From positions 791,852 to 855,851 of the forward strand of contig NZ_GG697169.2 in the NCBI RefSeq assembly GCF_000161835.1: 64,000 nucleotides of DNA, read 5' to 3'. This DNA is from Thalassobium sp. R2A62. Lineage in GTDB: Bacteria > Pseudomonadota > Alphaproteobacteria > Rhodobacterales > Rhodobacteraceae. The notes under the pieces were generated by a model, which was not told the DNA's origin, ran no database searches, and saw nothing but the letters and a program-made list of their open reading frames with translations. Positions within the stretch are counted from its first letter, which is position 1; the number at the start of each line of letters is the position of its first letter. Both the position numbers and the translations under genes were made by a program. Shown one piece after another: positions 1 to 64,000 of the stretch.

Positions 1-409
1 TATGAGGGTGACCGTGACGCTTCATAGTTTTCCTGAGGAATTTCAACGCTACTTTGCGATTCCGGCGCTTTGTGACATAGCTTTCCAGCACCTCGCCCTC
101 TTGATCCACGGCACGCCAAAGATAATGCGTCTCGCCATTAGTCTTCACAAATACCTCATCCAAATGCCACTGCCAGTTCGAGTATGCGCGCATCTGCTGA
201 ACTCGCTTGCGGCGGATTTCAGCGGCGAACATTGGGCCAAATCTATTCCACCAATATCGAACGGTTTCGTGGCTGATGTCGACGCCGCGCTCGTGCAAAA
301 GATCTTCGACGTTTCTCAGCGACAAAGGAAAACGAACATACAACATGACGGCGAGGCGGATAATCTCAGGGCTGCTATGAAAGCCCTTGAATGGGTCTGT
401 TTTAATCAT
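1..409 (-). CDS. IS6-family transposase, N-terminal 136 residues (partial)
   Basis: Translation from the ATG at 409 starts MIKTDPFKGF and is open to the window edge. It shows the N-terminal helix-turn-helix-like part, ISHETVRYWWNRFGP, and the first catalytic aspartate in WHLDEVFVK, all typical of IS6/IS26-type DDE transposases of about 235 residues. It is the best-preserved of the five IS6-type frames here, since the others carry frameshifts or deletions. Whether the rest is intact depends on sequence to the left. Confidence 0.85.
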   Translation of the reverse strand, partial: MIKTDPFKGFHSSPEIIRLAVMLYVRFPLSLRNVEDLLHERGVDISHETVRYWWNRFGPMFAAEIRRKRVQQMRAYSNWQWHLDEVFVKTNGETHYLWRAVDQEGEVLESYVTKRRNRKVALKFLRKTMKRHGHPH

Positions 410-465
410 GTGGACAGGCTACGCAACCACCCTGCCCGCCTCAACTCAAATCCTTCTGACAAGAC
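1..465 (-). mobile_element. IS6-family insertion sequence, partial (runs off left edge)
   Basis: The transposase reading frame runs off the left edge. At its outer side, positions 449-465 read on the minus strand as a GG(T/C)xTTGTCAGAAG-type terminal repeat, the same end found at four other IS6-type copies in this window (near 51475, 53189, 56397 and 60824). All five copies point the same way. The element lies about 120 bp from tRNA-Ser. The missing left half cannot be judged. Confidence 0.8.
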
Positions 466-581
466 CCAGCTTTGGCCATGCCGCTCGTCTATGAGGTTCG
501 GTCTGTTCCCGCAAACCCCTTTGATAACACGAAAAAATCAGTGCCCGTCAGGGCAGTGTTACTGGTTCGCAATGGGGATAA

Positions 582-671
582 TGGCGGACAGACAGGGATT
601 CGAACCCTGGAGACGGTCTCCCGCCTACACACTTTCCAGGCGTGCGCCTTCGACCACTCGGCCACCTGTCC
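582..671 (-). tRNA. tRNA-Ser (anticodon GGA), CCA encoded
   Basis: On the minus strand a 90-nt class II tRNA folds. The acceptor stem GGACAGG pairs with the 3' TCTGTCC, followed by discriminator G and an encoded CCA (582-584). The anticodon loop reads CTGGAAA, giving GGA. The long variable arm (GGCGGGAGACCGTC) and the T arm GGGTTCGAATCCC are as expected for serine tRNA. Confidence 0.96.
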
Positions 672-759
672 GTGCCTCGTCTCTACCCAACAAGCGGGCC
701 TGAGTGCAAGAGGGTTTTACGCAAAACCTGCAACCGCGGTGTTTCGGCCCCATCAAGAC

Positions 760-1131
760 CTATCTTTGTGCATTTGCTCGCATCAAAACAACCGCCATCA
801 AGGTTTCAAGCAAGGCTGCAATCGCAATCGTTTGTGACGCGTATCCACGTACAAAATCGTAAAGGCCGGTCAGCGAAATTCCAATGAACGCCGCGACCAT
901 CGCGATGACCACCATATCGCGCAAGCGGCTTGGGGCTTCGTCGCGCAGCGCCCACAACAAGGTTGCAAAACCTAGAAACATTGGTGACGCGCGGCGTGTG
1001 ATGAACTGCACCCCTTCCGAGGCCTCGATCCCATAGGTTGGCGCATAGAGCGCAGGCGCGATGCACAAGACCGCGAAGAGAACGAACCAAACAAGAGCGA
1101 GCAGACTACAGGTCAATCGAAATGACGGCAT
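760..1131 (-). CDS. small integral membrane protein, unknown function
   Basis: A 123-residue protein with about four hydrophobic segments (residues roughly 7-30, 48-62, 73-92 and 97-115). I do not recognise a family with confidence; size and topology resemble DUF4345-like small membrane proteins. It starts 4 nt after the alaX stop, with GAGG at the end of alaX serving as a plausible ribosome site, so it looks like the last gene of the trgA-trgB-cysK-mscS-alaX run. Confidence 0.6.
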
Positions 1132-1135
1132 GCTG

Positions 1136-1855
1136 CTAATCCTCTAGATGCAAATGAACGCGGCGGTTCTGTTTGCCCTTGTTTTCGACTTTGCCCAAAC
1201 GGACACGTCCAATCTCAATTGTGTGGGCAACATGCGTTCCGCCACAGGGCTGCAGGTCTGCCATGTTATCGCCCTCGCCAATGCGAACCAGACGAATGTG
1301 GCCCGTGCCACGAGGCGGCTGAACAGACATGGTTTTGACAAGCCCGGGATTTGCATCCAGCTCGACCTCGGAAATGGATTCTGTCGTCACTGGGAAATCA
1401 CAAGCGATGAGCTTGTTCAGCGTCTCTTCGATCTCGTCTTTGTTTTCGAGAGCGACGGGCATATTGAAATCCAACCGGCCCTTCTCGGCGCCGATTTGCC
1501 CACCTGTTACTGGCAATGGAATGACTACCGACAACAGGTGCAGCGCCGTATGGACGCGCATGTGGCGATGTCTGCGGTCCCAGTCCAGCTCTTGTTTGAC
1601 TGCAACACCCTCTGGCGGCAGCGCAGAGGGTTCGGCCGGAACAAGAACAATGTCAGTCCCCTCGCCCTTGATCGTTGTTGCAATTTCGATCGCGCCCTCG
1701 TCCCATGTCAGTCGCCCACTGTCACCCGGTTGGCCACCACCTGTTGGATAGAAAATCGTCTGGTCCAACACGATGCCGCCTTCGGTCGTGATGTGACGGA
1801 CCATGCCGCGTGCATCGCGTTTGTAACTGTCACTGCGGAACAAATCTTGGGTCAT
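1136..1855 (-). CDS. alaX: alanyl-tRNA editing protein (AlaX type)
   Basis: A 239-residue stand-alone editing domain related to the AlaRS editing/second additional domain, which hydrolyses mischarged Ser- or Gly-tRNA(Ala). Zinc-site motifs are visible: HTALH (the HxxxH site) and CGGTH (CxxxH). Early residues FYPTGGGQPGD match the glycine-rich start of the fold. An upstream extension is open, but the ATG at 1855 overlaps the stop of the mechanosensitive channel gene as ATGA, so translation is probably coupled and this start is preferred. Confidence 0.9.
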   Translation of the reverse strand: MTQDLFRSDSYKRDARGMVRHITTEGGIVLDQTIFYPTGGGQPGDSGRLTWDEGAIEIATTIKGEGTDIVLVPAEPSALPPEGVAVKQELDWDRRHRHMRVHTALHLLSVVIPLPVTGGQIGAEKGRLDFNMPVALENKDEIEETLNKLIACDFPVTTESISEVELDANPGLVKTMSVQPPRGTGHIRLVRIGEGDNMADLQPCGGTHVAHTIEIGRVRLGKVENKGKQNRRVHLHLED

Positions 1856-4188
1856 GCGGAGCCTCCAGCATCGGGGGTTGTTAGGGCTTCGGGATTGCGC
1901 AGCCACAGGTCTCTTTGGGCAAATGGAATTTCGATCCCCTCTTCGGCAAAACGTCGGTTAATTTCGTGGTTCATATCGCTCCGGACCGCGGCTACAAAAT
2001 TCACGTCGCGCAGAATGGCCCGGATTTCAAAATCAAGCGAATCTGCACCAAAGCTAATGAAGAACGCGCGCGCTGGTGGCGTCGTTAGAACCATTGGATG
2101 CGCTGTCGCAATCTCCAGCAGGATTGTTTCGACCCGCTTGGTGTCAGTACCATATGCAACACCGACAGGCACCCGAACCCGCCCAACCAAATTGCCGCGC
2201 GTATAGTTTGTAACAGTCCCCGACACGAGATCAGAGTTCGGCACAATCACATCAGTTCGGTCAAAGGTCTCGATCCGAGTTGAGCGCACAGAGATGTCGC
2301 GCACATAGCCCATTTGCCCGCCAACTTCGATCCAGTCCCCTTCGGAGATCGGACGCTCGATCAGCAAAATGATCCCCGAGACAAAGTTAGAAACGATGTT
2401 CTGCAGCCCAAAGCCGATACCAACCGACAATGCACCCGCGACAATGGCGAGATTCGATAGATCAAGACCGGCCGCACTAATCGCGATCACTGCAGCTAAA
2501 AAGATACCAACATAGCCGAGGCCTGACACGATCGCATTTTGACCACCAATATCCATTCGTGTTTTTGGCAGTACCGATGATTTGAGCGTGCCCTGTACCA
2601 AACGGGTGATCATGTAACCCACGGCAAAGATCACAGCAAAGGTCAGGAAATCCGTTGGCGAAATACGGCTTTCACCGATTGCAAAGCCTTCGCGGAAACG
2701 GGCCCAAATCTCAGTCAGATCAGCGATACGCACGCCCCAAACCAACGCAAAGATAGGTAAGGAGGTCAACGTCAGCACAAATCCGATTAGAATTGGGATC
2801 AAGGCGTCTGATTGTCCATCATCCGCCCCTGTCACAAGGCTATAGAGATCACCAGCCAAACGCTGGAGCACAACCAGCAGACCAATCAGACCGATGCTAA
2901 TGATGGCTGGATACAATAGGGCATTGGCAGCCGACATGTACCCAATGGCGCCCAGAACCGGCGCAAGGACTGCAATCAACATGCCAACGCGACTAACTGT
3001 GGTGATCAGCCGGACGCCGTGGACCAATTCATCATCTTCAGAGGGTCCCGGGCGCAATGCCTGACACAACCGGAAAAACAGCAATGCTGCGACAACAAGG
3101 AATGGAAATCCCCAAACCGCGGCAACGGTTGCAGAAGCGCTTGAGACATCCAGCAAAGTCAGCACGAACAGCCGAACGGCATAGACCACGCCCAATGCTG
3201 TGATCAGGGCACGTAGCTTAGTGCGTTCCTCTGTGGTGTGGGACAAAAACCGGGGTTGTTCGGCGCCAGCCAAAGCAGGTTTTGGGAACAAAACACCAGC
3301 CAGCCAGCGGGCTGCGAAAATGCTCATTCCAATTGGGATCAACGTGTTGACCAATGTCGTGCCGCCGATCCCGAGGAGGCCCGAGCTAAAGGCCGCTTCC
3401 CTGAGTGCGGTCAGACCAGCGAGCGGCAAAAGCAGCTGGCCTAACGACAATGCAAAACGCCATACCCCTTTACCCCGACGGGTATTGGTCACGACGAATC
3501 CCGCAATGAATTCGACCCACTGTTTGCTTCGCAGCAACAATACCGCAGCGACGATGATCAAAAGAAGCGTGACAGGGAGCTGCCCTTGGAACTGTTGTTT
3601 GCCCGTGGGGCTCGCCCAAGCGGCTCGGATTTCTTTTCTGATCCGATCAAGACCAGTTGAGAGCCCTGCCAACGCGCCGCTCCATAGCGTCGGGTTCAGA
3701 GGTGTCGGGCCAAATTCCAACAACGCATCGGTTTGCCGGTTCCGGATGATGCTGTCGATCTCGCGGATCAATCCATCTGCTTGCAAATAAGCTTCTTCTG
3801 CTTCGATCACCGGCGCACGCAAGCGGCCCAATTTCTCGTTTAGACTGAGCCGCCATGCGGTGGCGTCGGCGCTTTCGCTGTCGCCGTCCGTGGGCGCAGC
3901 TCCCAACGATGCAATTTGGTTTGCGGTTGTTGCAATACGCGCCGCGTTGACGTTTTGCGCCTCGAGAAACTCACTGCGATAGCCCACCAGTTCGCTGCGT
4001 AGACCCTCAAGCGCGGCTGATGAAATACGTGTGCTCTGAGTTGCCGTCTGAGCGCGCGCAGCAACCGACACCCATACGCTACTCTCAACGGCACTGTCCT
4101 GAGATTGCGCAAGCGCCCCACCAGCCCAAGAGAAAGCAATCGAAAAGCAGAGCAGCAGAACGCTGCATAGATGCAGCGGGTGGTTCAT
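1852..4188 (-). CDS. MscS-family mechanosensitive ion channel with N-terminal DUF3772-like domain
   Basis: A large 778-residue MscS-type channel releasing osmolytes on hypo-osmotic shock. From the chosen start MNHPLHLCS a signal peptide ends near GGALAQ. A periplasmic helical region follows (roughly 30-190), then about ten membrane segments, and the conserved MscS pore and beta domain near residues 560-640 (VGIGFGLQNIVSNFVSG, then LLIERPISEGDWIEVG). The ATG at 4188 overlaps the cysK stop as ATGA; a longer start at 4236 would sit inside cysK. The same overlap arrangement joins it to alaX. Confidence 0.93.
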   Translation of the reverse strand: MNHPLHLCSVLLLCFSIAFSWAGGALAQSQDSAVESSVWVSVAARAQTATQSTRISSAALEGLRSELVGYRSEFLEAQNVNAARIATTANQIASLGAAPTDGDSESADATAWRLSLNEKLGRLRAPVIEAEEAYLQADGLIREIDSIIRNRQTDALLEFGPTPLNPTLWSGALAGLSTGLDRIRKEIRAAWASPTGKQQFQGQLPVTLLLIIVAAVLLLRSKQWVEFIAGFVVTNTRRGKGVWRFALSLGQLLLPLAGLTALREAAFSSGLLGIGGTTLVNTLIPIGMSIFAARWLAGVLFPKPALAGAEQPRFLSHTTEERTKLRALITALGVVYAVRLFVLTLLDVSSASATVAAVWGFPFLVVAALLFFRLCQALRPGPSEDDELVHGVRLITTVSRVGMLIAVLAPVLGAIGYMSAANALLYPAIISIGLIGLLVVLQRLAGDLYSLVTGADDGQSDALIPILIGFVLTLTSLPIFALVWGVRIADLTEIWARFREGFAIGESRISPTDFLTFAVIFAVGYMITRLVQGTLKSSVLPKTRMDIGGQNAIVSGLGYVGIFLAAVIAISAAGLDLSNLAIVAGALSVGIGFGLQNIVSNFVSGIILLIERPISEGDWIEVGGQMGYVRDISVRSTRIETFDRTDVIVPNSDLVSGTVTNYTRGNLVGRVRVPVGVAYGTDTKRVETILLEIATAHPMVLTTPPARAFFISFGADSLDFEIRAILRDVNFVAAVRSDMNHEINRRFAEEGIEIPFAQRDLWLRNPEALTTPDAGGSA

Positions 4189-5219
4189 ACGTCTTCGAAG
4201 ACCGAAGGGATGTCTTTGGGTGGGCCGTCCAACCAATTAGGCACCGGAAGCCCCTTTTCCCGCAGGAACGCAGGATTGTAGAGCTTGGATTGATAGCGCG
4301 TGCCATAGTCACACAGGATCGTCACGATCGCATGACCTGGTCCCAAGTCACGTGCCAAACGCACCGCACCTGCGATATTCACACCCGATGAGCCGCCCAA
4401 ACACAGACCTTCGTTCTGCAAAAGATCAAAGACGATTGGCAACGCCTCGGCGTCTGAGATGTTATAGTTGTAGTCCGGCTTGAGCCCTTCGATGTTCTTG
4501 GTGATGCGCGCCTGCCCGATCCCTTCGTTGATCGACGAGCCTTCCATCTTGAGAGCACCCTCGGTGTAGTAGGAATAGAGCGCGGCACCATCCGGATCAG
4601 CAAGGCCAATCTTGACGCCCTTGGGCTGCAGCACCGATGCAATACCAGCCAACGTACCGCCCGATCCAACAGCACAGATGAAACCATCTACCTTGCCGTC
4701 CGTTTGCTCCCAGATCTCAGGTGCAGTCGTTTCAATATGCGCCTGACGGTTGGCCACATTGTCGAACTGGTTGGCCCAGATCGCGCCATTAGGTTCGGTC
4801 TCGGCTAGCTTGGCCGCCAAACGCTCGGAATAGCGAACAAAGTTGTTTGGGTTGCGGTAGGGTGCTGCGGGCACTTCGACCAATTCGGCCCCTGCCAGTC
4901 GCAGCATGTCTTTTTTCTCTTGGCTCTGTGTATCGGGGATCACGATCACAGTCTTAAAGCCCATCGATGCGCCAACCAACGCAAGCCCGATGCCTGTGTT
5001 ACCAGCGGTACCTTCTACAATCGTTCCACCCGGCTTTAGATCACCGCACGCAATCGCATCGCGGATGATAAACAACGCAGCCCGGTCTTTGACCGACTGA
5101 CCGGGGTTCATGAATTCAGCCTTGCCCAAAATCTCGCAGCCCGTCGCTTCGGATGCGGCGCGCAAGCGGATCAATGGGGTGTTGCCAACTGCCGAGGCCA
5201 GATCGTTGTGAATTTGCAT
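4185..5219 (-). CDS. cysK: cysteine synthase A, O-acetylserine sulfhydrylase
   Basis: A 344-residue PLP enzyme making cysteine from O-acetylserine and sulfide. The PLP lysine is in PGQSVKDRAA (near residue 44), the substrate loop is EGTAGNTGIG, and the phosphate-binding loop is GSGGT. The C-terminus is longer than that of E. coli CysK. It sits 56 nt downstream of trgB; the trgA-trgB-cysK neighbourhood matches a locus described in Rhodobacter sphaeroides as contributing to high-level tellurite resistance, where cysteine supply matters for thiol chemistry. Confidence 0.95.
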   Translation of the reverse strand: MQIHNDLASAVGNTPLIRLRAASEATGCEILGKAEFMNPGQSVKDRAALFIIRDAIACGDLKPGGTIVEGTAGNTGIGLALVGASMGFKTVIVIPDTQSQEKKDMLRLAGAELVEVPAAPYRNPNNFVRYSERLAAKLAETEPNGAIWANQFDNVANRQAHIETTAPEIWEQTDGKVDGFICAVGSGGTLAGIASVLQPKGVKIGLADPDGAALYSYYTEGALKMEGSSINEGIGQARITKNIEGLKPDYNYNISDAEALPIVFDLLQNEGLCLGGSSGVNIAGAVRLARDLGPGHAIVTILCDYGTRYQSKLYNPAFLREKGLPVPNWLDGPPKDIPSVFEDV

Positions 5220-5275
5220 GACGGTCGCGCCTTTGTTCTTGTGTCGTCCCTATCTAGTGGGACCCTTGATCTACT

Positions 5276-6421
5276 TCAAGCGACGTTGGCCGCCGCGCGC
5301 AAGTCGGATCGGTGTCGCGCCAACCAATGTAATGCGGTCACCAAGGGGAGAACGCGGATCTCGGCCGCGTCGGCCATTTCGATAGCACGTGACGCTTCTA
5401 TCAAATGGGTCCGAATGTCCTCATCCTCAGACGCCAGCCCACCGACAGTTTCGGCATCATCCGGCAAATCACAAATGCCACAAAACAGCGTAAAATATTC
5501 CGTCGTCGACCCTGGTGACGGATAACCCGCACTGATTTCCTTGAGATCGGACAGGGCCAGTCCCGCCTCTTCGTTCGCCTCGCGGTGGGCGGCGTCAGCT
5601 GGGGTCTCGCCATGATCCACGCGGCCTGCAATCGGCTCGAGCGTCCAAGGGGCATTGTCACCACGTGCAAAGGGCCCAGTTCTGAATTGTTCGAGCAAGA
5701 GAACCAGGTCGCGCACCGGATCATAAGGCAGCACCAAAGCACTGTCCCCACCAACGAAGACAGCGCGTGTCACCTGCGGACTGTCGGCCCCATCAAAGCG
5801 ACGAAACGACAGATCAAATTCTTGAATGACAAAAAAGTTTGAATACGGGCGACGGCTGTCCGCGACAGTGACGTCCCCTACCCCAAAGCCACTGACTTGT
5901 GCGGGTTCCTCGGACGCCGCGCGCAGTCGCGACGCGGCCCGCGATTTCATTTGGCCAAACCGAACACCCATCTCTGGCGCTGACAATTCACCAAAATAGC
6001 TCATCGCTTCTTGGGCGGTCTCGACTGCCAGTGCGCCGTGCTCTGCCACCCAAGTCGGAAGATGCCAAAGATCGCCAGGATCAGAATGATCAACATCCGA
6101 AAAATACACAGCAGCCGCGATTTCCCCTGCTGGTGATCCGTCCTCATCTTCGACCCGCACCCCAACGCGGCGGGTCTGATATCCGAATGCCGCCTCGTAA
6201 TAGTCCAGTCGCGCCAGATGATCCGCACTTAGATCATCCACCACCAACCCTGGTGCGATACCGGTCAATTCAGCCCGTACATGCGGCCAAGACCCATCAG
6301 GGGACCAAATCACCTCGTGTTGGGGTAAAAACCCGGTCCGAATACGTGCTGTATGCCCCGCCCCCAAGACAACATCGAGCAATGGCAGATGGCACAGCGT
6401 TCCGTATACGAAAACACGCAT
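5276..6421 (-). CDS. trgB: TrgB-like fusion: gamma-glutamylcyclotransferase-type domain plus NUDIX hydrolase
   Basis: A 381-residue two-domain protein. The N-terminal ~170 residues start MRVFVYGTLCH, the YGTL signature of the gamma-glutamylcyclotransferase/AIG2 fold. The C-terminal ~200 residues carry a NUDIX box (GRVDHGETPADAAHREANEE, with REAxEE intact), closest to ADP-ribose pyrophosphatase types. Its position between trgA and cysK supports the name TrgB from the R. sphaeroides tellurite locus. The biochemical role in resistance is not evident from sequence. It starts 2 nt after trgA. Confidence 0.88.
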   Translation of the reverse strand: MRVFVYGTLCHLPLLDVVLGAGHTARIRTGFLPQHEVIWSPDGSWPHVRAELTGIAPGLVVDDLSADHLARLDYYEAAFGYQTRRVGVRVEDEDGSPAGEIAAAVYFSDVDHSDPGDLWHLPTWVAEHGALAVETAQEAMSYFGELSAPEMGVRFGQMKSRAASRLRAASEEPAQVSGFGVGDVTVADSRRPYSNFFVIQEFDLSFRRFDGADSPQVTRAVFVGGDSALVLPYDPVRDLVLLLEQFRTGPFARGDNAPWTLEPIAGRVDHGETPADAAHREANEEAGLALSDLKEISAGYPSPGSTTEYFTLFCGICDLPDDAETVGGLASEDEDIRTHLIEASRAIEMADAAEIRVLPLVTALHWLARHRSDLRAAANVA

Positions 6422-6423
6422 CC

Positions 6424-6864
6424 TTACGAATACCGACGGCCAAAGAATTCGGTTACGAAACCACCAACAATCGACCCTACGACCAGTGTGATCACGACCT
6501 GTTGGTCCAGCAGGATTTGACCGTATTTTGCCATAAGCTCGAACATACCAACAACAGCCTCGGTTGGGCCGTCATATTGCTTTCGCAGAGAAAGCCGGAT
6601 CATTTCGCCAAAACATTGAAGGAACACGCACCAAAAAACCATGGCAGCCCCTGCTGTCAGCCCGTAACCCAAAGCCGATCGATACCCCGTTCCCGCTCTG
6701 GACCCCGCAACCATCCACGCAATCGGAATCGTCAAAAGCGTATTCACTTCTACGAACCGTCCTATATCTTTTTCATTGGGAAAAAGTGGAATAATAAGTG
6801 TCGAGACATACCACGCGAGTGGTGCGAACATAAGTACGGCGACGAGCCGGCCTGCGGTGGGCAT
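6424..6864 (-). CDS. trgA: TrgA-family membrane protein (tellurite resistance locus)
   Basis: 146 residues starting MPTAGRLVAVLMFAPLAW, with four predicted membrane helices and a conserved cytoplasmic-looking stretch LRKQYDGPTEAVVGMFEL. Size, start and the immediate trgB-cysK context match TrgA of Rhodobacter. Function is known only genetically (tellurite tolerance). It follows cfa by 35 nt and may share its transcript. Confidence 0.82.
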   Translation of the reverse strand: MPTAGRLVAVLMFAPLAWYVSTLIIPLFPNEKDIGRFVEVNTLLTIPIAWMVAGSRAGTGYRSALGYGLTAGAAMVFWCVFLQCFGEMIRLSLRKQYDGPTEAVVGMFELMAKYGQILLDQQVVITLVVGSIVGGFVTEFFGRRYS

Positions 6865-6899
6865 AGTGTGCGTCCCTTGTTGCGGGTGCGCACCCTCTT

Positions 6900-8108
6900 T
6901 TATGCGGGGCGCGTCACCGTGATCTGCGTCACATCACAGTTACCGCTATGAAAGGTCGACGCGCAAGAGGTCAGGTAAAAGTCCCACATGCGTTTAAACC
7001 GTTCATCAAAGCCCATTTCTTCGATTTGGGACCATTTATCATTGAAATCCACATACCAGCGCCGCAGCGTTTGGCTGTAGCTTTCGCCGAACTCAATCGA
7101 GCCTTTGACATCGAGACCCGCACGGTCCGCTTGGGCCTGCAGCGCACTGGGGCTGGGCAACATACCACCCGGAAAGATGTATTTCTGAATGAAATCCACA
7201 CCGCGTTTGTAGACCTCCCACCGTTCGTCGGCGACCGTGATAATCTGCAGCGTCGCGTGCTTGCCGGGTTTTAGCCGATCACGCAGCGTGTCGAAATACA
7301 CGGGCCAATATTGCTCGCCTACGGCTTCGAACATTTCAATGCTTGCGATGCCATCATATTCGCCCGTCTCATCGCGGTAGTCCTGAAGCTTGAAGGTCAC
7401 CATATCAGAAAGTCCAGCCTTTTCAATGCGATCCACTGCATACTTAAACTGCTCTTCTGAGATTGTTAGACAGGTTACTGTCAGCCCGCGCGTGCCTGCA
7501 GCGTATTCCGCAAAGCCGCCCCAACCGCAACCGATCTCGAGGACATGATCACCCTCTTGGACGCCCATCTGGTCTACCATGCTCTTGTATTTTTCGGTTT
7601 GCGCGGCTTCCGTGCTCTCTTGCCCAGTGGTGAATTTAGCCGATGAATAGGTCATCGTATCATCGAGCCACAGACCGTAGAAATCATTCCCCAAATCGTA
7701 GTGATAGCTGATGTTTTTACGCGCCTGTGCTTTGGAATTGCGCTGTAGCCAAAAACGCATTTTCTCGAACACTCGTACGATCCCCTGACCGGGATATCCG
7801 TCATACATTTCCTCATTGCCAGCGTGGGCGAGATCCATGAACGCCTGCAAATCTGGCGTCGACCACCAACCGTCTAGATAGGCGTCGCAGAACCCTAGAT
7901 CGCCTTCGCGAATGAGGCGGGAAAACAAATCGGGATTGTGAATGACGAGCTCCGCAACATATCCGGGGTTTTCACCTTCGGCGCGGAACCGGCGACCGTC
8001 TGGCAACACCATGTCGAGACGGCCATTTTTCATCTTGCAGGCGACATCAAAGGCCGCAGAAAAATATCGCGGCAGATCGCCTTGGCCTCTTGTTGTTGTA
8101 AGGATCAT
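6900..8108 (-). CDS. cfa: cyclopropane-fatty-acyl-phospholipid synthase family SAM methyltransferase
   Basis: A 402-residue enzyme that methylenates unsaturated acyl chains of membrane phospholipids with S-adenosylmethionine. SAM motif I reads VLEIGCGWGGFAEYAA (near residue 190), preceded by the family hallmark ISYHYDLGNDFY and followed by the active-site motif SIEMFEAVGE. Length agrees with bacterial CFA synthases (380-430). It lies just upstream of trgA on the same strand. Roseobacters carry several CFA-like paralogues, so exact product chemistry is uncertain. Confidence 0.92.
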   Translation of the reverse strand: MILTTTRGQGDLPRYFSAAFDVACKMKNGRLDMVLPDGRRFRAEGENPGYVAELVIHNPDLFSRLIREGDLGFCDAYLDGWWSTPDLQAFMDLAHAGNEEMYDGYPGQGIVRVFEKMRFWLQRNSKAQARKNISYHYDLGNDFYGLWLDDTMTYSSAKFTTGQESTEAAQTEKYKSMVDQMGVQEGDHVLEIGCGWGGFAEYAAGTRGLTVTCLTISEEQFKYAVDRIEKAGLSDMVTFKLQDYRDETGEYDGIASIEMFEAVGEQYWPVYFDTLRDRLKPGKHATLQIITVADERWEVYKRGVDFIQKYIFPGGMLPSPSALQAQADRAGLDVKGSIEFGESYSQTLRRWYVDFNDKWSQIEEMGFDERFKRMWDFYLTSCASTFHSGNCDVTQITVTRPA

Positions 8109-8254
8109 CCCAAATTCCCAGTTCGTGTTCGTTGCGGCTTATTGCAGGCTCTTATCACCACAAAAGGTAACGCAAGTTCTTGAAAAGTCACGTGGTTTGG
8201 ACACAAAAGGTTTCATCACGAGGCGATATTTTCCGCCGACTTTGCACCAATCCG

Positions 8255-9676
8255 TCAAAAACCACGATTTGAGTACGCATCAAGCGCCGCTTTGCGACCG
8301 TCTTCTGCGCTGACGACCGGTGCAGGATAGTCATCGGTCGGCTTGATGGCCCAATGTTCTGGTACCGCATCGAAATATCTCAGAGCATCTGCGTGTGGTT
8401 GGCTGCGGCCTTCTGCGATCCACCGGTCAACATATTCGCGGTTCTTGTCAAATTTGTCCAATTGCGTGACGGGGTTGAAGACACGAAAATATGGCGTCGC
8501 ATCCGGCCCCGAACCAGACGACCATTGCCACCCCATAGCATTGCTGGCGGGGTCCCAATCGACCAAGCAATCCTCGAACCATTTGAGCCCAATTTTCCAA
8601 TGGCACATCAGATGTTTTGTCAGATAACTCGCAACGATCATGCGGCCACGATTGTGCATCGTTCCAGTCACATACATCTCGCGCATGGCTGCATCGACAA
8701 ACCGGATGCCAGTGCGTCCCTGTTTCCACGCAACGGCCTTTGGGTCGGTCTCGTCCGTGTTCCACGCAAAGCCATCCCAGTCGGGCTTCCAATTGTCGGT
8801 GGTGATGTGGGGCGTGTGATGCACGAGGTGATAGGCAAACTCGCGCCAAACCAGCTCTTTTAGAAACACCTCCGCGTCTGCATCTCCGTGGTTCAATGCA
8901 GCCCACCCCGCATGCCAACACGTCAGCGGCGCGATCTCGCCATACGTCAGGTTTTCCGACAGCCGCGATGTACCGTCGACCCGCGGCAAATCGCGGTTGG
9001 TTTGATAATTGCCAACGCGTTCGTTGATAAAGGTCTCAAGCCGCGACAGCGCGGCCTGCTCGCCCACAGTACAAAACGCGGCAAGCACATCGCGGCCACG
9101 CATCATTGCTGCGTCCATCGCCCAATCTGCAAGCGCATCGCTGGCTGGCCACTCTTGCGGTGCTTCCAATCTGTTGGGCGCAGGGGTTGATACGGGCAGA
9201 TCGGTGCCGCGCACCGCCTTCCACATCGGAGTGAACACTTTGTAGAAACCGCCGGTTTTGGTTTCAACAGTCCACGGCTCAAACAACAGATGCCCGGCAA
9301 AGCTCTGGGCGGTGACGCCGTCGTCTTTCAGCGCAGATTTAACAGCGGTATCGCGTTCTTTGCTAAGAGGATCATAGAGGCGCGACCAATAAACGGCACC
9401 TGCCCCTGTCTCTGTGATCACTTTGCGCAAAACGTCCAATGCGCGACCTCGGCGCAAAACCAGCCTAGACCCGGTGCCATGCAAAGACCGATCCAAAGCC
9501 TCGACACTGAAACCGAGACGCATCTTGGGCGCCGCGCCCTGACCTTCGACGACCTCGTCGTGAATGAACAACGGAACAATCGGGCGGCCCGTTGCGACCG
9601 CCGCCGCCAATGCGGGATGATCACCCAATCGCAAATCGCGCCGGAACCACAGGATAATCGGAGAGTTGTCAGTCAT
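8255..9676 (-). CDS. phrB: deoxyribodipyrimidine photolyase (class I cryptochrome/photolyase family)
   Basis: A 473-residue light-driven DNA repair flavoenzyme that splits cyclobutane pyrimidine dimers. The N-terminus has the Rossmann antenna domain (IILWFRRDLRLGDHPAL). The C-terminal FAD domain has the conserved LVWREFAYHL, NRGRMIVASYLTKHL, and WQWSSGSGPDATPYFRVFNP runs. The start overlaps nothing, and its stop is followed by a 146-nt gap before cfa. It is probably cotranscribed with the class V aminotransferase gene 19 nt upstream. Confidence 0.95.
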   Translation of the reverse strand: MTDNSPIILWFRRDLRLGDHPALAAAVATGRPIVPLFIHDEVVEGQGAAPKMRLGFSVEALDRSLHGTGSRLVLRRGRALDVLRKVITETGAGAVYWSRLYDPLSKERDTAVKSALKDDGVTAQSFAGHLLFEPWTVETKTGGFYKVFTPMWKAVRGTDLPVSTPAPNRLEAPQEWPASDALADWAMDAAMMRGRDVLAAFCTVGEQAALSRLETFINERVGNYQTNRDLPRVDGTSRLSENLTYGEIAPLTCWHAGWAALNHGDADAEVFLKELVWREFAYHLVHHTPHITTDNWKPDWDGFAWNTDETDPKAVAWKQGRTGIRFVDAAMREMYVTGTMHNRGRMIVASYLTKHLMCHWKIGLKWFEDCLVDWDPASNAMGWQWSSGSGPDATPYFRVFNPVTQLDKFDKNREYVDRWIAEGRSQPHADALRYFDAVPEHWAIKPTDDYPAPVVSAEDGRKAALDAYSNRGF

Positions 9677-9695
9677 TGTCAGGCCCTAGTCATCA

Positions 9696-10916
9696 CTACA
9701 AGGTTTGATCTAGCGCCTTCATCAACTGTTCAACCTCTGATGGGCTGGTGTAGTGCACAAAACTAAGCCGCAGCACACCTTTGTCAGGATCAATACCCAT
9801 CGCCGAGAGCGGGCGCTGCGCATAAAAGTCGCCACCACCCGCCATCACACCATGCGGTGCCAGCTTGCTTGCTGCTTCTTCGGCATTGCCCGCAAGTTCA
9901 ACCGCGATCGTTGGCGCACGCTTTGATGCATCACGCCCACCGACCAAACGAGCCGAATTCTTGTCGGATAAATAGTCTAGCAGCGGCTGCATGGTTTCGA
10001 TTTCATGCGCGCGCATCAGATCATGGGCGAACCTTGCACCATCTCGCGCACCTGCGGGTCCGCCGTGGTGTTCGGTCAATGCCTCAGCATAATCCGCCAT
10101 ACCTGCACAGGCCGCGACTTGTGCATGATCAGGACCCGCTGGGGTGAACCGTTTGTATAGCATCTCGCTGTTGAAATGGTGCCCTTGGTTCGGCAACAGC
10201 ATCCCAAACGCGCGGCGGATCGCCATGATCCCCTGATGCGGGCCATATGTCTTGTAGGCTGAAAACAGATAAACATCCGGCCCCAACGCGCCAACGTCGG
10301 GAATGCCATGCGGCGCATAGCTGACACCATCTACGCAAACAAAGGCCCCAGTGGAATGACAAACCTCGGTGATTGCCGGAACATCATTGATCTCACCCAC
10401 AACATTCGAGCAGTGGGGAAACACGACCAAACGAACCTTTTCATCCAACAACGCCTCAAGCGCTTCGATCTCTAGGCTGCCCGTTTCCGAGTTCAGCTGC
10501 CATTCACGTACCTCGATGCCTTCTTCCGCCAAACGGCGCCATGGGCCGGAATTGGCTTCGTGATCTTGGTTAGTGACGATGATCGCCTCGCCCTCGCCCA
10601 ACCAGCGGCGCACGGCATTGGCCAGCACATAGGTGTTCTGCGTCGTCGACGGGCCAAACGATACTTCATCAGTCTCGACGCCCATCATCAGGGCCAGCCG
10701 GCGCTGTGCCTCGTCCATCTCCTCGCCGCCCAAGGTCGATGCGGCATACGGCGCATAGGGCTGAACCTTGCGCTGATGATAGAACCGCATCAGGCGGTCA
10801 ATCACAGGCTGACAGGTATAGGACCCGCCTGCGTTTTCGAAAAAGGCTTGGCCCTGCAGCGGTGCCTCGGCAAAGGCGGGAAATTGGTCCCGCACCCAAT
10901 TGAGATCAAGTGTCAT
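9696..10916 (-). CDS. cysteine desulfurase-like class V aminotransferase (VC1184-type family)
   Basis: A 406-residue PLP-dependent fold-type I protein. The PLP lysine is in FSAYKTYGPHQG (about residue 215), the N-terminal FFENAGGSYTCQPVID is the FLDNAGG-type signature, and the aspartate cradle is FVCVDGVSYAPHG. It fits the cysteine-desulfurase-like family named after Vibrio cholerae VC1184, whose substrate is not settled. The ATG at 10916 (MTLDLNWVR) is preferred over an extension at 10955 that would enter the terminator of the upstream gene. Confidence 0.85.
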   Translation of the reverse strand: MTLDLNWVRDQFPAFAEAPLQGQAFFENAGGSYTCQPVIDRLMRFYHQRKVQPYAPYAASTLGGEEMDEAQRRLALMMGVETDEVSFGPSTTQNTYVLANAVRRWLGEGEAIIVTNQDHEANSGPWRRLAEEGIEVREWQLNSETGSLEIEALEALLDEKVRLVVFPHCSNVVGEINDVPAITEVCHSTGAFVCVDGVSYAPHGIPDVGALGPDVYLFSAYKTYGPHQGIMAIRRAFGMLLPNQGHHFNSEMLYKRFTPAGPDHAQVAACAGMADYAEALTEHHGGPAGARDGARFAHDLMRAHEIETMQPLLDYLSDKNSARLVGGRDASKRAPTIAVELAGNAEEAASKLAPHGVMAGGGDFYAQRPLSAMGIDPDKGVLRLSFVHYTSPSEVEQLMKALDQTL

Positions 10917-10931
10917 GACAACACAGTCACG

Positions 10932-10966
10932 AAAAAGGCCCCGATGCGCAAGCACCGGAGCCCTTT
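10932..10966 (-). terminator. rho-independent terminator after the BCCT transporter gene
   Basis: On the minus strand GGGCTCCGGTG and CATCGGGGCC form a GC-rich stem around CTTGCG, followed by TTTTT (10932-10936). It lies between the BCCT transporter stop (10987) and the aminotransferase start (10916). Confidence 0.75.
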
Positions 10967-10986
10967 GTTTTCCGACTAATCAATGA

Positions 10987-12612
10987 TTAGTCTTTTGAGC
11001 GTTTGCTATCGCGCCAAAGTGCCTTGAGCAGCGAAGCACCCATGAGTGCCATCACTGCCGAAAATGGCAGCGCGCCAATGATCATCGCAGTGTTAATCGC
11101 ACCGAGACCACCAGCCAACAACAGACCGCCAATCACCAGCGTGAGGATTGCACCCCAAACGATGATGTGCGCGCGGCCCTTAGGGCTTTCGTCACCAGCA
11201 GCTGCGATTGTGTTGATGATGAGAACAGCGGAGTCTGCCGATGTGACAAGATACGTCAGCAACAGAACCACGATCACACATGACATCAAAGTCGCGAGCG
11301 TTGGCGACAGCATGAAGTTGATCATCGCAAAGAGCTGGCTCGAGAGGCCTGCACCTGTGATCTGATCACCTGCACCACCGTTCAACGTCAGGTCAATCGC
11401 TGTGCCGCCTGCAAAGGCGAACCAAACGAAACACATGATCGAAGGTACAATCATCGCACCCAGAACGTATTCGCGGATCGTGCGACCCTTGGAGATACGT
11501 GCAAGGAACAAACCAACAAATGGTGCAAAAGCAATCCACCATGCCCAGTAGAAGATGGTCCAACCACCCTGCCAACCGGCAAGCTGTGTGGCCACGCTGT
11601 CTTCAAGGCCGTCACCTTTGTAAACGCTTAGAGCCATGCTTGGCAGTGCGACTACGTAGTCCCAGATACCGAGGAACAGCGACTGAAGCGCGAACATTGT
11701 CGAACCAAAGATCAACAGGAATGCGAGGATGAAGAACGACAGGCCCATGTTGATGTTGGAAAGCCATTTGATGCCTTTGCCAACGCCAGACAGAGCCGAC
11801 AATGTCGACAAGATCATCACGATAACAAGACACAGGATCATTGCGCCAGCAGTAGGCGATCCCTCAGCGTTCATGATCCACTCCATCCCAGTGATGTTGT
11901 AGAGACCAGCCGCAAATTGCGAAACACCGTAGCCCAGTGTCACAGAGATGCCGAGGATGGTCGCGATGACCGATACGATGTCGATGATGTGACCCAAAGG
12001 ACCTTCTAGCGAACGGCCCAGAAGCGGTGTCAGACCCGAACGGATCGTCAGCGGCAAACCACGGCTGTAGCTAAAGAACGCAAGCGCAAGACCTACAATC
12101 GCATAACAACCCCAAGCGGAGAAGCCCCAGTGCAGGAACGACCACTTCATCGCGGCGCGTACGTTGTTTGCGCTTGATGCTGTTGTCTCGCCCGTGATCA
12201 CGTCAGGGTTGGTGCCAAAGTGGAAAATCGGCTCGCCTGTTGCGTAGGTCAACATGCCGATGCCGATACCGGCACCAAACATCATCGAGAACCAAGAGAA
12301 GCTTGAGAACTCTGGCTTGCTGTCTACCCCACCCAGACGAATTTTACCTGTAGAAGGCAGGATCGCGAGTACGAGACAGACGATGATGTAGAATGCCATC
12401 ACGTACATGTACCAAGAACCGGTGTTGGCATCGATCGAGCCTCGCACCGAATTCAGAGCATTACCTGCTGCATCTGGAAAGGCGATCGCCCATAAGATCA
12501 GCGCGCCGATCAACAGCTTTGAGCCGATTGCGACAAATTTGGAAAATCCCTCGTAAAAACCGCTATTCGCGGTTGGGATATCGAGATCGGTAATTGGTGG
12601 CTTCATCGCCAT
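10987..12612 (-). CDS. BCCT-family betaine/DMSP-type transporter
   Basis: A 541-residue sodium- or proton-coupled secondary transporter with about 12 membrane helices for quaternary ammonium or sulfonium osmolytes. The family signature is clear in FYWAWWIAFAPFVGLFLAR followed by ISKGRTIREYVLG. AAGGGG lies 6 nt before the ATG. It lies 180 nt downstream of acuI, on the same strand but behind its own upstream terminator, so it is probably a separate unit. The dmdA-acuI neighbourhood makes DMSP or a related betaine the likely substrate (inference). Confidence 0.92.
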   Translation of the reverse strand: MAMKPPITDLDIPTANSGFYEGFSKFVAIGSKLLIGALILWAIAFPDAAGNALNSVRGSIDANTGSWYMYVMAFYIIVCLVLAILPSTGKIRLGGVDSKPEFSSFSWFSMMFGAGIGIGMLTYATGEPIFHFGTNPDVITGETTASSANNVRAAMKWSFLHWGFSAWGCYAIVGLALAFFSYSRGLPLTIRSGLTPLLGRSLEGPLGHIIDIVSVIATILGISVTLGYGVSQFAAGLYNITGMEWIMNAEGSPTAGAMILCLVIVMILSTLSALSGVGKGIKWLSNINMGLSFFILAFLLIFGSTMFALQSLFLGIWDYVVALPSMALSVYKGDGLEDSVATQLAGWQGGWTIFYWAWWIAFAPFVGLFLARISKGRTIREYVLGAMIVPSIMCFVWFAFAGGTAIDLTLNGGAGDQITGAGLSSQLFAMINFMLSPTLATLMSCVIVVLLLTYLVTSADSAVLIINTIAAAGDESPKGRAHIIVWGAILTLVIGGLLLAGGLGAINTAMIIGALPFSAVMALMGASLLKALWRDSKRSKD

Positions 12613-12735
12613 AGTTGTCCCCTTATTTAGCTAATTGCTCCCCAATCCTAAGCCGGGGAATCTTTCTCACAAAGAATTTATCGCATGTTTTACTGACAAA
12701 ATGCCCAATTTTCGGGCGAATTGTAAACGAAACAC

Positions 12736-12770
12736 AAAAATGCGCCGCAAGATGTATCCGCGGCGCATTT
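12736..12770 (-). terminator. rho-independent terminator after acuI
   Basis: Perfect arms ATGCGCCGC (12740-12748) and GCGGCGCAT (12760-12768), extended by A-T pairs, with an 11-nt loop. Minus-strand reading ends in TTTTTG. It follows the acuI stop at 12793 and closes the DUF2182-DUF1326-dmdA-acuI run. Confidence 0.85.
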
Positions 12771-12792
12771 CAACAGTACAAAATGTAGTTTT

Positions 12793-13776
12793 CTAGGCGT
12801 TCACATCGACAACGACTCGGCCCTTAACCTGACCTTTGAGGATGTCTCGGCCAAGCTGCGGCAGATCGCTCAACGTTGCTGGCTGCACCATCGCATCAAG
12901 CTTGTCCATTGGCAGGTCTTTGGCGATGCGCTGCCATGCGCGCACACGGTTGTCGTAGGGCTGCATAACACTGTCGATTCCCAACAGGTTTACGCCGCGC
13001 AGCAGGAACGGAATGACTGTCGCTGGCAGACCCGCGCCGCCCGCTAGACCAACAGCAGACACGCTTGCGCCATACTGCATCTGACCCAGAACACGCGCCA
13101 ACATATCGCCGCCAACCGCATCGACACAGCCCCCCCAAGCTTCGGCTTCGAGGGGGCGTTTTGTCGTCTCGTTGATCTCTTCACGGGCAACAATCTGTGT
13201 TGCGCCCAGCGATGTCAGGTACTCTGCCGTCTCAGGACGACCGGTAACCGCAGCCACCTGATGTCCCAGATTGGCAAGGATCGCAGTCGCGACGGAACCA
13301 ACCCCACCTGCCGCGCCAGTGACCAAAACAGGACCGTCTTTGATCCCGAGATCTTCGAGCGCCATGACAGCCAACATTGCCGTGAAACCAGCTGTGCCAA
13401 CAGCCATCGCTTGACGTGCGTCCAGACCGTCAGGCAGCGGCACCAACCAGTCGGCTTTGACACGTGCTTTTTGTGCATAGCCGCCCCAATAGGCCTCGCC
13501 CACCCGCCAGCCTGTCAGTACAACCTTGTCGCCCGCTTTATAGCGAGGATCGTCTGATGCCTCGACGGTTCCGGCAAAGTCGATACCCGGCACGTGCGGG
13601 TAGTTCCGAACCAAACCGCCACCTGGGCCGATGCACAGACCGTCTTTGTAGTTCACTGTCGAATACTCGACCGCAACGGTCACATCACCATCTGGCAAAT
13701 CATCCAATCCGATTTCTTGCACCGCAGCCGAGGTTTTACCCTCGTCGTTCTTGTTCACGACCAAAGCATTAAACAT
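12793..13776 (-). CDS. acuI: acryloyl-CoA reductase AcuI (YhdH-type MDR oxidoreductase)
   Basis: A 327-residue zinc-independent medium-chain reductase of the YhdH/AcuI group, which reduces toxic acryloyl-CoA to propionyl-CoA with NADPH during DMSP breakdown. The nucleotide-binding loop is VTGAAGGVGSVA (near 155), and the N-terminus reads VEYSTVNYKDGLCIG, a group hallmark. AGGAGATGGACG precedes the ATG at 13776; an in-frame extension to 13824 lacks this and is not needed. It lies 87 nt downstream of dmdA, the arrangement known from many roseobacters. Confidence 0.94.
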   Translation of the reverse strand: MFNALVVNKNDEGKTSAAVQEIGLDDLPDGDVTVAVEYSTVNYKDGLCIGPGGGLVRNYPHVPGIDFAGTVEASDDPRYKAGDKVVLTGWRVGEAYWGGYAQKARVKADWLVPLPDGLDARQAMAVGTAGFTAMLAVMALEDLGIKDGPVLVTGAAGGVGSVATAILANLGHQVAAVTGRPETAEYLTSLGATQIVAREEINETTKRPLEAEAWGGCVDAVGGDMLARVLGQMQYGASVSAVGLAGGAGLPATVIPFLLRGVNLLGIDSVMQPYDNRVRAWQRIAKDLPMDKLDAMVQPATLSDLPQLGRDILKGQVKGRVVVDVNA

Positions 13777-13863
13777 CGTCCATCTCCTTTTTTGGGGGCA
13801 TGTGGCCCCACAATCTTTGCTCAAGAAACCAATTGCCGGTTTGCCCGACAGTCGGTCCGAGCG

Positions 13864-14967
13864 TTACAACCAAAAGCTCTCGCATACTGTGACATCGCGC
13901 GCGCCATCAGGTGTGAGCACAGACAAAACTGTGTCCGCGTCCCAGTGGGTCATCTTGACCATGCCAATCGCAACGTTTGTGTTGAAATCAGGCGACCACG
14001 CAGCTGACGTGACTTGGCCGACCTTTTTCGAGCCAGCCATTAAAGGCCAAACACGGTCACACCCCGGCACTTTGTCGCCCGCGATATCAAGGGCCCGCAC
14101 CTGTTGGATTGGTCCTTCTTTTGCGACACGCAACAGAGCATCACGCCCCACACAACCGATTGCAGTTTGCGTATCGCAAAACTTACCCAGCCCACATTCG
14201 TGGGGTGTGTTGTCGTCGGTCATGTCATTGCCATACGACAGCAAGCCACCCTCGATCCGTTCGATCCCGTTAGGGCACCCTGCCCGCACATTCAGGTCTG
14301 CACCCGCTTCGAACAACGCATTCCACAGTGGCATACCAATGTCAGACCCTTCGACATAGATTTCGAAACCGCCCTGCTTTGAGTACCCAGAACGAGCAAC
14401 GACCATATCGCGACCTTGAAAATCGAAGTGACCAAAGCGAAAGAATTTGATCTTGCGCACGTCATCACCAAAGACCCGCGCCATCAAGTCGTCAGCTTTG
14501 GGGCCCTGGACGGCAAGCGGTGACACGTCAGGTTCATCAACCAACACATCCAAGCGGTAGCCCTGTGCGATACCTTTGACCCAAAACAGCAGGTCGCTGT
14601 CTGCGATCGAAATCCACCAGCGATCATCGGCGATTTTCACCGCAACAGGATCATTCAACATGCCGCCCGTTTCATCAACGATAGGCACATAATAACACTG
14701 GCCGGGTAACATCCCGCGCAGATCACGCGGCGTCAGCATTTGCATCAAGCGGCCCGCATCTGGACCGCGCAGTTCGACCTGACGCTCGACCGAGACGTCC
14801 CAGACCTGAACGTGGTCCTTGAGGTGTCGATAATCTTCCTCGACGCTTTCAAACACCGTGGGCAGCAACATGCGGTTGTAGACCGTGTAGGCAGAGACAC
14901 CTGCGGCCTCGACCCCTTCAGAAAAGGGTGTGCGGCGCAAGCGACGAGAGGGCGAAATGAGTGCCAT
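13864..14967 (-). CDS. dmdA: dimethylsulfoniopropionate demethylase
   Basis: A 367-residue GcvT-fold enzyme that transfers a methyl group from DMSP to tetrahydrofolate, giving methylmercaptopropionate. The N-terminus (SPSRRLRRTPFSEGVEAAGV) and the run VWDVSVERQVELRGPDAGRL match DmdA rather than generic glycine-cleavage T proteins, and length is the usual 364-369. TGAGG lies 6 nt before the ATG. It is cotranscribed with DUF1326 upstream (32-nt gap) and followed by acuI. Confidence 0.93.
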   Translation of the reverse strand: MALISPSRRLRRTPFSEGVEAAGVSAYTVYNRMLLPTVFESVEEDYRHLKDHVQVWDVSVERQVELRGPDAGRLMQMLTPRDLRGMLPGQCYYVPIVDETGGMLNDPVAVKIADDRWWISIADSDLLFWVKGIAQGYRLDVLVDEPDVSPLAVQGPKADDLMARVFGDDVRKIKFFRFGHFDFQGRDMVVARSGYSKQGGFEIYVEGSDIGMPLWNALFEAGADLNVRAGCPNGIERIEGGLLSYGNDMTDDNTPHECGLGKFCDTQTAIGCVGRDALLRVAKEGPIQQVRALDIAGDKVPGCDRVWPLMAGSKKVGQVTSAAWSPDFNTNVAIGMVKMTHWDADTVLSVLTPDGARDVTVCESFWL

Positions 14968-14999
14968 CTTAGACCTCAGATATTAAGTTGTTTGAGACG

Positions 15000-15710
15000 T
15001 TAGGGCTTTGGGCCCTTCCAATCGATTGCGCAGACTTCAGCGGATTTGCCACCGAAATCCCAGACACGGCCGTAGTCACGCACCTTGGACTTCAGACCGC
15101 GGGCCGCCACGATGTCGGGACCCATCCAATATTTGGAATTCGAAATCACAACCGGATGATCCTTGGACTTGCCCTCGATCATTTCGATCTCACCAGCAAT
15201 TTTGCGCCCGATATACAGACCGCGCTTGTTGCCTTCGCGTGTGATCTCGACCTTTTCGCGCTCGGCACCGATGATTTCGGACACGAGGAACGTGAATAGG
15301 CCCGTGGTGCCGCCAGCAGCACCGCTAAAGATTTTCAAGATGCCGTTGTACGCCTTTTGCGTCGCACGCTCGTCAACATAGGCACCTACGCGCCAGTTGC
15401 CCTCGCCCATACGACCCGGAATATCGACCAGCAGACCAACGTTCAGTCCGGATAGGTCTTCGCCTTCGAAATGGCCTTCGTCGATCGCAATCGCCATCCA
15501 AGCGTGGCAGTGACCCTCTGTGGGGGGATGCGCACCCAACGAAATGACGCACGGACAGAACATTTCGCAAGAGCAGTTCAGGAACAGCTCGCCCTTGATG
15601 GCCCATTCTGTTGGGTCCATTTTGCGGCGCAATGGATGACTTTCTATGCGTTGGTCAATGCGTTGCGAAATCGGCAACTTGTCACTGGGTTGTCTTTCTC
15701 TGTCAGCCAT
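15000..15710 (-). CDS. DUF1326 protein with CxCxxxxCxC cluster
   Basis: A 236-residue soluble protein of unknown activity. The DUF1326 hallmark is FLNCSCEMFCPCVISLG near residue 45, a cysteine cluster suggestive of metal binding. A charged N-terminal stretch of about 30 residues precedes it. AAGGG lies 7 nt before the ATG at 15710, supporting the long start. It follows the DUF2182 stop by 13 nt and precedes dmdA by 32 nt, so the three are probably one transcript. DUF1326 and DUF2182 often occur together; their joint role is not established. Confidence 0.85.
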   Translation of the reverse strand: MADRERQPSDKLPISQRIDQRIESHPLRRKMDPTEWAIKGELFLNCSCEMFCPCVISLGAHPPTEGHCHAWMAIAIDEGHFEGEDLSGLNVGLLVDIPGRMGEGNWRVGAYVDERATQKAYNGILKIFSGAAGGTTGLFTFLVSEIIGAEREKVEITREGNKRGLYIGRKIAGEIEMIEGKSKDHPVVISNSKYWMGPDIVAARGLKSKVRDYGRVWDFGGKSAEVCAIDWKGPKP

Positions 15711-15723
15711 TTTTAGACCCTTT

Positions 15724-16512
15724 CTAAACCAGCGACCACAGGGGCAATAGAACCCCAGCCGCGATCAACAGACCACCCATCGGGCGTGTCACATAATGCC
15801 CAATACTGGGCAATTTCTCTAAAACCATAAACAGTGTGGCGAGACCCATCCAAGCAAGGCTCATCACGCCGCCTACAAACCCCAGAGCCATAAAGCCCCA
15901 GCAGCAGCCTACACAAAACACGCCTAGACCCAGCCCCATGCGAAGCCCGCCAGAAAACCCTGTCTTCCAGTGACCAACAAAATACATCATTGGGCTGTGG
16001 CATACGCCATGGCAGACCTCTTTGATGCGCGTGAACTGAAAGGCACCGACAACAATCAACAATGCAGCGGACAGCCAAATCGACGTCGCAATCCCGAGCA
16101 TATCGATGATGCCTGCAAACAAGAGCGTAATTTGAACGGCGGCGATCAAGGCGGCAAAGCCGACCCAGGCAATCGAATATCCTAGGATCACACCAATCCA
16201 GCCAGCACGGCTGCCATTGGCGTTATTGATCAGGTCTTCGTAGCTTCGCAGCGTTGGCACCATTGTTGGCAACATCATTGCCGCCATCATGATGGCCCAC
16301 ATTGCAAATACAGGACCGAAACGTGCCATTGGCATATCCATCGGCATCCGCGGATCCATCGCGCGCATCGCCTGCCCCATCGCACCGGGACGGCCAAGGA
16401 TATCGAGATCCATTGACATGCTCATCATGAACATCATCCACCACGAACCCAAAATGGCCGCGAAAAACGCGAGCCATAGGATCGAACGGATTGGCATATT
16501 CAAACTGTGCAC
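15724..16512 (-). CDS. DUF2182 methionine-rich integral membrane protein
   Basis: A membrane protein of about 262 residues (COG5486-like, described as putative metal-binding) with about six helices. An unusual methionine-rich stretch follows the first helix (WWMMFMMSMSMDLD, then MDPRMPMDMPMARF), with histidine/cysteine pairs at VCHGVCHSPMM. Start choice: the frame is open from a TTG at 16542, but GGGAGG sits 8 nt before a GTG at 16512, so GTG is preferred. Upstream lie two operator-like palindromes shared with the divergent GntR gene. Confidence 0.8.
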   Translation of the reverse strand: MHSLNMPIRSILWLAFFAAILGSWWMMFMMSMSMDLDILGRPGAMGQAMRAMDPRMPMDMPMARFGPVFAMWAIMMAAMMLPTMVPTLRSYEDLINNANGSRAGWIGVILGYSIAWVGFAALIAAVQITLLFAGIIDMLGIATSIWLSAALLIVVGAFQFTRIKEVCHGVCHSPMMYFVGHWKTGFSGGLRMGLGLGVFCVGCCWGFMALGFVGGVMSLAWMGLATLFMVLEKLPSIGHYVTRPMGGLLIAAGVLLPLWSLV

Positions 16513-16548
16513 CAGATAATCCTCCCGACTCAGGTGTTGCAAATCAAA

Positions 16549-16591
16549 TGTCAGACTTTTAGATTTGTGGCAAATGATTAAATGTCTGACA
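16549..16591. promoter_or_regulatory. twin FadR/GntR-type operator palindromes
   Basis: TGTCAGACT (16549-16557) and the perfect palindrome TGTCTGACA (16583-16591) match the FadR-subfamily operator pattern (GTnnnAC core). Together they also form a larger inverted repeat (ATGTCAGAC and GTCTGACAT, 27-nt spacer). The second site abuts the start codon of the GntR gene, and both lie between the divergent DUF2182-dmdA run and the regulator. Confidence 0.65.
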
Positions 16592-16592
16592 T

Positions 16593-17321
16593 ATGAAAAT
16601 TGATCCTGATTGCTCCGCCGACCTCTCGGTCCAAATCGCCAGCGCCATCCGTGACGCGATCATTTCGGGCGATCTGCCTGTGGACGAACGCCTGCCCTCC
16701 GAGGCCGAACTGTGTGATCAGTTCGACGTGTCCCGCTCGACAGTTCGAGAGGCACTGAAACGGTTGGGCGCACAAAGCCTGATCCGCACGCAACGTGGTG
16801 CAACAGGCGGTGCCTTTGTCAATCGATTGAAGTTCGAAGACGCCTATACCCAACAGATCACAACCTCGACGCTGTTGTTGTCGATGAACGAAGTCAGCTT
16901 TGCCACAGCTTGCGAGGCACGCTATGCGCTGGAACGGGCCTGTGCGTCTCTTTCGGCTGAACGCCGGACGCCTGATCATCTGGCAACGATGCGCGCCGAA
17001 ACGTTTCGTCAGGCCCAACCAGGCCTCACAGACGAGGCGTTTTGCGCATCAGATGTCGCGTTCCACCGTGCGTTGGTAGACGGTGCTGCGAACCCCGTGT
17101 TGTCCTATCAACTCGCCGGTGCCGTTGAGGCGATGCAGCCTTTGATGAACATGATCACCTTTTCTGCCCGGTCTCGTGAAACCATTGTTTCGCTTCACAG
17201 CCAAATTGCCGATGCGATCGAAGCACAGGATGCATCGCGGGCTGATGAATTGCTGTGCGACTTGTCCGAATACACACTCGCACTTGCACAATCGGTGTTC
17301 GAGGCCCGCTCCAAAGGTTAA
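16593..17321 (+). CDS. FadR-subfamily GntR transcriptional regulator (candidate regulator of the DMSP run)
   Basis: 242 residues. The N-terminal winged helix (residues ~10-75) contains LPSEAELCDQFDVSRSTVRE and RTQRGATGGAFV; the C-terminal all-helical FCD domain holds likely metal/ligand histidines (VAFHRALVDGAANPV and LHSQIADAI). It is divergent from the DUF2182-DUF1326-dmdA-acuI run with only ~80 bp between starts. No Shine-Dalgarno is visible before the ATG, which is abutted by an operator palindrome, so autorepression is likely. GntR-type regulators adjoin dmdA in other roseobacters; acting as such here is inference. Confidence 0.85.
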   Translation: MKIDPDCSADLSVQIASAIRDAIISGDLPVDERLPSEAELCDQFDVSRSTVREALKRLGAQSLIRTQRGATGGAFVNRLKFEDAYTQQITTSTLLLSMNEVSFATACEARYALERACASLSAERRTPDHLATMRAETFRQAQPGLTDEAFCASDVAFHRALVDGAANPVLSYQLAGAVEAMQPLMNMITFSARSRETIVSLHSQIADAIEAQDASRADELLCDLSEYTLALAQSVFEARSKG

Positions 17322-17385
17322 ATCCCGCTTGCGAGATAGCCCGACCGCGCTTAGCGTAACGGCATCAAGCATAGGGAGAACTGCT

Positions 17386-18432
17386 TTGAAACTTACAAAA
17401 CTGATGGGCTCTGCCGCCCTCATCTCACTGGCTACCGCTGTTTCCGCTGAGGATCCAGAGCTGTTGATCTTTGACTGGTCCGGCTACGAAGAGGCCGATT
17501 TCTATACGAAATACACAGAGGAAAACGGCGTTGCCCCAACCTTTGCGTTCTTTGGCGAAGAAGAAGAAGCGTTTCAGAAATTGCGGTCGGGCTTTCGTGC
17601 AGACGTGTCTCACCCTTGCTCACAATCAGTCGACAAATGGCGTCAGGCTGGCCTGATTGAGCCATGGGATCTGTCAAAAATCCCATCCTATTCGACCGTT
17701 GCTGATGAATACCAAACCGCCCCGATCTTTACGGACGGCGATGATGTCTATTTCATCCCAGCTGATTTGGGCGCGACCGCGATTGCCTATAACACCGAAG
17801 AAGTGCCCGCCGAAGACGTGGCATCGCTTCAGGTCTTTCACAACGAAAAATATGCGGGCCGCCTGTCGCTGCCTGACAACGTAGAAGACGCATTTGCATT
17901 GGCATATCTCGCCACAGGCATCAGCGACTGGACCCAAGCCACCACTGACGATGTTGCCGCTGCCGCCGATTGGCTGCGCACAGCGCACGCACTGAACCGT
18001 GCCTATTGGGCGGACGGCGCAGAATTGCAGCAGCTCATGGCAACAGGCGAAGTTTTGGTTTCTTGGACATGGAACGAAGTTCCAGTGACAATGGTTGGCG
18101 AAGATTTCCCAATCGGCTTTAACCGCTCCCCTGCAGAAGGTTCTTCTGTCTGGTTCTGTGGCTACGTGAACCTCGTTGACGGACCTGGCTCCGAAGATAA
18201 AGCGCACCAGTTCATGGAGGCATGGCTGCAGCCAACCACGACAGACTACATCGTCAACGAATGGGGCTATGGCCACTCGAACACCCAAGCGATGGCCGGT
18301 ATCGGCGCGGAAACGCTCGAAGAGGTTGGTCTTGGAGAAGTTGACGTGCCACTGCTGGCACAGTTGCCAATGGACAACGCGATCCGCGAATTGATGATCC
18401 AAGAGTTCGAAAAAATCAAAGTCGGCTTCTAA
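17386..18432 (+). CDS. extracellular substrate-binding protein, polyamine (PotD/F) type, no ABC partners nearby
   Basis: A 348-residue periplasmic binding protein. GGGAG lies 7 nt before a TTG at 17386, which gives a clean signal peptide ending ATAVSA; earlier starts in frame would read through the GntR gene. The mature start LLIFDWSGYEEADFY matches spermidine/putrescine-type binding proteins (COG0687). No permease or ATPase gene follows, as the next gene is a DMT exporter. It starts 64 nt after the GntR stop and may share its promoter. The ligand is unknown. Confidence 0.82.
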   Translation: MKLTKLMGSAALISLATAVSAEDPELLIFDWSGYEEADFYTKYTEENGVAPTFAFFGEEEEAFQKLRSGFRADVSHPCSQSVDKWRQAGLIEPWDLSKIPSYSTVADEYQTAPIFTDGDDVYFIPADLGATAIAYNTEEVPAEDVASLQVFHNEKYAGRLSLPDNVEDAFALAYLATGISDWTQATTDDVAAAADWLRTAHALNRAYWADGAELQQLMATGEVLVSWTWNEVPVTMVGEDFPIGFNRSPAEGSSVWFCGYVNLVDGPGSEDKAHQFMEAWLQPTTTDYIVNEWGYGHSNTQAMAGIGAETLEEVGLGEVDVPLLAQLPMDNAIRELMIQEFEKIKVGF

Positions 18433-18614
18433 GCACAGCGGGACAAGATTTTGATATCTCCGGTGGGCGCGCCAAGACGGCGCACAAGGCTCATCGGGGA
18501 TATTATCTGCCAACCCGCCCAATCGTTGGCCTGTCACACTTCGACAGTTATTGGCGACACGCCTCGTCGCAGATGGGCAAGACCCGTTACATGGACCTAC
18601 GTCATAACGCTCCT

Positions 18615-19568
18615 ATGACACGAATACCCCCCTTATTGGTTGGTCCTGTTTTTGCTTTGATCGCGGTGACGCTGTTCTCGTTGAACGATGTGGCGATGAA
18701 ATCTCTGAGCGGCGGCTACGCATTGCATGAGGTCGTTTTGATCCGCAGCCTCATTGGCATGGGGGTTGTTCTTCTCATCATGATCCCGATGGCCGGTGGG
18801 TTCGCTACGATCAAAACGCGACGTCCAGTGATGCATTTGATCCGTGCGGGCTTTATCGTTTTTGCCAACATGTCGTTCTTTATGGGGTTGGCCGAACTCG
18901 ACGTCGCGACTGCCGTCGCACTATTTTTCATATCCCCAGCGCTTATCACAATCAGTTCCACCGTCTTTTTAGGCGAAACTGTCGGCCCGCGCCGCTGGAC
19001 CGCAGTTCTGATTGGTCTCTTGGGTGTTTTGGTGATCCTGCGCCCCGGAACCGAAGCGTTCACGCCAGCGGCTTTGTATTCGATCGCTGGGGCCGCGGGC
19101 TACGCAGGGCTGCACGTCATGACCCGCCTCATGCGAGGAACCGAGAGCGCGGTCTCGATGGTGTTCTACATTCAAATCGTTTTCATAATTGTTGGCGCGG
19201 CCATGTGGCTTTTAGTTGGTGACGGTCGGTTCGATACAGGCGCCAATGCGTCGATGTCGTTCCTCTTGCGCGCATGGGTTTGGCCCACTGGGTTTGATTT
19301 CATCGTTATGATCATACTGGGGCTTTTTGCGTCGATAGGCGGATATTGCATCAGCCAAGCCTACCGCCTGTCAGAGGCAGCACTGGTGGCGCCGTTCGAA
19401 TACCTCGCCCTGCCTTTGGGGATCGTATTGGGGATCGTCGTGTTCGGCGAATGGCCAGATGCGGTTGTCTGGATCGGCATCGTTATGATTATGGGATCAG
19501 GGCTCTACTCGGTATGGCGCGAAAACCAAATAAACGCGCCCATCCGCGAACGACCCGTGCGGCGATAG
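18615..19568 (+). CDS. DMT superfamily (EamA) transporter
   Basis: A 317-residue permease with ten predicted membrane helices in two EamA repeats, the second near residues 160-300. Motifs such as ALFFISPALITISSTVFLGE and EYLALPLGIVLGIVVFGEWP fit the RhaT/RarD-like drug-metabolite exporters. The ATG at 18615 (MTRIPPLLVGP) is preferred because the preceding in-frame residues are hydrophilic and would delay the first helix. Substrate cannot be inferred. Confidence 0.88.
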   Translation: MTRIPPLLVGPVFALIAVTLFSLNDVAMKSLSGGYALHEVVLIRSLIGMGVVLLIMIPMAGGFATIKTRRPVMHLIRAGFIVFANMSFFMGLAELDVATAVALFFISPALITISSTVFLGETVGPRRWTAVLIGLLGVLVILRPGTEAFTPAALYSIAGAAGYAGLHVMTRLMRGTESAVSMVFYIQIVFIIVGAAMWLLVGDGRFDTGANASMSFLLRAWVWPTGFDFIVMIILGLFASIGGYCISQAYRLSEAALVAPFEYLALPLGIVLGIVVFGEWPDAVVWIGIVMIMGSGLYSVWRENQINAPIRERPVRR

Positions 19569-19635
19569 ACGCTAGTTTTGACCCGATCGGCCGGTTTATG
19601 CGTTACAAGGATAAAACAAATCAAAAGGTGCCCCG

Positions 19636-20001
19636 ATGCTAGACCTTCTCAATCCAGCGATGGCGCTGATCACAATCCTCTTTGGCGGCTTTGGATTTCT
19701 GGCCCCGCGCTACACAGCCTCGGCGCTAGACATGCAGCCTACACATTCGACGATGGGTCTGTCCGAGCTGCGCGCAGGCTCTGGCGGGCTCTTTGTCTTT
19801 GTCGCGCTTTATTGCTTGATCACCAACCAACCCGAAGCCTATTTCATGCTGGGTGTCGCGTACGTCGGGGCGGGTGCCGGTCGGCTCTTGTCCATCATCC
19901 TCGACAAGCCACCTATGACCAAAGCACTGGTGTTTCTAGGCTTTGAATGGGGCCCAGCGGCATGGCTGATTTGGTACAATGCGGCCCCATCAATCGGGTA
20001 A
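19636..20001 (+). CDS. DUF4345-type small membrane protein
   Basis: 121 residues, four predicted helices, with MGLSELRAGSGGLF and GVAYVGAGAGRLLSI in the pattern of DUF4345 proteins. Function unknown. It ends about 60 bp before the permuted tmRNA gene, same strand. Confidence 0.7.
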   Translation: MLDLLNPAMALITILFGGFGFLAPRYTASALDMQPTHSTMGLSELRAGSGGLFVFVALYCLITNQPEAYFMLGVAYVGAGAGRLLSIILDKPPMTKALVFLGFEWGPAAWLIWYNAAPSIG

Positions 20002-20064
20002 ATCCGCCGCTTGCCCCTTGGCAAACCACATAAAACCTCCCATATATCGGGTGTCCTTCGGGAC

Positions 20065-20375
20065 TATGAACATAAACGCGCATGTAATAAGCGGATTGGA
20101 CCCGGGGGCGGTACCCGGCGTCTCCACCAACATCCCTCGTTTGGGGACCATGGGGACGAAATAGGATCGACAAACGTCTAAAGATGTTAGCTTTGTTTCG
20201 GTGAGTTACCACCGTTATCGGTACATTCAAGCTAGTTGCAAACGACAACAAAGCTCCGATGGCACTCGCAGCGTAAGCTGTGCGTAATATCGAAAACTTA
20301 AGCCCTCTCGCTTAGCAGCGTTTGGCGGGGTTCGCAGGCACCTGGCAACAGAAGCCTGCACTACACCTGCTCCTA
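20065..20375 (+). ncRNA. ssrA: tmRNA, circularly permuted two-piece form
   Basis: The acceptor piece comes first: T-arm CCGGG/CCCGG (20102-20118), then acceptor strand CGTCTCC, discriminator A and encoded CCA (20127-20129). A short intervening loop follows. The coding piece starts GGGGACG at 20152, pairing with CGTCTCC, and continues GAAATAGGATCGAC. The tag frame 20238-20276 reads ANDNKAPMALAA then TAA, ending in the ALAA-type degron read by ClpXP. The permuted order is known for alphaproteobacterial ssrA. Outer ends are approximate. Confidence 0.93.
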
Positions 20376-20460
20376 CACTCCGGCGCCTTTGTTGGGATCT
20401 GACATGAAAACGGCCCGCTCCAAGCTGGAACAGGCTGTCAAAATTCGTGTCGTGTTCGAC

Positions 20461-21021
20461 TTAGGCGTCGCACTGATCCGGAGTTAGGAAAAGACGGTCG
20501 ATCAAGCGTTGGTCTAACGACAGATAGTTGTAGCTGTAGACAAACCCATAGTCCGTCGCGAGCAGCTTGAGCGTCTCATCCGCACAAACGGTCGCTTGGA
20601 TGGCTTGCTGCTGCTCTTGCATGATGAGGCGCGGGTTGATCCGCGAATAGTCACGCTCGACTGTGTAGAAATAACGAACATCTAGCTGATCAATCGCAAA
20701 GTGATCAAACTTGAGATCGTCGCCGACCTGCTGGCTGCCGTTTGCATTCAGCTCACGGGCCGTCCGCTCGAAGAAAGCCATGATTTCCATTTGCTCTGGC
20801 GACAAGTTCTCGGTCCGCGACAAAGGGCGACCGTTTGCGATTTGCGACAGCTCGCCAATCTGACCCGAGCTTGCCCGAGTGACAAAATCACCCTCGGCCG
20901 GTGTCATCTCGGCCACCTAAGGTGTCGCAGCACCACTGACCCAATTCAAAAGCTTTGGTGCCCCAAAACCAATAACAACACCGACACACAAAATGCCGGC
21001 CAGACGCCCAATTTGTCCCAT
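20461..21021 (-). pseudogene. membrane-anchored hypothetical protein interrupted by an in-frame TAG
   Basis: From an ATG at 21021 (GGGTGA ribosome site just upstream) the frame encodes an N-terminal hydrophobic anchor (MGQIGRLAGILCVGVVIGFG) for 34 codons. It then meets TAG at 20917-20919 and continues in the same frame for 151 codons (VAEMTPAEGD to TPDQCDA). The downstream part alone would start at a GTG directly after the TAG with no export signal. I do not recognise the family; the body is acidic, glutamine-rich and contains two cysteines. A nonsense mutation, readthrough or base-call error are all possible. Confidence 0.6.
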
Positions 21022-21283
21022 TGCTCACCCCAAAGTGACCGAAGCGGCGCGGCAGACGCCACCGATATTTTGCGGCTCATTTCAGGCAGGCCGCAATATC
21101 TGCTAGTTCTTGCTATATACAGGTTGCGCTAAGGATCAACGTTTTTCAGCAAAATGCCACTATTTATGGCTGTTTCGGTCGAATTTCCGCTTGCTGCGTT
21201 CTGCTGCGCTTCGGCCCTTTCATCCCCCACCGAATCCCGTATGCTAAATGGCAATACGACGAACGATCATTGGGGATGTCAGA

Positions 21284-21748
21284 ATGTCGCGCGAAATCGA
21301 CTATGGGAATCTGATGCATCAGGCAATGCGTGGCCTCATTCAGAACGTCCTAAATGACGTGGCGGCCAATGGCCTGCCCGGCGATCATCACTTCTTTATT
21401 ACGTTCGACACGATGCACCCTGATGTTGAGATCGCGGATTGGCTGTCAGACCGCTATCCTGATGAAATGATGGTGGTAATGCAGCATTGGTACGACAATC
21501 TCGACGTCACGAACGATGGATTTTCCGTCACTCTGAACTTTGGTGACACACCAGAGCCGCTGTATATCCCATACGATGCAATCAAGACATTCGTAGACCC
21601 CTCAGTCGAGTTCGGCTTGCGGTTCGAGAGCCAAGACGACGAATTGCCGGACGAGCACGAAGCCCCGATGGATGAAATGGTCGAAGAACCAGATGACGAC
21701 GCACCCCAAGAGGCAGAAATCGTCAGCCTAGACAGCTTTCGCAAATAA
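21284..21748 (+). CDS. sspB: SspB, ClpXP adaptor for ssrA-tagged proteins (alphaproteobacterial form)
   Basis: A 154-residue homologue of Caulobacter SspB-alpha. The conserved core includes HHFFITFDT, YPDEMMVVMQHWYDNL, FSVTLNFG and PYDAIKTFVDPSVEFGL. An acidic linker (DDELPDEHEAPMDEMVEEPDDD) ends in a short basic/hydrophobic tail that would dock ClpX. GGGGAT precedes the ATG at 21284. It lies about 900 bp downstream of ssrA on the same strand, so the tag and its adaptor are neighbours. Confidence 0.92.
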   Translation: MSREIDYGNLMHQAMRGLIQNVLNDVAANGLPGDHHFFITFDTMHPDVEIADWLSDRYPDEMMVVMQHWYDNLDVTNDGFSVTLNFGDTPEPLYIPYDAIKTFVDPSVEFGLRFESQDDELPDEHEAPMDEMVEEPDDDAPQEAEIVSLDSFRK

Positions 21749-21848
21749 ATTCAAAATGGCTGCGCTAACAATCGGCCAAACAGTTGCGCCGCGCCGCGGC
21801 GCTGCATAAAGCAGTATACAACAGCATACAATATTTCGGAGACACCAC

Positions 21849-23237
21849 ATGTCCACCCGCACAGAAACCGATAGTTTTGGCCCTCTTGAAGTCCCAACAG
21901 ACAAATATTGGGGTGCCCAAACCCAACGAAGCCTGATCAATTTCCCAATCGGTTGGGAAAAACAGCCCATCGCGGTCGTCCGCGCTTTGGGTGTGATCAA
22001 ACAGGCCTGTGCGATGGCGAACAAAGCCAACGGCAAGATTGATGCCACCAAGGCCGATGCCGTGATCCAAGCCGCGTCCGAGGTTGTCGCCGGTGATCTC
22101 GACGATCACTTCCCTCTTGTTGTTTGGCAGACCGGTTCCGGCACCCAATCGAACATGAACGCCAACGAGGTCATCGCCAACCGCGCGATTGAAATCCTAG
22201 GTGGCGTTATCGGGTCGAAAGATCCGGTTCACCCGAACGATCACTGCAATATGGGGCAGTCGTCTAACGATACCTTCCCAACCGCGATGCACATCTCGAC
22301 CGCGATGACCGCGCGCGATGTTCTGATCCCGGGGCTGGAAAAACTGCACGCCGCTTTGGCCGCCAAAGTTGCCGAATTCGATGGCATAATCAAAATTGGC
22401 CGCACCCACACTATGGATGCGACGCCGTTGACACTGGCCCAAGAGTTCTCTGGCTACACCCATCAGGTCGCCATGGGCATCAAGCGCGTCAAAGCCGCTC
22501 TGCCCCATATCTATGAGTTGGCCCAAGGCGGTACTGCCGTTGGTACCGGCCTCAACACGGCCCCTGGTTGGGACACTGCAGTCGCTGAAAACATGGCCAC
22601 GATCACCGGCCTGCCCTTTGTCACAGCACCGAACAAATTCGAAGCGCTCGCAGCGCATGACGCCATGGTCGAAATGTCCGGCGCGCTCAAAGTTGTTGCC
22701 GCATCCTTGTTCAAAATCGCAAATGACATCCGTCTGCTCGGTTCTGGCCCTCGTTGCGGTCTGGGCGAGCTGATGTTGCCCGAGAACGAGCCGGGCTCGT
22801 CAATCATGCCAGGCAAGGTAAACCCCACACAATGTGAGGCGCTGACCCAGGTCTGCGCCCATGTCTTTGGCAATGACGCTGCCGTGGGCTTTGCCGGATC
22901 GCAGGGTCATTTTGAATTGAACGTCTACAAGCCGATGATGGCCTACAACGTATTGCAGTCGATGCAGTTGTTGGGCGATGCGTCCTCGGCGTTTACCGAC
23001 AACTGTGTGGTCGGCATCCAAGCCAACAAAGACCGGATCGCCAAAATCATGGGCGAAAGCCTGATGTTGGTGACAGCATTGGCCCCTGAAATCGGATATG
23101 ACAACGCAACAACAGTCGCCAAGACCGCACATAAGAACGGCACCACCCTGCGCGAAGAAGCAATCGCACTTGGGTTTGTCGACGAAGAGACCTTTGACCG
23201 TGTTGTACGTCCTGAACAGATGATTGGGCCTAAATGA
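21849..23237 (+). CDS. fumC: fumarate hydratase class II
   Basis: A 462-residue TCA-cycle enzyme converting fumarate to malate. The family signature [16 protein letters not shown] is present near residue 316, along with the active-site regions [14 protein letters not shown] and [22 protein letters not shown] precedes the ATG by 6 nt. Its stop overlaps the start of the DUF4169 gene as ATGA, so the three downstream-coupled genes probably share a transcript. Confidence 0.97.
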
Positions 23238-23410
23238 CCACGCCGATCAATCTGAACAAAGCACGCAAAGACCAAAGCAAGGCACGCAAAAAGGCAGACA
23301 ATGATGCCAATGCGGTCAAACATGGCCGCACCAAAGCACAGCGGCTGTTGGAAGCGACCCAAAGTGACAAACTGCGCGCGCATCTTGATGCGCATAAGTT
23401 CGACGAATGA
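23234..23410 (+). CDS. DUF4169 small basic protein
   Basis: 58 residues, starting [14 protein letters not shown] and ending LDAHKFDE; highly charged, rich in Lys/Arg/Ala. The size and NLNKARK start fit DUF4169, a Rhodobacterales-type small protein of unknown function. It overlaps fumC by ATGA at the start and the ribbon-helix-helix gene by ATGA at its stop. Confidence 0.75.
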
Positions 23411-23625
23411 CACAGCGTCCGCGCAAACGGTCTTTGACCCTGCGCGGGCACCGCACATCTGTGACGCTTGAAGATGAGTTCTGGCACGCATTCCGTGATA
23501 TAGCGTCAAAATTAGACATTCCTATCAATGAGTTATCTGCAAAAATTGATTCAGAACGTGGTGAGGATCTAGGCCTCGCGTCGGCTATCCGGCTGTATGT
23601 TCTTAGGCATTATCGCGGGGCGTAA
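23407..23625 (+). CDS. ribbon-helix-helix domain protein
   Basis: 72 residues. HRTSVTLEDEFWHAFRDIASKLDIPINELSAKID fits the beta-strand plus two helices of the ribbon-helix-helix fold (PF13467-like). It may bind DNA as a dimer. It is translationally coupled to DUF4169 and fumC, and its 3' end overlaps the convergent P450 gene by 23 bp. Targets unknown; a role in controlling its own operon is only inference. Confidence 0.75.
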   Translation: MTQRPRKRSLTLRGHRTSVTLEDEFWHAFRDIASKLDIPINELSAKIDSERGEDLGLASAIRLYVLRHYRGA

Positions 23626-24961
23626 CCCGCAACCAAATTCCATCTTTGGACCGGACTGTCAGATGCGCGACAGGAACTGGGACTTCGCCCTCGACGGCGT
23701 CAAAACGGTAGTGTTTCAAGAGCATCGACAGCAGCAACACCCCTTCGATCATCGCAAACCCAGCACCCGTGCAGACACGCTTACCACTTGAAAACGGAAT
23801 GTAGGCATCCCGTTGACATTGCTTGCCATTTTCAGTCGCCCATCGGGACGGATCAAAACCATCCGGATTGTCCCAAAGACGCTCTTGTCGATGCAAATGC
23901 CAAGGAGAAACAACAACTTGGCTACCGATCTTAACGTCCCGATCGCGGAAATGCTCGGGGCATGTCGTCTCGCGAACCATCATTGGCACGGGTGGGTAAA
24001 GCCGCAGGCTCTCTCGAAATACATCGCGGCTCAGCTTGAGCTTTGAGACGACACTGAAGTCCATCTTATCAAGAACCTGAGCCTCGCCCGCGAGACGCTC
24101 TTGCCATTCAGGATGCGTGGCCAAGAGATAAAGCGTCCAAGCCAGTGCCGACGCGCTGGTCTCGTGACCTGCAAGAAAGAAGATCGCGACCTGATCGACC
24201 ATTTCGTCTGCATCAAACCGCTCGCCCGTCTCAGGATCGGCAGTTGTCATTATTTTCGTCGCGAGATCATCAGGTGCGGTCCCTGCGGCGATCGCAGCCG
24301 CCCGTTCATCAGTCAGCCGCGTGATAAGCGCCCGAATACGTCGTGCGGTTGACTTAGTCTCGGCCTTGAAACCGCGTGGCAACCATTTGAACCGCGGCAA
24401 GAACGCCGCAATATTTAACAGCGGCTGGGTCCGTTGATAATCGCGAAACTCGTGAAACACCTCTGACGCGATTTCATGATCAATCGGGATTGAAAACAAC
24501 GTACGGAAAATCACGTCAGCGGCCGCGTGACTGGTCTCAGGCTCGATATCAATGGGATCGGCGCCGGCATTGCGCATCCGGTCTACGGCGGCCTCTGCGG
24601 CCTCCCACATCGCCGGAAAGGCCTCTCTAAGCCGCCCCCCCTCGAACGCTGGATCAATGATGCGTCTTTGCCGTTCCCACACCGCTCCGTTGGTCAGGAA
24701 CACACTGTCCCCCAAGAGCGGGCGTAGCCCCTCGCCAATTCGGTCAGATTTTGGAAAATCCATTGGTCGTTCATTCAGCACGGTCTTCACCAGCTTGGGA
24801 TCATTCACCATATAGCTGCGGAAGAACGGCGTTTTGAATTCAGCCATCCATGCGCGATACAGCTTGGCCGGTTGCGCAGACAGAATGTCCTGCCGGAATA
24901 GGCGCAAATAGCGGAACAGGCTGACGCGTTCTGGACGCGATGGGGGTTTGGGTGGGATCAT
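23603..24961 (-). CDS. cytochrome P450
   Basis: A 452-residue heme monooxygenase. The heme-cysteine loop FSSGKRVCTG is near residue 400, the I-helix motif AGHETSASAL near 265, and the K-helix ExxR is FRESLRLYPPVP near 318. No membrane anchor is present, as usual for bacterial soluble P450s. It overlaps the upstream hydrolase gene by ATGA at 24958-24961, which suggests the two work on the same substrate. No ferredoxin partner lies next to it. Confidence 0.94.
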   Translation of the reverse strand: MIPPKPPSRPERVSLFRYLRLFRQDILSAQPAKLYRAWMAEFKTPFFRSYMVNDPKLVKTVLNERPMDFPKSDRIGEGLRPLLGDSVFLTNGAVWERQRRIIDPAFEGGRLREAFPAMWEAAEAAVDRMRNAGADPIDIEPETSHAAADVIFRTLFSIPIDHEIASEVFHEFRDYQRTQPLLNIAAFLPRFKWLPRGFKAETKSTARRIRALITRLTDERAAAIAAGTAPDDLATKIMTTADPETGERFDADEMVDQVAIFFLAGHETSASALAWTLYLLATHPEWQERLAGEAQVLDKMDFSVVSKLKLSRDVFRESLRLYPPVPMMVRETTCPEHFRDRDVKIGSQVVVSPWHLHRQERLWDNPDGFDPSRWATENGKQCQRDAYIPFSSGKRVCTGAGFAMIEGVLLLSMLLKHYRFDAVEGEVPVPVAHLTVRSKDGIWLRVTPRDNA

Positions 24962-26202
24962 GCAGTCATCGACGTATATTTTGAGGCGGGCACGTCGATA
25001 CGCGACTTAGACGCGACACGATCCGCATAACGGTCAGCCAAGGTCACAGGCCCTGCTGTGATCTGAAAATAATCGTAGTCTTTGGGCGCATCAAACGCAC
25101 ACAGATACTGAAAATGCAGCCGAAAGAACCGCCAGCGCAGCTCGGCCCAGCGTTCAGGGGTTAGCGATTGGGTAAAAGCGGCTGAAAACACCAGCGGCCA
25201 CTTTGCATTGGTCGGTTGAACACCAGACACCGCCACAGGATCACATAACGCAAATGCGCAACCATCGCCGGGCGCGGTCACATCCATCCACGACAGCGCA
25301 TCTGTGGTCGCCAGATAGTGCAAATCAGCGCGCAGTCGGTGCGCTTGCGGCAGAAACGAAACCATCGGGACAACTTGGCCCAGCGACAAAAACCCAAGGA
25401 CTGGACCGTCTGCTGGTACACGACCCGCGCGAACCAAATCAGCCAAGATCGACACCGCAAGATGCGCGCCTGATGAATGGCCAATGACCAAAACTTCGTC
25501 TTCATCCCCCTGCAACGCCGCTGCGATCTGATCACCGAACTGGCCCATTCGGGCCTCAAGCTCGGGTGGGTTCGCCCCGCGGGATGCGGCCGAATAGGAA
25601 TAATCATGCATCAGGTAGTATGCGAAAAACTTGTTGTCCTTTGATTTGAACCACCGCAGTAGCACGACCGCGACACCTAGAAAGATCGGCCACCACACTG
25701 CAGACTTCAACACGCTAGGCATCTGCCATCCTGTCAGTCCAATTGTTCCCAAACCGATCCGCCCCAAGATCGCACCTGCCGCCAAAGCAAGCAGCAGCTG
25801 TAGGATCAACATGCCGACCGGATAGAGGGCCGCGATCACTGGCCCTTTTCGCAACCACATCAGTCGGCGCAAGGTGCCAGTGCTGATATAGATCCATGCG
25901 GTCCGGACAAGTTGAAGATAGGTCGCGGGGATCGAGGTCGCCATCGAGTCGCGCACAATGTCCGACCAAACCAGCACATCAAATTCTGCATGAACCTGAG
26001 CGCCATCAATGTCCCCTTGGACATGCCAGCCATAGCTGTCTCCGCCAGATTTGGGCGATAGGCCGATGTCATAACCTGAGATGTCGGCCTGAAGCGCGCC
26101 TTCTTTGCGATACAGCTCGCGATACCGTCGCGGATGAATCGGATCATACCCAGGGATGTAGAACACCCGCCGCCGTTTGACCTGTTGTGTTTGATTGCTC
26201 AT
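24958..26202 (-). CDS. membrane-associated alpha/beta-hydrolase-like protein
   Basis: A 414-residue protein. The N-terminal KRRRVFYIPGYDPIHPRRYR resembles the first strand and oxyanion region of an alpha/beta hydrolase. Two or three hydrophobic segments follow (roughly 118-185), then the nucleophile elbow GHSSGAH near residue 240. Catalytic Asp and His are not obvious. GAGG lies 8 nt before the ATG, and it is coupled to the P450 gene downstream. Lipase/esterase activity on a hydrophobic substrate is a guess. Confidence 0.7.
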   Translation of the reverse strand: MSNQTQQVKRRRVFYIPGYDPIHPRRYRELYRKEGALQADISGYDIGLSPKSGGDSYGWHVQGDIDGAQVHAEFDVLVWSDIVRDSMATSIPATYLQLVRTAWIYISTGTLRRLMWLRKGPVIAALYPVGMLILQLLLALAAGAILGRIGLGTIGLTGWQMPSVLKSAVWWPIFLGVAVVLLRWFKSKDNKFFAYYLMHDYSYSAASRGANPPELEARMGQFGDQIAAALQGDEDEVLVIGHSSGAHLAVSILADLVRAGRVPADGPVLGFLSLGQVVPMVSFLPQAHRLRADLHYLATTDALSWMDVTAPGDGCAFALCDPVAVSGVQPTNAKWPLVFSAAFTQSLTPERWAELRWRFFRLHFQYLCAFDAPKDYDYFQITAGPVTLADRYADRVASKSRIDVPASKYTSMTA

Positions 26203-26258
26203 TCAGCCGTCCTCTTGCGAGGCACTCTAGCCGATCAGTTTGGCGAAATTAAGCCGTT

Positions 26259-27011
26259 TTAACCCAGCAAGGCTAGCGCAGGGAACTGTTCGAGCAACCA
26301 CCAGCTAAAGGTGGCGAATTGCCCAGTCAGCATCATCACCCCAACAAAGATCAGTAATGCGCCGGACACCTTTTCGATCGCGCCCATATTGCGCTTCATC
26401 CAGCCCATCAGCCGCGTCAAACGCGGGAAGAACGCCGCCACCAGAAGGAACGGAATACCCAAGCCGATTGCATAGGCACCCAGCAGCGTCGTGCCACGGA
26501 CAACATCACCCTCGGACGCCGCCATCCCGAGAATCGCGCCAAGGATCGGCCCCAGACACGGGGTCCACCCAAAAGCAAAAGCCAGACCAAGGACATAGGC
26601 GCCAAAGGCCGAACCGCCCTTGTCCCCGGCATCAACACGCGCCTCGCGTAGCAGAAACGGGATACGGATCAGGCCGATAAAATGCAGACCGAAAATCACG
26701 ATGATCCCGCCCGCGATCATGATGAACCAATCTTGGTATTGCAGAAACGCGCGGCCAGCCGCCGAGAATGCGAGCCCTAGAAACAGAAACACCGTTGAGA
26801 GGCCCAGCACAAAGAAACATGCAGACACCAATGCCTTGCGCCGTGCCCCGCGCGCTTCGGACATGTCCGACACGCTGACCCCGCCCATATAGGCAAGGTA
26901 GGGCGGCACAATTGGCAAAACACAGGGGCTAAGAAATGACAAAAGCCCCGCAACCATTGCGATGAGCAAGGCAGGGATCAATGTGGCGTCTAGGATTAAT
27001 GATGCTTCCAT
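26259..27011 (-). CDS. ccdA: CcdA-family cytochrome c biogenesis / thiol-disulfide transporter
   Basis: A 250-residue protein with six membrane helices, passing reducing equivalents from cytoplasmic thioredoxin to the periplasm. The two redox cysteines sit in FLSPCVLPIVPPYLAY and GWTPCLGPILGA, the hallmark pair of CcdA. The start at 27011 (MEASLILDATL) is preferred to a longer frame whose extra residues are hydrophilic. It is divergent from tusA, with ~95 bp between starts. Confidence 0.92.
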   Translation of the reverse strand: MEASLILDATLIPALLIAMVAGLLSFLSPCVLPIVPPYLAYMGGVSVSDMSEARGARRKALVSACFFVLGLSTVFLFLGLAFSAAGRAFLQYQDWFIMIAGGIIVIFGLHFIGLIRIPFLLREARVDAGDKGGSAFGAYVLGLAFAFGWTPCLGPILGAILGMAASEGDVVRGTTLLGAYAIGLGIPFLLVAAFFPRLTRLMGWMKRNMGAIEKVSGALLIFVGVMMLTGQFATFSWWLLEQFPALALLG

Positions 27012-27105
27012 GCGTTGATATCTAGCGACGATCGGGCCCGGCGTCACCTGACCAATAGTCACAACTTAGTGGACTTAGTGTAACATCACGCCTAGATGGC
27101 CAGCT

Positions 27106-27333
27106 ATGACACATGATCACGATCTCGATGCGGTGGGCCTGTTGTGCCCCCTACCCGTGCTAAAGGCGCGCAAACGTCTCATGGCGCTTGAGGTGGGACA
27201 GGTGTTGCGAATGACCGCCGATGATCCCGCAGCGATTGTCGACGTCCCACATTTTTGCGCCGAAGCAGGTCACACATTGCTCGAGACAATCGACGAGGGT
27301 TCGACCCAAGTCTACTTGATCCGCAAAGCCTAA
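27106..27333 (+). CDS. tusA: TusA-family sulfurtransferase
   Basis: 75 residues, a small two-layer sulfur carrier. The conserved catalytic cysteine is in GLLCPLPVLKARKRL (CPxP), and the rest matches TusA/YedF/SirA length and pattern (ADDPAAIVDVPHFC). It may relay sulfur for tRNA thiolation or other routes. Its proximity to ccdA fits sulfur/thiol handling. Confidence 0.92.
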   Translation: MTHDHDLDAVGLLCPLPVLKARKRLMALEVGQVLRMTADDPAAIVDVPHFCAEAGHTLLETIDEGSTQVYLIRKA

Positions 27334-27335
27334 AC

Positions 27336-27370
27336 AAAAACGCCGCACTCTGAACCCAGAGCGCGGCGTC
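27336..27370. terminator. terminator shared by convergent tusA and rne
   Basis: CGCCGC (27341-27346) pairs with GCGGCG (27363-27368), and inner CTCTG pairs with CAGAG around a short loop. On the minus strand it ends in TTTTTG, a strong stop for rne; the plus-strand tail is weaker. Confidence 0.85.
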
Positions 27371-27392
27371 TTCACGATTTTATCTCAAAGAC

Positions 27393-30056
27393 TTAGCGAC
27401 CTAGCGACCACCAGCCCTTTTTCTTGGGCTTGCCGTCATCCGACGCCGGCTCTTCTGCGGCCGGTGCTTCAACCACGGGCTCGGCCGGCTTGGCCTTGGA
27501 CACGCGTGTGCGCGTTTTCTTTGGCTTCGGCTCTGGCGCAGCTTCTGGCTCTGGCGCAGCTTCTGGTTCCGGAGCAGCCTTTGGTTCCGGAGCGGCTTCT
27601 GGCGCGGCTTCTGCGACGACAGCGTCTGCTAGGGCCGCAGCCTCGGCTTTCGGCTCTGCCTTTTTGCGGCGTGTGCGCTTGGGCTTTGGCTTTTCTTCAG
27701 CTTTTGGTGCGTCCTCAGCCGCAGGCTTTGCCTCCTGCGCGGGCTCTTCTGTCGGCGTATCAGCGGTAGATGCCTCGACTGCAGCCTCTGGCTCAGCCTT
27801 TTTGCGGCTGCGGGTGCGCTTGCGCTTAGGCTTGTCCTCTTTGACAGCCTCTTCTGACGGCGCCTCGGTGGGCGCTGCCTCTACTAAAGCATCATCTGAT
27901 GCGGTCTCGGCTGCACCGTCATGAGCGGCCTCTTCAGAACCAGCGTCTTGACCTTCGGACTGGTTTTCACCCTGCCCTTCGGCATTTTCGCCATTTCCAC
28001 CACCACGACGACGACGACGGCGACGACGACGACGCTTGGGCTTGTCCTCACCTTCAGCATTCTGTTGGGCTTCTGCCGCTTCTGCCTCGGTCTCTTCAGA
28101 CGCTTGATCTTCGTCGACATCATCCATGATGATCGCGCTGCCAGAAATCACAGCGTGATCAACCGGTGCCACCACACGGGTCGCAGTCTTGAATTTCTCA
28201 ATCGCAAAGTCAGGCGAGATCATGAAGGGGTCGCCTTCGATCCGCACAGACAAACCATAGCGACCCTCAATCTGGCCGATATGCTCGCGCTTGTTGTTCA
28301 TCAAGAAGTTGGCGATCGGCACGGGTGCCTTGACCAAGACCTCTTTGGATTTACCGCGCACGCCCTCTTCTTCGAGCTGGCGCAGAATACCCAATGCCAT
28401 GTTGTCGTCAGACCGCAGCAGTCCTGTACCGTGGCAATGAACACACGGCTGTGTCGTCGCCTCGATCATACCAGGGCGCAAACGCTGACGCGACATCTCG
28501 AGCAGGCCAAAGCCGGAAATGCGGCCCACTTGGATGCGCGCACGGTCGGTCTTGAGCTTGTCTTTGAGACGTTTCTCAACGGCGGTGTTGTTGCGACGCT
28601 CATCCATGTCAATGTAGTCGATGACTATCAAACCAGCGAGGTCACGCAGACGCAATTGGCGCGCCACTTCGTCCGACGCCTCAAGGTTGGTCTTAAGCGC
28701 AGTTTGCTCGATCGAGCCTTCTTTGGTGGCACGACCCGAGTTCACGTCGATCGCGACAAGCGCTTCGGTCACGCCAATGACGATATAGCCACCTGACGGA
28801 AGTTGAACCGTTGGGTTAAACATACCCGCCAAATAGCTTTCGACCTGATACCGCGCAAAGAGTGGCAGCGGATCTTGGTAGTGCTTCACGTTCTTGGCGT
28901 GCGACGGCATGATCATCTTCATGAAGTCTTTGGCCACGCGGTAGCCATCAGCGCCTTCGACAAACACTTCGTCAATCTCGCGGTTATAGAGATCGCGGAT
29001 CGAACGTTTGATCAGGTTACCTTCTTCGTAAATCTTGGAAGGTGCGATGGACTTGAGCGTCAGCTCGCGGATTTGTTCCCACAAACGCAACAGATATTCA
29101 TAGTCGCGCTTGATTTCGGTCTTGGTCCGCTTGGCGCCCGCAGTACGAACGATCAGACCTGCACCATCGGGTACATCGATCTCGTTCGCAATTTCCTTGA
29201 GCTTTTTGCGGTCCACGGCGTTCGTGATCTTGCGGCTAATGCCGCCACCACGTGCAGTGTTTGGCATCAAGACGCAGTAACGACCGGCCAGCGACAGGTA
29301 CGTTGTCAGGGCTGCACCCTTGTTGCCGCGCTCTTCTTTGACGACCTGAACCAGCAAAATCTGGCGTACTTTAACAACTTCTTGGATCTTGTAGCGCTTG
29401 GGACGCGGCTTGCGCACTGGGCGCACATCTTCGCTGTCGTCTTCGTCTGCTACAGATTCAATGCCGTCGTCTTTGGCAGTCGCATCCGACATCGTTGGTG
29501 CGTCGTCTTCGTCGTCGTCACCGTCAACAATCGGCGCGTCCGAACCGCTTTCCAGATCGATGGTTTCCATCCCCTCAGGCTCATTGCTTGTTGGGGTTTC
29601 ATCGATTAGTAGCGCATCTTCGACCGCAGTCTCTGACGTTTCGCCTTCGACCTCGGCTGTGACGATCGCATCATCTGACGCAACCTCTTCAGCCTTGGGC
29701 TTGCGGCGCGAACGACGGCGCTTGGGTGCATTCGCCTTAGCCTCATCATCAGCGCGCTGCTGTTCCGCATAGGCACGCTCCTCAGCGATCAACGCCTCGC
29801 GATCGGCCACAGGGATCTGATAGTAGTCAGGGTGGATTTCCGAGAACGCAAGGAAACCATGGCGGTTACCGCCATAGTCTACAAACGCGGCCTGAAGCGA
29901 CGGCTCGACCCGTGTTACTTTTGCAAGGTAGATGTTGCCAGCAAGCTGGCGCTTGGATGCAGATTCAAAGTCAAATTCCTCAACTTTGTTTCCGTCCACA
30001 ACCACGACACGCGTCTCTTCCGCGTGGGTGGCATCGATAAGCATTTTCTTAGCCAT
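27393..30056 (-). CDS. rne: ribonuclease E (rne/rng family)
   Basis: An 887-residue endoribonuclease of the degradosome. The N-terminal S1 domain (residues ~1-260) is split by a ~130-residue acidic insertion, as seen in alphaproteobacterial RNase E. The DNase I-like catalytic part includes ALVAIDVNSGRA and LAGLIVIDYIDMDERRN, and the Zn-link is CVHCHG near residue 540. The C-terminal third is disordered, with a run of ten arginines and Pro-Glu-Ala repeats ending KGWWSLGR, expected to bind RNA and partners. A ~350-nt leader precedes it. Confidence 0.96.
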   Translation of the reverse strand: MAKKMLIDATHAEETRVVVVDGNKVEEFDFESASKRQLAGNIYLAKVTRVEPSLQAAFVDYGGNRHGFLAFSEIHPDYYQIPVADREALIAEERAYAEQQRADDEAKANAPKRRRSRRKPKAEEVASDDAIVTAEVEGETSETAVEDALLIDETPTSNEPEGMETIDLESGSDAPIVDGDDDEDDAPTMSDATAKDDGIESVADEDDSEDVRPVRKPRPKRYKIQEVVKVRQILLVQVVKEERGNKGAALTTYLSLAGRYCVLMPNTARGGGISRKITNAVDRKKLKEIANEIDVPDGAGLIVRTAGAKRTKTEIKRDYEYLLRLWEQIRELTLKSIAPSKIYEEGNLIKRSIRDLYNREIDEVFVEGADGYRVAKDFMKMIMPSHAKNVKHYQDPLPLFARYQVESYLAGMFNPTVQLPSGGYIVIGVTEALVAIDVNSGRATKEGSIEQTALKTNLEASDEVARQLRLRDLAGLIVIDYIDMDERRNNTAVEKRLKDKLKTDRARIQVGRISGFGLLEMSRQRLRPGMIEATTQPCVHCHGTGLLRSDDNMALGILRQLEEEGVRGKSKEVLVKAPVPIANFLMNNKREHIGQIEGRYGLSVRIEGDPFMISPDFAIEKFKTATRVVAPVDHAVISGSAIIMDDVDEDQASEETEAEAAEAQQNAEGEDKPKRRRRRRRRRRGGGNGENAEGQGENQSEGQDAGSEEAAHDGAAETASDDALVEAAPTEAPSEEAVKEDKPKRKRTRSRKKAEPEAAVEASTADTPTEEPAQEAKPAAEDAPKAEEKPKPKRTRRKKAEPKAEAAALADAVVAEAAPEAAPEPKAAPEPEAAPEPEAAPEPKPKKTRTRVSKAKPAEPVVEAPAAEEPASDDGKPKKKGWWSLGR

Positions 30057-30572
30057 AATATCCGTTCAGACAGCACCCTAGGCGGCGCACCCGAAGGTGC
30101 ACAGTTAACGGGAGTGTCGTATTTAAAGGCAGATGACGCGCGGCGCAGAGGACGGCCAAAATTGGCTCCTGCTCTGTCGCTATATCTTGTCGCGCGCTTC
30201 ATCGCGTTGATCTCCGACGACCCAAAAGAGCCGCCCATTCAGGACCCTAGACAACGGGAGGTGTGTCTGGGGCATAACAAAAGCCATTTCTGGCCCAATC
30301 GGTCTGAAACAAGGTTCGGGGCGCTGTGCCCTCGGATCGCCTGTCTCAGCGAAACTAACCGCGCGGTCCCGCAAACATCTGCGGCCGCCCGTACTCTCTA
30401 CATAATGTGCTTCTTGTAGAATTTACAATGGCAAACTTGAGTGTGTTGCGCCCCGCAGCGCCTACCTTAGCGCGAATATCAGCTTGAAACACACCAACAC
30501 GCGCGGTTCACAGGGCGTTGTCCCTCTAGCAGAGGCGCGCCCAGAGAAGCAATTACGGGGCGCTTTCAGCGA
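30057..30572 (-). other. 516-bp gene-free stretch: long rne leader and dctD downstream region
   Basis: No protein gene is supported here. On the minus strand a possible promoter (TTGTAA, 17 nt, TTATGT; about 30402-30432) would give rne a leader of about 350 nt; long autoregulatory leaders are known for E. coli rne. A nested inverted repeat (GGGCG with CGCCC; inner CCTCT with AGAGG) at 30513-30547 lies just past the dctD stop but has no T-run. A small RNA cannot be excluded. Confidence 0.35.
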
Positions 30573-31907
30573 TCACTCCAAGTAGTCGGAACGCTGCAAG
30601 CTGTATTTCGCCATCTTTTCGTTCAGCGTCCGCCGCGGCAGGCACAATTCATCCATGACACCGACAATACTGCCTTTGTGACGGCGCATCGTGTTGTCGA
30701 TCAGCATCCGCTCAAACGCCTCAACGTACTCTTTGAGCGGTTTGCCCTCAGTCGTCATGGCAGGTTGGGTGTCTTCGTTGTCAGCCATCAACAGCGATGC
30801 AATGGTGCCTGTCCCTCGACGGTTTTGTAGCACAGCGCGCTCTGCCACATTGATCAACTGACGCACATTGCCGGGCCACGGGGCTTGCAACAACTGCGCG
30901 GCTTCTTGGGCCGAAACTTCGGGTGCATCACAACCGTATTCGTCGCTAAATTGCTCAGACAGACGCGTGAACAACGTCAAAATGTCTTCGCCCCGCTGTC
31001 GCAAAGGCGGCACTGTGATTTTCAGCGCTGCAAGCCGGTAATACAAATCGTTGCGCAGCATATCTTCGCAGGTTTTGCCTTCGTCTTGCAGGTTACAGAT
31101 CGCCACGATACGCGTCTCGGCAGGTGTGCCTTGTTCATTAATTACGGTCAACAGCCGCGCCTGCATCCCAGGGCTCAGCGCCTCGACGTCTTCAAGAACC
31201 AGCGTTCCGCCACGTGCTTCTTCGATCACGGGCAGAGGCTCGTCGTCGCCAGCGGGACCAAATAGTTTGCGGCCCAATTCGTCCTCTTCGTAAGCTGTAC
31301 AAGACAGCAGAACGAATTTCTTGGACGCCCGCGCGCCAACAGCATGCAGGGCATGCGCCACCAGCGTTTTACCGGTCCCAGTTTCGCCTTCGATCAAGAC
31401 ATGGCCGTCCGCCTGCCCCAAATCGAGAATGTCCTCTTTCAGGCGCTCCATCACGGGCGACGCCCCGATCAGCTTTTTCATAAGGGCCGAGCCGTCCGAC
31501 AGTTCGCGGCGCAATGCGCGGTTGTCCAACGTCAGACGCCGCGCTTGGGTCGCCTTTTTGGCGAGCTCGGTCATTTTGTCGGGGTTGAATGGCTTTTCGA
31601 GAAAATCATAGGCGCCGATGCGCATTGCCTCGACTGCCATAGGCACGTCGCCGTGACCTGTGATCATGATAACGGGCAGCGCACTGTCGACACCCATAAG
31701 CTTTTTCAGAAACTGCATCCCGTCCATGCCCGGCATGCGGATGTCACTGACCACAACGCCAGGATAGTCATTCCCCAATCCTTTAAGCGCATCTTCAGCG
31801 CTTGGAAAGGTCTCGGTGTCAAATCCGGACAACGCCAGCCATTGGCTGATCGATTGCCGCATGTCCTGTTCGTCATCGACGATTGCGATTTTCATTGACT
31901 GTGCCAT
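30573..31907 (-). CDS. dctD: DctD-type response regulator lacking the GAFTGA motif
   Basis: A 444-residue NtrC-family regulator. Receiver domain (IVDDEQDMRQS, phospho-Asp in VVSDIRMPGMDG), AAA+ domain with Walker A GETGTGKT, and a C-terminal Fis-type helix-turn-helix (VGVMDELCLPRRTLNEKMAKY). The sigma-54-contacting GAFTGA loop is absent: after LGRKLFG the sequence runs PAGDDEPL. Start: the frame opens at 31919, but GAGG precedes the ATG at 31907 by 6 nt, so that is chosen. It pairs with the adjacent DctB-like kinase. No dicarboxylate transporter is adjacent. Confidence 0.85.
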   Translation of the reverse strand: MAQSMKIAIVDDEQDMRQSISQWLALSGFDTETFPSAEDALKGLGNDYPGVVVSDIRMPGMDGMQFLKKLMGVDSALPVIMITGHGDVPMAVEAMRIGAYDFLEKPFNPDKMTELAKKATQARRLTLDNRALRRELSDGSALMKKLIGASPVMERLKEDILDLGQADGHVLIEGETGTGKTLVAHALHAVGARASKKFVLLSCTAYEEDELGRKLFGPAGDDEPLPVIEEARGGTLVLEDVEALSPGMQARLLTVINEQGTPAETRIVAICNLQDEGKTCEDMLRNDLYYRLAALKITVPPLRQRGEDILTLFTRLSEQFSDEYGCDAPEVSAQEAAQLLQAPWPGNVRQLINVAERAVLQNRRGTGTIASLLMADNEDTQPAMTTEGKPLKEYVEAFERMLIDNTMRRHKGSIVGVMDELCLPRRTLNEKMAKYSLQRSDYLE

Positions 31908-31915
31908 CTGGGGCC

Positions 31916-33685
31916 TCATTCTGCTGCGTTACGGGCGTCGTCACTGTCTTGGTCTAGGATCGGCAACTGCACTTCAAAGACAGCGCCACCCAATTGACCA
32001 TTTCGGGCTGTTAGCCGCCCATTCAAGTCGTTGACGATGCCTGATGAGATCGCAAGCCCCAAACCAACCCCGTCTCCAGGCTGTTTTGTGGTGTAGAAAG
32101 GCTCGAACAGGTTATCGAGATCGTCGATACCTTGTCCGTTGTCGCGCACCGTTAGGGTCGCGGTTTCCCCCGCTGCGAGAATGATGTCGATCTTGGGGTC
32201 TTCCAATCCCTTGGTCGCGTCTAGCGCGTTCCGCAGCAGGTTAATAATCACCTGCTCTAGACGGAGACGGTCCCCCATAATCATCACCGGTCGGAATGGT
32301 AGAACCTTGGTGATGGCCAACCGACGCTGCTTGAGCTGGGGCTCCATCATCGACAAGGCAGACGACACTGCGACCCTTGTATCTAAGGGTTCAAACGCGT
32401 CACCGCCCTTGCGTGCATAGGACTTTAACTGGCGCGTAATCGCCCCCATCCGCTCGATCAAATCATCAATCCGTTGGAACGATGAGAGTGCCTCTTCTGG
32501 ACGCTTGCGTTGCAATAACAGCTTGGCCCCAGCGAGGTATGTTTTCATCGCAGCCAGCGGTTGGTTCAGCTCGTGACTAACAGCAGCAGACATTTCACCC
32601 AAGGCCGCCAGTTTCGAGGTTTGCGCCACCGTCTGTTCGGCAACTTCTAGGTTCTTTTCCGCCTTTTCACGCTCGGCAATTTCCTGCTGCAGCCTTTCGT
32701 TCAATGCGCGAAGATCAGCCGACTCGCGTTGAAAGAACAAAAGCCGCGACGCGGTTTTACGTGACGACAGCCAGAAAATGCCCGCCAACAGAATGGCGAA
32801 TCCCATAATTTCGAGAGCCAAGACACCGTTCACCCGTTCGCGAACCGACGCATAGGTCGTAAATGATGTGATCTTCCATCCACGAAACTCGACACGGCGT
32901 TCCATGCGCATCACGGCATCACCGCCGATGTATGCCTCTGGTGGCAAAGCAGTCCAATCTTGCGTCGCTCGGATCGCGCGCTCGATTGCGTTGGGCGGGC
33001 TTTCGCGGCGCAAGGCCTCGGCCTCTTCCAGTCCGCGCCATCTGTTTTCAGACGATAGAATGATGGTCCCTGCCCCGTCGGTCACAAAAACAGCGTCAGA
33101 CACTCCGGCCCAAGTTCTCTCTAACTCGGCGAGATCAACCTCAACGACGATGACACCAACCGGCTCGCCAGCGAACTCGACACGACGAGTATACGTAAAC
33201 TCAAACCCGTTGGTTTCTCGTGGTTCTAGCGTAAAAACCGTGCCTGAGGCACGCAAAGCATCAACAAAATAGGCGTTACTGCGGTGGGTTTCGCCCAAAC
33301 GCGCCCGATCGGTCGCCGCAACAGCACGACCGTCCAGATCCAAGAGCATCAAAGACGCCGCACCAATTTCATCAACAAACGACAACAACCGCTGTGACGA
33401 TTGGCTGAAGTCACCTGAATTCAACGCACCAATCAATGCGGGGTCTCTGGCCAGCAACTGCGGCACAATTGCGCTTTGCTGCAGTTCTGACAAAAGGTTG
33501 CTGGAATATAGCGTTAGACGAACTTCGGCCCGCTGACGCGTGGTTTCGGTAAACCGTTCGGTCAGAAAAACGTTCGTGAACCACACAACGGCTGCCACCA
33601 ACACAAACAACAGCAACGCGAGACCGCGTAGCACCCAAGTGTTGGGATCAGAAGACGTAGTAGAAGGTGACGTGCGCGGGCTCAT
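31916..33685 (-). CDS. dctB: DctB-type sensor histidine kinase
   Basis: A 589-residue membrane kinase. Two membrane helices (about 18-40 and 290-310) flank a periplasmic double-Cache/PAS sensor region with FTLEPRETNGFEFTYTRRV. A coiled coil (ERLQQEIAEREKAEKNLEVA) leads to the HisKA box GEMSAAVSHELNQPL and an ATPase domain with NLLRNALDATKG and GVGLGLAISSGIV. It sits directly before its response regulator. C4-dicarboxylates are the expected signal by family, but no dctPQM genes are nearby. Confidence 0.9.
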   Translation of the reverse strand: MSPRTSPSTTSSDPNTWVLRGLALLLFVLVAAVVWFTNVFLTERFTETTRQRAEVRLTLYSSNLLSELQQSAIVPQLLARDPALIGALNSGDFSQSSQRLLSFVDEIGAASLMLLDLDGRAVAATDRARLGETHRSNAYFVDALRASGTVFTLEPRETNGFEFTYTRRVEFAGEPVGVIVVEVDLAELERTWAGVSDAVFVTDGAGTIILSSENRWRGLEEAEALRRESPPNAIERAIRATQDWTALPPEAYIGGDAVMRMERRVEFRGWKITSFTTYASVRERVNGVLALEIMGFAILLAGIFWLSSRKTASRLLFFQRESADLRALNERLQQEIAEREKAEKNLEVAEQTVAQTSKLAALGEMSAAVSHELNQPLAAMKTYLAGAKLLLQRKRPEEALSSFQRIDDLIERMGAITRQLKSYARKGGDAFEPLDTRVAVSSALSMMEPQLKQRRLAITKVLPFRPVMIMGDRLRLEQVIINLLRNALDATKGLEDPKIDIILAAGETATLTVRDNGQGIDDLDNLFEPFYTTKQPGDGVGLGLAISSGIVNDLNGRLTARNGQLGGAVFEVQLPILDQDSDDARNAAE

Positions 33686-33721
33686 TGAGCCAATCTATGC
33701 CGCATGTGTGCGACGCTCAAG

Positions 33722-34390
33722 TCACGCAGGTATTAGAACACCTGACAAAGCACGGAACATCGCCTGACCGTCAGTACCACCGTGACCTTCGTCAACGGCA
33801 CGTTCGGGGTGTGGCATCATGCCTAGAACACGGCGGTTTTCCGACAGAACACCGGCAATATCGCCGACCGAACCGTTTGGATTTTCCGTATAGCTGAACG
33901 CCACGCGATCCTCGCCACGCAAGCGTGCCAGCAGATCATCGTCTGCCAGATAATTGCCATCGTGGTGCGCGATCGGAACATTCACCACATCGCCCGTATT
34001 GTACCCTTCGGTAAAGGCGCTGTTCGATGTCTCAACCTTAAGCCCAACTGTTTTACAGACGAACTTTAGCTGCGCATTGCGCATCAAAGCGCCGGGCAAC
34101 AGACCCGTCTCTGTCAGCACCTGAAAACCGTTGCAAATGCCCACGGCATAGCCGCCGCGATTTGCATGCTCGACAACCGCTTTGCAAATCGGGCTCTGAG
34201 CCGCAATCGCTCCACAGCGCAGATAGTCCCCAAACGAAAACCCACCCGGAATGCCGACAATGTCGACATCTGACGGCAGGCTTGCGTCCTTGTGCCAAAC
34301 CATGGTGACATCCGCACCAACCGCCTCAAAAGCGACAGCGAGATCCCGATCACAGTTCGATCCAGGAAAGACAATGACAGCAGCTTTCAT
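33722..34390 (-). CDS. purQ: phosphoribosylformylglycinamidine synthase, glutaminase subunit PurQ
   Basis: A 222-residue class I glutamine amidotransferase supplying ammonia to PurL in purine synthesis. The nucleophile cysteine is in [12 protein letters not shown], and the catalytic His/Glu are in [10 protein letters not shown] near the C-terminus. AAGGGG lies 8 nt upstream. purS ends 12 nt before it and purC precedes that, giving purC-purS-purQ in order. Confidence 0.97.
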
Positions 34391-34402
34391 CGCAAGAACC
34401 CC

Positions 34403-34633
34403 TTAGACCAGTTCGACCGAGTAGCTCTCGATCACAGTGTTCGCGAGAAGCTTTTCACACATTTCGTTTACGGTGGCTTCGGATGTGCCATCAGCAAGGT
34501 CTAATTCGATAACCTTGCCCTGACGAACACCTTCAACACCATCGAACCCAAGGGTCCCCAACGCATGGCGCACGGCCTCGCCCTGTGGGTCCAAAACTCC
34601 GTTTTTCAGCATGACGTGAACGCGGGCTTTCAT
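34403..34633 (-). CDS. purS: phosphoribosylformylglycinamidine synthase subunit PurS
   Basis: 76 residues, starting MKARVHVMLKNGVLDPQGEA, the standard PurS start. It forms the complex with PurL and PurQ that makes FGAM. AAGGA lies 9 nt upstream. It is located between purC and purQ. Confidence 0.97.
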   Translation of the reverse strand: MKARVHVMLKNGVLDPQGEAVRHALGTLGFDGVEGVRQGKVIELDLADGTSEATVNEMCEKLLANTVIESYSVELV

Positions 34634-34644
34634 ATGGATCGTCC

Positions 34645-35406
34645 TTAGTTAATCAGAGTTGGTTTCGGCATTTGCGCCGTATTGGTGGGCAAAACACCCA
34701 GACGTTTCGCAACTTCGGTATAGGCGTCAGCCAAATCACCCAAATCGCGACGGAATACATCTTTGTCGAGCTTGCGACCCGTCTCGATGTCCCACAAACG
34801 ACAGCTGTCAGGGCTGATCTCGTCCGCAACGACAAGGCGTTGGAAATCGTTGTCCCAAACGCGGCCAATCTCGATTTTGAAATCAACCAGCTTGATCCCG
34901 ACGCCGTACATAACGCCAGAGATAAAGTCATTTACCTTGAGCGCGATCGACACGATGTCGTCGAGATCCTGCTGCGAGGCCCAACCAAAGGCCGCGATGT
35001 ATTCCTCTGGAACCAAAGGATCACCAAGGCTGTCGTCTTTGTAAGAAAACTCAACGATCGGTCGTGGCAACTGCGTGCCCTCTTCCATGCCCAAACGTTT
35101 GGCCATCGTGCCCGCCGCATAGTTGCGCACGATCACTTCGAGCGGGATAATCTCGCACTGGCGGATCAACTGTTCGCGCATGTTCAAACGCTTGATAAAG
35201 TGTGTCGGTACACCGATCTGCTGCAAGCCGTTCATAAAGAACTCGGACAAGCGGTTGTTCAACACGCCTTTGCCTTCGATCACGTCCTTTTTTCCGGCAT
35301 TGAACGCGGTGGCATCGTCTTTGAAATACTGCACATACGTGCCAGGCTCTGGGCCATCATATAGAATTTTGGCTTTGCCTTCGTAGATCAGTTTGCGTCT
35401 GGCCAT
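34645..35406 (-). CDS. purC: phosphoribosylaminoimidazole-succinocarboxamide synthase
   Basis: A 253-residue SAICAR synthetase, step eight of purine synthesis. Signature runs are [13 protein letters not shown] at the N-terminus, [23 protein letters not shown], and [23 protein letters not shown] lies near the end. It leads the purC-purS-purQ run. The upstream region is shared with the divergent homocysteine methyltransferase gene. Confidence 0.97.
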
Positions 35407-35572
35407 TGCGTCACCCCGTGCAATCAGGGGTCATCTTCGGCATTGGCGCCACAGACCCCTCATGCTGAGGTGCCATAAGCCAAACTGAGCATGCGAGCAA
35501 GCGCAGCAATTTGATTAGTGCGGCTCGAATGGCGACCAACGTCAAAAAACGCGCTCGAACAAGTCGAAGTCA

Positions 35573-35622
35573 TAATAATCATGCGCATTATGAATTTGTA
35601 TCATCTCAGCAAAGCTGAGATG
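35573..35622 (+). promoter_or_regulatory. tandem hairpins in the leader of the homocysteine methyltransferase gene
   Basis: ATAAT (35575-35579) pairs with ATTAT (35587-35591) around CATGCGC. Ten bases on, CATCTCAGC (35602-35610) pairs perfectly with GCTGAGATG (35614-35622) around AAA. The start codon is 31 nt further, with no T-run after the second stem. It could be an RNA switch or a transcription-factor site; it did not match any SAM or SAH riboswitch consensus I know. Confidence 0.4.
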
Positions 35623-35652
35623 AGGACGCCAACCGATGAATAGGATACTCCG

Positions 35653-36669
35653 ATGACAAACCCACTCGCCCAGCTGTTGGAAACCCGTGATTGGCTCTTG
35701 GCCGATGGCGCGACAGGCACAAACTTGTTCAACATGGGCCTCGAATCTGGCGATGCGCCCGAGTTGTGGAACGTGGATCATGCGAACCGTATCAAAACGC
35801 TCTATTCCGGTGCGGTGGATGCAGGCAGTGATGTTTTCCTGACCAACACGTTCGGCGGCAATGCCTCGCGTCTTAAATTGCACAACGCACAATCGCGGGT
35901 TCACGAGCTGAACCGCGTCGGCGCCGAGATCGCCCGCGAGGTTGCTGATGCAAGTGGGCGTACAGTGATTGTCGCGGGTTCCGTGGGCCCAACAGGCGAC
36001 ATCATGGCACCACTCGGCACACTCACCCATAAAAGCGCCGTCGAAATGTTCCACGAGCAGGCCGAAGGTCTAAAGGCTGGCGGCGCGGACGTCGCATGGG
36101 TCGAAACGATCAGCGCACCGGAAGAATTCGAAGCCGCAGCCAAGGCGTTTGCACTGGCCGATATGCCATGGTGCGGCACCATGAGCTTTGACACCGCGGG
36201 TCGCACAATGATGGGCCTCACTTCGGCTGACATGGTGAAAGCTGTGGCCAAGCTAGACCATCAACCGATTGCATTTGGGGCGAACTGCGGTGTTGGCGCG
36301 TCAGACTTGCTTCGCACGATCCAAGGGTTTGCCAAAGCCGACGCACCGCTGCCACTGATTTCCAAAGGAAACGCAGGCATTCCGAAATATCATGACGGAC
36401 ACATTCACTATGATGGCACCCCTGACCTGATGGCTGACTATGCCTGTCTGGCACGCGACAGTGGCGCGACGATCATTGGCGGCTGTTGCGGCACCACGCC
36501 GGAACATTTAGTCGCGATGCGCGCCGCACTGGAAACGCGCGCCACAACCGCACGTCCATCGTTGGACGAGATTGCGCAAAAGCTGGGCGCGTTTTCATCT
36601 GCCTCGGACGGAACAGACGGTGCGGCCCCTGCGCCGCGCCGCACACGTCGCCGCGCAAAAAGTGCATAA
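35653..36669 (+). CDS. bmt: homocysteine S-methyltransferase / betaine-homocysteine methyltransferase-like protein
   Basis: A 338-residue TIM-barrel Hcy-binding protein. Zinc cysteines are seen in FGANCGVG and IIGGCCGTTPEH, as in BHMT and the N-terminal module of MetH, and LADGATGTNLF starts the barrel. The C-terminal 40 residues are a low-complexity basic tail ending RRTRRRAKSA. The cobalamin-binding protein two genes downstream makes it the likely homocysteine module of a split methionine synthase, as described for Rhodobacterales. BHMT use of betaine is the alternative. Confidence 0.88.
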   Translation: MTNPLAQLLETRDWLLADGATGTNLFNMGLESGDAPELWNVDHANRIKTLYSGAVDAGSDVFLTNTFGGNASRLKLHNAQSRVHELNRVGAEIAREVADASGRTVIVAGSVGPTGDIMAPLGTLTHKSAVEMFHEQAEGLKAGGADVAWVETISAPEEFEAAAKAFALADMPWCGTMSFDTAGRTMMGLTSADMVKAVAKLDHQPIAFGANCGVGASDLLRTIQGFAKADAPLPLISKGNAGIPKYHDGHIHYDGTPDLMADYACLARDSGATIIGGCCGTTPEHLVAMRAALETRATTARPSLDEIAQKLGAFSSASDGTDGAAPAPRRTRRRAKSA

Positions 36670-36710
36670 GCACACATCACAAACTCGGGCTTTCAACTTA
36701 GGTTGGTCAC

Positions 36711-37133
36711 ATGGCATTGGTTTCAGACATCTGGCGATCTCTTGGTGCGCTCCCGCTGCCTGTTCAGGCATGGGTGTTTGTGATCCTTGTGCCTGTCAAT
36801 CTTGTAACATTGGCGTTTCTATCCGAACCGCACGGGACATTGGTCGCAACACTGGCTGTCGGCGGGCTCGTATTGGGGTCCGCGATCATGTTCTGGTGTC
36901 GCGGGTTTTCACGGCTGATTTCACTGGGCCATCTCGTCACTTGGATCCCACTTGTTGTGTTCCTCGCATTGCGCACCCCCGCGGGCGGTGACGGCTACAG
37001 CGTTTTTCTCTTTCTGCTACTGGTGGTTAACGTGATTTCTCTGTTTTTTGACGTCAGTGACATGTGGCGCTGGTGGCGCGGCGATCGCGACGTCCCAGGC
37101 CACGCCGAAACGCATCCAAAAATCGTACCATAG
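36711..37133 (+). CDS. four-helix membrane protein, unknown function
   Basis: 140 residues with four predicted membrane helices (about 18-38, 42-62, 68-85 and 98-115) and a hydrophilic C-terminus. I do not recognise a family. It lies between the homocysteine methyltransferase and corrinoid genes on the same strand, 41 nt after the former, so it may be cotranscribed. Confidence 0.65.
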   Translation: MALVSDIWRSLGALPLPVQAWVFVILVPVNLVTLAFLSEPHGTLVATLAVGGLVLGSAIMFWCRGFSRLISLGHLVTWIPLVVFLALRTPAGGDGYSVFLFLLLVVNVISLFFDVSDMWRWWRGDRDVPGHAETHPKIVP

Positions 37134-37287
37134 CCTGTCAATGTACCCAAACGCGCCAATAGCCTCATCCAATCCGGCAAATTTGGTCGGTACCGCTCTC
37201 GTCCATGTCGCAAATCGTCATGTGGCTCGGCAGCTTTGGGCACATTAATATATCTAATTTCACACCACGAACGAGGAGAACCGTTCA

Positions 37288-37989
37288 ATGTCAGACGAAG
37301 ACGATATCATCCTGAGCGAACTGAACGACGAAGATCTTGTCGCGCAGATGTTTGACGACCTCTACGACGGTCTCAAAGAAGAAATCGAAGAAGGTGTGAA
37401 CATCCTGCTGGAACGCAAGTGGGAACCGTACCGCGTCCTGACCGAAGCATTGGTCGGTGGCATGACGATTGTTGGCAACGACTTCCGTGATGGTATCTTG
37501 TTCGTACCAGAGGTTCTGCTCGCTGCGAACGCGATGAAGGGTGGCATGGCTATTCTCAAGCCGCTCCTTGCTGAAACTGGCGCACCTCGCGTTGGTAAAA
37601 TGGTCATCGGCACCGTCAAAGGTGACATCCATGACATCGGCAAGAACCTCGTTGGCATGATGATGGAAGGCGCTGGTTTCGAAGTTGTTGATCTCGGCAT
37701 CAACAACGCGGTCGAGGCCTACCTTGAGGCGCTCGAGACTGAAGAGCCCGATATCCTCGGTATGTCCGCCCTGCTGACAACAACCATGCCGTATATGAAG
37801 GTTGTTATCGACACGATGGTCGAGCAAGGCATTCGCGACAACTATACCGTATTGGTTGGTGGTGCTCCGTTGAACGAAGAGTTCGGCAAAGCCATTGGCG
37901 CAGACGGGTACTGCCGTGACGCGGCTGTCGCCGTTGAAACCGCTAAAGAATTCATGGCGCGCAAACACAACCAGATGGCCGCTGGCTAA
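37288..37989 (+). CDS. corrinoid (cobalamin-binding) protein of methyltransferase systems
   Basis: A 233-residue two-domain protein: an N-terminal helical cap (B12-binding domain 2, residues ~15-95) and a Rossmann-like B12 domain with the base-off histidine motif KGDIHDIGKNLVGMM near residue 110. Length and motif fit MtbC/MetH-type methyl carriers. The upstream homocysteine module and downstream DUF1638 point to the cobalamin unit of a split methionine synthase (inference). A GAGGAG ribosome site precedes the ATG. Confidence 0.9.
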   Translation: MSDEDDIILSELNDEDLVAQMFDDLYDGLKEEIEEGVNILLERKWEPYRVLTEALVGGMTIVGNDFRDGILFVPEVLLAANAMKGGMAILKPLLAETGAPRVGKMVIGTVKGDIHDIGKNLVGMMMEGAGFEVVDLGINNAVEAYLEALETEEPDILGMSALLTTTMPYMKVVIDTMVEQGIRDNYTVLVGGAPLNEEFGKAIGADGYCRDAAVAVETAKEFMARKHNQMAAG

Positions 37990-38013
37990 ACTCTAGCCTG
38001 TCCGTTTAGAATT

Positions 38014-38046
38014 GGGGCCTTGCGGATAAACTGCGGGGCCCTTTTT
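38014..38046 (+). terminator. rho-independent terminator between corrinoid and DUF1638 genes
   Basis: GGGGCCTTGC (38014-38023) pairs, with some G-U, to GCGGGGCCCT, followed by TTTTT. It lies in the 72-nt gap after the corrinoid gene and would reduce or separate expression of DUF1638. Confidence 0.7.
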
Positions 38047-38061
38047 AGTTGGGGAATACCA

Positions 38062-38694
38062 ATGATCGATGATGCAACGCTGACAACCGACGGACTGGAC
38101 GCAACCGGTACGGGGCGCGTGTTGCTTTTGGCGTGCGGCGCGCTTGCACGTGAAATCATTGCACTCAAGCAGACAAACGGGTGGGACCATATGGACCTGA
38201 AATGCCTGCCCGCAATCTTTCATCTCTTTCCAGATAAAATCGTCCCCGGCATCCGTGAAGCCGTTGAAAAATACCGCGCAGACTATGAAACGATTTTTGT
38301 TGTTTATGCGGACTGTGGCACCGGTGGCTTGCTCGAAGCCGCCTGTGACGATCTGGGTGTCGAGATGATCGCCGGCCCTCATTGTTATTCCTTCTTTGAA
38401 GGAAACGACGCATTTGCAGAGCGCGACGAATTCACAGCCTTTTTCCTGACCGACTTTCTGGTGCGGCAATTCGATGCCTTTGTGTGGAAGCCTATGGGGC
38501 TCGATCGTCATCCTGAATTGCGCGACATGTATTTTGGGAACTACACCAAACTCGTCTACCAAGCTCAGACTGATGACCCAGATTTAACAGCCAAAGCAAT
38601 GGCTTGCGCAGAAAAGCTGCAATTGCCGTTCGAGCGGCGCTATACTGGATATGGCGATCTAGAAACCCCACTGGCGAACATGGCCACGTCATGA
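38062..38694 (+). CDS. DUF1638 protein
   Basis: 210 residues. The core VLLLACGALAREIIALK, YADCGTGGLLEAACDD and LTDFLVRQFDAFVW fits DUF1638, often encoded beside corrinoid methyltransferase genes in methanogens and alphaproteobacteria; its role is unknown. GGGGAATACCA precedes the chosen ATG at 38062. Its stop overlaps the VOC gene start as ATGA. Confidence 0.83.
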   Translation: MIDDATLTTDGLDATGTGRVLLLACGALAREIIALKQTNGWDHMDLKCLPAIFHLFPDKIVPGIREAVEKYRADYETIFVVYADCGTGGLLEAACDDLGVEMIAGPHCYSFFEGNDAFAERDEFTAFFLTDFLVRQFDAFVWKPMGLDRHPELRDMYFGNYTKLVYQAQTDDPDLTAKAMACAEKLQLPFERRYTGYGDLETPLANMATS

Positions 38695-39107
38695 TCTCGT
38701 ATGTCACAGTAGGATCAGACGACATCCAAGCCGCCCGCCGGTTCTACGACGCGTTCCTGCCATCCCTTGGATATACGGTCAGCGAAGGTGCCGAAGGCAT
38801 AAGGTATGCCTTGCCCGTCGCCGAAGGCACACGCCCCGTTTTTCCCGATTTCTATGTCAAACCGACCTTTGATGGCGCTCCTGCTATGGCGGGCAACGGC
38901 ACAATGGTCGCATTCGAAACAACCACGCAGGCACAGGTCCAAGCCCTTCATGCCGCAGCATTGACCGCTGGTGGCAGTGACGAAGGGCGGCCAGGGTTCC
39001 GCGCGGGCTACGGCGCAGATTTCTATGTCTGCTATTTGCGTGATCCACAGGGCAACAAAATCGCGGTGTTTTCGTGCAATCCTGACGAGCCAACCCGCCA
39101 CGACTAG
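38691..39107 (+). CDS. VOC-family (glyoxalase/bleomycin-resistance fold) protein
   Basis: 138 residues with paired beta-alpha-beta-beta-beta units. Motifs ISYVTVGSDDIQAARRFYDAFL at the start and YLRDPQGNKIAVF at the end are typical, with a metal-ligand-like glutamate lacking clear assignment. It is translationally coupled to DUF1638. Substrate unknown. Confidence 0.82.
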   Translation: MISYVTVGSDDIQAARRFYDAFLPSLGYTVSEGAEGIRYALPVAEGTRPVFPDFYVKPTFDGAPAMAGNGTMVAFETTTQAQVQALHAAALTAGGSDEGRPGFRAGYGADFYVCYLRDPQGNKIAVFSCNPDEPTRHD

Positions 39108-39153
39108 GCCACCGGCTGGTCGGCCAACTATACACCGTCTTACTAGGTCAGTT

Positions 39154-39420
39154 TCAAAACGACGCTGGATAGCTCATTCTCGCGCCAAGACAGGCCAGAC
39201 CTTGGACGACGACATAGTTTTCATTGGCAAAGACGATCCGCGCTTCGATGCCGTCTAAATCCGTCTGTGGACAGGTTATGGTCACCGCCGCGCGCAACAA
39301 TTCCAACCGCTTGTCGCTGTCCAACACGGGGCGGGCGAAAAACACTTCGATGTCATAGCGAAAGACATCCGCGTGCCCTGTCACGCCATTCTCGAATGTC
39401 ACAGGTATGCCCACCAGCAC
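39154..39420 (-). CDS. hypothetical protein downstream of sufE
   Basis: An 88-residue open frame from a GTG at 39420, 13 nt after the sufE stop on the same strand. The translation (GIPVTFENGVTGHADVFRYD onwards) has ordinary protein composition but no recognised family and no clear ribosome site. It could be spurious. Confidence 0.4.
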   Translation of the reverse strand: MLVGIPVTFENGVTGHADVFRYDIEVFFARPVLDSDKRLELLRAAVTITCPQTDLDGIEARIVFANENYVVVQGLACLGARMSYPASF

Positions 39421-39433
39421 TTAACCGCATCGA

Positions 39434-39862
39434 TCAGCCATCTGCTGTCTTGCGGCTGATTTGACCAATCCGCTCAATCATCGCGGTCAACCCGTTCGAG
39501 CGTTGCGCTGATAGGTGATCGTTCAATCCCAAACGCCCCAATTCGGCCTTGGCATCAATCGCCACAGCTTCGGACGCAGGAATACCGTTATAAAGCGTCA
39601 ACAACACAGCGATCAGACCACGCACGATCATCGCATCACTTTCACCGCGAAACTGCATGACGGCGTCTGGCCCCTGCCCCTGCACTTCGGGCAAAATCCA
39701 AACTTGACTGGCGCAGCCGTCCACTTTGGTTGCGGGTACGCGGAACGCATCCTCCAGCTCTGGCATCGCCTTCCCCAATTCAATCACGTGACGATATCGG
39801 TCTTCCCAATCGTCCAGAAATTCGAAATCTGCAGCAATGTCTTCAAAGGCATCGGTGGCCAT
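39434..39862 (-). CDS. sufE: SufE-family Fe-S cluster sulfur acceptor
   Basis: A 142-residue SufE-like protein that takes persulfide sulfur from a cysteine desulfurase. The acceptor cysteine is in KVDGCASQVW, and FRGESDAMIVRGLIAVL matches the conserved helix. GGAG lies 6 nt before the ATG at 39862; the longer open frame is not needed. Confidence 0.93.
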   Translation of the reverse strand: MATDAFEDIAADFEFLDDWEDRYRHVIELGKAMPELEDAFRVPATKVDGCASQVWILPEVQGQGPDAVMQFRGESDAMIVRGLIAVLLTLYNGIPASEAVAIDAKAELGRLGLNDHLSAQRSNGLTAMIERIGQISRKTADG

Positions 39863-39992
39863 GTCGTACTCCGTCCATGTGTTGCCCATCATCTAGGCTG
39901 CAACACGGCTCGCGTCCAGACACCAGCATGGGTTTTCAAGGTGCGACAGATCGGCTAGCACTAACACACCACCAATTTGAAAGGCGCGACCT

Positions 39993-40478
39993 ATGCTGCG
40001 GACCCTCTCTTTGACTTTGTGCCTTGGGCTTACTGTTGCCGGATGTGCCCGTGTTGCTGACTCGCGGTTCAACCCGCTGAACTGGTTCGGCCAAAGCAGC
40101 GAAGAACAGACGGTCGCACCCCAAGACCTCCGCCCTCTGGTCCCTACAAACCGTGTTGAAAGAGTTGGTGACGCCCGCGCCTTGGTCGCTCAGATCACCG
40201 CGCTCTCGGTTGAACGTACACCATCCGGCGCATTGATCCGCGCCACAGGGATTGCCGCGACCCAAGGCGGGTTTAACGCACAACTGGTTCCAACGGGGAT
40301 CGAAAATGGTACCGCGACCTTCGCATTCCGCGTCGAAGTGCCAGCAGGATTTCAGGCATTGGGCAGCACATCATCGCGCGAAATCACTGTCGCGCGGGCA
40401 ATCAGCACTCAGGAATTGGCAGGTATCCGTCAGATCCGTGTGCAAGCCGCGCAAAACAGCCGTGTCACACGCCGCTAA
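39993..40478 (+). CDS. lipoprotein, unknown function
   Basis: 161 residues. The signal peptide ends at a lipobox LTVAGC (cysteine at 18), so it is probably anchored in a membrane facing the periplasm. The mature part has a proline-rich start, then a predicted beta-rich domain (LIRATGIAATQGGFNAQLV). No family recognised with confidence. It is divergent from sufE and convergent with rnd. Confidence 0.75.
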   Translation: MLRTLSLTLCLGLTVAGCARVADSRFNPLNWFGQSSEEQTVAPQDLRPLVPTNRVERVGDARALVAQITALSVERTPSGALIRATGIAATQGGFNAQLVPTGIENGTATFAFRVEVPAGFQALGSTSSREITVARAISTQELAGIRQIRVQAAQNSRVTRR

Positions 40479-40490
40479 ACCCGAACGGGT

Positions 40491-41648
40491 CTAAATCTCG
40501 ACGACTTTGACAACGGACCCTTTTGCGGCCAGTGCGATTTCACCATCGCACAACCGCAATGCGTCATTGCCGAACACTTCGCGGCGCCAACCGCGCAGCG
40601 CATCACCATCCCGCAACCCCGCGGCGATCGCGTCCAGTTCGGACGACGTCGCAATCAGCTTTTGTGCGACACCCTCGCCCTCAGCTTTGGCCTTTAGCAG
40701 CACACGCAAAAGATCAGCCAAGGCCGGATTCACTTGCAGTTTATCGCGGCTGCGATCCGACTTTGGCAGGTCAGCGGGATCGGCTTTCATGCCCTTTTGC
40801 ACAGCCGCAAGAATACCGGCCGCGATATCCCCACGCCGTGCTTCACGCAGCAGCAGGCGGGACCGGCTCAGGTCTTTTTCGTTTTGCGGTTTTGTCGATG
40901 CCAGCTCGACCAGCGCATCATCCTTGAACACCCGGTTGCGCGGAATGTTACGCGTTTGGGCGTGATGCTCGCGAAACTCGGCCAATGCCTGCACAACGGT
41001 CAAGAACTTGCCCGAGTTGGTCCGCGTCTTGATCCGCATCCACGCCTCAGACGGCTCAACGCGGTAAGTTTTCGGAGCATTCAGAACAGCCATCTCTTCG
41101 GCCACCCATTTCGCGCGATTGTTCTTGGCCAGCTTGTCGGCCAGAAATTCGTAAATTTCGCGCAGATAGGTCACATCACCCAACGCGTATTTCTTTTGGG
41201 CATCCGACAACGGACGGCGCGACCAATCGGTAAAGCGCGACGACTTATCAAGCGGCGCCTTTGCAATCTTGCGCACCAGCGTCTCGTATCCGACCTGTTC
41301 GCCAAAACCACAAACCATCGCAGCCACTTGGGTGTCGAACAACGGCGCGGGAATGATCCCCTCGTCTACAAAAAAGATCTCGAGATCTTGGCGCGCGGCG
41401 TGGAAAACTTTGACCACGTTCGGATCACGGAACAAATCATAAAGTGAGGCGAGGCTCAGGCCATCCTCGAGAGGATCAACCAGAACGGCGTTCTCATCCC
41501 CCTCACCTGGATAGGCCAGTTGGATCAGACAGAGCTTGGAATAGTAGGTCCGTTCTCGCAGGAATTCAGTATCGACAGTGACATAAGGATGGGCCGCGGC
41601 CTCTTGGCAAAACGCGGCGAGCTCTTGTGTCGTAGTGATGGTGATCAT
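40491..41648 (-). CDS. rnd: ribonuclease D
   Basis: A 385-residue 3'-5' exoribonuclease for tRNA maturation. DEDD motifs are visible: YVTVDTEFLRERTYY (Exo I), KVFHAARQDLEIF (Exo II), and YALGDVTYLREIYEFL (Exo III). An HRDC domain follows (residues ~205-285). It is convergent with the lipoprotein gene and lies downstream of purN with a 77-nt gap. Confidence 0.95.
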   Translation of the reverse strand: MITITTTQELAAFCQEAAAHPYVTVDTEFLRERTYYSKLCLIQLAYPGEGDENAVLVDPLEDGLSLASLYDLFRDPNVVKVFHAARQDLEIFFVDEGIIPAPLFDTQVAAMVCGFGEQVGYETLVRKIAKAPLDKSSRFTDWSRRPLSDAQKKYALGDVTYLREIYEFLADKLAKNNRAKWVAEEMAVLNAPKTYRVEPSEAWMRIKTRTNSGKFLTVVQALAEFREHHAQTRNIPRNRVFKDDALVELASTKPQNEKDLSRSRLLLREARRGDIAAGILAAVQKGMKADPADLPKSDRSRDKLQVNPALADLLRVLLKAKAEGEGVAQKLIATSSELDAIAAGLRDGDALRGWRREVFGNDALRLCDGEIALAAKGSVVKVVEI

Positions 41649-41725
41649 TCTGTGCGGCTTCTTTTTCTGTTCGGGCCTTGGGGTTGTTTAGACGCTAAAC
41701 AATCAGTGCCAAAAAGAAAAGCACA

Positions 41726-42331
41726 TCACAAACTGTCACCGTCAATCGTGACCCTCGTGCGATCGCCGCGACAGAACCGTTCAAGAACAGCAGGATAAAG
41801 AGCATGCTCGACAGGTAACAGTCGTGCGGCCAATGTATCGGCTGTGTCTGTTGACCTGACGGTAATTTGGCCCTGCCCCAGAATAGGACCGTCATCCAAA
41901 TCACCCGTCACCTCGTGAACCGAACAGCCGTGTATGCTGTCACGGGCATCCAGTACGCGCTGGTGGGTGTGCAACCCCTTGTACTTAGGCAGCAACGACG
42001 GGTGGATGTTCAGCGCCCGACCAGCCCAGTTTTCCATAAACGAGGGCGTCAGAATACGCATGAATCCAGCAAGACAAATGATGTCAGGCTGCGCCTGCTT
42101 CAGTGTTTCTTGCAACGCGACCTCGAACACCGCGCGATCACCCACAAATGGTTTGTGATCGACGGCAGCCGTGGCAATCCCCATGTCCCGAGCTTTCGCC
42201 AAGCCACCTGCAGTAGGGTCGTTAGAGACAACCAAGACGGGACGCGCGGGATTATCCCCAGTCATCGATTGGGCCAGCGCCACCATGTTCGAGCCGCCGC
42301 CAGAAATTAAAATGGCGACGCGATTTGTCAT
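41726..42331 (-). CDS. purN: phosphoribosylglycinamide formyltransferase
   Basis: A 201-residue GAR transformylase using 10-formyl-THF. SGGGSNM binds phosphate, and the active-site run is [16 protein letters not shown] with downstream [15 protein letters not shown]. It overlaps purM by ATGA at 42328-42331, the common purM-purN arrangement. Confidence 0.97.
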
Positions 42332-43374
42332 GACAATGTGCCGGAATACCGCACACCTGCGCCCGCAGTGATCATGCCGATCTGCGACACGTCGTGGCCT
42401 GCGTCTTCAAAGATGCTTGTGGCGCTCGCGACTTGGTCTTCTGGCACGACGGCAACCATACCAATACCGGAATTAAAGGTCTTGAGCATTTCAACTTGGT
42501 CCAAGCCACCTCGGGCGGCCAACCACCCAAAGACCGGCGGCATTGTCCATGCGTCCAGATTGATATCCGCACCCAGCCCAGCGGACAGAACACGTGGTAG
42601 GTTCTCGGTCAAACCACCGCCGGTGATATGGGCCAAGGCGCGGATCATGCCGCCCTCGCGGATCGCCGCGAAAGCACCTTTTACATATAGCGTCGTTGGC
42701 GCAAGCAGCGCCTCGCCCAACGTGCCCTCACCAAAGGGCGACGCGTCACCCCAGCCCAAACCGGACCGTTCGACAATCGCACGCACCAGCGAGTACCCGT
42801 TGGAATGCACACCGTTCGATGCAAGACCCAGCAGGATATCGCCCTCGGCGACACCGCTTGGCAAATCTGCGCCACGCTCCATCGCGCCAACGCTAAAGCC
42901 CGCGAGGTCAAAGTCACCTTCGGGATACATGCCCGGCATTTCAGCTGTTTCGCCACCGATCAACGCACAGCCAGACAGTTCGCAGCCTTTTGCAATACCG
43001 TTGATAATGCGTGTTGCAGCATCCAGCTCTAGCTTGCCAGTCGCAAAGTAGTCAAGAAAGAACAGAGGTTCAGCACCCTGACACACCAGATCATTGACGC
43101 ACATTGCAACGAGATCGATGCCAACGCCGTCAACCACACCCGTATCAATCGCAATCCGCAGTTTGGTTCCAACGCCGTCGGTGGCAGCAACCAAAATAGG
43201 ATCTGTGAACCCAGCACCTTTGAGATCAAAGAGAGCGCCAAAGCCACCAAGGCCCGCCATCACACCGGGGCGATTTGTCCGCTTCGCCGCAGGTTTGATC
43301 CGGTCAATCAGCGCATTTCCTGCGTCGATGTCTACACCCGCATCCGCGTAGGTCAGTCCAGTTTTATCGCTCAT
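42328..43374 (-). CDS. purM: phosphoribosylformylglycinamidine cyclo-ligase
   Basis: A 348-residue AIR synthetase. [15 protein letters not shown] starts the protein, [15 protein letters not shown] and [13 protein letters not shown] are family hallmarks, and [16 protein letters not shown] lies in the C-terminal domain. GGGGG precedes the ATG at 43374 by 5 nt; an ATG 12 nt earlier lacks this spacing. It leads the purM-purN pair. Confidence 0.97.
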
Positions 43375-43452
43375 ATCGGCCCCCAAGCTGTGTTGGCCCT
43401 GCCCCTAGCGCAATCTGCGCCGCATCGCAACGCGCCACGCCGATTAACTGGG

Positions 43453-43872
43453 TTATGCCGCCACCTTTTGAGCCTGCCGCGCACCAAGACCGAAGAAGAG
43501 CCGCGGAGCCAACACATAGATCAACGCCACAACGACACCGACAATCAACAGCATGGACAAACCTATCCCAAAGAAAATTCCGCCCGAGGCCAATACCACC
43601 AGACCCGCCAGAATGCAGCCGACGACCATATTCAGTGCGACGAATACGGCCGCATAGCGCCATGCTTCACCCTGTTCCGGCGCGCGTCCAGCCAGCTTGA
43701 AAAACTGTTGGCCTGCGTCCATTGCGGGCACGATCACCACGACAATCCCCGTTCCAGCACTGATCTGGTAGTTCAGAAGATACTCGAGCGCGACACTCAC
43801 CGCAAAGACCACCACAATCAGCAGCAACATCATCCAAACAAATCGAAACAAGATGGGGCTGGCAAAAGGCAT
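43453..43872 (-). CDS. small membrane protein, ABZJ_00895-like
   Basis: 139 residues with about four helices (6-28, 36-52, 70-95 and 98-122). The order resembles small membrane proteins annotated as ABZJ_00895 family; no function known. The start at 43872 (MPFASPILFRF) puts the first helix at the N-terminus. It is divergent from the sterol desaturase-like gene and lies upstream of purM on the same strand. Confidence 0.6.
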   Translation of the reverse strand: MPFASPILFRFVWMMLLLIVVVFAVSVALEYLLNYQISAGTGIVVVIVPAMDAGQQFFKLAGRAPEQGEAWRYAAVFVALNMVVGCILAGLVVLASGGIFFGIGLSMLLIVGVVVALIYVLAPRLFFGLGARQAQKVAA

Positions 43873-43985
43873 AAGAACTCTCCAAGAATATTCGGTTCTG
43901 CGTAACCTCGCCACAGTTGTTTATCGACCGTGGCTTGACCCCAAGTCGCGACAACGGCACGTTGGCCCCACTGGGGGAATACGAC

Positions 43986-44894
43986 ATGGATTTTGCACGC
44001 GAGCTGTTCGACAGCTTCTTTGGCCTCGGCACGGTAACATCGCCAATCTATCTGTTCGTATGCGTGGCCATTGCCTTTTTGATTTACCAAACTCGAAACG
44101 AAGACGACGGCTTTGTCGCGTGGCTGGTGCCGCGTCACATCTGGACCCATCGGTCGACTGGTCTCGATCTGGTACTCTTTGCCATCGGCCGCGTCATGTC
44201 AGCCCTCGGCCTTGTCACCCGCTTTACTGTGACCCCGCTTTTCGCGGCAATGTTCGCAGACCATCTACCGTGGAATGCCATCGACGGTGCCAACCTTTCC
44301 CCTATCGCACTGGGGTTCATTTTTTGGATTGCTAGTGATTTTTCGGTCTACTGGGTCCACCGCGCCCACCACCAAATCAAAACGATCTGGCCCCTTCATG
44401 CGGTCCATCACAGTGCAGAAGTCATGACGCCCTTTACCGCCTACCGCCAACACCCACTGGGGCTTTTGGTGATTGCCGCGATCCAAACCATGATCATGGG
44501 CATTGTTTTGGGTATCCTCATCGGTAGCTTGAACCCAGATGCCACCACGGCCCAGATCTTTGGCGTCAATGCCTTTACTATTGTTGCGATCTTGCTGATG
44601 TCAAATTTTCACCATGCCCATATCAACATCAGCTATGGACCGGTCCTCGAGCGTATCTTTATCTCGCCGACGATGCACCGCGTGCATCACAGCACTGACC
44701 CCGCGCACTACAACAAGAACTACGGCAGTTTTCTTGCAATTTGGGATTGGATGTTCGGGACGCTCTACGTGACCAAAGGGAACGAAAACCTAACCTTGGG
44801 CCTGACAACAAAAGACGACGCGCCATTGATGACGCATCGCCTTGGACCTGTCCTGATCGATCCTGTACGTCGGATGTTTCGCCCGACGCGCTAG
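43986..44894 (+). CDS. sterol desaturase / fatty-acid hydroxylase family protein
   Basis: A 302-residue membrane di-iron enzyme. Histidine clusters WVHRAHH, HAVHHS, NFHHAHINIS and MHRVHHS are all present, between four or more membrane helices. The family includes sterol desaturases, alkylglycerol monooxygenases and bacterial lipid hydroxylases, so the substrate is probably a membrane lipid. The start at 43986 (MDFARELFDSF) is chosen because upstream residues overlap the divergent gene. Confidence 0.9.
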   Translation: MDFARELFDSFFGLGTVTSPIYLFVCVAIAFLIYQTRNEDDGFVAWLVPRHIWTHRSTGLDLVLFAIGRVMSALGLVTRFTVTPLFAAMFADHLPWNAIDGANLSPIALGFIFWIASDFSVYWVHRAHHQIKTIWPLHAVHHSAEVMTPFTAYRQHPLGLLVIAAIQTMIMGIVLGILIGSLNPDATTAQIFGVNAFTIVAILLMSNFHHAHINISYGPVLERIFISPTMHRVHHSTDPAHYNKNYGSFLAIWDWMFGTLYVTKGNENLTLGLTTKDDAPLMTHRLGPVLIDPVRRMFRPTR

Positions 44895-44898
44895 GATT

Positions 44899-45156
44899 TT
44901 AGAACTTCATGATGACGTCGCCCTTCGAGGCGTCGTCAGTCTGTGGTGCATCAACACCGCGCGACGATGCGCGATTGCCGAAACCACCATTGAGCAGCAA
45001 AATAGCGCCCAACATAACCAGCAAGACTGCTCCGCCATTCACACCGCCACCAGAAGACACTTCTGGTTCACTAATAACTGCCGATATACCCGCAAAAGCC
45101 GTACCCGCGGATGTAGCCAACAAACTCGTCAAAGATACTGTCTTTAAAAATTTCAT
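44899..45156 (-). CDS. small exported/membrane protein, unknown function
   Basis: 85 residues. A clear signal peptide ends GTAFAG, followed by a short glycine/serine linker and a second hydrophobic segment (GAVLLVMLGAILLLNGGFG), then a hydrophilic tail. AGGAGGG lies 7 nt before the ATG, so it is a real gene. It is convergent with the sterol desaturase-like gene and faces away from the tRNA. No family recognised. Confidence 0.75.
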   Translation of the reverse strand: MKFLKTVSLTSLLATSAGTAFAGISAVISEPEVSSGGGVNGGAVLLVMLGAILLLNGGFGNRASSRGVDAPQTDDASKGDVIMKF

Positions 45157-45420
45157 GCCTGAACCCTCCTCTAAATTTACGATTCGCTTCTGGTAATATG
45201 TTTTCGGCGAAATTTCGTCACCTCAGTGGGAAAAACATCCCAATCTTGTGCCGTTTCGACGGATCGCGCGGCCTCGGCGCAACAGTTTTCAACCCCTGCG
45301 GGAACCTAAAAACTCTCTTCCGCAAAAACAGGTCCCAACCCCATCAAATCGACAATGTGCCAAACCGCTGCCGCCGTGGCTTGACCTCTGGGGCCAGTGT
45401 GCATACCAAACGCTCGTGGC

Positions 45421-45497
45421 GGGCCTGTAGCTCAATTGGTTAGAGCAGAGCGCTCATAACGCTTTGGTTGCGGGTTCAAGTCCTGCCGGGCCTACCA
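45421..45497 (+). tRNA. tRNA with CAU anticodon (probably Ile2, possibly elongator Met)
   Basis: A 77-nt cloverleaf: acceptor GGGCCTG with CGGGCCT, D arm GCTCAATTGGTTAGAGC, anticodon loop CTCATAA, T arm GCGGGTTCAAGTCCTGC, encoded CCA at 45495-45497. The variable loop and T arm resemble E. coli tRNA-Ile2 (TTGGTCGCTGGTTCAAGTCC), so Ile2 with a lysidine-modified C34 is favoured. An integrase remnant follows within 60 bp. Confidence 0.95.
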
Positions 45498-45553
45498 TCC
45501 CCCAATTTTCCGCCATATTTTTCTGGTGTTTCAGGTAATTTGTGTCCCACGAA

Positions 45554-45730
45554 TTATTCACTGTGGGACACATTCTCAAAATCTATCCGCGACATCTTCT
45601 CAATTGCCTTCGCTGCCAAACCCGCTCTTTCGATTCCTTTGGTGTAAACTTCGGACGTCTTGGCCTCTGTGTGCGCCATCAAGCACATGATCTCATATTG
45701 AGTTGCTCCGGCCGCAGCCAAGAGGTTGAG
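45554..45730 (-). pseudogene. tyrosine integrase, C-terminal remnant
   Basis: The last 58 codons of a phage-type integrase, reading ...AAAGATQYEIMCLMAHTEAK then TSEVYTKGIERAGLAAKAIE up to a TAA. The spacing of HTEAKTSEVYT is the conserved box with the nucleophile tyrosine; the upstream MCLMAH holds the histidine. The remainder is lost where the IS3-type remnant begins (~45735). The gene reads toward the tRNA, as integrases of tRNA-inserted islands often do. Confidence 0.8.
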
Positions 45731-45783
45731 CCTCCCCCTTTGAAGTGGTCCGCCCCTATAGTTAGGAAAGAGGAGGACCAGAG

Positions 45784-46500
45784 ATGGCGATTAAGAGACC
45801 CAAGCCCGAAGAGATAGTCGTGCAGTTACGGCAGGTTGAAGTTCTGAAGGCCCATGATCTTATCACCAGCCCTGCGTTCATCGTCATCAAGGCAGCCAGT
45901 GAGTTCAAAGATAAAACAACTGCTATCAATTAGCTTTGGCAGACCGACTTCACCTACATCAAGGTATTGGGCTGGGGCTGGTTCTATCTCAGTACGGTCC
46001 TCGACGATTACAGCCGCTATATCGTCTCCTGGAAGCTCTGCACTAACATGCGGGCTGAAGACGTGACGGACACACTGGACCTCGCTCTTCGGGCATCTGG
46101 TTGCGATCAGGTGCATATCGTCCACAAGCCACGCCTGCTGAGTGATAACGGATCAAGCTACGTCTCAGGGGATCTGGCGGAATGGTTGCAGGACAAAGGC
46201 ATGAAGCACTCGCGCGGTGCGCCATATCATCCGCAAACTCAAGGCAAGATCGAGCGGTGGCATCAAACCCTCAAGAACCGCATCCTGCTGGAAAACTACT
46301 TTCTAACGGGTGATCTCGAAGCCCAGATAGAAGCCTTCGTCCATCACTAGAATCATCAACGCTATCACGAGAGCATCAACAACGTCACACCGGCCGACGT
46401 CTACTTTGGCCGAGACAAAGCCATTCTACAGCAACGTGAAAGGATCAAACGAATGACACTCGAAGCGCGACGCTTGCATCACCGCCAGCACGCCGCATAA
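45784..46500 (+). pseudogene. IS3-family transposase remnant with two in-frame stops
   Basis: A continuous frame from ATG 45784 to TAA 46498-46500. It opens with an OrfA-like start (MAIKRPKPEEIVVQLRQVEV), then jumps directly into the integrase core (LITSPAFIVIKAAS onward), so an internal deletion is likely. TAG occurs at 45931 and 46348, where family members have NQLWQTDF and [12 protein letters not shown] residues TDFTYI, LLSDNGSSY and HPQTQGKIERWHQTL are still readable. Terminal repeats were not resolved. Confidence 0.85.
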
Positions 46501-46695
46501 TCAAACCAACCAGATGAGCCAAACTCTCTCTTAGCTTAGGCCGCCATTGGTTCCAAAAACCCTGACGACGGACAGCACTATATTCTGCAGACAGTCTTTG
46601 CAGCGTATGATGCGGAACCGCTTACAATCACTCTTCTACAAACATGGATAGTCCTTTTGGTTCTCTGGCAGTGAAATCTTTTGGTGCAGCATTTT

Positions 46696-46720
46696 AGGTA
46701 CCTTCTGGTACGATTAGGTA
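46696..46720 (+). promoter_or_regulatory. three GGTA direct repeats spaced exactly one helical turn
   Basis: AGGTACCTTC, TGGTACGATT, AGGTAATCAG: GGTA recurs at 46697, 46707 and 46717, 50-75 bp upstream of the small membrane protein gene. A 10-bp period is a pattern expected for binding by a response regulator or other dimer-forming activator (inference). The paralogue at 50574 lacks it. Confidence 0.4.
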
Positions 46721-46771
46721 ATCAGCATGTTGTGTGCTAAGCTCTTTCTACCAACAACAAGGAGTAGTAAG

Positions 46772-47182
46772 ATGATTGAAGCTAGTGGCGGAGTGATTAA
46801 TTTTATAGCGATCTTAATCCCCACACTCATGTCTTTGTATTATGGGTTTAGATGCCTGTTCCAGACTGATGCTGCGATTGCTGAGTGGGGCATTGGTGCA
46901 GCGTCCGAGAACATGGTTAAGATATGTGGATGTTACGCTCTAAGTCAGGGCGTATTGTATGCGATTATCCTGTTCACCTCACCAGCAGGTGCTTGGGAAC
47001 TTTTTGCTTTCTCAACGATCTGGGCGGCTTTGTTTTTATACTTTAGCTATACAACCAAGAATAGCGCATGGGCTGAGATAGAAGGGGTAAATCCTACTAA
47101 TGAGCCAATCATAGTTAGCGGGATTATACTTGTCGTTCACTTATACATCATGTCAGCGATGAGCGGAATAATATACGCATAA
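46772..47182 (+). CDS. small membrane protein, paralogue A of an island pair
   Basis: 136 residues with four predicted helices. It starts MIEASGGVINFI and contains LYYGFRCLFQT near residue 22, then GAWELFAFS and AEIEGVNPTNEP. The protein encoded at 50574 has the same length and shares GG-NF, LYY, RCLFQT, GAW and EGV at matching positions, so the two are paralogues. AAGGAG lies 9 nt before the ATG. Codon use is AT-rich compared with the flanking core. No known family. Confidence 0.7.
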   Translation: MIEASGGVINFIAILIPTLMSLYYGFRCLFQTDAAIAEWGIGAASENMVKICGCYALSQGVLYAIILFTSPAGAWELFAFSTIWAALFLYFSYTTKNSAWAEIEGVNPTNEPIIVSGIILVVHLYIMSAMSGIIYA

Positions 47183-47341
47183 CTGACCAAGATAGCATCA
47201 TCCTGAATTCTAAATGCGCTGGGCGATCACTAAGTTTAGATATGGCGAAAGTTGTGACTTTACTTGAGGACCAGAGAACTAACACCCTTTGGAGCAAACT
47301 ATTCAGTGTCTGACGTCAGCGCTTATGGGTCCAAATTCGAT

Positions 47342-47896
47342 ATGCTTCACAAACTCATAATGACGCTATGCATCGTAGCGATAGTCCAACCGTGTTCTGC
47401 AGAGCAATCCAGGATTACAGCGTATGACAGAGAAGAGTTCGGACGCTGGATAGACCGTGACAGCGATTGCCTAAACACGCGGCATGAGTTGCTGGCCGCG
47501 CTGACTACTGGAGCATTGTCATATTCAGATAATGGTTGTCGGGTTCTGCGTGGTCGTTGGATTGACCCCTATACTGACACTATTTTTATGGATGCGAGTG
47601 ATCTTGACGTGGATCATTTGGTACCCCTGCATTGGGCTTGGCAGAGAGGGGCGTGGAGTTGGAGCCGCGAACATCGAGTAGCATTTGCGAATGACCCCAT
47701 AAACCTAATTGCTGTTGATGACGCCACCAATCGCTCAAAAGGCGCTAATGGGCCACTCGATTGGTTGCCTCCAAATGACGCTTACCAGTGTCAATACGTT
47801 CTTCGTTTTTGGCGGGTGTCCCGAATGTACAATCTTGAGATCGGCGACGATGAGCAAATGGCACTAGCGGAACAGCGTGAGAAGGTTTGTAGCTAG
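47342..47896 (+). CDS. exported HNH endonuclease (GmrSD/DUF1524-like HNH)
   Basis: 184 residues. A signal peptide (MLHKLIMTLCIVAIVQPCSA) precedes an HNH domain with DLDVDHLVPLHWAW, FANDPINLIAVDDATNRSKG and GPLDWLPPND, in the DUF1524-type pattern found in secreted nucleases. Cysteines at about 43, 66, 158 and 183 could form disulfides. It lies in the AT-rich island between membrane paralogue A and the redoxin-like gene. The role could be DNA scavenging or killing; nothing shows an immunity partner beside it. Confidence 0.8.
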   Translation: MLHKLIMTLCIVAIVQPCSAEQSRITAYDREEFGRWIDRDSDCLNTRHELLAALTTGALSYSDNGCRVLRGRWIDPYTDTIFMDASDLDVDHLVPLHWAWQRGAWSWSREHRVAFANDPINLIAVDDATNRSKGANGPLDWLPPNDAYQCQYVLRFWRVSRMYNLEIGDDEQMALAEQREKVCS

Positions 47897-47942
47897 CACG
47901 ACGAATGCTAATAATCGACATGGTTGGAACCTAAGTGGAGGT

Positions 47943-48464
47943 TTAGGCGCCGTACGCCGCTAACACGGCAGCTATACCTGCAGCGGTTACCCCACCCGAT
48001 GTCGACCAAAGCACCTGTCCATTGCGGCGCACAACCAAAACGCGGATTGTGCCACGCCCTGAAAACCCGAGCGGAGTGTTCACCAGTTTCGGACTTTCAT
48101 AAAGCGTGATGGTCCGTGCTCGCAAAGCTGGGTCAACAATTCCGGACCGCATCCCGTTATCAACGATAGGCCGGATCAGGCGGGCGCCGACACCGACGAC
48201 TGGAATTTCCACAAATTCTGCCCCAATTGACGGGTCAAGTCCAAGCGCACGCACCCAGCCATCCACAAGGGGTTGCTGGTTCTGTTTGTAGGCAATGAAG
48301 ACAATTGTCGTCTCTCCCGGAAACCCTTGAGGCAGCGTCGCACTGCGTCCATTCAGATCGTCAGCAGTTACAGTGGGAAACACGCCCTGCGCTGTGGCAG
48401 ATGCTGTGCTTATTAAAAAAGCTAGGAGGGCAAAGGCTAAACAGCGCATCCAGAAATTTCTCAT
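47943..48464 (-). CDS. exported redoxin-like protein without CxxC
   Basis: 173 residues with signal peptide MRNFWMRCLAFALLAFLIST...ATAQG. The rest looks like a thioredoxin-fold domain (FPTVTADDLNGRSATLPQGF, ETTIVFIAYKQNQQPLVDGW, TIRVLVVRRNGQVLWSTSG) but carries no cysteine pair, so it would not act as a standard disulfide enzyme. The frame is open to a TTG at 48485; the ATG at 48464 is preferred. It is convergent with the HNH gene. Confidence 0.65.
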   Translation of the reverse strand: MRNFWMRCLAFALLAFLISTASATAQGVFPTVTADDLNGRSATLPQGFPGETTIVFIAYKQNQQPLVDGWVRALGLDPSIGAEFVEIPVVGVGARLIRPIVDNGMRSGIVDPALRARTITLYESPKLVNTPLGFSGRGTIRVLVVRRNGQVLWSTSGGVTAAGIAAVLAAYGA

Positions 48465-48675
48465 TTTGAGGCTAGACGTTGGCAAGAACCTTGGCGATCA
48501 AACGTGTCTGACACACTATCTAGTAAAAACATGGTCCAGAATAGCCGCCTGAAAGTGGCCCACCATCTGGGATAGTTTTGTCCCCCAAATTGGAGGATCA
48601 GCGATGCACACCTCCGCTGCCTAAACTAGCGCCTAAGCTGAAATTTTCGACCACCAACCGAGTGTGACTGCAAAT

Positions 48676-49149
48676 TTAAAGCTTGTCGGCCAGCCACCAC
48701 AGAGGCGTTGGTTCAATTGTCTTAGTCACATGAATCTGGCGCAATCGATCAATTAACTTCTCTTGCAAGTCACCTTGTGCAGAATGAAATGGGCTGGTGA
48801 GTTCAACAATGTCCGGCGATGGGTTTCTAAATTCGGCAGTCCAACTAGCCAAGTGAAACAGAATAGGCACGAAAGCTATTCCAGCCTCAGAGAGAAAATA
48901 AAGTTTCTTCTGTGCATGATCGTCCGATTTTTGGACATTCAACAGGTCCAGCTGCACCATGTACTGCAGGCGTGACGAAAGCGATGCTGAAGAAATTCCT
49001 TCACGATTATTTTTTAAAATCTCGTTGAAGCCACGCCTGTCAAACAACGCTATGTCGCGAATAATTACCGGAACCCATTTATCAACTAGAAGATGCCCCG
49101 CCAGGCCAATCGGGCACATCTCCTTTTCTACAATATTTATGTCTATCAT
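48676..49149 (-). CDS. HxlR-family transcriptional regulator
   Basis: 157 residues. The winged helix has the HxlR layout: MCPIGLAGHLLVDKWVPVIIRDIALFDRRGFNEI (with the CPI cysteine), then ISSASLSSRLQYMVQLDLL and a KKLYFLSEAG wing. The extended C-terminus adds about 60 residues. GGGGG lies 6 nt before the ATG at 49149. It diverges from the dimeric-barrel/cupin/NTF2/membrane operon, so it is the likely regulator. The CPI cysteine may sense oxidants or electrophiles, as in other HxlR proteins. Confidence 0.85.
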   Translation of the reverse strand: MIDINIVEKEMCPIGLAGHLLVDKWVPVIIRDIALFDRRGFNEILKNNREGISSASLSSRLQYMVQLDLLNVQKSDDHAQKKLYFLSEAGIAFVPILFHLASWTAEFRNPSPDIVELTSPFHSAQGDLQEKLIDRLRQIHVTKTIEPTPLWWLADKL

Positions 49150-49464
49150 ATTAGCCCCCAAACCACTTTGATATACAGACTAGATTGCCAATCCGCACGG
49201 TGTCAACGTTGAAGGCATAGCCTTAAGAGCCACCTATCTGATGCAGCTACTGATTTGACTGATCAGCTAATGCTAACGTTTTTACTAGCTCGAATTGCGA
49301 ATGTCGCATTTTATGCTTTTGGGATCTCTTGGCTCCGAAACGCTGCTCGGGTAACGGCCCTCTTATGCACCGCTTTGCTGTATGGGGGCTTAGTCCGTTA
49401 AATAAGTTAACAGTACATAGCTCAGAAAATCAAGTGAGCGGCTAACGACGCGGGAGTACCAGTC
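49150..49464. other. 315-bp divergent regulatory region
   Basis: A non-coding, AT-rich stretch between the HxlR gene and the dimeric-barrel gene. It contains the short inverted repeat GTTAAATAAGTTAAC around 49397-49411, possibly an operator, and no open frame worth calling. Promoters for both directions are expected here, but no clear -35/-10 pair was identified. Confidence 0.4.
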
Positions 49465-49749
49465 ATGATAGTAAGACTAACTCAGGATTTATCTCATGGG
49501 TTCCAACCTTGGAAAGATATGTTCTACGAGAATGAGGCAACGTTAAATGCGCTTGGAGCGACTCTTGTTTTCGCCGGAACTGAGAAAGATAATGATAACA
49601 AGTTAACAGTCATAATCGATTTTGAATCTATCGAAGCTATGAAAGCTTTTGGTGGCCACGAGGAACTCAAGGAAAAAAGAGCCGCCGCAGGCGCTATTTT
49701 GGAAACTACAGTGATAACACAGATGAGTGGAGAGTCTTTCACTCGATGA
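49465..49749 (+). CDS. dimeric alpha/beta-barrel protein (DUF3764 / ABM-like)
   Basis: 94 residues, one ferredoxin-like unit. VRLTQDLSHGFQPWKDMFYE starts it, and LTVIIDFESIEAMKAFGGHEELKEKRAAAG fits the barrel helix seen in antibiotic-biosynthesis-monooxygenase-like proteins and DUF3764. First gene of the operon facing HxlR; the cupin gene follows after 91 nt. Function unknown; heme-free oxygenase or ligand sensing are options. Confidence 0.65.
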   Translation: MIVRLTQDLSHGFQPWKDMFYENEATLNALGATLVFAGTEKDNDNKLTVIIDFESIEAMKAFGGHEELKEKRAAAGAILETTVITQMSGESFTR

Positions 49750-49840
49750 CGCATCGACTAATTGGGATAAACTAAATAGCGATCGTTTGCATTATTTTAC
49801 CCCAAATTGCTCGTTTAAAGACAAAATAAGGAGTATAATC

Positions 49841-50188
49841 ATGCCAATTGAAGTTAAAAACTTTGCAACACAGGCAGACGAAGCCAAGGAAATGCCCAAC
49901 GCCCAGATGAAGGCAGTAAACGTTCTGGGTCAGCGTGTAATGAAGCTGACACTGGCACCAGACTGGAAATGGTCCACTGATATTAAACCGATAGTTGGGA
50001 CCCCCAGCTGTCAAGCAACACACACCGGTATTATTGTTGAAGGTACGATCCATTGCGTCTGTGATGATGGTTCCGAAGCAACTTATTCTGCTGGTGACGC
50101 TTACGCCATTTCGCCTAATCACGATGCTTGGTGTGTCGGTGGTAATCGTGCCGTTGTTTACGAATTTGCAGGGATGTGGGGAGAATAG
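49841..50188 (+). CDS. single-domain cupin protein
   Basis: 115 residues. After a short helix (MPNAQMKAVNVLGQRVMKL) comes a beta barrel with DWKWSTDIKPIVGTPSCQATHTGIIVEGTI, then YSAGDAYAISPNHDAWCVGG. Possible metal ligands are His in ATHTG and HDAW. AAGGAG lies 8 nt before the ATG. The NTF2-like gene starts 2 nt after its stop. Confidence 0.85.
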   Translation: MPIEVKNFATQADEAKEMPNAQMKAVNVLGQRVMKLTLAPDWKWSTDIKPIVGTPSCQATHTGIIVEGTIHCVCDDGSEATYSAGDAYAISPNHDAWCVGGNRAVVYEFAGMWGE

Positions 50189-50190
50189 AG

Positions 50191-50520
50191 ATGTCGCTGT
50201 ATGAAAAAATTAAGTCTGCGCAGGATTCCAAAGATATTGATATGTATTTGACCTGTTTGCATAAAGACTTTGTGTTTGTCCGCCATCAATCAGGTACTGA
50301 AGTTAGTAAGGCAGATTGGACTCCAACGGTTACTCAAATGATGCAAAGCGATGCTCTACAGTTCCATGATCAGAGATGCCTTTATGAAAATGATGAAATC
50401 ATGGTTGAGCATTCGGTCATGAAATTTCCAGATGGGACATCTGAAGCTGTGATGGTGGTTAATCACATAAAAGATGGGAAAATAATTCGCGTCGAAACTG
50501 GTGCGACACCACTCAAATAA
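50191..50520 (+). CDS. NTF2/SnoaL-like cone-fold protein
   Basis: 109 residues. The start MSLYEKIKSAQDSKDIDMYLTCLHKDFVFVRHQSG and the later ENDEIMVEHSVMKFPDGTSEAVM fit the NTF2-like fold used by SnoaL-type cyclases and stress proteins. GGGGAG precedes the ATG at 50191. It sits between the cupin and membrane paralogue B. Substrate unknown. Confidence 0.7.
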   Translation: MSLYEKIKSAQDSKDIDMYLTCLHKDFVFVRHQSGTEVSKADWTPTVTQMMQSDALQFHDQRCLYENDEIMVEHSVMKFPDGTSEAVMVVNHIKDGKIIRVETGATPLK

Positions 50521-50573
50521 TTTGGCCGCACTTATTCGAGACAAGATGCAACAATAATTAAGGGAGAATCAAA

Positions 50574-50984
50574 ATGGTGGAAAGTTTTGGTGGAAGCTTA
50601 AACTTTATAGTTTGGACCGTTCTTTTAATAGGTGCGCTCTATTACAGCTACAGATGCCTGTTCCAAACAAAAGCATTCGTTGATCAATATGGATTTGGTG
50701 ATAGCGCAATTTTCATGACACGTTTTGCTGGTACTCAAGTAGGTGCATCAGCGATAATTTCGCTCGCATTACTGTTTGTTGGACCGCAAGGTGCTTGGGC
50801 ATTTGTGGCATGGGGATGGACGCAATCTTTACTGGCTTCGATATTTGGGTACCAGACTGTGAATGGCGAATGGGCGAACGTGGAAGGCGTCAAGGCGACA
50901 GCCGAGGGTTACATAGCCCCAATCGTTTTCCTAATCTTGAACAGCTTATTACTCTTGAACATGGGTGATATCCTCTACGGCTAA
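50574..50984 (+). CDS. small membrane protein, paralogue B of an island pair
   Basis: 136 residues, four predicted helices, starting MVESFGGSLNFI with YRCLFQTKAFVDQYGFG. It matches the protein at 46772 in length and in conserved blocks (GG-NF, LYY, RCLFQT, GAW, EGV). AAGGGAG lies 7 nt before the ATG. It is the last gene of the HxlR-facing operon and suggests that this operon acts at or supplies the membrane. No known family. Confidence 0.7.
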   Translation: MVESFGGSLNFIVWTVLLIGALYYSYRCLFQTKAFVDQYGFGDSAIFMTRFAGTQVGASAIISLALLFVGPQGAWAFVAWGWTQSLLASIFGYQTVNGEWANVEGVKATAEGYIAPIVFLILNSLLLLNMGDILYG

Positions 50985-50997
50985 CCTCAGTCATATA

Positions 50998-51013
50998 CTG
51001 TACGTATGTACAG
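50998..51013. promoter_or_regulatory. palindrome CTGTAC-N4-GTACAG
   Basis: Perfect 6-bp arms around GTAT, 14 bp after the stop of membrane paralogue B and just before the IS6 remnant. No T-run follows, so a protein-binding site is as likely as a terminator. Confidence 0.4.
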
Positions 51014-51039
51014 ACTCTCGGGACACTTCCTTTCATTGA

Positions 51040-51475
51040 TTTTCTGAGGAATTTCAATGCCGCTTTGTGATCCCAGCGTTGGTCACGTAGCTTTCAAGCA
51101 CCTCGCCCCCATGATCAACGGCGCGCCACAAGTAGTGCGTTTCACCGTTGATCTTCACAACAACCTCATCGAGGTGCCACCGCCAGTTCGAGTAGGCCGC
51201 ATCCAGCTTACACTGTTTTTGCGGATCTCAGATGCGAACAGTGGGCCAAATCTGTTCCACAAGAACCGAACCGTTTCGTGACTAGTGTCGATGCCGCATA
51301 CGTGATGCAAATCCTCAACAATCCGCAGCGAAAGCGGAAACCGCACATAGATCATAACGGCTAAACAGATGATCTCGGGGCTCGTCTTGAAGTACTTGAA
51401 TGGCCCATCTTTTTGTCATGAGCTGGCGTTAGGAGACCGCCTTGCTCGCCTCAAGCCGATTTGCTCTGACAGTGC
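51040..51475 (-). pseudogene. IS6-family transposase remnant
   Basis: Minus-strand frames still spell MIYVRFPLSLRIVEDLHHVC and SHETVRFLWNRFGPLFASEI, homologous to the left-edge IS6 transposase, but frameshifts break the first 20 codons and the part after EIRKN. The end near 51475 reads GGCACTGTCAGAGCAAATCGG on the minus strand, the IS6-type terminal repeat. The 3' half of the element is missing. Confidence 0.8.
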
Positions 51476-51566
51476 CTCAAACCTGCTTTATCACACCTTC
51501 ATCCACTCAAATAAGCGGTTCGTTGCGCGATTCCATTTTTCAACATCGCTGCCGCAAATCTTAACG

Positions 51567-52247
51567 CTACCGCCACATACATACAGACTTTGGGCATCGA
51601 TTTTTCGCTGAAATTGCATTCAGGGAAACCGCATAGCCATGCAGCGCTGCCAATGTAGTCTCATGTACTTGATTTGCGTTGGCCATATTAGGTTGGGGCT
51701 TACCGGCCGCGTCTGTATTTTTTAGGACCGAACAGGCAGGAAGCTTTTCGGCCGCTTTGGCGCACCTTGCGGCGCGGGCAGCTTCCTCCCTTTGCGCAAG
51801 CGCCGCTTCATTGTTGCGCGCGATGTGGGCCTGTTTGGCAAACTCTTTTGCAGCAAAAAACTTGTTTTTCGCTTCCTGATTCGTTGGCTGAGGGCGGTTC
51901 GCAGTACGGATTGCGTCGCTTGCCTGCTGTTCTCTTCGGTCGTTCGCGGACTTACGGGCGACGCTTTGGCGTTCTGTTTTCGTCCAAACCCGGCTTCGAT
52001 TGCCCTTTTTCCGGCGGTCCAAGCCGCGGTTCGCAGCGCGGCGGTCTGCAAAAGGTTTATGGTCGCGCAGTGCATAAAATGCTTCGTTGACGGCCACCAA
52101 AGCCTCACAGGCCACAGACTTTTCTTGATCTTTGGCAAGGTCAGGATGCAGAGTTTTGACCTTGCGACGCCACGCTTGACGGATGGAAACAAGATCATCG
52201 GTGGTACATACACCCAGAGTGTCAAAGATTGAGAGTTTGCGCCGCAT
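51567..52247 (-). CDS. J-domain (DnaJ-like) protein with basic Ala/Arg-rich C-terminus
   Basis: 226 residues. The N-terminal J-like domain has the HPD tripeptide in WRRKVKTLHPDLAKDQ (about residues 34-36) followed by ALVAVNEAFYALRDH. The remainder is highly basic and alanine-rich (RRKKGNRSRV, REEAARAARCAKAAEKL), unlike class A/B DnaJ. It could recruit DnaK to nucleic acid or membrane. The last ~20 residues (NRCPKSVCMWR) look unusual, and the C-terminus may have been reshaped by nearby IS activity. Confidence 0.7.
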   Translation of the reverse strand: MRRKLSIFDTLGVCTTDDLVSIRQAWRRKVKTLHPDLAKDQEKSVACEALVAVNEAFYALRDHKPFADRRAANRGLDRRKKGNRSRVWTKTERQSVARKSANDRREQQASDAIRTANRPQPTNQEAKNKFFAAKEFAKQAHIARNNEAALAQREEAARAARCAKAAEKLPACSVLKNTDAAGKPQPNMANANQVHETTLAALHGYAVSLNAISAKNRCPKSVCMWR

Positions 52248-52382
52248 CAGGAACCTCGGGTAAGTTATTTAAACTATAATTGGGATAAGTCTAAAATTGC
52301 ATCGAACCAAGCATTTCCTGAAAAAGCGGTTAATAAAGGGCTCTCATACGGACGATCAGTTGGGCTTTAGAGGCCATTTCTT

Positions 52383-53189
52383 GGTGCTGTCAGACAAATG
52401 CGAACTCGCCTCTGCCAGGACAGTGACGCTGCGCATTATGCCGCACAGAGATCGCGCCATTCAGCAAGAGCGGCGGTTCTGTTGAGCTTGAAATTGGCGC
52501 GTGAGTAGTGGTGACGTTCCTGGTTGAAATGATTGTAAACGGAGGCGTGAACGGAGACGAATTTCTGTAAACTACGCATATGACGAAATCGCAGCATTGC
52601 CCGTTCTTTTCGTCGAAACGGCAAGTGTGAATTCTCTGCTCGATTGTTGAGCCAGCGGCCGGTTTCTTGTCTGTCAGCATTGCCGATGACCTTCATCGCG
52701 GCACCGTAAGACCGCAGTAGGTCGGTCACGATGATTTCGGGTTTGCCGCAACGCTTCATTGTTTTGCTGAGGAATTTCAAAGCTGCTTTGCGGTCACGGC
52801 GCTTTGTCACATAGCCTTCCAGAACTTCGCCCTCATGGTCGACTGCCCGCCAGAAGGTAGTGCGTCTCACCGTTGATCTTCACAAACACTTCGTCCAAAT
52901 GCCATTGCCAATTCGAATGTGCCCGTAACTGTTGGACGCGCCGTTTGCGTATTTCAGCGGCGAACGTCGGGCCAAATCTATCCCACCAAAACCGAACTGT
53001 CTCATGGCTAATATCAATATCGCGTTCGTCAAAAATGCACAGTGACAGCGGAAATCGAACGTACAGCATTACCGGTAGGCCAATGATCTCTGGGGTGGTC
53101 TTAAAATAGCGAAATGGGGAGCGTTTTGTCATCACAAAACGCTAAACCGCCGCCCTGCCCGCCTCAACCAGTTTTCTTCTGACAACACC
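52383..53189 (-). mobile_element. IS6-family element, full length (807 bp) but frameshifted
   Basis: Left end GGTGCTGTCAGACAAATGCG at 52383 and right end (minus strand) GGTGTTGTCAGAAGAAAACT at 53189 are matching terminal repeats. Eight-base flanks (CATTTCTT and ACCAGCAG) differ, so no target duplication is seen. Its right end cuts an IS3 orfA remnant. Confidence 0.85.
52436..53132 (-). pseudogene. IS6-family transposase with one frameshift
   Basis: The N-terminal part (MTKRSPFRYFKTTPEIIGL to WHLDEVFVKINGETHYL) and the C-terminal part (FWRAVDHEGEVLEGYVTKRR to LAEWRDLCAA) lie in different frames. One extra base near 52855-52860 (CTTCTGG where CTCTGG is expected) separates them. Otherwise all DDE regions are present, including RSYGAAMKVIG and AENSHLPFRRKERAM. 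Confidence 0.88.
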
Positions 53190-53379
53190 ACCAGCAGTAA
53201 TACAGGCTCTCTGAAATGCCCTCACGGCGGCAAAAAACCGCGATGCTTTCCTTGCCACGCAGACCGGCCAAAACAATGCGGATCTTCTCCTCAGATGAAC
53301 AGGTTTGGCGCGTCTTACGGCGGATGTTCTCGACCACCTTGTCGGCAGCATCTTTCGATGTAGTCGGCTTCTGCGTCAT
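53190..53379 (-). pseudogene. IS3-type OrfA remnant cut by IS6 insertion
   Basis: Starting MTQKPTTSKDAADKVVENI, it continues RRKTRQTCSSEEKIRIVLAG, then VFCRREGISESLYYCW and is cut at the IS6 end. This is the helix-turn-helix OrfA of an IS3-type element. Its other half is not found in the window. The region upstream to 53480 probably holds its left end. Confidence 0.8.
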
Positions 53380-53481
53380 CTCGATCTCCGAATCGATAAG
53401 ATGAACCAGAAAACCTCCCTTGTTCAAATCCTCAAATCTGTCCAACGCCTGCTGACGTCAGGCACCTGCTCACTTCAAGCT

Positions 53482-53500
53482 GGTTTCTTCTGACAACACC
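53482..53500 (-). repeat. solo IS6-type terminal repeat
   Basis: On the minus strand GGTGTTGTCAGAAGAAACC, identical in its first 16 bases to the right end of the element at 53189, with no transposase attached. It marks a former insertion or a deletion endpoint. Confidence 0.7.
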
Positions 53501-53588
53501 GCTTGAACGGCTTGCATCTTTATTCGCGCACTGTAAAAACGGCGTCGCGCATGCCCGCACCCTTCCTCATCAGTCAAAGCTAAAACCC

Positions 53589-54479
53589 ATGACGATTTCG
53601 ATCCGCCAGAAACTTTTGACGGGACACGCCCGCATCCTGCAAAAACCCCTTCTGTCGCTATTGTCGTCGCCGCGCATGTTGCGCTCAAGCGCCAACCTCA
53701 ATGCGACGATACTCCATGCCAAGGCCCGCACGGCCCAGTTTGAAGAGGTCTCGAACGATTCCGCCCTCGTACGGGTCCGTGCCGGCCAACAGAAGGCGCA
53801 GGGCGCAATCCTCTATCTGCACGGCGGCGGCTTCATTCTGGGCGGATTGCATGGCTATCGGGCACTGACCGCAACGCTGGCCGCAAAGGCGGCCATGCCG
53901 GTCTATTTCCTTGAATACGCCAAAGCGCCAGAGCACCCCTATCCAACGGCGATCAATCAGGCCGAGGACGCTTTTACCAATCTGACCGCAACCTATGGCG
54001 CCGGATCCATAAGAATTATGGGCGACAGCGCTGGCGGCGGGCTGGCCCTAGCGCTGTTGCATCGTCTGATCGCAAAGCAGAGCGCCCTGCCCCAAGCGCT
54101 TGCGCTGTTTTCGCCTTTGACAAACCTCGCCACCGAACTGCCATCTTTCAAGAACAACAAGCGCAGTGACGCACTCTTGTCCCCAGCCTTCGTGCGCCGT
54201 GGCAATGCTGCCTACACAGCCGGTTTGAATGCGAAAAACCCTGAAATTTCGCCTCTTTTTGGACATTTTGAAGGGGCGCCAAAGATCCAGATACAGGCCG
54301 ATCGCTCCGAGATTCTCTATGATCAGAGCGTTGCGATGGCCGCACATCTCAAGGCTCAAAGCGTTGCCGTGGAGCTTTGCGAAACGGATGGGTTGTTCCA
54401 TTGTTATCAAATGTATACTGGCCGCACGCCAGAGGCGGATCACTCGCTTGAATTAGCGGCAACATTTCTGGTAGCATAG
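53589..54479 (+). CDS. HSL-family alpha/beta-hydrolase (esterase)
   Basis: 296 residues. The oxyanion motif LYLHGGGFILGG lies near residue 75 and the nucleophile elbow is MGDSAGGGLA near 142, both hallmarks of hormone-sensitive-lipase-type esterases. A C-terminal histidine in DGLFHCYQ and an aspartate in EILYDQ complete the likely triad. The protein is full length. It sits between the solo IS6 repeat and the IS3 element, so it is probably island cargo. Confidence 0.88.
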   Translation: MTISIRQKLLTGHARILQKPLLSLLSSPRMLRSSANLNATILHAKARTAQFEEVSNDSALVRVRAGQQKAQGAILYLHGGGFILGGLHGYRALTATLAAKAAMPVYFLEYAKAPEHPYPTAINQAEDAFTNLTATYGAGSIRIMGDSAGGGLALALLHRLIAKQSALPQALALFSPLTNLATELPSFKNNKRSDALLSPAFVRRGNAAYTAGLNAKNPEISPLFGHFEGAPKIQIQADRSEILYDQSVAMAAHLKAQSVAVELCETDGLFHCYQMYTGRTPEADHSLELAATFLVA

Positions 54480-54632
54480 GTTGCCCGCATTGCGGCGAAT
54501 GCTGCGCCGGCTATGCCCCGCGCCAGCAAGCTCTTCTTCCCATTGACCCGATCACGGCCAAACGATTTATGGACCTGTCGCGGTTTGATGCCGCTCCTTT
54601 GATAGCATTTACTGCAACAAAGGAGATTGACT

Positions 54633-54908
54633 ATGGGACAGAAACGGACGGACGAATTCCGCCATGATGCGGTGCGTATCGCGCGGACCAGTGGGCTAAC
54701 GCGTAAGCAGGTGGCTGATGATTTGGGTGTCGGGATGTCGACGCTGAACAAATGGATCACAGCGCACCGAGATACAGATGTAGTTTCGAAAGAGGATTTG
54801 AGCCTCGCCCAAGAGAATGACCGGCTCCGGCGCGAGAACCGCATTCTCAAGGAGGAGAGGGAGATCTTAAAAAAAGCAACGCAGTTCTTCGCGAGCCAAA
54901 AGCCATGA
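54633..54908 (+). CDS. IS3-family transposase OrfA
   Basis: 91 residues. Helix-turn-helix GLTRKQVADDLGVGMSTLNKW, then the leucine zipper LAQENDRLRRENRILKEERE. A run of seven A (TTAAAAAAAGC, about 54867) offers the slippery site for -1 frameshifting that would fuse it to OrfB, as in other IS3 elements. Its stop overlaps the OrfB ATG as ATGA. Confidence 0.93.
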   Translation: MGQKRTDEFRHDAVRIARTSGLTRKQVADDLGVGMSTLNKWITAHRDTDVVSKEDLSLAQENDRLRRENRILKEEREILKKATQFFASQKP

Positions 54909-55762
54909 GGTTCAGGTTCATTGAAGAACACGCGGGGACTTTCGAAACGGCGCGTCTTTGCAAGGTCATGGATGTCAGTTCACGTGGTTTACATGCGTTC
55001 CGCAATCGACCGGCCAGTCGCAGACGGCGGTCTGATTTGGTCACGCTGGCCCACATCAAGGAGCAGTCCCGTCTCAGTCTGGGCAGTTATGGCCGGCCAC
55101 GCATGACCGAAGAACTGAAAGAGATCGGCTTGGATATCGGTCACCGTCGTGTCGGACGTTTGATGCGTCAGAACGGCATATCTGTTGTGAGAACGCGCAA
55201 ACACAAGGTCACAACCGACAGCGATCACAAGTTCAACATTGCCCCGAACCTGTTGGATCGCGACTTCAACGCCGACAAGCCCAATCAAAAATGGGCTGGC
55301 GATATCAGCTATGTCTGGACACGCGAGGGGTGGCTTTATTTCGCGGTGATCCTGGACCTGCATTCCCGTCGTGTCATTGGATGGGCTGTAAGCAACCGGA
55401 TGAAACGTGACCTGGCGATCCGGGCGTTGAAAATGGCAATCGCGTTCCGACAACCACCCAAGGACTGCATTCATCACACGGATCTCGGGTCGCAATATTG
55501 TTCGCACGACTACCAGAAGATCCTGCGCCAGAACGTGTTCAAGGTGTCGATGAGCGGCAAGGGTAACTGCTATGACAACGCGGCAGTCGAAACCTTCTTC
55601 AAAACGATCAAGTCAGAACTGATTTGGCGGCATTCATGGGAAACACGGCGGAAGGCAGAGATGGCGATCTTTGAATACATTAACGGGTTCTACAATCCGC
55701 GCCGCCGACACTCAACATTAGGCTGGAAAAGCCCGGTCGCTTTTGAACGGAAGGCGGCTTAA
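54905..55762 (+). CDS. IS3-family transposase OrfB (DDE)
   Basis: 285 residues with the HTH_21 region and integrase core. DDE residues are in WAGDISYVWT, CIHHTDLGSQYCS and NAAVETFFKTIKSEL, with RRRHSTLGWKSP near the end. No stops or frameshifts. It is in the -1 frame relative to OrfA. Confidence 0.95.
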   Translation: MRFRFIEEHAGTFETARLCKVMDVSSRGLHAFRNRPASRRRRSDLVTLAHIKEQSRLSLGSYGRPRMTEELKEIGLDIGHRRVGRLMRQNGISVVRTRKHKVTTDSDHKFNIAPNLLDRDFNADKPNQKWAGDISYVWTREGWLYFAVILDLHSRRVIGWAVSNRMKRDLAIRALKMAIAFRQPPKDCIHHTDLGSQYCSHDYQKILRQNVFKVSMSGKGNCYDNAAVETFFKTIKSELIWRHSWETRRKAEMAIFEYINGFYNPRRRHSTLGWKSPVAFERKAA

Positions 55763-55818
55763 ACGAGCACTTGGGGCGGCACAAAAGCGTGACAGGTCCA
55801 AGATGCTACGTTTATGGT

Positions 55819-56397
55819 GGTGTCCGACGAATTCGAACTTGTCTCTACGAGGAGAGTGATGCTGCGATCTATGCCACGCAGAGATCGCGCCACTCGGCAA
55901 GAGCGGCGGCGCGGATGAGCTTAAAGTGATGTCTGCCAGAGAGGCTGCGTTCCTGTTTAAATTGGTTGAAAACGGAAGCGTCGATGGAGACGAATTTCTG
56001 CAAGGTTCGCATGCCCCGGAACCGCTGCATGGCTCGCTCTCTTCGTCGAAACAGCAGACGGGAATTTTCTGCTCGACTGTTCAGCCCGCGACCAGTTTCC
56101 TGCCTTTCGGCATTACCGATGACTTTCAGAGCAACACCGTATGATCTCATTTTGTCGGTCACGATGATCTCTGGTTGGCCGTAGCGTTTCATTGACTTTC
56201 TGAGGAATTTCAATGCCAAACTCATACTTTCGGTCTTCGACATTGCGAAGCGAAAGCGGAAAACGCAGATCCATTTCCACAGCCAGACGGATGATTTCGC
56301 GAGACATCTTTAAAAACTTGAATGGGTCGTGTCTTTTCACCTGGCGACGCTAGGCGCCCGCCGTGCCTCTCTCGACCGATTTTCTTCTAACAACGCC
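55819..56397 (-). pseudogene. IS6-family element with internal deletion
   Basis: Both ends are kept (GGTGTCCGACGAATTCG at 55819; minus-strand GGCGTTGTTAGAAGAAAATC at 56397), but the element is 579 bp instead of ~807. The N-terminal part (MKRHDPFKFLKMSREIIRLA to SLRNVED) is joined directly to the C-terminal third (LKFLRKSMKRYGQPEIIVT to LAEWRDLCVA), removing the first catalytic aspartate. Its right end stops 2 bp from the DUF1501 stop codon. Confidence 0.85.
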
Positions 56398-56399
56398 CC

Positions 56400-57575
56400 T
56401 CATGTGCGTAAAATGCCATCTAAAGCGGTATCAACGTGGCTTGCAAACCTATTCTGGGTCAAGCCGAACCAGTCGCGTAAGACTGTGTGATACATAGTTC
56501 GATAGTCCAACGTAAATTCCATATCTCCATCACTAAGATTGCCTAGGTCTGGGTGTACACCCCAAATCCCACCGCTCAATCCACCACTCATCAAGAAATG
56601 CGGCGCTGCAGTACCGTGATCTGTACCCATTGAAGCATTCTCAACAGCGCGACGGCCGAATTCGCTATAGGTCATGACAAGTGTATTCTCCCAGTGACCT
56701 GACTGTATCAAGGCTTGGCGCAGGCCCTCAAGCCCCCTGCCCAAATCTCCTAGCAGGTCGCGGTGGCGCCAAGGCTGAGATTCGTGTGTGTCAAACCCGT
56801 CAAGCTTCATTTTTAAGACTGGTGCGTCAATGCCTGCATCGATGAGCTGTGCCGCCATGGCGGCCTGGCGCCCGAAGTCACCAGCATCGATCCGGAATGA
56901 GGAACTACGCGGGAGGCGTTCAACCTTAGCCGAAATTCTTGACATCGCAGTGTTTAGACTGTGGCCTCGGTCGAGGAGCATTGCCAGCGCCGGGTTATTC
57001 CCTCCAGATATGGTAGGTGTTTGCTCGCGCTGACCAGCCAGTGTCGCGAATTGGTTGAGAGAAGTCATCGACAGCCAGAGCCCCGATGATGCGGCGAACA
57101 CCCCCATGCCACCGTCCAAGCTAATCCCGTGCGCGTCCACCTCGGCTGCGTCGCGCATGTCCATAATGTCTTCGGTGAGCCAGCCGTTTACACCACTTTG
57201 AGAGCCGTCACCGCCAGTCTCCCATATAGCGATAGATTTGAAGTGGGATCGGTTTTGACCAGGGTAACCTAAGCCCTGAATGATAGCGAGGTCTCCTGCC
57301 TCCCAGGCATCGCCAAGGGGAATAAGCGCCGTGTGCAGCGCTAGGTTAGAAGTGAGCGTGAACCGCTCGTTCTTCCGTAAGTATATATTGGGGCGGATTT
57401 CACGATACCGCTCATCTCGATAGGGAACTACAGTGTTCAGGCCATCGTTTGCGCCAGACAATTCAACCAGAATTACTCTTCGTCCGCTCGACTGGGCTGC
57501 TTTTGCCAAATTGAGGGGTGCTAAGGGAATAGCAAGGCCGGCGAGGAGGGATTGAAGAATTTGACGCCTTTTCAC
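56400..57575 (-). CDS. DUF1501 exported protein
   Basis: 391 residues. The N-terminus MKRRQILQSLLAGLAIPLAP has a twin-arginine-like signal. The core RRVILVELSGANDGLNTVVPY, GYPGQNRSHFKSIAIWETG and TYSEFGRRAVENASMGTDHG fits DUF1501, a sulfatase/phosphatase-superfamily relative of unknown activity. It follows the DUF1800 gene by 9 nt. An IS6 end lies 2 bp past its stop, so the last residues may have been altered by the insertion. Confidence 0.9.
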   Translation of the reverse strand: MKRRQILQSLLAGLAIPLAPLNLAKAAQSSGRRVILVELSGANDGLNTVVPYRDERYREIRPNIYLRKNERFTLTSNLALHTALIPLGDAWEAGDLAIIQGLGYPGQNRSHFKSIAIWETGGDGSQSGVNGWLTEDIMDMRDAAEVDAHGISLDGGMGVFAASSGLWLSMTSLNQFATLAGQREQTPTISGGNNPALAMLLDRGHSLNTAMSRISAKVERLPRSSSFRIDAGDFGRQAAMAAQLIDAGIDAPVLKMKLDGFDTHESQPWRHRDLLGDLGRGLEGLRQALIQSGHWENTLVMTYSEFGRRAVENASMGTDHGTAAPHFLMSGGLSGGIWGVHPDLGNLSDGDMEFTLDYRTMYHTVLRDWFGLTQNRFASHVDTALDGILRT

Positions 57576-57584
57576 TGCAGTGCC

Positions 57585-60404
57585 TCACTTTAGTTGATAC
57601 AATGGGTGTTGAAAAATATCTGTTGATATGCGGATTTGGGGCATTTCAGCTCCGACTTCCGAGGTTAAAAAATATTGCGCAGGCAGCTCCACCGTTGATA
57701 AATCATCAATGTAGTTTCGCGCCTCATCGGCAGGCATACCTGCAACGATCGGAGGTGTTCTACTAGCCGACTCTGACATCATAGACATTATCATTGACAT
57801 GGAATTTTGATCGATCTGATTGCTGCTCAGTTGCCAGCCTCCGGAGGCCGCGTTCTGCGCATAGCGACTTCGTGGCAAGGCTTCCTCCATCCGCGCAAAC
57901 CACTCAGACCAGGTGTCATATTCCACTTGTCCATTGCGTTGACGCCAATTTCGCCCCTGCATGGATTGACGCAACAGGTCGGGCATGGCCATCCAGAGCG
58001 ATGACACAAACGCGCGCTGTTCATCCGTTAATGCATTCCACTGACGCCGCTCGTCACCCCATTCGCGCCCAATCAGAACGAAATTCATCTCACAGCAACC
58101 CGTATCTCGGTTGACATAGGCCGCGGACGGCATCGATGCACCAAGGCAGTTAGGATAACAATCGTGTTCCCAGATCTTAAGGAGTAAGCGCTGACCCGCG
58201 TCACGCGTGTTATTGCGGACAAGCTCGATTTTCATCGCCTCGGCACCGACGGCACCGAGGCGTGGTGCCAGTAAGCCAAGACCGAATGACACCCAGTCGT
58301 CGCTCCCGCGCATTTCCTCGGCCCATTCAAAGGCGACGCGGTCAATTAGCAGCTGGTCGCTGGTGCGAACTAAAGCCGGTTGCGTTTCCCCGGTTACGTA
58401 TTCGGTAAGTGTCACGTGTCCGCCACAGTAGAGGCGGCCAGGCTCCCGGTCTGCGTTAGCGGATGTGCAATTGGTCCGTTGCTCACCAGAGGAAACAGGG
58501 TAGAGGCGGCCGTCATACGACAGCCAGTCAACATAAAGGTTACGGTCCCCACCGTCGGAGCCACCAACCCCACAACACCTATCATTCAAGAAGGAGATAC
58601 GAAATGCGTCTGGCTTTATTTCTCGTGGAACCAGAATTTCTGTTTCACGCCATGGGAGATCAGTCTCCATCACCCGCCCGTAGCGCTCAGTATCAATACC
58701 ACCTTCGACGACGACTACTGGGCTCACCCAGTCAGAACGAAGAACGCCTTCATTATTTTCCTGCATGACTGACACGTGGAAGTGCGGGGGGCCCTTAAAA
58801 TTTTCTGCGGCATATCGCACGCGTATGGAGCCGTAATTCATTTCTTTATTAGCAGGCATCGACACCTCATCAGAGCCTGTCATCATCTGATCGGGGGGCG
58901 GTGCCTCCTCTCCATGAGAGTTTACCATATAGTCACTCAAACGGCTGATAATATCGTAACGCAGGAGGAGTCGCGACGGCGTCAGCCAATCACCAGCACC
59001 AGGCCAGCCCGCCACGTTGGGCGGTTCGAATAAGTTTTGGCCAAGCGCGGTCAGCTGGTTGGGCAGCGATTCAACCTCACCCAATGGCAAGCCTTGCGAC
59101 CGCACCGAACCAATTAAAAGATCGACGGGGCTCTTCACGATCGTTCCGCGATTTTCGGCAGCCCAGAAGGAGCCAGAAGCGAGCAGATTACGCAGGAGCG
59201 TCTTAACGTCATAATCCGTATCACGAAATGCATGCGCAACAGAGGCTATCTGAGCCTCATCATAATGGAATTCTGACACATAGGCCGTCCAAAACTTGCG
59301 GGTTATGAATGTCGCAACCTCAGGCTGATCTAGTAAAATGTCAGCTACGTCTTCTGCACGCCACCGCCCCGTGCGGCCAAAAATCGTTTTACGGCCTGTG
59401 TCGTGGTCCCAAGGACTGAATTGGAATTCCATACGCCCCATACGGGTATAACCGTATCCTGTAAGAGCGCGTGCGACCTCTTTTACTGTCTCCTCATCAT
59501 AATTCCCCTCGCCGAGAACAAATAACTCCATTAGTTCCCTGGCGAGGTTCTCGTTGGGCTGCTCTTCTCGGCTACGGTCGTTATCAAGGTAATTAAGCAT
59601 CGCGGGGTCGTGCAGGATTGCTGTCACGAGGGTGCGAAAGTTTTGGTGGCCAAGGTCGCGAAACAGCTGGTGCTGTAGGTACATCGCATGGCTCTCTTCT
59701 TGAATGGCGGAATAGGCCGTTACGAAATGATTGTGCCAAAACAGGATTAGGCGCTCAGCTTGCGGCCGGCCCGTTGCGACCATTTCATCAACCCACCAAT
59801 GCCGTAATTGATTCAACTCTCGATCACGCGCCATACGGAAGCTCGACCGCTCTTCCTCATCATAATCCCAACGCATCCAATAATTCGGAAACTGATCACT
59901 TTTGACCCAAACAGGTTGCGGTAATAACGGCGCACCCGCCCCAAGCCCAGAAATGATTTTACTGATCGCTTGACTACGAGAAAGACCGACCAACTCGTCT
60001 ATCTCCGCTGGGTGAGCACCGATGCCAGTGCGCTCAAGCAAGTGCCGAGCATCATCCACACTCATTACCACCTGCAGGTGAGGCGTGTCGGCCTCAATTG
60101 TCTCATTACGCAAGTTGAAGGCTCTAACTAGACCATCAAACACAGCGTCCGAGAGATTGTCTGAATCGACGATGGGTGCTTCCACACTGAATTCCTCTAC
60201 GAACTCAGACAGCGCCGAATTCGTAAGCATGCCCCAATAGCCATCTAACGGCCCCGGATCGTAGCCCGCGAGGGCTAACGCGCGCTGCACCCGCAGCACA
60301 TCTTGGTCTTGAGCTTGGGCAGGCAAGCCGAGTAAGGCCGTCTTCAACACGACAATCCACAGAAGCCGACTAACCCAATTCGTAACTCCAACGAGCGCTG
60401 CCAT
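57585..60404 (-). CDS. DUF1800 exported protein with peptidoglycan-binding-like start and CBM-like insert
   Basis: 939 residues with signal peptide ending PAQAQ. Residues ~34-70 look like a peptidoglycan-binding repeat (VLRVQRALALAGYDPGPLDG). DUF1800 follows (~110-500: LFWHNHFVTAYS, QPNENLARELMELFVLGEG, FEPPNVAGWPGAGDWL). Then residues ~520-635 resemble a calcium-dependent xylan-binding module (GGDRNLYVDWLSYDGRLYP), trailed by a cysteine-rich stretch. Usual DUF1800 proteins are ~450-600 residues. DUF1800/DUF1501 pairs are widespread, exported and uncharacterised. Confidence 0.87.
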   Translation of the reverse strand: MAALVGVTNWVSRLLWIVVLKTALLGLPAQAQDQDVLRVQRALALAGYDPGPLDGYWGMLTNSALSEFVEEFSVEAPIVDSDNLSDAVFDGLVRAFNLRNETIEADTPHLQVVMSVDDARHLLERTGIGAHPAEIDELVGLSRSQAISKIISGLGAGAPLLPQPVWVKSDQFPNYWMRWDYDEEERSSFRMARDRELNQLRHWWVDEMVATGRPQAERLILFWHNHFVTAYSAIQEESHAMYLQHQLFRDLGHQNFRTLVTAILHDPAMLNYLDNDRSREEQPNENLARELMELFVLGEGNYDEETVKEVARALTGYGYTRMGRMEFQFSPWDHDTGRKTIFGRTGRWRAEDVADILLDQPEVATFITRKFWTAYVSEFHYDEAQIASVAHAFRDTDYDVKTLLRNLLASGSFWAAENRGTIVKSPVDLLIGSVRSQGLPLGEVESLPNQLTALGQNLFEPPNVAGWPGAGDWLTPSRLLLRYDIISRLSDYMVNSHGEEAPPPDQMMTGSDEVSMPANKEMNYGSIRVRYAAENFKGPPHFHVSVMQENNEGVLRSDWVSPVVVVEGGIDTERYGRVMETDLPWRETEILVPREIKPDAFRISFLNDRCCGVGGSDGGDRNLYVDWLSYDGRLYPVSSGEQRTNCTSANADREPGRLYCGGHVTLTEYVTGETQPALVRTSDQLLIDRVAFEWAEEMRGSDDWVSFGLGLLAPRLGAVGAEAMKIELVRNNTRDAGQRLLLKIWEHDCYPNCLGASMPSAAYVNRDTGCCEMNFVLIGREWGDERRQWNALTDEQRAFVSSLWMAMPDLLRQSMQGRNWRQRNGQVEYDTWSEWFARMEEALPRSRYAQNAASGGWQLSSNQIDQNSMSMIMSMMSESASRTPPIVAGMPADEARNYIDDLSTVELPAQYFLTSEVGAEMPQIRISTDIFQHPLYQLK

Positions 60405-60509
60405 ACTCCAACCGCATATGAAAAATTATCAAGTCAGAGCTTAATCTTATTTACTGCGGAAGCAAGTATACTGGTTTTTTGCACGACTCCGAAGATGGTG
60501 ATGCTCCAG

Positions 60510-60824
60510 CTAACCCCAGACGGATTTCGCCCGCAAGTCCAGTGACGGGTAACTGCGGGACGCGCCATTTGCGAATTTCAGCGGCGAGCATCGGGCCAAA
60601 TCTGTTCCACCAGAAACGGCCCGCTTCATGGCTGATATCGATGCCGCGTTCGTGCAGCAGATCCTCCACATTTCGAAGCGAAAGTGGATACGCACATAAA
60701 TCATCACCACCAGACGGATGATTTCGGGAGAAGTTTTGAAGCAGCGAAATGAGGAGCGTTTTGTCATGGCAGAACGCTAAACCGCCGCCCGGCACGTCTC
60801 TCGCCGGTTTCTTCTGACAACACC
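60510..60824 (-). pseudogene. IS6-family transposase remnant (N-terminal fragment)
   Basis: Minus-strand MTKRSSFRCFKTSPEIIRLV, then in a shifted frame PLSLRNVEDLLHERGIDISH and WWNRFGPMLAAEIRKWRVPQ, match the N-terminus of the other IS6 copies. The rest is missing. Terminal repeat GGTGTTGTCAGAAGAAACCGG (minus strand) ends at 60824. It marks the right side of the IS-rich stretch. Confidence 0.82.
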
Positions 60825-60919
60825 GCCTCGCCTTTTGGCGCGGCGGATTTGACCGCTGCATGCGCAGTCTGGCTCGGTGCTCCTTAGTGTCATACTATCA
60901 AGCGGAAGGCACCACATCT

Positions 60920-61525
60920 ATGTGCAAATTCAAAACTCTTGCCACAGCAGCCGCTGTTGCACTCACCGCGACCACCAGCTTTGCAGCGGGGCACGCCAGC
61001 AGCTGGACGCTGGACGGGTCATTGTCGAACGTCTCATTTGGATCGATCAAGAACGACTATATCGGTGAAAGCCACAGTTTTGGCGATGTATCAGGCACGG
61101 TTTCTGTTGAAGGCGCCGTAGAAATCACACTTGGGTTGGCATCGGTTGAGACAATGATCGACATCCGCAACGAACGTTTGGGCCAATTTGTCTTTCAGAA
61201 CGCTCTCTCTGCTACCCTTACGGCCGCGCTTGAGATGGACGCGCTCAATGCGCTTGAAACCGGTGGCGCGACAACCGTCGAAGCCTACGGCACGCTGAAC
61301 CACTTGGGGTTGGACACCGATGTCGATGCCACATTCTTTGTGATGCGTCTCACTGACAGCCAAGTACTGGTCACCACCAACGGAATGGCGATGCTCAGCA
61401 CCGAAGACGCCGGCCTCGATGACGGCATCGATGACGGCATCGACAAGCTTCAGGAACTGGCCAACCTCGACAGCATCACACGGGTCAGCCCTGTGACGAT
61501 GCGCCTTGTGTTTAACGCGGATTAA
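60920..61525 (+). CDS. YceI-family exported protein
   Basis: 201 residues. Signal peptide MCKFKTLATAAAVALTATTS ends near FAAGH. The mature part begins WTLDGSLSNVSFGSIKNDYIGE, the YceI lipocalin-like start (substitute for WxxDxxHS), with GDVSGTVSV and THF-like NHLGLDTDVD strands. Such proteins bind isoprenoids in the periplasm. A low-complexity DDGIDDGID run occurs near residue 173. The ATG at 60920 is preferred because it gives the signal peptide. Confidence 0.85.
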   Translation: MCKFKTLATAAAVALTATTSFAAGHASSWTLDGSLSNVSFGSIKNDYIGESHSFGDVSGTVSVEGAVEITLGLASVETMIDIRNERLGQFVFQNALSATLTAALEMDALNALETGGATTVEAYGTLNHLGLDTDVDATFFVMRLTDSQVLVTTNGMAMLSTEDAGLDDGIDDGIDKLQELANLDSITRVSPVTMRLVFNAD

Positions 61526-61607
61526 CGAGTGGGGTCAGGGCTGCCGCTATGTCGCACTGACCAGTTATTCCGGTCGGCCTTTTCGGTCGACCGGACCACC
61601 ATGGGAC

Positions 61608-62921
61608 CTACCGTGCCAACACTAGATCAGCACGCAATCCACCCAAGGCGTCACTATGATCTAGCCGCAAAAGCCCACCATGGCCCCGCGCAATATCGGA
61701 CGTAACAGCAAGCCCTAGACCAACGCCGCCGCCCAAATCCTGATTGCGCGACGGATCAAGACGTGTGAACGCGCGCCTCGCCTCTTCTCGTTGATCATCA
61801 GGAATGCCAGGGCCATCATCATCTACCGAAATCACCAACGCACGTTCGCCCAGCGACATGGAAACAACGGCGCGGCTGCCGTAGCGCACGGCGTTGCCAA
61901 TCAGATTGTCTACCGCTCGGCGCACGGCGATTGGCCCCAACCGTACGATTGCACCTTCTTGGACCGCGCCCAGTGTCACATTCATCCGCGCCCGCTTGGC
62001 CCCTTCTACACAGGCACGCAGCAATTCAGCAGGATCCACTTCTTCACGGGCGACATCTGCATCGCCTCGCGCAAAGTCCAAAAATCCGTCTAGCATCCGC
62101 TGCATGTCCTCGACGTCTCGCACCAGCGGCTCCGCTTCGGCCTCGTCCATCAAAGACAGCCCCAGACGCAGACGTGTCAGCGGCGTGCGCAGGTCGTGGC
62201 TCACCCCTGACAGCATCATAGTACGCTGCTGGGTTTGTCGTTCGATCCGGTTGCGCATATCCAAAAACGCATTGCCTGCCGCGCGCACTTCGTTCGCACC
62301 CGACGGGCGGTAATCCACGATCCGACCCTTGCCGTATTCCGCCGCCGCCCCAGCCATTCTTTTGATCGGCCGCAGCTGGTTGCGCAAAAACACATAGGAC
62401 ACACAGGTCATCAACACGCCCAAGACAACCATCAAAACAAGCAACTGATGCGGGTTCGACGCAGAAACGCGACGGCGATCAAATTCTACGGACATCAAAC
62501 CTTTGGTGGTTTGGATAACAACGTAGACCCGTTTGCGTTCGCGCATATCGACCCACGCCAACCCATCCAAATCAGACCGCATCGTGCGGATCACAGCGCG
62601 CCCCGACAGATCGTAGAACGACCGACCATCCACCCCAAGGGCCGCAAATTTTTCTATCGCAGCGTCAATCTGAAGCGGTTCGGCCAGTGCTGCCATCACC
62701 TCTTGGGCGGCGATTGCATCCTCGGACGCATCTACCTGATCTCGAAGATAGGCGAGCTCTAGTATAACGGCGCGTGTCATCTGTTCGGTCACCCCATCAT
62801 AGTGCCGCTGAATAAAAACAACCGACACGGCCAGTTGCACCGTGACAACCGGCAACAACAGGATCAATGCGGCCCGACCATACAGGCTGCGCGGCATATA
62901 GTTTTTGAGCCATCCAAACAT
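61608..62921 (-). CDS. EnvZ-type sensor histidine kinase, no adjacent regulator
   Basis: 437 residues. Two membrane helices (about 14-36 and 160-180) flank a periplasmic domain; HAMP (LRPIKRMAGAAAEYGKGR), HisKA SGVSHDLRTPLTRLRLGLSL, and ATPase with NLIGNAVRYGS, DDDGPGIPDD and GGGVGLGLAV. The open frame extends to 63194, but the ATG at 62921 (MFGWLKNYMPRS) gives the expected N-terminus and clears the divergent MBL gene. No response regulator gene is next to it in the window. Confidence 0.88.
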   Translation of the reverse strand: MFGWLKNYMPRSLYGRAALILLLPVVTVQLAVSVVFIQRHYDGVTEQMTRAVILELAYLRDQVDASEDAIAAQEVMAALAEPLQIDAAIEKFAALGVDGRSFYDLSGRAVIRTMRSDLDGLAWVDMRERKRVYVVIQTTKGLMSVEFDRRRVSASNPHQLLVLMVVLGVLMTCVSYVFLRNQLRPIKRMAGAAAEYGKGRIVDYRPSGANEVRAAGNAFLDMRNRIERQTQQRTMMLSGVSHDLRTPLTRLRLGLSLMDEAEAEPLVRDVEDMQRMLDGFLDFARGDADVAREEVDPAELLRACVEGAKRARMNVTLGAVQEGAIVRLGPIAVRRAVDNLIGNAVRYGSRAVVSMSLGERALVISVDDDGPGIPDDQREEARRAFTRLDPSRNQDLGGGVGLGLAVTSDIARGHGGLLRLDHSDALGGLRADLVLAR

Positions 62922-62966
62922 ATGTGACAGGCTAGCCCGACCACCTGACGAGGGAAAGCACGAACC

Positions 62967-63854
62967 ATGACCACCCCGATCATCCAGCTCGCGCCCGATT
63001 TGCGGATGCTGCGCTGTAACAACCCCTCGCCTATGACGTATACAGGGACCAACACGTATCTCTTGGGGCACCGCAATATCGCTGTGATTGACCCTGGTCC
63101 GGACAATCCCGATCACTTGGGCGCCATCTTGGACGCGCTGACACAGGATCAACAAATCACCCACATCATTATCACGCACAGTCATCTCGACCATTCACCC
63201 AACGCGGCACCATTGTCCGACCGAACCGGTGCGCCGATCTATGCCTTTGGCGACAGCCACACGGGCCGTAGCACTATCATGACACAACTGGCTGACAGCG
63301 GGCTTGCAGGTGGGGGCGAAGGGGTCGATGCCTCTTTTGCACCGGATCACTGCCTTGCCGATCAGGACCAAATCCAAACCCCCGAATGGACACTGACCGC
63401 GCTGCATACTCCGGGGCATTTTGGCAATCACATCTGCCTTGAATGGGGGCGGCACTTGTTTTGCGGTGATCACGTCATGGGATGGGCCAGCAGCCTTGTG
63501 TCGCCACCAGATGGCGATCTCACTGACTTTATGGCGTCGTGCGCCAAACTGCGCGCACGCCCGCACCGTATCTATCATCCGGGCCACGGGGACCCGATCA
63601 TGAATCCGGTAGAGCGGCTAGATTGGCTCACAACGCATCGCCTTAATCGCGAAGCACAGATTCTTGCCAGCCTCGAGACGGAGCCTGCGGCGGCTCGCGA
63701 TCTCGCCGCGCGTATCTATACGGATGTCGACCCCATGCTGCTGCCCGCAGCCGCACGAAACGTGTTTGCGCACCTCATTGATCTCAAACAGAAAAATCAA
63801 GTGGATCAAACAGGTCCCCTCGCCTTTGACAGTGTTTTTCACTGCATTTCGTAG
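62967..63854 (+). CDS. MBL-fold metallo-hydrolase (LACTB2/glyoxalase II-like)
   Basis: 295 residues. Zinc motif THSHLDHSPNA near residue 72, TPGHFGNH near 153, FCGDHVMGWAS near 168, and HPGHGDPI near 210 complete the binuclear site. A winged-helix-like C-terminus (EAQILASLETEPAAARDLA) matches LACTB2-type enzymes. It is divergent from the histidine kinase with 45 bp between starts. Confidence 0.9.
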   Translation: MTTPIIQLAPDLRMLRCNNPSPMTYTGTNTYLLGHRNIAVIDPGPDNPDHLGAILDALTQDQQITHIIITHSHLDHSPNAAPLSDRTGAPIYAFGDSHTGRSTIMTQLADSGLAGGGEGVDASFAPDHCLADQDQIQTPEWTLTALHTPGHFGNHICLEWGRHLFCGDHVMGWASSLVSPPDGDLTDFMASCAKLRARPHRIYHPGHGDPIMNPVERLDWLTTHRLNREAQILASLETEPAAARDLAARIYTDVDPMLLPAAARNVFAHLIDLKQKNQVDQTGPLAFDSVFHCIS

Positions 63855-63933
63855 AGCTGCAAAAAACTTTGCACATTTGTGACAAAAGCCTCTGGACGGC
63901 TCCCCAAACCCCCGCTAAAAGCAGCCTCGGTAT

Positions 63934-64000
63934 TCCGGCGTAGCTCAGCGGTAGAGCAGTTGACTGTTAATCAATTGGTCGTAGGTTCGATCCCTACCGC
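63934..64000 (+). tRNA. tRNA-Asn (anticodon GTT), 3' end beyond window
   Basis: TCCGGCG acceptor strand, D arm GCTCAGCGGTAGAGC, anticodon loop CTGTTAA, T arm GTAGGTTCGATCCCTAC. The 3' acceptor strand and CCA lie past the edge. Confidence 0.95.

Follow-up and report, generated by a model that had tools for sequence, protein, structure and literature searches.

An HxlR-linked, mosaic set of small barrel, cupin and SnoaL-type genes in Thalassobium sp. R2A62

Genes and features of the locus

The window analysed here is a stretch of 64,000 nucleotides from Thalassobium sp. R2A62 (contig NZ_GG697169.2, positions 791,852 to 855,851). A preliminary description of this DNA placed five small open reading frames at 48676-50984, with an HxlR regulator facing a four-gene set on the + strand. 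All five are present, the ORF coordinates bear out the divergent orientation and, as had been claimed, a strong ribosome site (GGAG/GGGAG-type) precedes every + strand gene. The AT-richness noted in the same description is also real, the module genes having a GC content of 0.40-0.48 versus 0.552 +/- 0.022 for the 55 other called genes of the window. This five-gene account was sound as to the genes, but it missed the relic of a MAPEG gene, with the accompanying 5' loss, and a conserved 24-bp element beside the HxlR gene. The features are as follows.

45421-45497, + strand: tRNA-Met (ARAGORN)
46048-46350, + strand: transposase remnant, integrase core (Pfam rve E 5.9e-9, rve_3 1.8e-8)
46772-47182, + strand: paralogue of the orphan membrane protein, 33% identity, outside the reported interval
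48676-49149, - strand: HxlR/DUF24-family regulator, 157 aa (Pfam HxlR E 6.2e-9)
49161-49184, no strand assigned: conserved 24-bp element AACCRCTTNNANNTNNARACTAGA, a candidate promoter/operator lying upstream of the HxlR start codon at a distance of 11 bp
49177-49206, - strand: putative HxlR promoter, -35 TTGACA (49206-49201), spacer 18, -10 TAGTCT (49182-49177)
49222-49395, + strand: remnant of a gene for a MAPEG-family membrane protein, covering residues 70-127 of 128 (tblastn)
49465-49749, + strand: DUF3764 protein, 94 aa, dimeric alpha/beta-barrel type by a marginal match (PF12594, 24.5 bits)
49841-50188, + strand: small cupin, 115 aa (Cupin_2 E 0.0022, below cut-off; Foldseek cupin matches)
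50191-50520, + strand: SnoaL/NTF2-fold protein, 109 aa (PF12680, SnoaL_2, E 7e-7)
50574-50984, + strand: orphan membrane protein (TM), 136 aa, four long helices predicted (model only, no family)
52436-52870, - strand: transposase fragment, IS240-type DDE domain (Pfam DDE_Tnp_IS240 E 3e-29)

Two of the proteins lie clearly above their curated Pfam thresholds, namely the HxlR winged-helix domain (36 bits versus 20.8) and the SnoaL protein (30.2 bits versus 27). The DUF3764 match is marginal (24.5 bits against a cut-off of 24, E 3e-5) and is accompanied by weaker DUF1330 and Dabb matches, both below cut-off, so that membership of the dimeric alpha/beta-barrel type can be proposed only marginally. 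The cupin missed the curated threshold of Cupin_2 (18.1 bits, cut-off 27.2). Its predicted structure is of moderate confidence (best pLDDT 71; 53-58 in the other four models) and gave 68 Foldseek matches in the PDB at E <= 0.001 (best E 7e-5); the majority of the 50 listed are cupins, with TM-scores of about 0.4-0.5, and the model thus points to a cupin beta-barrel fold. A full cupin metal site is represented by the motif HxH...E...H. Such a site is not seen here, the conserved histidines being His61 and His94 only (each in 25/25 members); Cys57 is present in 24/25. In the SnoaL protein His32, Glu66, Asn67, His74, Arg100 and Glu102 are invariant across the 21 aligned sequences, and in the full set of 25, which includes one 54-aa fragment, Glu66 and Asn67 are found in 25, His32, His74 and Glu102 in 24 and Arg100 in 23. 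The alignments took in 21 of 25 cupin, 21 of 25 SnoaL, 16 of 21 TM, 12 of 20 DUF3764 and 6 of 12 HxlR members.

The orphan membrane protein has no Pfam or NCBIfam match, and its model (pLDDT 84) matched no PDB fold at E <= 0.001. A relationship to MAPEG is unsupported (hhalign probability 0.1%, E 0.75, with only three rows on the MAPEG side; no Pfam match). Its paralogue at 46772-47182, which stands apart from the other module genes, shares 90% amino acid identity with locus L107 of genome G175.

A truncated operon beside a conserved element

The gap of 315 bp between the HxlR and DUF3764 genes is occupied by a MAPEG remnant, which by tblastn is 74% identical over 58 aa to the intact MAPEG protein of locus L099 and 62% to that of L008 (78% over 168 bp at the nucleotide level by blastn). 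The L008 homologue matches PF01124 (E 2e-12), and the relic is thus homologous to MAPEG. Since the gap holds just the last 58 codons of the gene, the window operon is 5'-truncated; with the MAPEG N-terminus lost (and DUF6854, if it was once present), what the window holds is a reduced copy, possibly with altered expression.

These observations raise the possibility that the operon is the remnant of a decaying island, now without its 5' genes and perhaps also without its promoter, and that it does little today, whatever the module does elsewhere. The MAPEG relic at the 5' end, the transposase fragments around the locus and a simple scan that gave no sigma-70-like promoter between 49207 and 49465 are in keeping with this. 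Against it, HxlR, DUF3764, cupin, SnoaL and TM are all intact and have good ribosome sites, and their pN/pS is low (0.07-0.18 in comparisons with L008 or L099, most of which have pS close to saturation), so that, judged from the sequences, the intact genes are under constraint. The dN/dS of the relic itself is not higher than that of the intact pair (0.19 versus 0.24), and there is therefore no sign of long decay. Loss of function by decay seems to us unlikely.

Of 205 loci, 13 contain the 24-bp element; they represent copies of four places, each adjoining an HxlR orthologue, and it is absent from two of the six HxlR-orthologue loci (L116 and L097). The putative HxlR promoter that overlaps it was read from aligned intergenic regions and was not reported by a consensus scanner. 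The window copy lacks a perfect palindrome, and the element may be no more than the HxlR promoter. A genome-wide regulon was rejected, as the strain's own genome holds one site without mismatch, and two weaker sites are at control level.

Recurrence in other genomes

Of the idea that the same gene set lies elsewhere, one half stands: varied sets recur, but the exact five-gene set was found in no other genome, and we therefore regard it as a variable module and not as a fixed system. For example, a Dinoroseobacter MAG carries MAPEG-DUF3764-cupin-SnoaL-TM without HxlR, and in G236 an HxlR gene faces DUF6854-MAPEG-cupin-SnoaL. L008 and L099 contain MAPEG, the window its relic, and L144 a third MAPEG gene about 2 kb from a DUF3764 gene. 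The parts encountered are small barrel-type proteins (DUF3764, DUF6854, GYD, SCO4226-like, DUF3303 and DUF1330, some of which we take to be dimeric alpha/beta-barrel members), a cupin, a SnoaL-type protein, MAPEG and/or the orphan membrane family and, in some genomes, a divergent HxlR. Most module loci lack HxlR, even L008, which is in other respects the best match, so regulation by it would be optional.

It could be argued that such genes are chance neighbours, gathered by island assembly without a joint function. Gene content does vary at almost every locus, and identity to a single partner is very uneven (to G369, 94% for the cupin, 47% for SnoaL and 35% for HxlR). The number of member pairs no more than 5 kb apart is nevertheless far above expectation (37 versus 0.52, or 23 versus 0.48 when the own genome is excluded, although pairs inside one cluster are not independent), the same cupin-SnoaL order is common to the window, L008, L097, L098 and L099, and the combination repeats in other alphaproteobacterial families, as small gene-cupin-small gene-SnoaL in G422, cupin-SnoaL in G569, SnoaL-DUF1330-DUF3764 in G552 and SnoaL-DUF3764 in G501. 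Chance is for these reasons the most improbable of the explanations considered here. The association is looser for some members: TM and DUF3764 often occur without the others, and in a class-wide search DUF3764 or cupin was near three of the six SnoaL places outside the own genome and none of the three TM places.

The linkage of the regulator concerns one clade of HxlR orthologues. Close HxlR orthologues (E <= 1e-25) number six among 394 genomes of the family, and in every one the facing side carries module-type genes, immediately adjacent in five and past a cytochrome c gene in the sixth, L098; DUF6854 is the sole such gene in L102 before the contig ends. At 10 more distant HxlR places none of the searched module families was detected within the sequence stretches examined. 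This count rests on tblastn because the crude longest-ORF caller used for the distant HxlR and class-wide surveys failed to call even HxlR at several GC-rich loci. Some distant HxlR genes have other neighbours of barrel or detoxification type, namely a DUF1428 gene faced by HxlR in L179, a glutathione S-transferase gene in the same position in L176 and a glyoxalase-like gene (below cut-off) nearby in L178, and such neighbours are therefore not special to the close clade.

The portability suggested in the preliminary description agrees with the low GC, the tRNA and transposase-remnant flanks, the uneven gene-by-gene identity and the clustering in other genomes. It is possible that the tRNA-Met gene marks an integration site or boundary of the AT-rich region. 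Among 72,556 plasmid records SnoaL, TM and DUF3764 had no match at E <= 1e-5, and all cupin and HxlR matches were less than 60% identical; seven cupin neighbourhoods opened from the 17 matching records contained no HxlR-named gene in the PLSDB tables, which are incomplete and for one stretch hold no features. No close relatives of cupin and TM were confirmed in the viral contigs scanned. The locus is best read as one version of a mobile, mosaic module that is dispersed among the Alphaproteobacteria; marine roseobacters make up most of its named carriers. The module may illustrate how the genes of a kit pass one at a time from genome to genome, with the regulator clade remaining attached.

Regulation and possible function

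The conserved cysteine of a CPI motif, to which the preliminary description drew attention, is Cys12 (MCPIG); it is kept in 6/6 HxlR orthologues and is the single cysteine in each of these proteins. The best solved relative, of two found by sequence, is YodB (5hs7, E 6e-4). These features are compatible with sensing of an electrophile or oxidant by Cys12. B. subtilis HxlR belongs to the same family, has a cysteine at the same position and senses formaldehyde through a Cys11-Lys13 methylene bridge, according to the accessible part of PMC7835342. That switch is unsupported here because all six orthologues read C12-P13-I14, with Ile in place of the required Lys two residues after the cysteine. 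Unlike the B. subtilis setting, no ribulose-monophosphate enzyme was detected among the ten window genes run against Pfam.

We tentatively favour a reading in which HxlR, acting as a cysteine switch, controls a portable module whose products act on an electrophilic or oxidised small molecule; a membrane partner of glutathione type would originally have belonged to it. HxlR bound to the 24-bp element beside its own promoter would control both itself and the facing operon; modification of Cys12 by the small molecule would release it, and the barrel, cupin and SnoaL proteins could then oxidise, isomerise or cyclise the inducing compound, while the membrane protein or proteins might deal with a membrane-borne or glutathione-linked form. 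The job of the module is probably to cope with a reactive small molecule, and the two roles first proposed, detoxification and signal turnover, would look alike at the sequence level. It counts against this reading that a substrate is known for none of the module genes.

Aromatic polyketide clusters combine barrel monooxygenases or cyclases, small cupins and SnoaL cyclases, as in tetracenomycin (TcmH/TcmI/TcmJ) and nogalamycin (SnoaL). By analogy the barrel, cupin and SnoaL proteins might act sequentially in biosynthetic or catabolic tailoring of an aromatic or polyketide-like metabolite, to which HxlR would respond. The His/Arg/Glu set conserved among SnoaL members fits this idea, as does an AMP-binding (CoA-ligase-type) gene about 2.8 kb past the DUF3764-SnoaL pair in L122; we consider it rather unlikely, however, since the ten window genes run against Pfam include no polyketide synthase or CoA ligase, and the MAPEG partner suggests glutathione chemistry instead. 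Still less probable is a set that binds ligands without turnover, for sensing or buffering in connection with redox or cyclic-nucleotide signalling. In L201 two TM genes have a class III nucleotide cyclase beside them, and neighbours include an SCO4226-like gene and, in L116, a DsrE-type gene, presumably both of binding-type fold. The cyclase cluster is however impure, the member checked, that beside the cupin in L155, being a TPR protein that carries a DNA-binding domain of response-regulator type and no cyclase, and the conserved polar residues in SnoaL and the cupin also argue against mere binding.

Returning to the processing of a reactive compound, a broader version of this reading is more doubtful: a scattered "small-barrel" pathway as yet without a name, apparently belonging to ocean Alphaproteobacteria, in which shuffled single-domain barrels, a cupin whose His/Cys site is reduced, SnoaL and small membrane proteins process one class of reactive metabolite, the HxlR cysteine switch having been added in some roseobacters. 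If the module is one pathway, this gives DUF3764, DUF6854, the orphan membrane family and a SnoaL subfamily a common context open to testing, and the carrier bacteria a candidate response to a reactive compound.

Relation to described systems

The redox repressors YodB, CatR and HypR of Bacillus subtilis (MarR/DUF24) share family and N-terminal cysteine with the window HxlR, and they too adjoin small-molecule enzymes. Their targets, which include azoR1, yodC, catDE and hypO in the part of PMC6943732 consulted, differ in not being barrel/cupin/SnoaL/MAPEG sets. A cupin family and the HxlR family (the latter occasional), together with SDR, are among the genes associated with chlorite dismutase in mobile surroundings, as far as the available portion of PMC9751292 indicates; the mobile context resembles that of the window, but Pfam identifies no chlorite dismutase among the five genes, and the cupins are likened by family name. 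Limited literature searches found DUF3764 in one paper, only as a table entry, linked HxlR and Roseobacter in a single paper, on a riboswitch, and found neither HxlR paired with SnoaL (with cupin, or in an operon) nor an operon of antibiotic biosynthesis monooxygenase, cupin and SnoaL. Within the same family, distant cupins (27-31% identity) lie beside another type of HxlR with tautomerase and/or bacterial globin (L148, L150, L152 and L153). There too HxlR is divergent and the cupin homologous, but the HxlR is longer (232-242 aa), the partners are others and no SnoaL, DUF3764 or TM cluster member was called. In L151 a distant cupin is found beside HxlR alone.

Gene content and setting of the locus

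The preliminary description of a five-gene locus at 48676-50984 was confirmed and improved by our analysis, all five genes being intact:

48676-49149, minus strand: HxlR/DUF24 regulator, 157 aa (Pfam 36 bits against a cut-off of 20.8)
Facing HxlR, plus strand: DUF3764 protein (marginal Pfam match)
Facing HxlR, plus strand: cupin (Pfam below cut-off; fold backed by a predicted model and Foldseek)
Facing HxlR, plus strand: SnoaL-type protein (Pfam above cut-off)
Facing HxlR, plus strand: membrane protein, 136 aa, no family found (TM)

YodB was the better of two solved relatives of the regulator in a sequence search. The cupin model is of moderate confidence (best pLDDT 71, the other four models 53-58), and Foldseek matches this prediction to solved cupins with TM-scores of about 0.4-0.5. 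The plus-strand genes are likely to form an operon: only 91, 2 and 53 bp separate them, and all four have, as had been claimed, a ribosome site, which is of the GGAG type. The genes are also AT-rich as described, with a GC content of 0.40-0.48 compared with 0.552 ± 0.022 for 55 further genes called in the window.

The module lies to the right of tRNA-Met, amid transposase remnants. A 55-aa frame adjoining the tRNA (45554-45721) looks to us like the terminal part of a tyrosine recombinase; a Pfam scan of this frame gave no match. Degraded transposon-type repeat copies (D1-D6, mutually 68-83% alike) occupy 51032-53500 and 55815-56400. A 65-bp stretch (48542-48606) is 92% identical to L098 5670-5734, some 1.1 kb from where the module of that locus ends, and may represent a shared insertion-sequence end that accompanies the module in both genomes. 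A second TM family member (46772-47182), separate from the other module genes, shares 90% protein identity with an equally isolated copy in G175 (L107). The gene at 47264-47896 encodes a GmrSD C-terminal nuclease domain (E 9.6e-15), which is of the HNH type, after a signal-peptide-like N-terminal stretch; its product is perhaps a secreted nuclease.

A MAPEG relic between HxlR and DUF3764

Within the supposed intergenic region, 49227-49394 matches the MAPEG gene of L099 (from G236) with 78% DNA identity, and 49222-49395 encodes residues 70-127 of this 128-aa protein (74% identity, tblastn; 62% to the homolog in L008, a clear MAPEG protein with PF01124 at E 2e-12). DNA comparison shows that the HxlR side of the window resembles L099 as far as 49184. 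The simplest reading is that a deletion removed the MAPEG N-terminus, together with DUF6854 if the ancestor was L099-like, although the same picture would result if an HxlR gene had become joined by recombination to an operon that was truncated beforehand. The relic gives no sign of long decay, because its dN/dS against L099 (0.19) is not above that of the intact gene pair (0.24).

Recurrence within the family

In the 394-genome family-level sample, own genome included, the cupin was found in 25 genomes, HxlR (E ≤ 1e-12) in 14, DUF3764 in 11 and TM in nine; SnoaL, searched for in the 25 cupin-bearing genomes only, occurs in 13. The proposal of a fixed five-gene system is not supported, because the loci differ and the window copy is truncated. 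The search for the same set elsewhere instead showed that varied sets cluster, although all five genes together were not seen in any other genome searched. Member pairs within 5 kb numbered 37 against 0.52 expected under random placement, or 23 against 0.48 with the own genome left out; HxlR was taken as its six closest matches only, and several pairs share one cluster, so that the excess represents fewer independent events than the pair number.

Gene order at related loci (L) fetched from compared genomes (G)
L008 (Dinoroseobacter MAG): MAPEG-DUF3764-cupin-SnoaL-TM; HxlR searched for and not found
L099 (G236): HxlR facing DUF6854-MAPEG-cupin-SnoaL-unnamed 112-aa gene-DUF3303
L097 (G369): HxlR facing SCO4226-like-cupin-SnoaL
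L116 (G045): HxlR facing DUF3764-SnoaL
L098 (G383): HxlR facing cytochrome c plus several small genes, with SCO4226-like-cupin-SnoaL ~3 kb off
L102 (G375): HxlR facing DUF6854, where the contig ends
L006: SnoaL-TM
L004, L005, L007, L119: GYD-type gene ahead of TM (two scanned: L119 passes the GYD cut-off, L005 falls below it)

In G175 (L103, L104) many different small proteins, barrel-like in our reading, adjoin cupin, SnoaL and TM genes; they include a 206-207-aa family, the scanned copy of which had no Pfam match. In L144 3907-6568 (G325) genes for MAPEG (47.9 bits) and DUF3764 are about 2 kb apart.

Association of the regulator with the module

The regulator goes with the module. Our search of the 394 genomes, with and without the cupin, revealed six HxlR genes at E ≤ 1e-25, the window's included. 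The cupin is present somewhere in all six genomes, and module-type genes are found on the facing side of 6/6, at a distance in L098 and as DUF6854 only before the contig end in L102. For every one of the ten remaining HxlR places (E 4e-22 to 2e-13) we fetched roughly 5 kb per side (<1 kb on one side of one locus); tblastn (E ≤ 1e-4) recovered HxlR at each, and found none of cupin, SnoaL, DUF3764, TM, MAPEG, DUF6854 or five further small-gene clusters. Three of these distant genes have detoxification-like neighbours, namely DUF1428 (L179), glutathione S-transferase (L176) and a glyoxalase-like gene below cut-off (L178), so a link to such neighbours is not exclusive to the close HxlR clade. A longer HxlR with tautomerase and/or bacterial-type globin and a cupin recurs in L148, L150, L152 and L153, a separate unit deserving its own study.

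The window, L099, L102 and L098 have the element AACCRCTTNNANNTNNARACTAGA in common in the intergenic DNA on the HxlR side; in the window it stands 11 bp from the start codon of HxlR. Of 205 loci 13 carry it, each a copy of one of these four places, and L116 and L097 lack it; L116 has a perfect palindrome, TGTCAT-A-ATGACA, at about the same position. The own genome contains one exact site, and two further sites with 2-3 mismatches are within the reversed-control level. In our reading, a putative HxlR promoter (-35 TTGACA, -10 TAGTCT) overlaps the element, a pair that the promoter scanner did not report. A local, self-regulating role would fit, but the element may be no more than a promoter.

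Mosaicism and distribution outside the family

Identities to the window proteins are uneven in G369, G383 and G236 (cupin 94, 90 and 87%; SnoaL 47, 48 and 78%; HxlR 35, 56 and 87%, respectively), so genes within one operon seem to have different histories. In 5/5 relatives measured the cluster has a lower GC than the fetched locus as a whole (0.43-0.49 versus 0.51-0.59), again pointing to transfer, and the suggestion of a portable unit is supported.

Among 177 class-level genomes, own included, the SnoaL profile matched five and the TM profile three. G422, a 1.4-Mb genome from another family, encodes small gene-cupin-small gene-SnoaL in a row (61% and 39% identity of cupin and SnoaL to the nearest members among called genes); Pfam gave no name for the two small genes, which we guess to be barrels. 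Cupin-SnoaL appears again in G569, of the same genus, where nine sampled genomes (several incomplete) have cupin in 2/9 and SnoaL in 6/9. G501 has SnoaL-DUF3764 and G552 has SnoaL-DUF1330-DUF3764 and, at another place, two adjacent TM genes next to a class III cyclase. In L201 (14058-16410) the neighbour of two adjacent TM-family genes is a class III nucleotide cyclase that also contains TPR repeats. Cupin or DUF3764 lies near three of the six non-own SnoaL places (G422, G501:C48, G552:C3) and neither lies near the other three (G501:C35, G552:C1, G512); outside the own genome TM lies at one place in G534 and two in G552, none with another core member in its vicinity. On a Haladaptatus halobius plasmid (L160 3080-5247) a related cupin directly follows DUF4242, and an 'ester cyclase' gene comes ~0.9 kb beyond, a comparable combination in an archaeon.

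Possible function

MAPEG proteins are generally associated with glutathione chemistry at membranes. SnoaL residues His32, Glu66, Asn67, His74, Arg100 and Glu102 are kept in 21/21 aligned members (over all 25 members, Arg100 in 23/25 and the other five in 24-25/25), and cupin His61 and His94 in 25/25 and Cys57 in 24/25; these residues suggest pockets. The window regulator has a single Cys, Cys12, which does not vary among six HxlR orthologs. In Bacillus subtilis, YodB, CatR and HypR use conserved N-terminal Cys residues to detect quinones, diamide and hypochlorite (PMC6943732). The formaldehyde switch of B. subtilis HxlR requires Lys at Cys+2 (PMC7835342), whereas the window regulator has Ile there.

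The main rival reading is that the module proteins tailor aromatic metabolites: L122 has an AMP-binding gene about 2.8 kb past its DUF3764-SnoaL pair. Polyketide clusters also combine barrel, cupin and SnoaL proteins. As regards substrate, chemistry and regulation, which we infer, we favour a module that processes some electrophilic or oxidised compound, because of Cys12, the YodB/CatR/HypR precedent, the conserved SnoaL and cupin residues and MAPEG glutathione chemistry. Chlorite dismutase neighbourhoods likewise have cupins and occasional HxlR genes close by (PMC9751292), a likeness at the level of family.
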